A stretch of DNA of 39,106 nt from Candidatus Omnitrophota bacterium (lineage in GTDB: Bacteria > Omnitrophota > Gorgyraeia > Zapsychrales > Fredricksoniimonadaceae). The notes under the pieces are model-generated. The model did no database searches and was not told where the DNA came from. It worked only from the letters and a program-made list of their open reading frames with translations. The translations under genes and the position numbers were made by a program. The DNA is taken from assembly GCA_015233375.1 (NCBI GenBank), contig JADFXW010000006.1, forward strand, positions 1-39,106, in the 5' to 3' direction. Shown one piece after another: positions 1 through 39,106 of the stretch (position 1 is the stretch's first letter; every line of letters begins with the position of its first letter).

Positions 1-19
1 GGTTTAATATATTAAAAAA

Positions 20-96
<77 letters not shown>

Positions 97-256
97 AACT
101 TAACAACGAAAATTAGTTATACCAGACTTTTTCATGGCTGTCGAGAACGATTTGATGGAGACAATATCAATACTATGCTTTGATAGCTTTTCTTTTTGGT
201 AAGGATACGAATCCCTAGAACGACTCCCGGCCAAATTATGGTTTTTTCTCCCGCTT

Positions 257-1177
257 TTAGAGATATTTCACCGATGAAAAATGCCGTCGTATCCCGTTCG
301 TAAATTTAAAAGAAGGGTATCCAAGAACCATGGCGATTGAAGGATGGCGATCATCGGGAATGCCCCATTTGGACATCAATTTTTTATTCCCCTCAAGAGC
401 CGGGGGTACAGTGCCAATAATACAACTTCCCAGGCCCAATGATTCTGCAGCCAAGGTCATGAAACTACAGGCAATCGTGCTGTCTACAGTATCCTTCATA
501 GGATAATGGAACATAATAACACAAGGAGCGTTATAAAACAGATAATCACTCGCCTGTTTGCGTCCTTCGAGTATTTCAACAGTAACAGGAAGTACATAGT
601 CTCGCATCAGAGCGCGGGTTGGCTTGTCCATTATCAAACGCATCATCAACGCCCCGGCAGGTGTCCTGAAAAACAACCATTTCTTAAATACTGCACACAA
701 ATCTGCAGCCAGTGCCTGCACACGCTTTTTATCATTGATGATAACAACCCCCACTTCAGTAGGCGGAAAACCCATGGGAGCTGTCGCGGCCATAGCCACA
801 AGTCTCTGGATCACCTGAGATTCGATCGGCTTATCCTCATAAATACGAATACTCCGCCGGGCATCCATCAGATCTTGCAAACTGTCCGCGCCCGCACGCT
901 CTGAAACTGGGCTAAGCAAGAAAGCATCCTCTTTTTTAAGGCCACGGCCAGATACGCTTACCGCACCTGTAGGGCAAACGGCCATGCAATGGCCGCAGGC
1001 AATACAACCAAAATCACGGCACTTCACAACCACGGGCTTGCCTTGCCTATCTTGAATGCTCATGGTGGGACATATTTGTACGCATTGACCACAGTTCGTA
1101 CAAAGTTCTTGATTGATTAAAGGCTGCCCCCATTCCACTGTTGAAGATACCTCGAATTGTTGTTTGACGCCTAGCAT
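257..1177 (-). CDS. Nitroreductase family protein with N-terminal 2x[4Fe-4S] ferredoxin domain
   Basis: CTNCGQCVQICP and CIACGHCMAVCP cluster motifs followed by MDARRSIRIYEDKPI, typical of nitroreductases. Confidence 0.9.
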   Translation of the reverse strand: MLGVKQQFEVSSTVEWGQPLINQELCTNCGQCVQICPTMSIQDRQGKPVVVKCRDFGCIACGHCMAVCPTGAVSVSGRGLKKEDAFLLSPVSERAGADSLQDLMDARRSIRIYEDKPIESQVIQRLVAMAATAPMGFPPTEVGVVIINDKKRVQALAADLCAVFKKWLFFRTPAGALMMRLIMDKPTRALMRDYVLPVTVEILEGRKQASDYLFYNAPCVIMFHYPMKDTVDSTIACSFMTLAAESLGLGSCIIGTVPPALEGNKKLMSKWGIPDDRHPSIAMVLGYPSFKFTNGIRRHFSSVKYL

Positions 1178-1196
1178 CTCTTGTCCCCCAGAAAGA

Positions 1197-1643
1197 TTAC
1201 TTAAACGCGACTAACAGTGCCCCTAAACTCATAAGAACAACGCCTCCCCACTGGTAAAGGCTTAGACGTTCACCTAAGAATAAGACTGAAAGTAACACTG
1301 CAAAAAGAAGACTCAATTTATCAATCGGCGTCACAAGAGAAGCCTGTCCTATTTGTAAAGCCCTAAAATAACATATCCAAGACAACCCTGTCGCAAGGGC
1401 AGACAAAACAAGAAAAACAAAACTTTTTGTACTTAGCGAAAATGGATTGACCCATTCACGCCGAACCGCAACCAGGACAATCAGAAACATAATAATGACA
1501 ATTGTTCTTATCAAAGTCGCCGTATTTGAAGGCAACCCGGTCACGCCTACTTTCGCAAAGACAGCGGTCAGCCCTGCAAATATAGCTGATCCTAATGCAT
1601 AAACTTGCCAGTCACTTAGCATAAACGCCCTCTTGCCACCCAT
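1197..1643 (-). CDS. EamA/DMT-family transporter, single EamA domain (half-size)
   Basis: 148 aa hydrophobic; GSAIFAGLTAVFAKVGVTGLPSNTATLIRT and FLGERLSLYQWGGVVLMSLGALLVA are EamA-like. Confidence 0.85.
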   Translation of the reverse strand: MGGKRAFMLSDWQVYALGSAIFAGLTAVFAKVGVTGLPSNTATLIRTIVIIMFLIVLVAVRREWVNPFSLSTKSFVFLVLSALATGLSWICYFRALQIGQASLVTPIDKLSLLFAVLLSVLFLGERLSLYQWGGVVLMSLGALLVAFK

Positions 1644-1775
1644 AAGATGAAATAATCTCTTTTTTTTTATTTCTCCTATGATTTGTTAGCTTTCATTTTA
1701 ACATTATTTATCAGATTGTGACATCAAATCGCGTTCCTTATATATGCCTGAACTTCGAATTAGAACCAACCCGTT

Positions 1776-4700
1776 CTAAAATGCGCCAGGCCCATCTAAG
1801 AATCGTCGCAGACTCATCAGAGGATACCAACCGATTATATCTGGAGACAATCCTACGATAGGTTTTAGGGAATGCAACATGGCCCTATCAAAACGCCATT
1901 GGATGCGACCATGAGAGACTTGCGTTTGTAAATCCTTATCTGCGCGGCTTAGGTCAATACCCCCCTTATAGCCCAAAGCTAAAGCATTGGCCTTCATAGC
2001 CCCATTTCTGCCCAAAGGATGCCCCCCTTCTTCATCTATAAAATGAATTCTTTGTTTCAAACTTTCCGGAAAGTCTTTTTTGCCCAAGACAAGGACAAAA
2101 GGACGGCCACTATACGTCCTGAATTCTTTTTCCAAAACTCTTAGAAACTGCATTTGTGGAAAAAGTGTCGTCTCATAATCTAATCGATTCTCCTGAAGCC
2201 ATCGACTAAATTGTTGTTGATCGAAATGAAAATATCCCTTTAAGTTTATCGAACTTTGAATCTGTCCCAATTGCTTTGTTGCCAAATACTGTAGGACATG
2301 TTCCATATCTTTGGTATCCTGTCTGCCTGCCACGACCAAACAATACGTCTCCAAGCCTACAGGCGTAATCTGATAAATATCTGTATCAGTCCCATGATAA
2401 ACCCTTTCCCAGCGACCATTCAAAAATCTCATATTATTTTGTAACCCCATCAATGATCTTCCCTCTAAATCTGTGTCTCCTTTAGCCTGAATCAACACAT
2501 AAAAGCCTGGCCATCCAAAATTTCTATACTGTTGTAAATTCATAAAAAACTCATCCTGTGGCACAGGCAAATTGGTCATGGGCACCAATCCCACGTGTCG
2601 GTCACTTTGACTAATAACATGAAAGTGGACACTTGCTGTTATATCAAAGAGTCCAGGAGAAGCTAAAACTTGAGAAAGAGTCACCGGGGAACCATCTTCT
2701 ACGTGTCCATAAAACCGCATAGGCTCCTTCTGATTATCTAATTCATCAAATGAACGATTTCCATAATCAAAAGTAATCACATACCCCTTTTTTATGACAG
2801 AGCCGATCTTTTTAATCCAATCCATGGCCTGCAAATTGACAGCGAAGGTGCGTCCTTGGGCTCGTTTCTCCCAATCTTTTTCATCCTTGCCTCCCAAAAG
2901 CAGCTTTAAGTATTCCATAATTTTAGGATCACTGCATTTTTGCCAGGTCTCATATAACTCGCCTTGAGAAGTGGCGCCAATATAGGATTCAAGAATATTT
3001 CCATTTTCAAATTTAATTCTACGTACGGGAAAGGTATCAGGAAGCTCATTAGAAATAAAAACACCTTGTACCCCTGAAAAACTTTTATCAACATCAAGAG
3101 CTGACCCTTCTTTCCAGAACACTTTAATCCTTGTTTCTGGAACCCCCAAGGAAATGTCTTCAGGTATAGGGATTTTATTGTCACGGAAAAGATCTTTTTG
3201 AATTTTAATAAGTTCGGGGCTAATCTCAAGGATAGTATACTTAATAGCCTGATACAATGAAGGGTATTCTTCTTCTATTTCCTTCAAAATATCCCGCGCC
3301 AAAATTCCTGTACCCGCTCCCATTTCTATAACCTCAAAATGTGCAGGAGAGCCCATATTCTCCCACATTTCATTCAATTGTTTGGCTACCCCCCTGCCAA
3401 AATAAGGGGACATTTTAATAGGAGCTGTATTAAAATCGTTTTTTTCTTCTGAATCTTGTGTCCCAAATTTGACGGCGCCTGAGGTATAAAATCCCAATTG
3501 CGGTGCATATAAACTCATCCTCATGAATTGTTCAAATGGGATAGCTCCTTCGTTTTGATGGATCTCCTTGATGATAAGCTGCTTTAGAGCATCCAGTCTT
3601 TTGGAATCATCCGCCTTGTGTAACATGGCCCTGTTATTCCCCGCAGAACGCATAGCCGCAGTAACCACCACTTCCCCAGAAGTAACAGCATTGTTGATTT
3701 GTAAAAGAACTTCCTGAGGAGCTGTTTTACTATCAAAAACAACCATTGCAGCTCCATATCCAAGGTTCGTTTCTTCTCCTTTTTCAAAGAAATGCAGGGA
3801 AACTCCTCCTGAAAAATATTTCCTTGGAATGGTCTTTTGAGTTGCAAGGTCTTGTTCTTCTTTAATGTAGTTGTAGACGCCTTTTTTGAAGGCCTGGAGG
3901 TAGCGTTGGTAGATGAGTTCGATGTCATTTGGGGCATTCTTACGTGTTGTTTTCACATTCAACGCTCTTTCGCTTGGCCACGCCATTGCCCTGGTTGGCA
4001 ACGCTAAAATAACACTTTGTTTATATTCCACACCGATAACCTTATTTTTATCCGCGTATACTTGAGATAAAATACTGTCCTTAATTTTCTTCTTGTACCA
4101 CGTGGCTAATATTAATGAATTGTATACTTGTCGTAATTGAGCAAAATTCTTGTTTTCATTAACCTCTTTTGTCAGTTGTGGAATAACGATTTCGCGGATA
4201 ATTTTTGAGCCCAAGGCGTTGATTTCTCTGATTGGCGTACGGGGGTTTCCCTGGGATGCTTTCATATTCAATGCTACTTCGCCAGGCAACGTGCTTGGGG
4301 ACACGTCCCTGAAAAACGGGACATGTCCCCTGGTTGGCATTAGGTTTTTACTCATAGCTAAATAATCCTCTTCAAGCATCACCTTTAATTTTGCCTCAAC
4401 CACATACGCGGCCCCTGCCTTTTCATTCTCAAACACCTCCGCCTTCTCGGGCACTATCCACACCTTGTTAAAGGTGTTCACTGGCACATTCGTTGTCCCA
4501 AAACGCTTCCCTGCTTCTTCATAGACTCGCTTCCAAAATTTCTTGCCAACAGCACCTTCTGGATAAATTAAGGACGCTGTCATTTGCTTTAAGATATAAT
4601 CTTCTGCCAGAAGGTCTCGCCCCATTTCAGTGAGCCCAAAACTATGCGGGATGATACGGTTTTTCTCATAAGGAGAGAGATTGACCCACAAATCTTTTTC

Positions 4701-5057
4701 TGGGATTGTTATGCTGGCCAGGAAGTATTTGATGAGTTTGGTGACTTCGTTCTTTTGTTGTTGGTTCTGGATTCCCGCTTTCGCGGGAATGACAGAAGAA
4801 GAACCAGGAATGACATTAGACTCACAGGGAATGACACCTCTGTCACCTGTATCCAAAACAAAATCAAAACGAAATGGATTATCTGGATAAACCTTAAGGC
4901 CTTTGAGGATGGGAGGATTAAATACCGAACTTTCATGCACCAGGACACCAGGCTTGGGCAATACCCACTCATCTGCTTGGGACAATGGCGTAAAATCTAA
5001 AAAATTAGCCATGAATACCCATAAAATAAAAAGATGAAGAATAAATGATTTATTCAC
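1776..5057 (-). CDS. Large exported multidomain protein with a MidA/NDUFAF7-type (COG1565-like) SAM-dependent methyltransferase domain
   Basis: 1093 aa; N-terminal signal-like segment; IIKEIHQNEGAIPFEQFMRMSLYAPQLGFYTSG and VIEMGAGTGILARDILKE match the MidA-family signature. N-terminal region is of unknown function and contains repeat-derived segments. Confidence 0.75.
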   Translation of the reverse strand: MNKSFILHLFILWVFMANFLDFTPLSQADEWVLPKPGVLVHESSVFNPPILKGLKVYPDNPFRFDFVLDTGDRGVIPCESNVIPGSSSVIPAKAGIQNQQQKNEVTKLIKYFLASITIPEKDLWVNLSPYEKNRIIPHSFGLTEMGRDLLAEDYILKQMTASLIYPEGAVGKKFWKRVYEEAGKRFGTTNVPVNTFNKVWIVPEKAEVFENEKAGAAYVVEAKLKVMLEEDYLAMSKNLMPTRGHVPFFRDVSPSTLPGEVALNMKASQGNPRTPIREINALGSKIIREIVIPQLTKEVNENKNFAQLRQVYNSLILATWYKKKIKDSILSQVYADKNKVIGVEYKQSVILALPTRAMAWPSERALNVKTTRKNAPNDIELIYQRYLQAFKKGVYNYIKEEQDLATQKTIPRKYFSGGVSLHFFEKGEETNLGYGAAMVVFDSKTAPQEVLLQINNAVTSGEVVVTAAMRSAGNNRAMLHKADDSKRLDALKQLIIKEIHQNEGAIPFEQFMRMSLYAPQLGFYTSGAVKFGTQDSEEKNDFNTAPIKMSPYFGRGVAKQLNEMWENMGSPAHFEVIEMGAGTGILARDILKEIEEEYPSLYQAIKYTILEISPELIKIQKDLFRDNKIPIPEDISLGVPETRIKVFWKEGSALDVDKSFSGVQGVFISNELPDTFPVRRIKFENGNILESYIGATSQGELYETWQKCSDPKIMEYLKLLLGGKDEKDWEKRAQGRTFAVNLQAMDWIKKIGSVIKKGYVITFDYGNRSFDELDNQKEPMRFYGHVEDGSPVTLSQVLASPGLFDITASVHFHVISQSDRHVGLVPMTNLPVPQDEFFMNLQQYRNFGWPGFYVLIQAKGDTDLEGRSLMGLQNNMRFLNGRWERVYHGTDTDIYQITPVGLETYCLVVAGRQDTKDMEHVLQYLATKQLGQIQSSINLKGYFHFDQQQFSRWLQENRLDYETTLFPQMQFLRVLEKEFRTYSGRPFVLVLGKKDFPESLKQRIHFIDEEGGHPLGRNGAMKANALALGYKGGIDLSRADKDLQTQVSHGRIQWRFDRAMLHSLKPIVGLSPDIIGWYPLMSLRRFLDGPGAF

Positions 5058-5212
5058 GATGTTCCCTATTTCTGAATTATCCCGGATTTTGCCATTAACA
5101 CTTCAAAGTATAAAATATTTATACTATAAAAAGCAACAGGAAGACGTTGAAAGAGAGAGGAAAATTGAATGGGGGGACTATTTTAAAAAGACTATTCAAA
5201 TTCTAAAGATGT

Positions 5213-6478
5213 TTATGTCATAAACAAATGTTTCAGATTCATGACATCACGAAATGGAATGACACCTAACATCTTACCTTCTTTATCAGTCACCGGCAAA
5301 GCGCGAAAGCCGTAACGGGCAAACATTTCAGAAGCATCTTTTAACGTGCTATCCACACCAAGGCTGATGACCTTGCTTGTCATCATATCTTTAAGACAAA
5401 CCTTTGCATCCACCGAAAGAAGCTCCTTTAAATCAACCACACCCAATAAATAGCCTTTATCATCCAGGACATAAATGTACATAATGACATCCTTGCCCTT
5501 GGCCTGCTGTTGAAATTCGGATCTCACCTCTTCTGCCGTCATCTCAGGAGAAAATCTTAAATATTCACTAACCGCAAAATCTTCTATCTTTTCCTCTTGT
5601 TTCTCCAAAATACTTCTTATTTTTACTGCATTTTCATTATTCAACAATTTAAGAAGCACATTGACCTCGCCCCACGGTAAAACAGAAAGAATGTCCGCAG
5701 CCTGGCCTGGAGTCATATCATTAATAAGCTGGGCTGCCCTTTCTTTTTTTAAGGAAGCGACCAGGTCTCTTTGAATACGAGGGTCTAACTCCTCAAGGGT
5801 ATCAGACGCATGTTCTGTATCCAATTCCTTAAAAATTTCCATACGCTCTCTGGGGCCTAATTCCTCCAAAATATCCGCAATATCAACCGGCGACATTTCA
5901 GCAACTTGATCCTTTAAGACCTTTAATTTCAAATCCCCTTTAAAACTGCTTATCTCTTCTGGCAAGGGCTCCACATAACTCCAAGCCACGGCTTGTTCCC
6001 CAATCTTTAAAGCAAGTGTACTGATAAAATCAGCAAGCCCGCCTAAGCCAACACGCCGAAGAAGCCCATTTTTACTTAGGTCCACACCTGTCACATAGAG
6101 ACGACCTTTATTAAGAACCATTTTCACATCATAAACAACCTCAACCTCCCTGCCTTCTGTATCGAACACCTTTTTATCAAGGATATAATCTTTTAAGAGC
6201 ACCGCACCTTCCGCTGGAGTAACCGTATAGTCCTCAACGGATTCTATATCGATGACGATACTTTTAGGCTCAATGGAGCAAACCTTCTCCCATGGAACTA
6301 AAAGCTGCGGATCCCCCATAGGCCGTTCAATAATCAAATGGGTCACATCAGCAAATTTTTCACGATCGATGATAACAAAATCACTTAACTTGCCCACCCG
6401 CTTTTGAGAGGACAGATAGACATTAGTATTGACGATCCCGCTCAAAAAAAACGTTTTTTCATGACCGTTCATAATCAA
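5213..6478 (-). CDS. PRC-barrel + MgtE N-terminal domain + tandem CBS domains; no MgtE membrane domain
   Basis: MSPVDIADILEELGPRERMEIFKELDTEHASDTLEELDP (MgtE-N) and DMMTSKVISLGVDSTLKDASEMFARYGFRALPVTDKEGKMLGVIPFRDVMNL (CBS). Ends without transmembrane helices. Confidence 0.9.
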   Translation of the reverse strand: MIMNGHEKTFFLSGIVNTNVYLSSQKRVGKLSDFVIIDREKFADVTHLIIERPMGDPQLLVPWEKVCSIEPKSIVIDIESVEDYTVTPAEGAVLLKDYILDKKVFDTEGREVEVVYDVKMVLNKGRLYVTGVDLSKNGLLRRVGLGGLADFISTLALKIGEQAVAWSYVEPLPEEISSFKGDLKLKVLKDQVAEMSPVDIADILEELGPRERMEIFKELDTEHASDTLEELDPRIQRDLVASLKKERAAQLINDMTPGQAADILSVLPWGEVNVLLKLLNNENAVKIRSILEKQEEKIEDFAVSEYLRFSPEMTAEEVRSEFQQQAKGKDVIMYIYVLDDKGYLLGVVDLKELLSVDAKVCLKDMMTSKVISLGVDSTLKDASEMFARYGFRALPVTDKEGKMLGVIPFRDVMNLKHLFMT

Positions 6479-6660
6479 CCCTTTTTAATCGACACAAACA
6501 GTTTAAAAAAGAGTAACCCGACTAATAAAAGCAGATAAAGCCGCAAGCAGAACAAAGCAACCTTGGTGGCCTTGTTTGTTTTGAGGGCTGGTTTTGCGTA
6601 TTTCTTATTAATCGCCCTAATGGTTTCAACCAAATCATGGATAGCTTTTTTAATTCCCAT
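6475..6660 (-). CDS. Small single-TM protein between the permease and the MgtE-N/CBS gene
   Basis: 61 aa, ATGA overlap with the downstream CDS; hydrophobic segment VALFCLRLYLLLLVGLLFFKLFV. Confidence 0.7.
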   Translation of the reverse strand: MGIKKAIHDLVETIRAINKKYAKPALKTNKATKVALFCLRLYLLLLVGLLFFKLFVSIKKG

Positions 6661-6670
6661 ATCTTATTTC

Positions 6671-7942
6671 CTATTTAAATAAATTTGGGAACAGGGTGGT
6701 TATCCCAAACAAGGTTGATAAGACGATAATAAGCGCTACAATAGAAATATTCATGATATTATCAAATAAGGTGTTCTTTAATTTACCCATCGTCTCTTCA
6801 TCATTAAGCAATAAAATCAAAAACACTAACGCGGCCGGCAATAAGGTCACCGCGATAACCTGAACAAAAAGAGTAATTAAAACAAGCGGCGCCCCTGGTA
6901 TTAAGACGACCGTTCCTGCCGTAATAAGCGCAAAAAAATAAAATATATAAAACCAGGGAGCTTCTCTCACTTTATAGTTAAGTGAATGGGCCCATCCAAA
7001 AACCTCACCAAAGGCCCAGGAACTAGCCAGGGAGATACAAACTGCCCCCAAAAGACCTGCATCAAAAAGACCTATCGCCAGCAAAGTCCCAAGGTATTTA
7101 TTAACCCCCATCAATTTTTGCGCCGCTTGGCCTGCGTCCGTCACATTAGATCCTACCAAAACCGTACCTGTTACAATGATAATAAAAACAGCGACCAATA
7201 CTGTAAATAATGCTCCTATGGCCGTATCTATTTTCCCGCAGGTAATATCCTTTATCTGCATGTTCTTATCCACAACCGCGCTTTGCTGGAAAAAAATCAT
7301 CCATGGGGCAATGGTGGTCCCAATATTGGCCATCAACATAAAAAACAATTCATTGGTCAGGCCACCAGGAGGCATATGAGGAATAACAGAATTACAAAGG
7401 ACATCACTCCACGAAGGATGGATAATAAATGCTGCAGGAATATAAATCAAATTCAAGGCACAAAAACCCATGACAATTTTTTCCCATGTCCAATAACGCC
7501 CTTGCAAGACCATCCAACCCATCAGCAAACACACGGTAATAACAGTCAACAATCTCGGTATGTGGAATATGCCAAGAGCTGCTGTCATACCGATAAACTC
7601 AGTAACCAAGGTCAGCCAATCGGTGAGTATCAAATCAAAAAGCGAAAACCATCCCCAAAAAGGACCAAAGGCATGAAAAATCGCTTCCGCATGCCCTCGT
7701 TTAGTTACTGCACCAAGTCGAACAGTCATTTCCTGCACGAAATACGCGATGGGGCCCAAAATAATTAAGAACCATAATAAATGAAGGCCATATTTCGCAC
7801 CTGTCACCGCATAGGTCGTGATACCACCCGCATCATTATCTGCGACCATCACGATGATGCCAGGCCCCGCCAGAATCAAATACAGTTTCAAGGCCTTCCA
7901 TAACCGACGGTATTTATAAAATAAATTAGCCCAGATATTCAT
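6671..7942 (-). CDS. NRAMP-family divalent metal transporter, atypical (NRMT-like)
   Basis: 423 aa polytopic; AGPGIIVMVADNDAGGITTYAVTGAKYGLHLLW corresponds to NRAMP TM1; IGTTIAPWMIFFQQSAVVDK corresponds to TM6. Confidence 0.88.
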   Translation of the reverse strand: MNIWANLFYKYRRLWKALKLYLILAGPGIIVMVADNDAGGITTYAVTGAKYGLHLLWFLIILGPIAYFVQEMTVRLGAVTKRGHAEAIFHAFGPFWGWFSLFDLILTDWLTLVTEFIGMTAALGIFHIPRLLTVITVCLLMGWMVLQGRYWTWEKIVMGFCALNLIYIPAAFIIHPSWSDVLCNSVIPHMPPGGLTNELFFMLMANIGTTIAPWMIFFQQSAVVDKNMQIKDITCGKIDTAIGALFTVLVAVFIIIVTGTVLVGSNVTDAGQAAQKLMGVNKYLGTLLAIGLFDAGLLGAVCISLASSWAFGEVFGWAHSLNYKVREAPWFYIFYFFALITAGTVVLIPGAPLVLITLFVQVIAVTLLPAALVFLILLLNDEETMGKLKNTLFDNIMNISIVALIIVLSTLFGITTLFPNLFK

Positions 7943-7981
7943 AAATTTCCATCCAACTTGATTCCCAATCTTCCAAAAAAA

Positions 7982-8059
<78 letters not shown>

Positions 8060-8071
8060 ATCACCATATAT

Positions 8072-9559
8072 TTAATATTTGTCTCGGTATGGCTCTAAAG
8101 TTTTTAAATATTCAACCGGAGGATTATACCCTAAAGATTGGGCTTCTGCCAGATAATGTATGGCTTCTTTAAAATCCCTGGACTTAAACGACAAAATAGA
8201 TAAATTGACATAAGCATCCTGATGACGGTGATTGATAACCACTGTTTTTAAATAAGCGGCAATAGCCTCTGCATTTTGACCTAAATTCGCGTACACATTA
8301 CCCAAATTATAATAAGCTTCCGCGTTTTTGGGGTCAACCTCCACCGCTTTTTCATAATAATTGATGGATTCCCTTAACTCACCTTGGGATTCACTTAAAT
8401 AGCCTAAATTAAAATAAGCACTTGCATTATCAGGCGCTAAATCAATAACCTTCAGATAAAATTGACGGGCTTTGAGCTTGTCCCCTAAGGCATTCCAAAT
8501 GAGACCTTGATTGAGATACCCGGAAACATTTTTCGGATGTAGATGCACCAAGCGTTCATAAACCCTCAAAGCAATCTTTAAATTACCTGTATCACGATAA
8601 AGATTAGCCAAATTATGCAACGCCCCTTCATGATTAGGATCTATTTGAAGGGCCTTGGCATAAAAACGAATAGCTTCCTCTTTACCTCCCACCTGCTCAT
8701 ATAATAAAGCTAAATTGTAGTAATCTGCGGCATTATACTTTTTTCGTTTAGATAATTGTTCAAAGTCAGCCAACACCTCTTCACGTTTTTCTTTATAAAG
8801 AACATTACTCGGATTATCCACAATCGCACGGCCATAAGCCTGGACAAGGGCAATATCAATCTTCTCATCATCAGGAAACATCGTCAAAAGACGAGAATAC
8901 GTGGACACAGCCTCTTGAGGCTTGCCTAACATCCTAAAAGCTTCTCCCAAGTCCAAATAAGCCTCAGGCAATTGAGGATTAATTTCAATCATCTTCTCCA
9001 ATAATGGAATAGCCTTGTCCCATTGCTTCTGTTCTTTGGCAAGTAAAGCCATCCCTTCATAAGCCCTTATAGAATGCTGGTCTTTCATCGCTGCTTGCTG
9101 ATAAAATGTGTTAGCAGCAGTGAAGTCTCCCCTTTTCTTATACGCATCCCCTAAATTATTAAAATTCTCTGCAAAGGGATGCCTTTTGGCTTCATAGGTC
9201 CAAAAAGTAACCGCGGATTGACGTACACTTATCTCAAAAATACTGCTCCAAATAATAAAACACCCAAAAACACCAATCCCCATCCAAAACAGGACGCGCA
9301 CAATCATTTCTTGTGATTTTAAAAAGCAATAAAACCGAGGGGTCATTGCGGCTAAAAGAAAGAAAAACACAAACGAGGCTACATATAATCCTATGAAACG
9401 AAAAGGCCCCCATACCAAAAAAACAGAAGGTTGGGAAATAAAAAAAAGAAAAACAAAGAAAGAAACCCAGGCTTTAGTAATTTTTAAATAACGCGCGAAA
9501 AGCACAAACAAAACCGAACATATACAATGTCCAGTTAAAGAAAGTAATGAAATATTCAT
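8072..9559 (-). CDS. TPR-repeat membrane protein
   Basis: 495 aa; N-terminal hydrophobic helices followed by many TPR units (e.g. AEAYYNLGNVYANLGQNAEAIAAYLKTVVINHRHQDAY). Confidence 0.9.
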   Translation of the reverse strand: MNISLLSLTGHCICSVLFVLFARYLKITKAWVSFFVFLFFISQPSVFLVWGPFRFIGLYVASFVFFFLLAAMTPRFYCFLKSQEMIVRVLFWMGIGVFGCFIIWSSIFEISVRQSAVTFWTYEAKRHPFAENFNNLGDAYKKRGDFTAANTFYQQAAMKDQHSIRAYEGMALLAKEQKQWDKAIPLLEKMIEINPQLPEAYLDLGEAFRMLGKPQEAVSTYSRLLTMFPDDEKIDIALVQAYGRAIVDNPSNVLYKEKREEVLADFEQLSKRKKYNAADYYNLALLYEQVGGKEEAIRFYAKALQIDPNHEGALHNLANLYRDTGNLKIALRVYERLVHLHPKNVSGYLNQGLIWNALGDKLKARQFYLKVIDLAPDNASAYFNLGYLSESQGELRESINYYEKAVEVDPKNAEAYYNLGNVYANLGQNAEAIAAYLKTVVINHRHQDAYVNLSILSFKSRDFKEAIHYLAEAQSLGYNPPVEYLKTLEPYRDKY

Positions 9560-9580
9560 GGAAATAAGAAGAACCGCGCG

Positions 9581-10102
9581 TTAATACTGGATGATTGAAT
9601 CAATCGGAAGATCTTTAAGCTTCTCTTTACCTTTGAGGAATTTTAATTCCACTAAAAAAGCCACTCCAACGATCTTTGCCTTCTGTGATTTTAACATATC
9701 CACCACTGCCCTCACAGTCCCTCCTGTGGCTAAAAGATCGTCGACCACAAGGACCCTGGCATTGACACCTACCGCATCTTCATGCATTTCAAGGGTGTCC
9801 GTACCATATTCTAATTGATAGGTGACACTCTTTGTCTTATAAGGCAACTTCCCTTTTTTACGTACTGGGACAAAACCTGCGCCCAATTTATACGCCAAGG
9901 CAGAGGCAAAAATAAAGCCCCGGGCCTCAACACCAACCACGTATTCAATTTTTGACTTCTTAAATGTCTGAGCCATCGCATTAATAGACTTCTTAAACGC
10001 CTTTGCATTCCTTAAGAGCGTGGTGATATCCTTGAATATAATGCCTTTTTTGGGAAAATCCGGAATATCCCGTATATATTTCTTTAGCTCAGATGTCTTC
10101 AT
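9581..10102 (-). CDS. apt: Adenine phosphoribosyltransferase
   Basis: KKYIRDIPDFPKKGIIFKDITTLL, VVGVEARGFIFASALAYKLGAGFVPVRKKGKLP and VLVVDDLLATGGT PRPP motif. Confidence 0.97.
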   Translation of the reverse strand: MKTSELKKYIRDIPDFPKKGIIFKDITTLLRNAKAFKKSINAMAQTFKKSKIEYVVGVEARGFIFASALAYKLGAGFVPVRKKGKLPYKTKSVTYQLEYGTDTLEMHEDAVGVNARVLVVDDLLATGGTVRAVVDMLKSQKAKIVGVAFLVELKFLKGKEKLKDLPIDSIIQY

Positions 10103-10111
10103 AATCTCCCC

Positions 10112-10957
10112 TTATTTCCCCATAGATTCAGCCTTAATTAGTTTGGCTGACAGGACTTCTTTAACAGGCAATCTAGCCTTTCCATGGCTGATTTGATAAA
10201 GCATTTCAAGACCTAAACGTCCCATTTCAATTAAAGGTTGCGCTACAGTGGCCAAGGGAATAGAACAATGAGCCCTTAATGGATTATCATCAAATCCACA
10301 AATGGCCAATTCTGAAGGGATAGCAATCTTTTTAGATTTAGCCACATCAATGGCTTCCATGGCCATCACATCAGACGCTGCAAATATGGCGGTTGGCCTT
10401 TGTTTTAATTTAAGAAGTTCTGCGGCTGCCTGACGAGCAGGAGTGCGTAAAAAAGCCCCTATCTTCACATATTCTTCATCAGGGGCCATGTGATGCTTCT
10501 TAAGGGCTGCATTATACCCGTCAAGACGAACAAGACCGGCTTGTGTCGATAAATCACCAGCGATAGTGGCAATATGCTTATGCCCCATCTTAATAAAATT
10601 CTCCACCACTTGAAGAGCCGCCTCATAATTATTGACCGCAATATAATTGATAGGTTCATGGATGATATTATTCAAAACCAGGCATGGCATACCTCTTGTT
10701 ATCGCTTTTTTGACAATATCGATATCATTGTCAATGTCTGCGAATAGAATACCATCCACATATTTACGGTCTAAAAGAGTCGGATCCAGCCATGTTTCAT
10801 GGCTAGACCTGTCAGTAATATGGACAAGGAAGTCCACATTCAAACGGCTAGCTGCCAAATTAACACCCTTAGTGATTTCGCCTGTATAATAAGAATGAAA
10901 AATATCTTCAAATCTAGGCAATATTAATACGTAAATAGGTTTACGTTTAGTGGCCAT
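10112..10957 (-). CDS. LacI/GalR-type periplasmic-binding-like sensor domain without HTH
   Basis: 281 aa; DGYNAALKKH, PTAIFAASDVMAMEAIDVAKSKKIAIPSELAICGFDDNPLRAHCSIPLATVAQPLIEMG. ORF starts directly at the sugar-binding fold. Confidence 0.88.
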   Translation of the reverse strand: MATKRKPIYVLILPRFEDIFHSYYTGEITKGVNLAASRLNVDFLVHITDRSSHETWLDPTLLDRKYVDGILFADIDNDIDIVKKAITRGMPCLVLNNIIHEPINYIAVNNYEAALQVVENFIKMGHKHIATIAGDLSTQAGLVRLDGYNAALKKHHMAPDEEYVKIGAFLRTPARQAAAELLKLKQRPTAIFAASDVMAMEAIDVAKSKKIAIPSELAICGFDDNPLRAHCSIPLATVAQPLIEMGRLGLEMLYQISHGKARLPVKEVLSAKLIKAESMGK

Positions 10958-10965
10958 AAGACTCC

Positions 10966-11772
10966 TTATGTTTCACTTTCCTTAAACATGTTTTTCATTT
11001 TATCCATGGTCAAGGCTTCTATTTGCCTGACCCTCTCACGAGAAAGGCCAAGTTTACGGGCAATTTGGGCCAAGGTATGCGTCTGGCCTTCTTTAAGACC
11101 AAAACGCATCTCAATAATCTTCCTTTCCCGCTCATCAAGCCCCTCAAGTATGGCCTGCGCCCGTTCTTTATTAAGGAAGGTGGCCACCGTTTCATCAGGA
11201 GCGCTCATGTTTTCATCTTCTAACATATCCTTCATCTGTCCTTCACCATCTTCACCAACAGGTGCATCGATGCTGGACATTTTTGTCACCGCTCCCTCTA
11301 ATTCACGGACCTTCTCCATGGTGACCTTCATCTTCTTAGCGATTTCAGCCGTCGTAGGCCTGCGGTGCATGGCCTGTGTCAATTTTTCTGTCGCTTTTCG
11401 GAATTTAAGAATTTCCTCATTCAAATAAACAGGCACGCGGATCATCTTGCCTTGATCAATAATAGCCCGAGAGATAGCCTGCTTTATCCACCAGGCCCCG
11501 TAGGTTGAAAACCTGAATCCCTTGCCAGGGTCAAACTTGTCTACCCCTCGCATCAAGCCAATATTGCCCTCTTCAATCAAGTCCCCTAAAGCAATGCCCA
11601 AATTGGTATAACGCTTGGCGATATTAATAACCAAACGCAAGTTGGCGCGGATCATGGCTTCACGCGCCTTCTTGTCTCCTTTTTGGATTCTCCGGGCCAA
11701 AGTCACCTCTTCTTCTGCCGTGAGAAGCTCTATGTTCTTTATCTCTTTTAAATAAGACTTGATTGGATCCAT
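10966..11772 (-). CDS. RNA polymerase sigma-70 factor (short SigA/RpoD-like, no region 1.1)
   Basis: MDPIKSYLKEIKNIELLTAEEE; DLIEEGNIGLMRGVDKFDPGKGFRFSTYGAWWIKQAISRAI; ARKLGLSRERVRQIE. Confidence 0.95.
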   Translation of the reverse strand: MDPIKSYLKEIKNIELLTAEEEVTLARRIQKGDKKAREAMIRANLRLVINIAKRYTNLGIALGDLIEEGNIGLMRGVDKFDPGKGFRFSTYGAWWIKQAISRAIIDQGKMIRVPVYLNEEILKFRKATEKLTQAMHRRPTTAEIAKKMKVTMEKVRELEGAVTKMSSIDAPVGEDGEGQMKDMLEDENMSAPDETVATFLNKERAQAILEGLDERERKIIEMRFGLKEGQTHTLAQIARKLGLSRERVRQIEALTMDKMKNMFKESET

Positions 11773-11783
11773 TTTTTTAAATA

Positions 11784-14573
11784 TTACTTTTTCTTTGTTG
11801 TTTTCTTTTTAATAACAACTTTTTTATCACTAATAGCTTGCTGTGCTGCTGCCAGACGGGCAATAGGCACCCGGTAAGGTGAGCAGGATACATAATTCAT
11901 ACCGATTCTATGGCAGAACTTGACACTCGCTGATTCTCCACCATGCTCGCCGCAGATACCAATTTTAAGGTCCTTACGTGTCGAACGACCAAGCTCAATA
12001 CCTAATTTCACAAGCTTGCCCACCCCTTCCTGGTCAAGACTTTGGAAAGGATCATCCTTGAAAATACCTTTACCGCCTTCCTTTTCAGTAGCCACATAAA
12101 CGGGAAGGAAACGACCTGCGTCATCACGAGAAAGGCCTAAGGTCATCTGGGTTAAATCATTGGTCCCAAAGCTGAAGAACTCAGCCACCTCGGCAATCTG
12201 GTCTGCCAAAAGGGCTGCTCGTGGTATCTCGATCATGGTGCCAACCATGTAATTTAATTTGACACCTGAGGCCTTGATAAGGGCATCAGCCACAGCCCTT
12301 GTTTGGGTCTCAAGAATTTTGAATTCTTTTTTATCCATGGTCAAAGGATGCATGATTTCAGGGAAAACCTTGATCCCTTCCTTCTTGCATTTGATAGCCG
12401 CCTCAATAATCGCGGTAATCTGCATTTCCAGAATTTCTGGATACGTGATACACAAACGACATCCGCGATGACCTAACATGGGATTAGACTCGTGTAATTG
12501 TTCGCAACGGTGCCTGATTTTTTCTGGCGAAAGCCCGGTAATTTTACTAAGCTTCCCAATCCCAGCCTCATCCTTTGGAGTAAACTCATGTAAGGGAGGA
12601 TCAATAAGCCTGATGGTCACAGGAAACCCATTCATGGCCTTGAATATGCCATAAAAATCATCCCTTTGAAATGGCAAAAGTTTAAGAAGAGCTGCTTTAC
12701 GGGTTTCTGGTGTTTCAGCCACGATCATTTCTTGAATAGCTAAACGACGCTCCTCAGTATCAAAGAACATATGCTCTGTACGGCAAAGCCCGATACCTTC
12801 AGCACCCATTCTCACCGCGTTATCCGCATCATAGGGCGTATCCGCATTCGTACGCACCTTGATGGTACGGAAAGTATCTGCCCATTTGAGTATTGTATAA
12901 TAGCTCTCTGGAAGCTCTGGCTCTTTAAGGGTCAAATCTCCCATATAAATATCACCAGCAGAACCATCCAAGGTCAGATAATCGCCTTGTTTGATTGTTT
13001 GACCTCCAATGGTCATGACCTTATCATTATAGTTAATATCCAAAGCCTCACAGCCGACGATACAGCACTTACCCCAACCACGTGCTACGACAGCAGCGTG
13101 AGAGGTTTTACCACCCGTCGCTGTCAATATCCCTTTGGCGGCGTGCATACCACCAACATCTTCAGGGCTTGTTTCTTTACGGACTAAAATAACCCTGTCC
13201 CCATTATGGGCAAACGCCTCTGCTTCCCCGGCCGTAAAAACAACCTTACCTGCAGCAGCACCTGGAACAGCATTGATACCGCCCGCTAAACGAAGCTTTT
13301 TCAATTGGTCAATACCTGTTTTCTTGCTATCAATGACCGGATAAAAAAGGCGTTCAATATCCTCAGACGAAAGACGACTAACAGCCTCCTCCTTGGTAAT
13401 GACTGGTTTTAGGGCCGCATCTGCATATTTCTTAGGCAGGTATCCTTTCTTTATCAATTCGTTCGCTTGGGCCTTTGTTAAAAGTGGCTGGGTTGCATGA
13501 TCAACCGCTATACGGAAGGCCGCGGCAGGAGAGCGTTTGCCTGTACGGCACTGCAACATATAAAGCCTCTCGTCTTCAACGGTAAATTCCAAATCCTGCA
13601 TTTCCTTATAATAACTCTCCAAAATGGCCCGAACAGCGCAAAGTTGGTCATAAGCCTTTGGCATCTGATCTTTAAGGGTGGCAAGCTTCAAAGGAGTACG
13701 AATACCAGCGACCACGTCTTCACCTTGGGCATTAATCAAATAATCCCCATAGAATGTGTTCTCGCCTGTATTGGGATCACGGGTAAAACAAACACCTGTT
13801 CCGCTATTTTCGCCTTTATTACCAAAAACCATCTGGACGACATTAACAGCAGTTCCTTTAAGGTCTGTGATTTTCTCAACCCTGCGGTAGGTCACGGCTT
13901 TCTCCGCTTCCCAACTGTTAAAAACCGCCATGATGGCACCCCATAACTGCTTCCATGGATCTTGCGGGAATTCCTCCCCCTTATTTTGTTTATAAAACGC
14001 CTTGAATTGGGCACAGAGTTCCTTGAGCTTGTCAGCGGGAATTTCTGGATCAGTCGCCACACCTATCTTATGCTTCATCTCATGCAGCATATCCTCCATC
14101 GGCTGCTTGGAAAGTCCCATGGCCGTTGAAGAATACATTTGGATAAACCGACGATACGCGTCATAGGCAAAGCGTGGATTATTTGTTTTTGCAGCCAAGC
14201 CTTCAACGCTTTTATCATTCAAGCCTAAATTCAAAATAGTTTCCAGCATCCCTGGCATCGAACGTGCGGCCCCGGAACGGACAGATACTAATAACGGATC
14301 CTTGTCATCACCCAATTTTTTATGAGTGACTTTTTCTAACTTGACAATTGCGTCCCTTACTTCTTTTTCTAAGGTTTTAGGAAGTTTACGACCAAGTTGA
14401 TAATACTCTTCACACGTCTGAATCGTGATGGTAAAACCAGCTGGCACTGGAATCCCAATAGAGGTCATCTCCATTAAACCTATCCCTTTACCGCCTAATA
14501 CATTTTTTGTTAAATCTGCCCCTTTAGCCTCAGCCTTACCTGCACCGTAAGAAAAAACATGTTTGTTTGCCAT
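11784..14573 (-). CDS. ppdK: Pyruvate, phosphate dikinase
   Basis: 929 aa; GGKTSHAAVVARGWGKCCIVGCEAL, GIGLCRTEHMFF, FFSFGTNDLTQMTLGLSRDDAGRF, GICGEHGGE. Confidence 0.97.
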   Translation of the reverse strand: MANKHVFSYGAGKAEAKGADLTKNVLGGKGIGLMEMTSIGIPVPAGFTITIQTCEEYYQLGRKLPKTLEKEVRDAIVKLEKVTHKKLGDDKDPLLVSVRSGAARSMPGMLETILNLGLNDKSVEGLAAKTNNPRFAYDAYRRFIQMYSSTAMGLSKQPMEDMLHEMKHKIGVATDPEIPADKLKELCAQFKAFYKQNKGEEFPQDPWKQLWGAIMAVFNSWEAEKAVTYRRVEKITDLKGTAVNVVQMVFGNKGENSGTGVCFTRDPNTGENTFYGDYLINAQGEDVVAGIRTPLKLATLKDQMPKAYDQLCAVRAILESYYKEMQDLEFTVEDERLYMLQCRTGKRSPAAAFRIAVDHATQPLLTKAQANELIKKGYLPKKYADAALKPVITKEEAVSRLSSEDIERLFYPVIDSKKTGIDQLKKLRLAGGINAVPGAAAGKVVFTAGEAEAFAHNGDRVILVRKETSPEDVGGMHAAKGILTATGGKTSHAAVVARGWGKCCIVGCEALDINYNDKVMTIGGQTIKQGDYLTLDGSAGDIYMGDLTLKEPELPESYYTILKWADTFRTIKVRTNADTPYDADNAVRMGAEGIGLCRTEHMFFDTEERRLAIQEMIVAETPETRKAALLKLLPFQRDDFYGIFKAMNGFPVTIRLIDPPLHEFTPKDEAGIGKLSKITGLSPEKIRHRCEQLHESNPMLGHRGCRLCITYPEILEMQITAIIEAAIKCKKEGIKVFPEIMHPLTMDKKEFKILETQTRAVADALIKASGVKLNYMVGTMIEIPRAALLADQIAEVAEFFSFGTNDLTQMTLGLSRDDAGRFLPVYVATEKEGGKGIFKDDPFQSLDQEGVGKLVKLGIELGRSTRKDLKIGICGEHGGESASVKFCHRIGMNYVSCSPYRVPIARLAAAQQAISDKKVVIKKKTTKKK

Positions 14574-14623
14574 TGCTTTCGTCCCTTACCCTTTCTAATT
14601 AATAATTTAAGAATTTTATAAAA

Positions 14624-15937
14624 TTACCGGAGCCGTTCTTTTAAATATCCGGCCAGCCCCTCTAAAGAAACACGCTCTTGGCGCATCGTATCCCTGTCAC
14701 GAACTGTAACTTGATTATCCTCAAGTGATTGTACATCGACAGTAACACAAAAATTTGTTCCCACCTCATCTTGACGGCGGTAAAGTTTACCTATAGCAGC
14801 TGTATCATCATACACGCAAACCATGTCTTTTTGAAGCTCTGATTTAATTTTTCTTGCGAGCCTTACTATCCCCTCATTTTTCTTTAAAAGAGGCAAAACA
14901 GCAACCTTGACAGGAGATAAAGCGGGATGAAATTTCATCACCACCCGTACGGCGTCGTTAACGGTTTCTTCATGATACGCATCCACTAAAAAGGCCAAGG
15001 TAGCCCTGTCACAGCCACCCGATGGCTCAATAACATGAGGAAAAAACTTCTCATTTGTCAAAGGGTCTTGATATTGCAAGTCCTTACCTGAAAATTTTGC
15101 GTGCTGTTTTAAATCATAATCCCCACGATTGGCAATACCCTCAAGCTCAGACCATCCAAAAGGGAAATTATATTCCACATCCGTACACCCTGCGGCGTAA
15201 TGAGCCAGCTCCTCTTGACCATGTTCTCTTAATTTCAAATTCTCTTTTTTCATCCCTAAACCAATATACCAGTTAAAACGCGCCTGTATCCATTCGCGGT
15301 ATTTATCAGAAGCTTCCTCAGGTTTACAAAAATATTCAATTTCCATTTGTTCAAATTCTCGGGTGCGAAAGGTGAAATTACCAGGAGTTATTTCATTACG
15401 AAAGGACTTGCCAATTTGAGCAATCCCAAAGGGGAGCTTTCGATGGGTGGAATCAATCACATTAGCGAAATTCACAAAAATCCCTTGAGCTGTCTCAGGC
15501 CTTAAATAAACCACTGACGATGAGTCCTGCATGGCTCCAAGATTGGTTTGAAGCATCAAATTAAAGGCCCGCTCATCGGTAAATTCACTGCCCCCACAAA
15601 AAGGGCATTTTCCTTTGTTGAGCTGATCAGCCCTCAAGCGCCTGGAGCATTTCGTATTCTTGCAATCAACCATCATATCAGCAAAATTTGCGGTATGGCC
15701 AGACGCTTCCCAAGTCTTTGGATGCATGAGGATAGAAGCATCAAGCCCCACCACATCTTCACGATAATGCACGACAGACTGCCACCAGGCATTTTTAACA
15801 TTGCGCTTCAGTTCACAGCCCAAAGGACCATAGTCCCAAGCACCGTTTAATCCACCATAAATTTCAGAAGATTGAAAAATAAAACCTCTGCGCTTGGCGA
15901 GTGAAACAATTTTTTCCATGAAATCAGGACTTGTCAT
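14624..15937 (-). CDS. glyQS: Glycine--tRNA ligase (alpha2 dimer type)
   Basis: MEKIVSLAKRRGFIFQSSEIYGGLNGAWDYGPLGCELKRNVK; FRNEITPGNFTFRTREFEQMEIEYF. Start placed at MTSPDF rather than the longer ORF start at 15979. Confidence 0.96.
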   Translation of the reverse strand: MTSPDFMEKIVSLAKRRGFIFQSSEIYGGLNGAWDYGPLGCELKRNVKNAWWQSVVHYREDVVGLDASILMHPKTWEASGHTANFADMMVDCKNTKCSRRLRADQLNKGKCPFCGGSEFTDERAFNLMLQTNLGAMQDSSSVVYLRPETAQGIFVNFANVIDSTHRKLPFGIAQIGKSFRNEITPGNFTFRTREFEQMEIEYFCKPEEASDKYREWIQARFNWYIGLGMKKENLKLREHGQEELAHYAAGCTDVEYNFPFGWSELEGIANRGDYDLKQHAKFSGKDLQYQDPLTNEKFFPHVIEPSGGCDRATLAFLVDAYHEETVNDAVRVVMKFHPALSPVKVAVLPLLKKNEGIVRLARKIKSELQKDMVCVYDDTAAIGKLYRRQDEVGTNFCVTVDVQSLEDNQVTVRDRDTMRQERVSLEGLAGYLKERLR

Positions 15938-16013
15938 AAGAGGATGATATTTTATCAAAACCTTAAAAAAACGCAACAAAAATTGAAAACGTTATCAATT
16001 TTAAAAACCAGCC

Positions 16014-16481
16014 CTATTTATAAACCTTATCACCGACGTTGACATCCTTGTCAACCTTAAGCCCAACCAACTGCCCCTTTCGAGCCACCTTGACATCCAG
16101 ACTTTCAATCTGCATAGACCAGATCTTCTGAATAAACTTTTGCTTGAGACCCACAATAGTCAACTTGTCTCCTATCAAAATGGTCTGACCTGTCAGTTTC
16201 AGGACACAGACATTAATCCGTTTAAAATAATGAGTGATTTCCCCCACCTCTTTTAAAGCAGGATCAATAACAAGCCCTGTGTCTTTACGTAATTTTTGAG
16301 AAAGCGCAGGCTTAACTACCTTGGCCTTAGATAGCACTTCTTTTTTGACTATCTTTTTCTTAAACTTCTTGGGCTTGATAGCCTTTTTCTTGACCACCTT
16401 ACGACGAGAAGATTTTATCCTCTTTTTTGAGGACTTAATCCAAAACACCTCTTTGAGAAGGTCAATAAACTTATTTAACAT
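16014..16481 (-). CDS. Lys-rich protein with C-terminal EF-Tu domain 2-like beta-barrel
   Basis: 155 aa; basic N-terminus; VGEITHYFKRINVCVLKLTGQTILIGDKLTIVG...VGLKVDKDVNVGDKVYK resembles translation-factor domain 2. Confidence 0.65.
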   Translation of the reverse strand: MLNKFIDLLKEVFWIKSSKKRIKSSRRKVVKKKAIKPKKFKKKIVKKEVLSKAKVVKPALSQKLRKDTGLVIDPALKEVGEITHYFKRINVCVLKLTGQTILIGDKLTIVGLKQKFIQKIWSMQIESLDVKVARKGQLVGLKVDKDVNVGDKVYK

Positions 16482-16490
16482 GCGCTTTCA

Positions 16491-16817
16491 TCAAATGGTA
16501 ATTTTTTGAGCAATCCAGGAAATGATAGGTAATTCGACAAATAGACCTCTGATAGCCGCCACCATCCCCCAAAATGAACACAAGAAAAGAATAAAAAGAA
16601 AGGGCCTTAAAATCCAGGGAAACACAATACTAAGAACCAAGGTCGCTGTTTCTGCCACAAAAAGCACTAAACCTTGACGACCATGGTTTAAGACAAAATT
16701 ATTGTTCTTTTTAAGAATCAAGGGAACTATGCAAAATACAGGCAAATACGCCAAAAGAGCATACATTTTTCCATCAAGGATATCTGTTTTATCAAATACT
16801 TCTGACTTAAGGTTCAA
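16491..16817 (-). CDS. Small membrane protein (DUF4870/Tic20-like)
   Basis: 108 aa; MYALLAYLPVFCIVPLILKKNNNFVLNHGRQGLVLF pattern. Confidence 0.6.
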   Translation of the reverse strand: MNLKSEVFDKTDILDGKMYALLAYLPVFCIVPLILKKNNNFVLNHGRQGLVLFVAETATLVLSIVFPWILRPFLFILFLCSFWGMVAAIRGLFVELPIISWIAQKITI

Positions 16818-17983
16818 GACTTGACCTCAACCAAAGAATTAATATCGCCAAAAGAATTTCGTTCTTTGCGTGTATTCTGCGGGTCTTGTTGCCATTTCCC
16901 ATCAACAATAAATTGATACTTATAAAGCCCGGGCTTCAAGTTTAGCCTCAAGTTCCAAACACCTTCACTATTAGACATCCTGCAGCTTTCATCTAATGAC
17001 CAATCATTAAAAGAACCTGTCACATAAACAGATTTCGCGTCCGGAGCGTTTAAAACAAAGGCTGTAGGATTAAGAAGACCTTCTGTTTCTTTCTGGATTA
17101 ATTCCTTCATGCGGACTGACGTCCCTTCTGCCAGAACAACTTCTTCTTGAGTATCTTGTTGAATCAAGGCTTTTTTCTTTTGGGCAACAGAAGCCACCTT
17201 GACTTCTTTTTCAACCATAAACTGACGACCGTCCAGGGTTAAAATTTCACGGGCCAAGCTAAAATAATCCTTAGACCCCCTGCAGTATTTATCATACCTG
17301 ATGACCGACTCACCCATGACAGCCGCTTCTTTGAGTTTAACATTGGTATGAACAATGGTTTCAAACAGCATCCCTGTAAATTTCTCTTTTATCTTCCCAA
17401 GCATCACAAATGAATGTCTTAGCCTTGAGTCAAACATGGTGATCAAAACCTTTGCCAAAACAGGATGATTCAACCTCTCTCTAATCAAATGAACAATGTC
17501 CATCAAATGATCAACACCCTGCATGGAAAAACGGCTTGTCTCAACAGGTATAATAATTTCATCGCTAGCCCTAATGGCATTGACCGTTAAAAACCCAAGA
17601 CTTGGCGGACAATCAATTAGTATATAGTCATACCGATCTTTTACTTCTGTTATGATGTCTGAGAGTTTCACCTCACGACCTATTTCATCCGCCAACTCCT
17701 GCTCCAGGGTGCCCACGAGAACATTAGAAGGGACAATGTCAAAATTTCTTGTCACCTGCTTGATAATATCCTTGATTTTTAATTTATGAGGAGTCAGCCT
17801 GGAGATACAGTTATAAAGGCTGTTTTGATCATCCATGTTAAGCCCTAAGGTTGCATGGGCTTGAGGATCCAAATCAATCAAAAGGGTCCTCTGTCCTTGA
17901 GAACCTAGCGTGGAGGCTAAATTAATAGCTGTGGTTGTCTTTCCACACCCACCTTTTTGATTTGCGATTGATATTATTTTCAT
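16814..17983 (-). CDS. ParA/Soj-family ATPase fused to a C-terminal CBM48/AMPK-beta-like glycogen-binding domain
   Basis: MKIISIANQKGGCGKTTTAINLASTLG (deviant Walker A), DYILIDCPPSLGFLTVNAI; C-terminal SVYVTGSFNDWS...GVWNLRLNLKPGLYKYQFIVDGKWQQDP. GAGGAG-type RBS sits just upstream of the ATG at 17983. Confidence 0.9.
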   Translation of the reverse strand: MKIISIANQKGGCGKTTTAINLASTLGSQGQRTLLIDLDPQAHATLGLNMDDQNSLYNCISRLTPHKLKIKDIIKQVTRNFDIVPSNVLVGTLEQELADEIGREVKLSDIITEVKDRYDYILIDCPPSLGFLTVNAIRASDEIIIPVETSRFSMQGVDHLMDIVHLIRERLNHPVLAKVLITMFDSRLRHSFVMLGKIKEKFTGMLFETIVHTNVKLKEAAVMGESVIRYDKYCRGSKDYFSLAREILTLDGRQFMVEKEVKVASVAQKKKALIQQDTQEEVVLAEGTSVRMKELIQKETEGLLNPTAFVLNAPDAKSVYVTGSFNDWSLDESCRMSNSEGVWNLRLNLKPGLYKYQFIVDGKWQQDPQNTRKERNSFGDINSLVEVKS

Positions 17984-17997
17984 AAAAATTTTTCTCC

Positions 17998-18576
17998 TCA
18001 ATTTGAAAAACTAACCCCATCAACCAACAGCGCCCCTCGACGGAAATCAACATTCCACGCTTCAAGAACAAAAGAAACATCCGTTATCGTTGTCCAGTCA
18101 GTCAAATTTAATTTCTCAAAAGGAATACTGGCTTTCTTCCAACTTGAGGCCACATTTTGAATATAATAAATAGCCTGCTCATTCCTTTGATTTCCTATAA
18201 CAACCTTGACTATCCCTGGATACGCCCCTTCTAAACCCCGCAAAGTAACATTCAAAGCTTTATATTTTGAAACATCCTTATTAGGGATAGTGATTGAAAA
18301 TGTTTTAGTCGCCGGGAACGGATCATTAAGATCATAAACCACGCGTATAGGATTATTATTAAGCGCATAAAAAACCTGCGACTTTAACGCTGCCCTTCCT
18401 GTCAAGAAAGCTGTAAAACCATACACCGTCGATATAGTTATCACCGCTGTAATAACAATATTAATAACCAGAAGCGGACGATTGACTGGCTTCGGTTTGC
18501 TCTTTTCAGGCGCGGCGTCTTCCTTCTTGCCTAAATAAACCTGGGCAAGATGATCATATATTTCATCACGGGTCAT
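17998..18576 (-). CDS. Single-TM protein of unknown function
   Basis: 192 aa; LLVINIVITAVITISTVYGFTAFL TM segment; extracytoplasmic beta-rich part with LNLTDWTTITDVSFVLEAWN. Confidence 0.7.
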   Translation of the reverse strand: MTRDEIYDHLAQVYLGKKEDAAPEKSKPKPVNRPLLVINIVITAVITISTVYGFTAFLTGRAALKSQVFYALNNNPIRVVYDLNDPFPATKTFSITIPNKDVSKYKALNVTLRGLEGAYPGIVKVVIGNQRNEQAIYYIQNVASSWKKASIPFEKLNLTDWTTITDVSFVLEAWNVDFRRGALLVDGVSFSN

Positions 18577-18730
18577 GCTTCTGACTACCCCCGAAAAAAT
18601 GACAAGTATTTTGTTTTTAATATGTTATGACTGATTATTTATTATCATAACAAAGAAAATAAAAATAAAAATAATTATGTAAAAAATTTTTTATCAATGG
18701 TTAAATAAAAAAGAAGCAAGAATACTTCGA

Positions 18731-18789
18731 CGAGAAAATAAAAAATTGGGACACGCTGCATAAAATAAAACAGCAACGTGTCCCAATTT
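18731..18789 (-). terminator. Rho-independent terminator after the third porin-like gene
   Basis: Minus strand AAATTGGGACACGTTGCTG...CAGCGTGTCCCAATTT stem followed by TTTTTATTTT. Confidence 0.85.
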
Positions 18790-18804
18790 CTTACATGACT
18801 TTAA

Positions 18805-20235
18805 TTAAAACTTCACTGCAACAGAGGCAAGCGCCTGGCTTGCGGCTTTACGATTAATATTCGAGAACGCATCAGCTGGCATAAACCAGCCTAAGACCAA
18901 ATTAAAATCAACATCTTCAGAATAACTATATTTGAGTTTCACATCGTATTCATTACCCAATCCCCTCTGCCCCTTGTTCTTGGTATCAGGATAAAGATAA
19001 AGATAATAATTTGGTTGAGTCATAGACAACTCATTGTTATCACCAAAACTATCTGCGGCCCAAACATTGCTCCATGTAAAAGACGCCTTCACATCTTGCA
19101 AAAGATCGACGGAAGCGCCCGCTGATAAAACATTCAAATTTCCCAGATTAAACAGAGTTCCATAAATCGTTCCCGCGCCAAAATCACTCATAAAGGAATG
19201 CCATTGAGTGTAATATTTGGCATCTTTTGAATCGCTGCTGCCGTAATTAGTCTCTGCCATCTTATCACCAGACATATAGGTATACGCCACATTAACAGAG
19301 GGTTTATATTTTGTCATAACAGGAAGCGCGTAGGTGGCCATCACTTGACCAGCCATTGCCCTCCGTTTTTCTGCCGCAGTCACAATATCATCCACTGTCT
19401 GGTTGCCAAATTGCATCGCAAACTCACCTTGAATGTTTAACCCTTGGAATGGATTTGTACTAAAACGGAATCCCGGAATATACCACTTGTCGCCCTTGTT
19501 AGCCACCCCATCAACAATAATCGTTTCTTCTCGACCAGCAATACCTGCGAACATGTATTGCTCTAAGACAGTGTTCCAGGAATCGTTGAGCTGATAATTA
19601 AGATTATAGCCATAAACATTAATACTTTGACCGCTTGTTAAATTAGCCAATCCACGCACTGAATCCAATGTCTGAACAAGCTTAAAATAAACTAAATCGA
19701 TGGTCAAAGGTTTATAATCCAAAACAACCTTGACACCATCTGCGGATCTTCTTAACGACAAATCCTGGTCAATATACGCCAAAGGGCCATTGCCTAAATT
19801 AAAATTATTATTGCCAATAATAAACCCATTTCCATAATAAAATATCTGACGCCCCACCGTAATGCTTAACGGTGAATATAAAAATTCACGCAAGGTGATA
19901 GAGGCTAAATACAACTGAACATTAGTGTCATTCGCATAATTCGTGTTATTATCACTACTGTTCTCATTATTCCACACCCTCTCATTAATCAAACCAACCG
20001 TCGTTGACACATTATCCGTAAGGTCTGCATCAATACGAAGACGTGTTTGAGTCAAAAAGATATTCTGACTTTTAAGACCATGATTCACCGCTTGTGTCGT
20101 GGCCATCCCTAAATCAAAATCCTGACGATCCACAAACGACGTTGTAATGTCCCCGCTAATCTTAACATTTTGAACAGCCGCAAAAGCAGGGACCACAAAA
20201 ATCATCATAAAAACCATCACTAAGAACTTTTTCAT
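18805..20235 (-). CDS. Outer-membrane beta-barrel porin-like protein, paralog 3
   Basis: Signal peptide MKKFLVMVFMMIFVVPAFAA; VQNVKISGDITTSFVDRQDF; C-terminal ...ASVAVKF ends in aromatic F. Strongly similar to the two adjacent CDSs. Confidence 0.82.
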   Translation of the reverse strand: MKKFLVMVFMMIFVVPAFAAVQNVKISGDITTSFVDRQDFDLGMATTQAVNHGLKSQNIFLTQTRLRIDADLTDNVSTTVGLINERVWNNENSSDNNTNYANDTNVQLYLASITLREFLYSPLSITVGRQIFYYGNGFIIGNNNFNLGNGPLAYIDQDLSLRRSADGVKVVLDYKPLTIDLVYFKLVQTLDSVRGLANLTSGQSINVYGYNLNYQLNDSWNTVLEQYMFAGIAGREETIIVDGVANKGDKWYIPGFRFSTNPFQGLNIQGEFAMQFGNQTVDDIVTAAEKRRAMAGQVMATYALPVMTKYKPSVNVAYTYMSGDKMAETNYGSSDSKDAKYYTQWHSFMSDFGAGTIYGTLFNLGNLNVLSAGASVDLLQDVKASFTWSNVWAADSFGDNNELSMTQPNYYLYLYPDTKNKGQRGLGNEYDVKLKYSYSEDVDFNLVLGWFMPADAFSNINRKAASQALASVAVKF

Positions 20236-20258
20236 TAGACCCCTCCCCCTTTTGATAA

Positions 20259-20294
20259 ATTTCCCCCGTCCAGGTTTCCCTGGACGGGGGAAAT
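20259..20294. repeat. Perfect 16-bp stem-loop between porin paralogs 2 and 3
   Basis: ATTTCCCCCGTCCAGG-TTTC-CCTGGACGGGGGAAAT. Confidence 0.9.
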
Positions 20295-20320
20295 AATACG
20301 TTTAATGGATTTCTCCAGAA

Positions 20321-21751
20321 TTAAAACTTAACGGCAACATTGGCAATGGCCTGGCTTGCCGTATCCCTATTGGTATTAGCTAACGCGTCTCCAGGAATAT
20401 ACCAGCCAACAGTAGCACCAAAAGACACGTCTTCGGTGTAATCATACTTTACATTGACATCATATTCATTCCCCAACCCACGGCGATTTGCCTTTGTTAC
20501 AGGATTATAAACACTTAACCCTGAGTTAGGCTGAAACATATCAAGCGGGTTATTAGTTAAATTATATGCATCTGCTGCCAATAAATTCGTCCATGTGAAA
20601 GACGTTGTCACATCTTCTATGGGGCTTACGGAAGCTCCTGCAGAAAAAATGTTCATATTAGATGCGGCAAATAACGTACCATAAATGGTACCTGCCCCAA
20701 CATCCCCCATGAACGGATCCCACGCGGTGTAGCGTTTAGCATCCTTTGAACCAGAACCTGAATAGTTCCGATTAGCCATCTTATCACCTGAAAGATAGGT
20801 ATAAGAGGCATTTAAGGTGGGCTTATATTTAGTTAACACCGGCAATGAATACGTTGCCATCAACTGGGCCGCCATCGCATGACGAGGCTCCGCCGTCTCG
20901 GAACCAGAATCATCGATAATCTGGTCTCCCATCTGAAGAGCGAGCTCACCCTGGAGATTTAACCCTTTTATAGGATTAGTGCTGACATGAAACCCCGGGA
21001 TAAACCATTTTTCTCCCTTGTCTTGAGCTCCCACATAAGCTTTACCTTGAACACCAATAAACACATACTGCTCAAGGACCGTGTTCCAGGCATCATTTAA
21101 CTGGTAATTGGCATTGTACCCATAAATATCAGAACCTTGGCCGCTTTCTAAACCAGCCAAACCTCGAATAGAATTATTACTCTGCGCATGTTTGATATAA
21201 ACTAAATCAATGGTTAATGGTTTATAATCCAATACAGCCTTGACACCATCCAGACCTTTTCTCATGCTCAAGTCTTTAGTAATATACTCTAAACTCCCGG
21301 AGTTTTGAAGATAACTGTTATCACTAATAACAAGCCCATTGCCATAATGAAATAATTGACGCCCAATCGTCACGCTCAGCGGAGAATACAAGAATTCACG
21401 CAAGGTGACAGACGCCAAATATAACTGCACGTTTGTATCATTAGCGTAATTGGTTTTCCCTGCAGAATCACTGCTGTTTTCAGCATTCCACACACGCTCA
21501 TTAATCAAACCAATAGTGGTGGAAACGTTATCCGTCAGATCCGCATCCACACGAAGGCGGGTTTGCGTTAAAAAAATATTCTGATTCTTAAGACCAACAC
21601 CGACCCCTGCTTGATTGAGACCAAGATCAAAATCATTCCTTCCCACAAAAGAAGTCGTGATATCCCCGCTTACCTTAACATTTTGAACAGCCGCAAAAGC
21701 CGGAGAAGACAACACCATCATCAATGCTATAACTATAAATTTTTTCATCAA
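20321..21751 (-). CDS. Outer-membrane beta-barrel porin-like protein, paralog 2
   Basis: Signal peptide, VQNVKVSGDITTSFVGRNDFDLG, LDYKPLTIDLVYIK, C-terminal ANVAVKF; same length (476 aa) as paralog 3. Confidence 0.82.
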   Translation of the reverse strand: MMKKFIVIALMMVLSSPAFAAVQNVKVSGDITTSFVGRNDFDLGLNQAGVGVGLKNQNIFLTQTRLRVDADLTDNVSTTIGLINERVWNAENSSDSAGKTNYANDTNVQLYLASVTLREFLYSPLSVTIGRQLFHYGNGLVISDNSYLQNSGSLEYITKDLSMRKGLDGVKAVLDYKPLTIDLVYIKHAQSNNSIRGLAGLESGQGSDIYGYNANYQLNDAWNTVLEQYVFIGVQGKAYVGAQDKGEKWFIPGFHVSTNPIKGLNLQGELALQMGDQIIDDSGSETAEPRHAMAAQLMATYSLPVLTKYKPTLNASYTYLSGDKMANRNYSGSGSKDAKRYTAWDPFMGDVGAGTIYGTLFAASNMNIFSAGASVSPIEDVTTSFTWTNLLAADAYNLTNNPLDMFQPNSGLSVYNPVTKANRRGLGNEYDVNVKYDYTEDVSFGATVGWYIPGDALANTNRDTASQAIANVAVKF

Positions 21752-21768
21752 TCTTTCTCCCGTTTATA

Positions 21769-21805
21769 AATTCCCCCGCCTAAGGTTTCCCTTAGACGGG
21801 GGAAT
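21769..21805. repeat. Stem-loop between porin paralogs 1 and 2, related to the one at 20259
   Basis: AATTCCCCCGCCTAAGG-TTT-CCCTTAGACGGGGGAATT. Confidence 0.88.
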
Positions 21806-21833
21806 TGATGAGTTCTACTGGATTTCTCCAAAA

Positions 21834-23294
21834 TTAGAACTTAACAGCAACATCGGCGATGGCCTGGCTTGCTGTATCACGATTCAGATTGGATAAAGCA
21901 TCACCAGGAACATACCAACCAACAGTGACACCGAATGAAACATCTTCGGTATAATTGTACTTGACGTTGACATCATACTCATTACCTAATCCCCTCTCAC
22001 CGGTTGTCTTGGTGGCAGGATTAAGAACGCCAGTACCCTCATTGGGTTGAAAGATTAAAAGCGGATTATTGGTATTATAGCTATCCGCTGCCCATAAATT
22101 GCTCCATGTAAAGGAAGCTGTAACATCTTCCAAAGGACTTACTGAAGCTCCCCCTGAAAGAATATTTAAGTTGCTCATTGGATACAAGGTGCCATAAATA
22201 GTACCTGATCCAATACTGCCTTCCAAAGGACTCCAAGCAGTAAAATGCTTAGCATCCTTATCGCCTGATGCGGAATAGTTCTCATACTGCCTCTTATCAC
22301 CAGAAAGATAGGTGTAAGACATATTCAATGTCGGCTTATATTTGGTTAAAATCGGCAAAGAATAAGAGGCCATCACTTGAGCGGCCATGGCACGAACAGG
22401 CTCAGCAGCAACCTTGTTGTTTTGTTTCACGTTCTGATCACCTGCCTGGAACGCTAACTCGCCTTGAATATTCAATCCTTTAATAGGATTGGTACTGGCA
22501 CGTAACCCAGGAACATAGAGCTTATTCCCTTTATTTTCACCAGCAATACCAATACTATCACAATTGTTTAAACACCCTTTCCCTATAATACTAGAGAACA
22601 GGTATTGTTCCACAACGGTATTCCAAGCATCATTTAATTGATAATTAAGGTTATACCCATAAACACTGGAACTTTGACCACTGCGTAAACCTGCTAACCC
22701 TCGAATTGACTGTACTGACTGTTGACTCTTGAAATAGATCAAGTCAATGGTTAAAGGCTTATAATCCAAAACAACCTTAACACCATCATTAGCAGCTCTC
22801 AAATTCAAGTCTTGAGCAACGTACTGTAATGGACCAGAACCTTGACTGGCTGGACCATTACCCAGGACCAAGCCATTGCCATAAATAAAGGCCTGACGCC
22901 CAACAGTTACAGTTAACGGAGAATACAAAAACTCACGTAACGTCACTGTTGCCAGATACAACTGCACGTTTGTATCATTAGCGTAATTGGTATTTGCATC
23001 AGAGTTGTTTTCAGCATTCCACACACGCTCATTAATTAACCCAACAGCAGTGGACACATTATCCGTTAAATCAGCATCCACACGAAGACGGGTTTGTGTA
23101 AGAAACATGCTTTGACTCTTAAGACCAGTATCATCGGCATTACCTAATGCACCTACACTGGTCATGCCTAAATTAAAGTCATTACGATCTACATAGGAGG
23201 CGGTAATGTCTCCGCTAACCTTCACGTTTTGAACAGCCGCGAAAGCCGGAGCAGCCAAAACCACCATTAAAGCTGCAACTAATATTTTCTTCAT
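21834..23294 (-). CDS. Outer-membrane beta-barrel porin-like protein, paralog 1
   Basis: Signal peptide MKKILVAALMVVLAAPAFAA, VQNVKVSGDITASYVDRNDFNLG, C-terminal ADVAVKF. Confidence 0.82.
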   Translation of the reverse strand: MKKILVAALMVVLAAPAFAAVQNVKVSGDITASYVDRNDFNLGMTSVGALGNADDTGLKSQSMFLTQTRLRVDADLTDNVSTAVGLINERVWNAENNSDANTNYANDTNVQLYLATVTLREFLYSPLTVTVGRQAFIYGNGLVLGNGPASQGSGPLQYVAQDLNLRAANDGVKVVLDYKPLTIDLIYFKSQQSVQSIRGLAGLRSGQSSSVYGYNLNYQLNDAWNTVVEQYLFSSIIGKGCLNNCDSIGIAGENKGNKLYVPGLRASTNPIKGLNIQGELAFQAGDQNVKQNNKVAAEPVRAMAAQVMASYSLPILTKYKPTLNMSYTYLSGDKRQYENYSASGDKDAKHFTAWSPLEGSIGSGTIYGTLYPMSNLNILSGGASVSPLEDVTASFTWSNLWAADSYNTNNPLLIFQPNEGTGVLNPATKTTGERGLGNEYDVNVKYNYTEDVSFGVTVGWYVPGDALSNLNRDTASQAIADVAVKF

Positions 23295-23400
23295 TTTTTT
23301 CTCCCTCAGAGATTTAAGAAGATTAAAAACTAAAAATATATATCTAGGTGTCTATTGGCCTAGGAAATGACAATATAGACCCCAAAAGATGATCTCTAAC

Positions 23401-23510
23401 CGTTCTATCTCATCCCTCCTTTCTCGGCTACGTTTGAAATCACCAGGGTGAAAGACCTTTAAGCCTTACAGCTTAAAGGAATCTGAAAGGCAAGCAATAT
23501 CCTTCCAGAT
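23401..23510 (-). promoter_or_regulatory. Candidate structured 5' leader upstream of the porin array
   Basis: Minus strand contains consecutive stems CTGGAAGG(atattgcttg)CCTTTCAG, CCTTTAAGC(tgtaag)GCTTAAAGG and TCACCCTGGTGA, about 110-220 nt before the porin ATG. No known riboswitch confidently recognised. Confidence 0.5.
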
Positions 23511-23612
23511 GGTTTTTATTCTGCCATAGGCATAATAGGGTGTCAAGGGGAAATTAAGGAAAATTAAAAGAAATTTACGATGAGTTATAAACTGCTGAGA
23601 ACAATAAATTTG

Positions 23613-24272
23613 CTATTCATTTTCCTGCTTATGGTGTTTAATATCGCGTCCTTCAACTATATAAACAACCTCTTCAGCAATATTAGTAGATAGATCCGCA
23701 ATGCGTTCAAGATTATGAGCAATACGCATTAATGCCAAGGCTCTGGGAATAATATCTTTTTTGCCGCGCATAAGAACAGTTAGCTCTTTGAGTATCTTAT
23801 CCCCAGCCTCATCCACCACATTATCCATGGAACACACAGACTGAGCCATATTGACATCCTCATTAACAAAGGAATTAATGGCATTTTTAAGCATAAGAAC
23901 CGTATTTTCCCACATTTTTGGCAAATCGCTGTAAGATATTAAAGAAGGGTTAGCAATTAAATAAAGACCACTTTCAGATATATTGACCGCATGGTCCGCC
24001 ATTCGTTCCAGGTCCTTGTTCATTTTAATAATCATAATAACCATCCTCAAATCCCTTGCCACAGGCTCAAATTGAGCAATAATCTGCACACACATCTCAT
24101 CAATGGAGCGGTCATAGGCATTCACTCTTGGCTCCTGGTTTTTGACCACCTGATAGAGCATGTCCGCGTCCTTATCCAAAAGCCCCCTCATGCTTCGGCT
24201 TATCATATCCTCCACAAGACCTGCATCCTGTATTAATTGATGTTTTAATTCCGTGATTTTTTCTCTTAGCAT
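23613..24272 (-). CDS. phoU: Phosphate signalling/transport accessory protein PhoU
   Basis: 219 aa; VVKNQEPRVNAYDRSIDEMCVQIIAQFEPVARDLRMVIMIIKMNKDLERMADHAVNI; MRIAHNLERIADLSTNIAEEVVYI. Confidence 0.96.
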   Translation of the reverse strand: MLREKITELKHQLIQDAGLVEDMISRSMRGLLDKDADMLYQVVKNQEPRVNAYDRSIDEMCVQIIAQFEPVARDLRMVIMIIKMNKDLERMADHAVNISESGLYLIANPSLISYSDLPKMWENTVLMLKNAINSFVNEDVNMAQSVCSMDNVVDEAGDKILKELTVLMRGKKDIIPRALALMRIAHNLERIADLSTNIAEEVVYIVEGRDIKHHKQENE

Positions 24273-24304
24273 ATCGCCTCCTTAATACTACTTAACGCCA
24301 GTTC

Positions 24305-24468
24305 GATATAAGGATTGGAAGTCGTTTTTGAAAACTACTGTTGCCCCGCCAATCTTCATCACCGATTCTGAAAGACAGCCCGAAGGGCGTTGTCTTTCTG
24401 AAATATTAGAAAAGATTGGCGGAAAAAGGCAACTCGTAGTTGAAAAAATGACTTCCAATCCTTATATC
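24305..24468. repeat. Large nested inverted repeat between pstB and phoU
   Basis: Perfect 19-bp ends GATATAAGGATTGGAAGTC (24305-24323) / GACTTCCAATCCTTATATC (24450-24468); inner CCGCCAATCTT (24346-24356) / AAGATTGGCGG (24412-24422); central hairpin GAAAGACAGCCCGAAGGGCGTTGTCTTTC. Confidence 0.95.
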
Positions 24469-24476
24469 AAACTCAC

Positions 24477-25241
24477 TTAACCAAAACGGCCGGTGATGTA
24501 ATCTTCCGTAATTTTACTAGATGGTTTTGTAAAAAAGTCCTTTGTTTTCGCAAACTCTATAACCTGGCCATGCATCAAGAAAGCCGTTTTGTCTGAAACC
24601 CTGGCCGCTTGTTGCATATTATGGGTCACAATAACTATGGTGTACTCATCTTTTAGATCTCCTATCAACTCTTCAATCCTGGCTGTCGCAATAGGATCCA
24701 GAGCAGAACAAGGCTCATCCATCAAAATAATCTCAGGATTAATGGCAATAGCACGGGCTATACATAAACGCTGCTGTTGTCCGCCAGAAAGAGACATCGC
24801 ACTTTTACCTAAATGATCTTTAACCTCATCCCATAAGGCTGCCCTTCTTAGACTTTTCTCCACAATTTCTCTTAAAATCCTATTGTCCTTAATACCCACA
24901 ATCTTTAAACCATACGCAATGTTTTCATAAATCGATTTCAAAAAAGGCGTTGATTTTTGAAAAACCATCCCGACTTTACGCCTTAAACTCACCACATCCG
25001 TCTCAGGAGCATAAATATCGACACCATCTATTAAAACCTGACCCTCCACACGGATTAAAGGAATCAAATCATTCATGCGGTTAAAAATACGAATAAGCGT
25101 TGATTTTCCACAACCAGAAGGGCCTATCATCGCCACCACCTGGCATGGCTCAATGGCCATGGAGATGTCTTTCAAGGTATGTTGCTCTCCATAATAAAAA
25201 TTCAATTTTTTGAGTTGTATGCTTCCAACTGAATTTTTCAT
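24477..25241 (-). CDS. pstB: Phosphate ABC transporter ATP-binding protein PstB
   Basis: [57 protein letters not shown]. Confidence 0.97.
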
Positions 25242-25244
25242 ATT

Positions 25245-26123
25245 TTATTTTCCTGCTGACCAGCGATTACGACGCATAACATAAAACTGTGCCCAACTGT
25301 TTATCAGCAAAACCATCAAGATTAAAACAATCGCCCCTGCCCAAGCCTGACGATGCCAATCATCAAAAGGAGATATGGCGTAACTAAAAACCTGCAAAGG
25401 CAATGCCGCAATAGGCTGTGTTAAAGAATGCTGCCAATAATGATTACCAAAGGCGGTAAACAACAAAGGGGCTGTTTCCCCTGAAACCCTCGCCAAAGCC
25501 ACCATGATACCTGTTGTAATGCCAGCCAAGGCAGAAGGTATCACAATATCCAGGGTAACTCGCCATTTAGGCACGCCTAATGCAAGGCCTGCTTCCTTTA
25601 ATTGGTTTGGCACCATACGCACGAATTGTTCACTGGTACGTGTTATCATGGGAATCATCATAATCCCTAAAGCAAATCCTCCTGAAAAAGCTGAAAAACC
25701 CTTCATAGGCAGCACACAAACAATATAGGCAAAAATGCCGTACACTATCGATGGTATCCCATTCATGACATCTGACACAAAACGAACCACCTGGGCAAAT
25801 TTATCTGATGCATATTCACTCAAATATACCCCAGCACCAAGCCCAACAGGAACACCCACACAAACCGCAAGCCCAAGCAAGATAAATGTTCCTGCAATCG
25901 CATTGGCCATACCGCCACCCTTCTCTCCTACAGGCTTTGGTAAATGGGTAAAGAAATTCCAATTTAATGCGGTAATTCCTTTAATAAACAAATGCAGCAA
26001 AATATTAAAAAGTATAAAAAGAACACTCACCGCGCATAACAATAAAACACCGACCATGACCTTATCCCATAAGGCCCGTCTCCTGCGTGTCCTTTGAAAA
26101 GAAGCTTGAATCATTTCTCTCAT
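25245..26123 (-). CDS. pstA: Phosphate ABC transporter permease PstA
   Basis: Polytopic; GIPSIVYGIFAYIVCVLPMKGFSAFSGGFALGIMMIPMITRTSEQFVRMVPNQLKEAGLALG. Start MREMIQ at 26123 gives an ATGA overlap with pstC. Confidence 0.95.
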   Translation of the reverse strand: MREMIQASFQRTRRRRALWDKVMVGVLLLCAVSVLFILFNILLHLFIKGITALNWNFFTHLPKPVGEKGGGMANAIAGTFILLGLAVCVGVPVGLGAGVYLSEYASDKFAQVVRFVSDVMNGIPSIVYGIFAYIVCVLPMKGFSAFSGGFALGIMMIPMITRTSEQFVRMVPNQLKEAGLALGVPKWRVTLDIVIPSALAGITTGIMVALARVSGETAPLLFTAFGNHYWQHSLTQPIAALPLQVFSYAISPFDDWHRQAWAGAIVLILMVLLINSWAQFYVMRRNRWSAGK

Positions 26124-27046
26124 TTTGTTGCCTCTGACGCTCCCTTTGTAACAGACCAAATCAAAAATCGCGCCAAAATATTAACAAGAATAGAAACTAA
26201 AAATAAAACCAACCCTATTTCAATCAAAGACGATAAATACATATTACCAGCAGCTTCTGCAAATTCATTCGCAAGAACACTGGCTAAGGTGTAACCTGGA
26301 GAAAATAAAGATGAGGATATCGTTGGATTATTACCAATAATCATGGTCACAGCCATTGTCTCCCCAATAGCCCGACCCAGCGCTAGAATCACAGCTCCTA
26401 ATATCCCCGCTTTTCCATAACTTAAAACAATATTAAAAACAGCTTCCCACCTGGTTGTGCCTAAGGCTAAGGCGCTTTCCTTATATACAGAAGGCACTGC
26501 CAGAATGACCTCACGCGAAACAGAGATAATAAATGGAACAATAATAATAGCTAAAATAATACTGGCTGCTAAAAAACCTACCCCATAATTAGGGCCTTGA
26601 AAAAAAGGCAGAAACCCAAAATATTTTCCAAGAAAAGGCTGTACAGAATGCCTCATAAAAGGAACTAACACAAAAATACCCCACAACCCATAAATAACAC
26701 TTGGTATGGCCGCAAGAAGATCTACTAAAATAGAAATCACCTTGGATACCTGTGGCGAGGCGTATTCCGCTAAATAAATGGCTGCCCCAACCCCAATAGG
26801 TACAGCTAATAACAGCGCTACCAAGGACGTAAGGCAAGTCCCAAAAATAAAAGGCAAAGCCCCAAAATTTTCGGCAACAGGGTCCCAAACACTGCTAACA
26901 AAAAAAGAAGCCCCAAACTTAGTTAATGAAGGCAAAGAAGATGATATTAATTGAAAAAAAAGACCAGCGACAAGGACTAAAATAGAAATTGGGAAAATCG
27001 CCAATACTCTTCTAAAAATTATGTCACTGGAATCTTGTCTGGCCAT
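26120..27046 (-). CDS. pstC: Phosphate ABC transporter permease PstC
   Basis: AAIPSVIYGLWGIFVLVPFMR, PFIISVSREVILAVPSVYKESALALGTTRWEAV. Start reassigned to MARQDSSD; the longer ORF start lies inside a repeat. Confidence 0.95.
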   Translation of the reverse strand: MARQDSSDIIFRRVLAIFPISILVLVAGLFFQLISSSLPSLTKFGASFFVSSVWDPVAENFGALPFIFGTCLTSLVALLLAVPIGVGAAIYLAEYASPQVSKVISILVDLLAAIPSVIYGLWGIFVLVPFMRHSVQPFLGKYFGFLPFFQGPNYGVGFLAASIILAIIIVPFIISVSREVILAVPSVYKESALALGTTRWEAVFNIVLSYGKAGILGAVILALGRAIGETMAVTMIIGNNPTISSSLFSPGYTLASVLANEFAEAAGNMYLSSLIEIGLVLFLVSILVNILARFLIWSVTKGASEATK

Positions 27047-27071
27047 AATGATTTTAGGTAATCTAATTGTT

Positions 27072-27142
27072 ATTCCCACGAAAGTGGGAATCCAGAACAA
27101 AAAAGGGTTGTATTTGAACTAGATTCCCGCTTTCGCGGGAAT
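27072..27142. repeat. Inverted pair of dRS3-like palindromes in the pstS-pstC intergenic region
   Basis: ATTCCCACGAAAGTGGGAAT (27072-27091) and ATTCCCGCTTTCGCGGGAAT (27123-27142), in inverted orientation. Confidence 0.93.
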
Positions 27143-27174
27143 GACAATGGCTTTACTGAATATTTACAAGAACC

Positions 27175-28185
27175 CTAATATTTTACCTGTGTTAACCTTC
27201 TTTGAATCATTTCAACCACATTAGATGGAAGCGGCGCATAATCAAGATCTGCTGCATATTTCTGACCATCCGTGACCGCCCATTTGATAAAATCCACAAT
27301 GGCTTTTCCTGTAACAGGCGAATCCATCTGTTTGTAAATCAAAAGCCAGGTGAAACTGACAATAGGATAGCTTTCAGGATTTGAACTATTAACTAAAGAA
27401 ACCCTGAAATCTTCAGGAATGCTGGCCCCATCAGCAGCCTTAGAGGTGCTTTCCAAGGTAGGTTCAATATAATTACCACTTTGATTCTTTAAGAAAGCAT
27501 ATGGTAAATTATTTTGTTTGGCATAAGCTAACTCCACATAACCAATACTCCCTGACGTCTGCTTAATCATGCCAGCAACACCCTCATTTCCTTTACCACC
27601 TAAACCAAGCGGCCAATTCACTGATGTGGCTTTACCAACCCTTGCCTTCCAATCACTGCTCACTGAGCTTAAATAATCAGTGAAAATAAAGGAGGTCCCA
27701 CTGCCATCAGAACGATGAACAACCACAATGCCCTGATTAGGAAGATTGACACCTGTATTTTGTGCTGCTATACGGGAATCATTCCATTGAGTAATCTTCC
27801 CTAAATATATATCAGCCAACACATCACCGCTTAGCTTAAGCCCCTTGTTGATTCCATCCAAATTATAGGAAACAACCACTGCTCCCATAACAGTGGGGAT
27901 ATGGTAAATTCTTCCAGGAGCCTGGGTCAATTGATCAATACTCATAGGACCATCCGTTGCCCCAAAATCCACTGTCTTAGCCAATATTTGCTTAATCCCT
28001 CCACCTGAACCAATAGATTGATAATTAAACTGAACTCCAGGATTCATTTTGCCATATTCATCAAACCATTTGGAATAAATAGGATACGGGAAGGTTGCCC
28101 CAGCCCCATTAATAAGAACCGCATCTGCAAAAGCTAATGACACCCCAACGACTAACCCTAACACTAATCCAATGATTTTCTTCAT
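27175..28185 (-). CDS. pstS: Phosphate ABC transporter substrate-binding protein PstS
   Basis: Signal peptide; INGAGATFPYPIYSKWFDEYGK, YQSIGSGGGIKQI, VVHRSDGSGTSFIFTDYLSSVS. Confidence 0.97.
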   Translation of the reverse strand: MKKIIGLVLGLVVGVSLAFADAVLINGAGATFPYPIYSKWFDEYGKMNPGVQFNYQSIGSGGGIKQILAKTVDFGATDGPMSIDQLTQAPGRIYHIPTVMGAVVVSYNLDGINKGLKLSGDVLADIYLGKITQWNDSRIAAQNTGVNLPNQGIVVVHRSDGSGTSFIFTDYLSSVSSDWKARVGKATSVNWPLGLGGKGNEGVAGMIKQTSGSIGYVELAYAKQNNLPYAFLKNQSGNYIEPTLESTSKAADGASIPEDFRVSLVNSSNPESYPIVSFTWLLIYKQMDSPVTGKAIVDFIKWAVTDGQKYAADLDYAPLPSNVVEMIQRRLTQVKY

Positions 28186-28291
28186 ACATAGTCCTCTCTT
28201 ATTTTATATTAAGACAAGTTTAATATAAGACATCTTCCAAATCTTATAGCGAACTCACGCCATATTATCGAAATTATTATTAACTTTTTTT

Positions 28292-28310
28292 GTTAAGAAT
28301 ATATTAAGAA
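28292..28310 (-). promoter_or_regulatory. Possible Pho box-like direct repeats upstream of pstS
   Basis: Minus strand TTCTTAATATATTCTTAAC: TTCTTAA repeated with an 11-bp period, about 110 bp before the pstS ATG. Confidence 0.4.
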
Positions 28311-28340
28311 GAAGTGAAGATTAAACCGGGAGAGGAAACG

Positions 28341-29582
28341 TTAAAATCTTTTCTTATACTGCAGATATATTTGGGTTTCATCTTCAGCATCATTGCCCTG
28401 AGATAATTGTGTCATGTAATTTTCTTGAGGCAATACGCCCTTTAAAATATTCAAACTCATGTTATCATTCAAATCTAACTCTCCGCTGATCTTTCTTGAA
28501 TAAAAGGTATTCGTATCCCCCACAGACACAGACCTCTGGTCCATTTCAAGACCAAGCTTTAACCTATCTGTTAATTTAGTCTTAAGCCCAACCTGCTGCT
28601 GACTATTAATATCATTCAATGAATAATTTAAAAAATCCCTGGCTAATTCACCAGAAGTGATCCCATCAAACGGTGAATTAACAGGGCCAAAAGCATTACC
28701 TGTAAACAAAACACGTAAAGCATCTTGCGGCAGCATAGGAGGATCTGATGTTACCGTCAATTGCGGCTTTAAAAGCTCATCCTTGACCACCAAATGGATA
28801 TACATATCCTCCACCTTCGCCCCAAGATGTATATCCAACAAAGGGTTTAACACATTCCCCTTAAAAAAAGCCTTGCTTTCACTTAAATCCAATTTAATTT
28901 TTCTGATAATGACATTCGCTTTATCAAATGTCATCTCACCGGACATTAATAGAACAGGAGACAAAGGCGCATTAAAAGTTAAATCAACCCCTCCTACACC
29001 ATCCTTAAGCACCACTGATCTATATCTTATTGTATCCACTTGAAAATGGCCTTTGATACGGGGTTCAAAAATTGTCCCCATAACCTGCGCATCAGCATTC
29101 GTGATAAACCCCCGCAACCCCTGAACAATGTCTTTGATTGCCCAAAAACGACTAAACTGATAAATATCCACAAAATTAGAATAAAAATTACCACTAATTT
29201 GCCCTGCATGGATTTTCCCTGTAAACACAATAGGGTCACATTCAGGAACAAAAAGGCGAGCGTTAAAAATATCAACCTGATACAAAGAAGGTGTTAGAAC
29301 AGGAATTCTAACTTTGATTTCTTGAATACGCACCGTGGACTCGGGTTGAAAAGGCATGGCCATAATCTTTACATCCTTAAGCACAAACCCGTGATGCAGG
29401 CTCCCCTCACAATGCCCTATGTGCATCCTGCCCTGGGACAAAAACTCGTATTTAAAACATCGGACCAATAATTTTGCCCCTGAAGGCGTTACAATCAGGT
29501 AGATGAACCCTGCGCTTAAAATCACAATAAAGGATAGCAAGGTCAATAAGACAGGTATAATAATACGGATCAACCAGCGCAT
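28341..29582 (-). CDS. TamB/AsmA-like (DUF490) outer-membrane assembly-related protein, short form
   Basis: 413 aa; N-terminal TM; C-terminal DALRVLFTGNAFGP...LARDFLNYSLNDINSQQQVGLKTKLTDRLKLGLEMDQRSVSVGDTNTFYSRKISGELDLNDNMSL, TamB-like. Confidence 0.72.
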   Translation of the reverse strand: MRWLIRIIIPVLLTLLSFIVILSAGFIYLIVTPSGAKLLVRCFKYEFLSQGRMHIGHCEGSLHHGFVLKDVKIMAMPFQPESTVRIQEIKVRIPVLTPSLYQVDIFNARLFVPECDPIVFTGKIHAGQISGNFYSNFVDIYQFSRFWAIKDIVQGLRGFITNADAQVMGTIFEPRIKGHFQVDTIRYRSVVLKDGVGGVDLTFNAPLSPVLLMSGEMTFDKANVIIRKIKLDLSESKAFFKGNVLNPLLDIHLGAKVEDMYIHLVVKDELLKPQLTVTSDPPMLPQDALRVLFTGNAFGPVNSPFDGITSGELARDFLNYSLNDINSQQQVGLKTKLTDRLKLGLEMDQRSVSVGDTNTFYSRKISGELDLNDNMSLNILKGVLPQENYMTQLSQGNDAEDETQIYLQYKKRF

Positions 29583-29597
29583 AGGAATGATTTGAAA

Positions 29598-30191
29598 TTA
29601 TAAAGAATGTGCCCGAGAAATGATTTCAATAATGCCACGCCTGACCATCATCACTCCAATGGCCGCTAAAATAAGCATCATCACCTTAGACAAAGCCCGG
29701 GATCCAGCCCGTCCCAGAAAACTCATCAACACATCAGAATAGTAAAAAACAACCGCCACAATAGCAATGTTAAGAAACACTGCTATCAAGGTGACTAAAA
29801 GGCCATGGACACTCACGAGCATCAATGAAATGGTCAAAACCGCAGGCCCCACCACCAAAGGAGTCCCAATGGGCACTGCCCCTAATTCTGTCACAGAACC
29901 ACGCCTGGCCTTGCCCTGGGAGGTTAAATCCACCATGGCCAGGCAAAAAAGAATAACTCCCCCAGCCACCATAAAGTCCCCCATGGTTATCCCCAAGAAA
30001 CGGAATATCATATGACCCAAAAAAATAAAACCCATGGCTACCAAACTTGCAGTCACTAAGGATTGAAAAATAATAGCCTGTTTCTCTTGACGAGAAATTC
30101 CTTGGGTCAACGAAGCAAAAATAGGCAATATGCCTATCGCATCGACGGTAAAAAACATCGGGATAAAGGTAAGAAGGATTTCGTTGAGCAT
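29598..30191 (-). CDS. MarC family membrane protein
   Basis: 197 aa; FFTVDAIGILPIFASLTQGISRQEKQAI, GAVPIGTPLVVGPAVLTISLML. Confidence 0.92.
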   Translation of the reverse strand: MLNEILLTFIPMFFTVDAIGILPIFASLTQGISRQEKQAIIFQSLVTASLVAMGFIFLGHMIFRFLGITMGDFMVAGGVILFCLAMVDLTSQGKARRGSVTELGAVPIGTPLVVGPAVLTISLMLVSVHGLLVTLIAVFLNIAIVAVVFYYSDVLMSFLGRAGSRALSKVMMLILAAIGVMMVRRGIIEIISRAHSL

Positions 30192-30204
30192 AGGATGAAG
30201 CTTT

Positions 30205-31788
30205 TTATAATTGTGGGCCCGCGCTCACGAGACTACGCCCATTAGGCGTATCCGTAAAAAGCTTAAAATTCTCAATAAACAAACCTGCTAATTTGCGCAG
30301 GGTGGCGTCATAAGCATTTTTATCAGCCCATAAATTTCTAGGGGTTAAGGTCTCATCCTTAAGGCCATTAATATGTTTCGGAATCTGCAAATTAAAAACA
30401 GGAAGGATTTCAAAACCTGACTTATCAATACTCCCGTCTAAAATAGCATCCACAGCCAAACGATTATCAATTAAAGGAATCCTGGTTCCTGTTCCATAAG
30501 ATCCTGCAATCCAACCCGTGTTAATCAAATAAGCCGACGAGTGATGTTCTTCCATTTTTTGGGCTAAAATCTGGGCATATTTGGTGGGATGCACCATCAA
30601 AAAAGCCTTGCCAAAACAGGCTGAAAAGGTGGCCTTTGGTTCTTTAACACCAAGCTCTGTTCCTGCAACCTTAGCCGTGTACCCGCTTAAATAATGATAC
30701 ATCGCTTGTTCCTTAGTCAATTTAGAAACTGGAGGAAGGACCCCATACGCGTCACAAGCAAGAAAAATAATTTTGGACGGATGGCCGCCTTTAGACGGCG
30801 GTGGGACAATATTCTCAATATGGGAAATAGGATAGGAAACCCTGGTGTTTTCCGTCTTCCTGGCAGAGGCAAAATCAATATGCCCTTTTTCGTCCATGTC
30901 AACATTTTCAAGAAGCGCATCGCGCCGAATAGCCGCATATACTTCCCTTTCACGCAAAGGAGTCAAGCCTATGCATTTCGCATAACAACCACCTTCAAAA
31001 TTAAAAACCCCATCATTGTCCCAGCCGTGCTCATCATCACCAATAAGGGCCCTCTTTGGATCCGTTGATAAGGTGGTCTTGCCTGTACCAGACAAACCAA
31101 AAAATAACGCGGTATCTTTATCCTTCCCCATATTCGCGGAACAGTGAAAAGATCCTATCCCTTTCAAAGGTAGAAAATAATTCATTATTGAGAAAATACC
31201 TTTTTTCATCTCGCCACCATACCAGGTACCACCAATCACCGTCATGCGCTCCGTTATATTAAAAGCCACAAACACCTCTGAACGAAGACCTAAACGCGTA
31301 AAATCCTTGCAGGTAGTTTTACATGCATTCAAAATGGTCCAGTCTGGCTTAAAACTCTTTAATTCTTCCGCTGAAGGATTGATAAACATATTCTTGAAAA
31401 AATGCGCCATCCAGGCCACTTCTGTAACAAGCCTGACAGAGATACGGGTATCTTTGTTAGCACCACAAAACCCATCCATCACATAAAGTTTCTTGCCGTT
31501 TAATTGTTTTTCAGAAATCTCTTTTAAATGAGCCCATGTTTGAGGGGTAATGGGTTTATTGTCTGATCCTGAAGATTTTCCATCCGCCCACCAAACGGTA
31601 TCACGGGTATTATCATCCATCACAATATATTTATCTTGCGGGGACCTGCCTGTAAACCTGCCCGTATCCACAGCAACCGCGCCTAAAGAAGAAACAACCC
31701 CTCTCTCAAATCCTTCTAATTGAGGATTGGTTTCATGAGCAAACAACTCATCAAAAGAAAGGTTGTAAAAATGGCCAGAATGAATCAT
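30205..31788 (-). CDS. pckA: Phosphoenolpyruvate carboxykinase (ATP)
   Basis: [60 protein letters not shown]. Start reassigned to MIHSGHF. Confidence 0.96.
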
Positions 31789-31807
31789 ATTCACCTCTTT
31801 GTAAAAG

Positions 31808-32479
31808 TCACGCCTTAGATTTTTTAGGCAGATCGTTGACAATCATGATTTCTGCAAATAAACGACGGACCCCTTCAATTTGAAAACTCACTTCATACTT
31901 ATCCATGGCCGCAGTTGGGACCTGAACACCATCTGGTGCTGTATTAATAAAACTCTCAAAATGAGACATCATAAAATCTTTATACCCCAAATTGACCATT
32001 TCTTTCTTAAATTGCCCTGCAATGAGATTTATCACCGTTCCACAGCCATCTTTAACTTCCATATCATCATCAAAATCAATATACGGATACTGCAACAATC
32101 TTAAAAACTCTGGTAAGAATTTCTGCTCCATATACACTACCAGAGTCACCAGGATATCCTTATTGGTTAACTTTTCTTCATCCTGGGCTAATTGAACCAC
32201 CGAAAAAACGGTCGTGGAATTAAATTTCTCCATGGCATCAACACGCATCCTGTTGACAAACTTGACCACAGACTTTTTGTGTAAACTGGGCTCATTAGAA
32301 AAAGTGGTTTTTGTCTTTTCAAAAAATATCTTTTTAACCGCTGCCACAAGTGCCAAGGCCAGCGTAAAAGTACTCTCCTCCTTTGTCGATAAAGAACGAA
32401 GGTTAAGCCTGACACTTTCTTGTTGAACGAGCCTCTTAAATTGATTGACATCCAGGGGTTGAGGATTTTCTTGGGTCAT
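31808..32479 (-). CDS. CheX-like protein
   Basis: 223 aa; C-terminal [26 protein letters not shown]...[19 protein letters not shown] resembles CheX/CheC-type fold; adjacent to a response regulator. Confidence 0.5.
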
Positions 32480-32484
32480 AGATA

Positions 32485-32862
32485 TTAACGCAAAAAAGGT
32501 TTTATCGCAGCCAAGAGCTCTTCGGTCTTGTAGGGCTTAACAAGATAACCTGCCAACTTAGGATTGACCTGGCGAGCTGCATTCTTATTCTCTTCTGAGC
32601 CAGACGCTGTCACCATAATGATGGGAATCTGGGATAATTCTGGAATTTTAACAATCCCTGCCATCAATTCAATACCTGACACCTTAGGCATCTGCCAATC
32701 CAATAATATCAAGCAAATATCCCTATAGTTGGTTGCAATGACCTCCATGGCTTGATCCCCATCTTCTGCTTGAATGATTTCCTGTGGAATCCCGGATTTC
32801 ATTAAAAGACGGATAAGTAATTTGCGATCCAACAATGAGTCATCAACAACAAGAATTTTCAT
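32485..32862 (-). CDS. CheY-like response regulator receiver domain
   Basis: MKILVVDDSLLDRKLLIRLLMKSG, LILLDWQMPKVSGIELM, GYLVKPYKTEELLAAI. Start reassigned to MKILV. Confidence 0.93.
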   Translation of the reverse strand: MKILVVDDSLLDRKLLIRLLMKSGIPQEIIQAEDGDQAMEVIATNYRDICLILLDWQMPKVSGIELMAGIVKIPELSQIPIIMVTASGSEENKNAARQVNPKLAGYLVKPYKTEELLAAIKPFLR

Positions 32863-32863
32863 A

Positions 32864-33316
32864 TTAATTATTAGGTTTGACAATAATACCGCTATTAAAA
32901 CTTTTCCTGATACTTGCCAGCATTTGATGGGCCTTGACGCCATCCCCAATAGGGCCAACACGCACCCTGTACCAAAGCCCCCTTGGACCTAAATCACTCA
33001 CAATCAAAAAAGCCTGATATCCACCTGTTTTTAAACTTTGCAGGGCCGTCTGTGCCCTGTTTTTATCTAAAAACGAATACACCTGAATAGTAAAACCTTC
33101 CTCATGTCCATTCATTGGACTTGTGACAATCGCCATTGATGGAACAGGATCAGCCTTTTTCAGAGGAACTGTCTGGGACCTGGAGTGAAAAATATCTTCT
33201 AACACCACCCCTTGATCGCCTTGAGGCTTTGAGGAAACAAAGCTCAAGAAGAAAACAATCCCGCCAGCCAAAATTATCAAAAAAAGCCACCATGTGTTTT
33301 TTAAAAAATTAACCAT
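32864..33316 (-). CDS. SPOR-domain single-TM protein
   Basis: N-terminal TM; GFTIQVYSFLDKNRAQTALQSLKTGGYQAFLI...GLWYRVRVGPIGD. Confidence 0.9.
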   Translation of the reverse strand: MVNFLKNTWWLFLIILAGGIVFFLSFVSSKPQGDQGVVLEDIFHSRSQTVPLKKADPVPSMAIVTSPMNGHEEGFTIQVYSFLDKNRAQTALQSLKTGGYQAFLIVSDLGPRGLWYRVRVGPIGDGVKAHQMLASIRKSFNSGIIVKPNN

Positions 33317-33400
33317 TGTTTTCTATAAAAGCCTTCATAGATTTAAGGCCGATATTCTACCATAAGAGCCTAAAAAATTATTCAATTATTTTCTCAAAGA

Positions 33401-34171
33401 TCATTTTTTAGGATGCTGCCCTGCTAAAATATCCTGGACCATATTCTTTACCTCATCAGAAAAATCTTTCTGTAGTATCCACTCCAAATATTGAGGATCT
33501 TTCTTGGCAATGACCCTCAAAGGCTCTTTTTTAGCATATTTCCCGAAAGTCATATATAAATCGCCATTCCACCAGCGAAACTTGCGCTCATTATCAAAGA
33601 ATTCACCTAATTGTTTATAGTCAAAATCTTTCAGGCCCTCAATATCATCACGAGAAGAAGCATAACGTTTCAACTGTTCTTGAAGTATCGCCAAGGTAGC
33701 CTCGGCATCCGCTGTTGCCCCATGAGCACCTTTGAGCTCTTGATGACAATAAAAAGCATAGGCTGCAGACAGATCCCTGCGTTCATGCAGATGATAAATC
33801 TTTTGGGCGTCATAAACAGTGCGATTTGCGTATTCAAAAGGAATCCCTGCATCAGAAAATTCCCTGGCCAATAAAGGTAGATCAAAACGCTCCACATTAA
33901 AACCGCCTATGTCAGCACCCTCCAAAAACGCTAACACTGCAGGCGCGATACGACTAAAAACAGGAGCGTCTTTAACATCCGCATCAGATATACCTGTCAA
34001 TTCCCTGACCACCTCAGGAATAGGCATGCCTGGATTGACCCGGGTTGAATAACCCTCTTGCCCCCCTTCAGGCAACACCTTAATCATTCCGATTTCAATG
34101 ATCCTGTCTTTTTCAATCCATACACCCGTGGTTTCTAAATCCAAAATCACTAAAGGTCTTGTTAATTTCAT
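33401..34171 (-). CDS. 3'-5' exonuclease (DnaQ/epsilon-like)
   Basis: VILDLETTGVWIEKDRIIEIGMI (ExoI), IGGFNVERFDLPLLAREF (ExoII), GAHGATADAEATLAILQEQL (ExoIII). Confidence 0.93.
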   Translation of the reverse strand: MKLTRPLVILDLETTGVWIEKDRIIEIGMIKVLPEGGQEGYSTRVNPGMPIPEVVRELTGISDADVKDAPVFSRIAPAVLAFLEGADIGGFNVERFDLPLLAREFSDAGIPFEYANRTVYDAQKIYHLHERRDLSAAYAFYCHQELKGAHGATADAEATLAILQEQLKRYASSRDDIEGLKDFDYKQLGEFFDNERKFRWWNGDLYMTFGKYAKKEPLRVIAKKDPQYLEWILQKDFSDEVKNMVQDILAGQHPKK

Positions 34172-35184
34172 TGACGTGATAATCCCGAATCTAAAATTTT
34201 CTGTATGAGCTCTTCATAACTAATCCCTGCCTTCAAGGCAGATAGGGCCACCTCATCCATCTTGGCAATACAGGGATTTGCATTGGCTTCAATAATATAC
34301 ACCTCACCTTCTGGTGTCAATCGAATATCAAAACGCACGTAACTCTCCAGATCCAAGGCTTGATACGCCCTTTGACAAACGTCATTAATATTGACCATCA
34401 AATCATCTGTCAGGTTAGCCGCCTCAACACTTTTAATGCCCCATTTCCTACGGTAAGCCTCATCCCATTTAGCTTTATAGGTCGCAATCCTGGGCTCTCC
34501 TTCAGGCATCTTCCCAAAAAGCATTTCGCGAAAAGGTAAAACCGTCATCTGTTTGTCCCCTAAAACAGACACATACAGCTCCCTGCCCTCAATATATTCT
34601 TCCGCGATCGCATCCATCTGCATGCTTTCATGAATAAACTTTATTCTATCCATAAAAGCCTGCGGGTTATCCACAATAGAGGCCTGCGAAATCCCGCGAG
34701 AGGCTTCTTCGCACAATGGTTTAATCACCATGGGAAACCTCAACTTGACTAATACCCTTTTTCGTTTCCCACGATAATAAGTATGAAATTTAGACACCTT
34801 AATATGATGAAAATTAAAAATTTTCTTGCTCAAGGCCTTGTTATTACAAACAAAAATGTTCCCGGCGGATGATCCTGTATAAGGGACGCCCATTATCTCA
34901 AGAAGGGCCGCCATGTTTTTCTCGAGCTGGGTTTGGTCATTAAACATCTCCATCATATTAAAAATAATATCTGGTTTATTGACCTGAACCTCTTCAAACA
35001 AAGGCGTGATATCATTATAAACACCTAGCAAAGACACCTCATGCCCTAAAGCCAACAGGGCCTCTTTCACATCTTTTTCCGTGTACATATTATCAGGATC
35101 AGCAAACTCTTCCCTGTAATCATAACCACGAGGTTTCTGATAAGGGCTATAAAAAAGCATGAGGACTTTTAATTTCTTTTTCAT
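34168..35184 (-). CDS. ATP-grasp ligase, D-alanine--D-alanine ligase-like
   Basis: LLEIMGVPYTGSSAGNIFVCNNKALSKKIF; FPMVIKPLCEEASRGIS; GEVYIIEANANPCIAKMDEVALSALKAGISYEELI. Confidence 0.9.
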   Translation of the reverse strand: MKKKLKVLMLFYSPYQKPRGYDYREEFADPDNMYTEKDVKEALLALGHEVSLLGVYNDITPLFEEVQVNKPDIIFNMMEMFNDQTQLEKNMAALLEIMGVPYTGSSAGNIFVCNNKALSKKIFNFHHIKVSKFHTYYRGKRKRVLVKLRFPMVIKPLCEEASRGISQASIVDNPQAFMDRIKFIHESMQMDAIAEEYIEGRELYVSVLGDKQMTVLPFREMLFGKMPEGEPRIATYKAKWDEAYRRKWGIKSVEAANLTDDLMVNINDVCQRAYQALDLESYVRFDIRLTPEGEVYIIEANANPCIAKMDEVALSALKAGISYEELIQKILDSGLSRQ

Positions 35185-35187
35185 TTT

Positions 35188-36249
35188 TTATGTCTTGTTC
35201 TTTTTAAGCAAGCCTGTGTGCATATAATTCATGGTAATGCTGGCAATATAAACAGACAATTGCATTAAGGCCACTGTCTTATCTCCAGCGACAATCATGT
35301 GCCGCTCTTTGACCCGCAATGCAATCTTCCTTAATAAATCACTGATTATATATTTACGCTCTCCCGTGCATCGGTCAACACTATTTAAAATATTCTTAAA
35401 ATGTGTCCTGATAAGAGCTTCTGCCGTTATCATCCCTTTGTCTTTAATCCGCTCCTTGCTAAAGGCCCACCACTCCTCATCCGTGAGCGGCGTGAATATT
35501 TTTTCTAATTGATCGTCATGGAAATCAGGAAAATTCTCCTGACCCTGTTGATGTTTCTTTTTATAATATTTTTCCAGGGTCATGGTCAAATTCTGCTGTT
35601 GCCAAAGTTTTTTCCCCTTAGGCTTCAAGGGCATTTGCCCTTTTAGCCCGGAAAACAGACTGTCCACATACTCTAATTTCTCAAGGGCCTTCCACCCTTG
35701 ATATTTAGCGCGCCAATCAATCCCTGGTGTTAGCCATACAGCAAAGGTTTCAACAAAGTCTTCGTCTGGATGATACTGAGCGTAGAACCCGTCAAGATGA
35801 TGCACATAACTTTTGCTGTAGGGCTTAAATTTATAAGACCCGCTGTATTCTTTTTTAGGAGAACCAAACACCTTCTTCCATTCTTTTTTCTTGTGTAAAT
35901 CATAGGCATAGGAAAAGGCATGGCCTGCTTCATGGCGCAAAAGCTGCATACACCATAAATGCCCCTCCCCTTCAGCCTCAAGCATCATGCGCCGCTCAAG
36001 CCTAATCAAGGCAGGATGCGCCAAATAAAAGGGTATCCCAATCGCCACCTCTCCCTCTGGGGTCAACCATTCATCAGCCAAATAACATTCTGGATGAAAC
36101 ACCAAGCCCTTGGCATCAATCTGGGCATAAAGTTCTTTAACACAAGATTCCAGCCAAGTCCCCTCGAGCACAAGAGGAAGGTCCTTGATACTGGTCTTTA
36201 ATAATTCTTCTTCAGAAATGGTTTCAAGATCAATGTGATTGGGGGTCAT
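35188..36249 (-). CDS. Putative zinc-binding metallopeptidase
   Basis: LLRHEAGHAFSYAYDLH (HExxH) and PDEDFVETFAVWLTPG downstream acidic motif. Start placed at MTPNHIDLE. Confidence 0.85.
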   Translation of the reverse strand: MTPNHIDLETISEEELLKTSIKDLPLVLEGTWLESCVKELYAQIDAKGLVFHPECYLADEWLTPEGEVAIGIPFYLAHPALIRLERRMMLEAEGEGHLWCMQLLRHEAGHAFSYAYDLHKKKEWKKVFGSPKKEYSGSYKFKPYSKSYVHHLDGFYAQYHPDEDFVETFAVWLTPGIDWRAKYQGWKALEKLEYVDSLFSGLKGQMPLKPKGKKLWQQQNLTMTLEKYYKKKHQQGQENFPDFHDDQLEKIFTPLTDEEWWAFSKERIKDKGMITAEALIRTHFKNILNSVDRCTGERKYIISDLLRKIALRVKERHMIVAGDKTVALMQLSVYIASITMNYMHTGLLKKNKT

Positions 36250-36868
36250 TGGAATACTGCTTTTGTAGCCTCTGAAGCAATTCTTCGGCATCATTGAGGA
36301 TCTTGGGATCAGCCAACTTTAATGTGTCCATGTCTTTTTTAAAAACCCTTAAGGCGGACATAAGACGGCGGACACTCTGCTCATGACGGGCTTCACGCTC
36401 TTCCTCAGGGTTTACTTTTTTGCGTTCTTTAATGATAGCGGTCAAATCTTTACGGACAACAGAGGCTTCCTTGCCTTTTTCAAAAATATCCTTCCGTAAT
36501 TTTGTATAATCATCTCGGGTTAATTCTTTTTTGGTACGAGCCAAACGCAAAACATCCAAGCCCTCAACTCCTGGGACATGGACCGTTTCCCGTTCTTTCG
36601 CGAACTCCTTCTTTAAATAAACAGGCTCGTCCTGCTCCACAAAAAAGTAAGTCTTGACCAACTTTAAAGCCAAGGGTTTTTTAAGGCCAAGTTCCCTAAT
36701 CACATAATCTTCAAATTTTTCAAAACCCCAACCTAGATACAACTTATCTCGCCAAACACCATAAAGCCCCTGGCCTAATTCAATCCACGATAACTTAAAA
36801 TTTTTGGCATACAAGGCGATATGCGCACGAAGCGCATCAGAAGATTCCATCATAGAGCTCATAGTCAC
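36230..36868 (-). CDS. Uncharacterised helical cytoplasmic protein
   Basis: 212 aa; LYLGWGFEKFEDYVIRELGLKKPLALKLVKTYFFVEQ; charged helical C-terminus; overlaps the peptidase gene. Confidence 0.7.
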   Translation of the reverse strand: MTMSSMMESSDALRAHIALYAKNFKLSWIELGQGLYGVWRDKLYLGWGFEKFEDYVIRELGLKKPLALKLVKTYFFVEQDEPVYLKKEFAKERETVHVPGVEGLDVLRLARTKKELTRDDYTKLRKDIFEKGKEASVVRKDLTAIIKERKKVNPEEEREARHEQSVRRLMSALRVFKKDMDTLKLADPKILNDAEELLQRLQKQYSNDPQSH

Positions 36869-36876
36869 TTTTTCTA

Positions 36877-37488
36877 TTAATTGAGAGTGTTATCCGTCAC
36901 CTCTGTCCCACCCCATTCAACGACCGTGAAACCTTGACGTTTAAATGGTTTGAAGACTTGAGGCTTGACGGCCATTGGTTGAGTTAAAGGTTGGTACACC
37001 ATCAACACCCTTAACAGGCTATCCGGTTTTGGTGTTATATTCATCTGGGCTATTTGGGCATATTCTGTTTGAGCAAAATGAATTAAATTGTATTTATTGA
37101 CCATTAATCTCGGATACCAATAAACAATAAATTCATTATACTCTCGTGGTGTAAAGCCCATGGACCTTAAAGCTTCCTTTAAGAATTGCTCTGTCTTTGA
37201 ACCCTCTACAACAAATCCTTCTGACATATCATAGCTCTTTTTCCCTTTTCCTTCCCAGAATATATAACTATATTCTTGATTATCAGCAAGATTAATCACC
37301 TTCCCATCAGGAAACGCCTTAATATTCCATCCTTGAAGAACAGGATTATAGGGAGGATAAGAAACAACAATATCGCCTGCATATTCAAGACGCACAGATA
37401 TTTTCTCTTCTTTAGGAGGATAAAAATAAATCACAGGTTTACCTACTCTCCATGAGTTGAGTTTCCTCCCCCTCCAGTAGTGCCACAA
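36877..37488 (-). CDS. Uncharacterised domain with KPVIYFYP motif, probably the C-terminal part of the upstream Cys-rich protein
   Basis: KPVIYFYPPKEEKISVRLEYAGDIVVSYPPYNPVLQGWNIKAFPDGKVINLADNQEYSYIFWEGKGK. ORF start lies inside the Cys-rich ORF in another frame. Confidence 0.7.
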   Translation of the reverse strand: MWHYWRGRKLNSWRVGKPVIYFYPPKEEKISVRLEYAGDIVVSYPPYNPVLQGWNIKAFPDGKVINLADNQEYSYIFWEGKGKKSYDMSEGFVVEGSKTEQFLKEALRSMGFTPREYNEFIVYWYPRLMVNKYNLIHFAQTEYAQIAQMNITPKPDSLLRVLMVYQPLTQPMAVKPQVFKPFKRQGFTVVEWGGTEVTDNTLN

Positions 37489-39092
37489 ACTCCCCCATTA
37501 CAGCTTCCCCCTGGGCAAGGCGCTTGCCCCCATTGCCCGCAAGCAGGACCAGGACAAACATCAGCGACATCGGGTGCCCCATATTTACACGTATGACCTG
37601 GTTTACATGAGGTTTGGCCAGCACCTCCGCAGACATTAGGTGCTGTATAACAATTACTCCCTGTGCAATTACATATGCCTTGATAACTACAACCAACCCC
37701 TCCCTCATTACATAAGCCTCCTGAGCAACAGAGTTGTCCATAGCCTCCGCATATTGTACAACTACCTGCAGAAGTGGAATCATTATTACAAATGCCGAAA
37801 CAACAAAGACCAACACCACCCTGGCACTTGCTCCCACATCCATTGCAATTATTAGGATCTGTCTGAAGACTCGTACATTGACCATTACAACAGGCGCCAG
37901 CGCAAGGTTGACCGTTACAAGTCCCTCCTGTTCCTGTACCAGATCCTGTCCCGCCACCACCGCCACATTTAGACCTACCGCCGTCTGTACTACAGGCGCC
38001 ACAACATCCACCACCACCCGCACAGCTACCAACATAATTCCCGTCCCCAACACACGCGACACACTGACCTTGACTATTAGCTTTTGTTCCTGGAGGACAA
38101 GAAGTACAAGTACCCCCACCGCAAGATGTTCCATTAGGACAGACATTACCACAACTGCCACAATTGTTATTATCACCCTGAGGATTTACACAAGCACCGT
38201 TACAAGAAATACCAGGAGCCTGACACCCATTCCCTGTTCCTGTACCTGTTCCTGTACCACAATTCACCTGACACTGCCCACTACAACAATTTTGGCCGCC
38301 AGGGCACATATTATTACAAACGCCACAATTAGCACGATCCGCCCCCATTGTATTCAAACACTGACCATTACAACAGGTCAAATTAGGAGGGCATGGTTGA
38401 GTTGGACTACACGATGAGACTACTAAACAGGTTCCGCTGCCTGGATCAAAATTTGTCCCTGCAGGACAAATACACTGACTTCCGTTAAAACAAACCATCC
38501 CAGATCCACCTGCACAAGCAACACCATCACAGCATGGTTGCTGATAACCACCACATGGAGATCCTGTACCCTCTAAACAAGGACAAACATTACCCGCATC
38601 AGGTGCCCCATATTGACACGCTTGCCCATTTAGACAAGCCGGTTGACCACATCCACCACACGGACCAGGAGGTGTGGCACAATTATTCCCTTGACAATTA
38701 CATATGCCTTGCGGACTACAACCAATCCCTGGATCATTACATAAACCTCCTTAACAGCAGGGAGCTCCAAATGCTCCACACCCTGTACAAGCACCAGCAA
38801 CCCCTCCCATATCACACTGGCCTCCACAACAAGCAACACCACCAATGGCATAGCAACTATTCCCACAAAAACCACAATTCACAGGATCTACGTGAGTATT
38901 GGTACATGTGCCATTACAACAGGATGAGCCAACAGGGCAAGTAAGACCATTACAAGTCTCTCCTGTCCCAGTCCCAGTTCCTGTACCTGAACACAGACAA
39001 ACTCCATGTCCCGGTGTAGTATCAAAGGGGCATCCTTCAGGACAAACACACTGGCCTCCAAAACCTCCAACTAATGATAATCCTCCACAATG
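37443..39092 (-). pseudogene. Cys-rich secreted repeat protein (Stig1-like modules), interrupted by an in-frame TAA at 38751-38753 and an apparent frameshift near 37465-37475; upstream end outside or at window edge
   Basis: Continuous Cys-rich frame with modules such as CCNGQCLNTMGADRANCGVCNNMCPGGQNCCSGQC, CNGACVNPQGDNNNCGSCGNVCPNGTSC and CCNGTCTNTHVDPVNCGFCGNSCYAIGGVACCGGQC, separated by GTGTGTGTG linkers. Confidence 0.65.
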
Positions 39093-39106
39093 TTATTCAT
39101 GTGGGG

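Follow-up and report, generated by a model that had tools for sequence, protein, structure and literature searches.

A MITE-like repeat family with an evolutionarily maintained hairpin at the pstB-phoU junction of a Candidatus Omnitrophota genome

The pstB-phoU junction of a Candidatus Omnitrophota genome contains a nested inverted repeat, raising the question of whether this sequence is a mobile element, an RNA element of the pst operon or an incidental palindrome. In the window (the whole 39,106-nucleotide stretch of DNA that was analysed), it lies between the upstream gene pstB (24477–25241, minus strand) and the downstream gene phoU (23613–24272, minus strand), both identified by position and product in the order pstS-pstC-pstA-pstB-phoU. 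The phoU gene retains its own ribosome-binding-like sequence, AAGGAGG. Downstream of phoU, three similar porin-like, exported proteins (476–486 aa) are encoded in succession at positions 18805–23294, apparently a tandem gene amplification.

The original prediction described a 164-bp element (24305–24468) with perfect 19-bp termini, a separate inner inverted repeat and a third, central hairpin, and all three structures are present. The termini (24305–24323 versus 24450–24468) are exactly complementary and form the inner part of a 30-bp arm pair (24300–24329 and 24444–24473) that is 93% complementary; the left arm carries AGTTCGATATAAGG, which is common to the copies of the source genome, and continues through ATTGGAAGTCGTTTTT, and the right arm carries AAAAATGACTTCCAATCCTTATATCAAACT. 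Inside the arms, AACTAC (24333–24338) pairs with GTAGTT (24436–24441), followed by the 5′ side of the inner stem, GTTGCCC-CGCCAATCTT (24340–24356), and its 3′ side, AAGATTGGCGG-AAAAAG-GCAAC (24412–24434). The inner repeat proper consists of GCCAATCTT (24348–24356) and AAGATTGGC (24412–24420), extending to CCGCCAATCTT and AAGATTGGCGG. An internal loop with two conserved sides, one containing CACCGATTC (24357–24369) and the opposite one TGAAATATTAGAAAA (24399–24413), separates this stem from the central hairpin, GAAAGACA-GCC-CGAA-GGC-(GT)-TGTCTTTC (24370–24398), which is composed of GAAAGACA (24370–24377), GCCCGAAGGGC (24378–24388) and TGTCTTTC (24391–24398). The 164 nt fold with a minimum free energy of −89 kcal/mol, compared to a mean of −32 (sd 3.8) for shuffled sequences (z −15; 0 of 200 shuffles as stable), and a value of −96 kcal/mol was obtained for the opposite strand when slightly extended at its ends. 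The inverted repeat is genuine and far exceeds chance expectation. While the position of the palindrome had been given exactly, the element itself is slightly larger, extending from approximately 24297 to 24474, and is flanked by an exact direct repeat, ACTTAAC (24290–24296 and 24475–24481), the right copy of which overlaps the pstB stop codon and which represents a candidate 7-bp target-site duplication. All parts of the element are assigned to the plus strand, as in our covariance model R1; this strand is antisense to pstB and phoU.

The window element is homologous to 18 other full-length sequences in the source genome (G000), an assembly of 1.76 Mb in 209 contigs that is 64% complete. The resulting 19 full-length copies, found by a genome search, share 84–100% identity, are approximately 178–184 bp long and have neither coding capacity nor a transposase gene; partial copies occur at contig ends and in contig C145. 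Copies are intergenic and adjoin unrelated genes, including the nuoH-nuoI, ribE and metG loci (names read from translations). A search with the arm motif also recovered a coreless copy (L094, G000:C77:16634–16680) consisting of only the two arms with a perfect TATTATA duplication, which is either a deletion derivative or a minimal mobile unit. At another locus (L009, G000:C110), two copies flank a single gene encoding a small YgjP-like metal hydrolase, possibly forming a composite unit. The window also holds a short perfect palindrome, ATTCCCGCTTTCGCGGGAAT, at 4771–4790 and 27123–27142, whose family occupies 33 places in the source genome; two occurrences in the window compare with none expected by chance. 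Since the palindrome at 4771–4790 falls within an open reading frame and contributes there to VIPAKAGIQ-like peptides, it belongs to a second family of intragenic/intergenic repeats, distinct from the first.

Both arms of the source-genome copies have AGTTCGATATAAGG as their outermost common sequence, preceded by about 5 less conserved bases. When the 7-mers flanking the copies at a fixed distance were compared, the match within copies was far better than that of mixed pairs, with a sum that was not attained in any of 20,000 permutations. Perfect duplications include TAAGATA, TTAAGAA, TATTATA and the ACTTAAC of the window copy; many target sites resemble TA-NNN-TA, and several, including that at pstB, overlap stop codons. 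A copy in a related genome (L128 in G006) has related ends and, by eye, a TAAGTTA duplication. Duplications are thus demonstrated for the G000 copies and one G006 copy, and are not visible in most copies of G004 and G012. In the window copy the duplication is offset by 3/1 nt from AGTT/AACT, as opposed to the common 5/5 offset of the family, which counts against the reading as a MITE.

Orthologous junctions that lack the element provide further evidence of its movement. The pstB-phoU junction is empty, at 11–14 nt, in G002, G005 and G006, and measures ~36 nt in G003, where it holds an unrelated small hairpin in place of the element; it is occupied in G000 and also in the related species G004, where the element (L058/L049) has the reverse orientation. 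Either the junction was hit twice independently or one copy was inverted. Similarly, the nuoH-nuoI junction spans only 3–6 nt in G001, G002, G003, G005, G006 and G012 and contains the element in G000. These empty sites in relatives indicate insertion rather than an ancestral operon feature. Together with the dispersed copies and target duplications, they bear out the suggestion that the palindrome is MITE-like, and they run counter to a single-copy RNA element of the pst operon, such as a pst-specific attenuator, since the sequence is dispersed beside unrelated genes and, among congeners with a pstB-phoU junction, most do not carry it there.

Searches with the covariance model revealed the family in other genomes of the same genus (8 copies in G004, 6 each in G003 and G006, and a fragment in G001; none in the congeners G002 and G005) and in another genus (about 10 copies in G012, with weaker matches in G011, G020 and G045). 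All family matches were within one GTDB family, and the named matches were Candidatus Omnitrophota metagenome-assembled genomes; beyond that GTDB family, nothing was found at E ≤ 1e-7 in a sample of 386 genomes of the phylum. The element had no match in the annotated phage and plasmid collections. Assignment to a known Rfam RNA family was rejected, as no Rfam covariance model matched over the element, either in the window (E up to 10) or in five relatives (gathering threshold). No paper naming MITEs together with Omnitrophota was found, so this looks like the first family described there, and the hairpin family appears to be previously undescribed.

Comparison of 48 copies revealed that the hairpin fold itself has been maintained. 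Standard pairs account for 94.6% of the paired cells, and two-sided (compensatory) changes occur in 24 of 30 stem pairs, including 4 of 5 in the lower stem of the central hairpin. Cells with a two-sided change numbered 223, in comparison to 55 in shuffles (0 of 500) and no more than 48 in slid controls. At one stem position, all four Watson-Crick pairs are well represented (CG 15, AU 13, GC 10, UA 9). Because the copies were aligned to the model, and some of them had been used to build it, the alignment leans towards that structure, although the slid and shuffled controls are far lower, and a MAFFT-based count already gave two-sided changes in 21 of 30 pairs. Unpaired loop motifs such as CCGATTC and AGAAAAG are conserved across genera even where the stems differ completely; it is these conserved loops, together with the compensatory stem changes, that argue for maintenance of the fold. 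Covarying stems with conserved unpaired motifs are the features of a structured RNA or ssDNA element, and because the covariation is family-wide, the MITE and structured RNA (or ssDNA) readings are not mutually exclusive. Covariation had been proposed as a mark of a single-copy RNA element at the pst locus; it holds for the family as a whole.

How, then, should a mobile sequence with a conserved fold be explained? A very stable hairpin between two genes might be an incidental, single-locus palindrome or the pstB transcription terminator, readings to which we give practically no credence, as both are refuted by the multicopy family and the empty sites, and the sole terminator-like site reported is on the strand opposite to pstB. 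In addition, phoU directly follows pstB, with which it is normally found in the same operon. Substantially more plausible, and yet rather unlikely in our estimation, is that the family is primarily a putative cis-regulatory RNA, i.e. a structured mRNA element that spread through operons and was kept for setting processing, stability or the coupling of up- and downstream genes, in the manner of ERIC or NEMIS. The strong stem covariation and the insertions inside operons such as pst and nuo are in keeping with such a role, as is orientation: in all 13 source-genome copies located between co-directional genes (simple open reading frames, not curated annotation), the R1 plus strand is antisense to the genes (13:0, two-sided p 0.0002), with four further copies between divergent genes. 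Furthermore, the effects of ERIC and NEMIS on mRNA depend on orientation or on RNase III, and by analogy an orientation-dependent effect on mRNA, as in ERIC, is a fair hypothesis (PMC2229807). However, the neighbouring genes are unrelated, the same junctions are empty in most relatives, and copies in G004 and G012 face either way relative to the genes, with the one in the G004 pstB-phoU gap facing the opposite way. A wobble bias in the core (66 G-T versus 15 A-C) also favours folding of the R1 plus strand, which is antisense to the genes in G000. The G-T versus A-C count is a weak guide to the folding strand, because half of it comes from one pair and the bias is absent in the G000 arms (8 A-C, 6 G-T).

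The arms of the hairpin raise another possibility, namely that mutation alone is responsible, with replication template switching in a quasi-palindrome copying one arm onto the other and generating covariation without a selected function. Over 22 positions of the G000 arms, 49 identical two-sided changes were found along with 20 one-sided changes, whereas independent arms would be expected to yield 8.4 identical changes. Conservation in G004 and G012 is highest in the core of the element and lowest in the outer arms; across the outer 14 arm positions, identity between copies is close to random (38% and 29%, respectively). Nevertheless, outer arms are complementary within each copy, with 8.4 matches versus 4.8 for mixed arms in G004 (permutation p 0.0015) and 10.0 versus 5.0 in G012 (permutation p <0.0005); G003 and G006, which have few copies, follow the same trend. 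While arms that are unique to each copy and yet complementary fit template switching, mutation bias alone does not explain the conservation of the unpaired loop motifs across genera, and we view it as a possible but doubtful account of the family.

Ordinary MITEs conserve their terminal repeats, and the poor conservation of the outer arms in G004 and G012 counts against the MITE reading. Both the concerted change of the arms and the near copy-unique, yet self-complementary, outermost arms of these two genomes are unusual for a MITE. At the G004 pstB-phoU junction, the end of pstB (TTTGGCTAG, with the stop codon) itself forms one arm, and the other arm mirrors TTTGGCTAG. Matched outer arms may reflect palindromic targets, template-switch extension after insertion, or selection for longer stems. 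Insertion of all copies into pre-existing palindromes is unlikely given the flanks in G004 and G012, which reach up to 28 bp if joined. If arms that were once shared had diverged gradually, this would account for the G012 gradient, but not for the abrupt transition in G004 from 93% identity in the proximal part to 38% in the outer part. A more radical and quite improbable proposal is that recognition of the mobile element would depend on the folded core and not on a set sequence at its termini, that the hairpin base would set the ends of the moving unit, and that each insertion would gain outer arms complementary to flanking host sequence, e.g. TTTGGCTAG at the end of pstB in G004.

We consider it very probable that the family is a non-autonomous, MITE-like mobile element of ~178–184 bp that is moved in trans by a transposase and whose fold is kept by paired substitutions across species and genera; its identification as a MITE-like family with an evolutionarily maintained hairpin is firm. 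Small size, terminal inverted repeats, the lack of a transposase gene, dispersed multiple copies, target-site duplications and empty sites all support this assignment. Target duplications suggest that, as in MITEs in general, a transposase supplied in trans makes staggered cuts, and we infer that the enzyme is encoded elsewhere and recognises either the ends or the folded structure. No autonomous partner sharing these ends was found: the end-pattern search returned family copies only, which is weak evidence in assemblies as incomplete and fragmented as these. IS200/IS605-derived REP/REPIN sequences, which depend on a Y1 transposase (RAYT) present in the carrier genomes and do not form target duplications, are disfavoured by the duplications observed here and by the lack of a Y1 transposase match (PF01797) in G006, which is 94% complete and has 6 copies. 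A retro-element route is likewise disfavoured, as no reverse transcriptase (PF00078) was detected in G000, G003, G004 or G006; neither enzyme looks necessary. Once inserted, the element would survive mainly between genes, often beside stop codons, and would be tolerated inside operons because the start signals of the neighbouring gene remain intact. Two processes probably preserve the concerted arm changes, singly or together: template switching from arm to arm in the quasi-palindrome, and selection for the folded form.

Several bacterial repeats resemble the Omnitrophota element. QMITE2 of Coxiella burnetii, with 7–9 bp direct repeats, terminal repeats of 23–29 bp around a 113–145 bp core and a stable hairpin transcript, is similar in size, target duplications, terminal repeats around a core, hairpin and absence of coding capacity (PMC10969869); compared by description, it differs in that the inner core of the Omnitrophota family shows compensatory changes and is conserved between genera, while the outer arms are variable in some species. 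The ERIC/IRU repeats of Enterobacteria (127 bp) are also intergenic imperfect palindromes located in operons, where they are co-transcribed and their orientation matters for their effect (PMC2229807), but they have short terminal repeats, TA at their ends, a different size and a different host phylum. Correia/NEMIS elements of Neisseria (107–155 bp, terminal repeats of ~24 bp) are likewise hairpins dispersed in intergenic regions, for which RNase III processing has been proposed, with TA at their termini (PMC2229807) rather than the 7-bp AT-rich duplication of the Omnitrophota element. YPAL/RU-2 of Yersinia (168 bp) is palindromic, intergenic and close to 180 bp in length, in an unrelated host, and concerted arm evolution is not reported in the descriptions consulted (PMC2229807, PMC2759123).

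Insertions of the Omnitrophota family in the core operons pst and nuo, with matching empty sites in relatives, constitute a set for comparison. The family also offers a natural test of how the arms of long palindromes stay matched, whether by selection on the fold or by template-switch correction. If the mobilising enzyme does recognise the fold, the range of known MITE mechanisms would be broadened.
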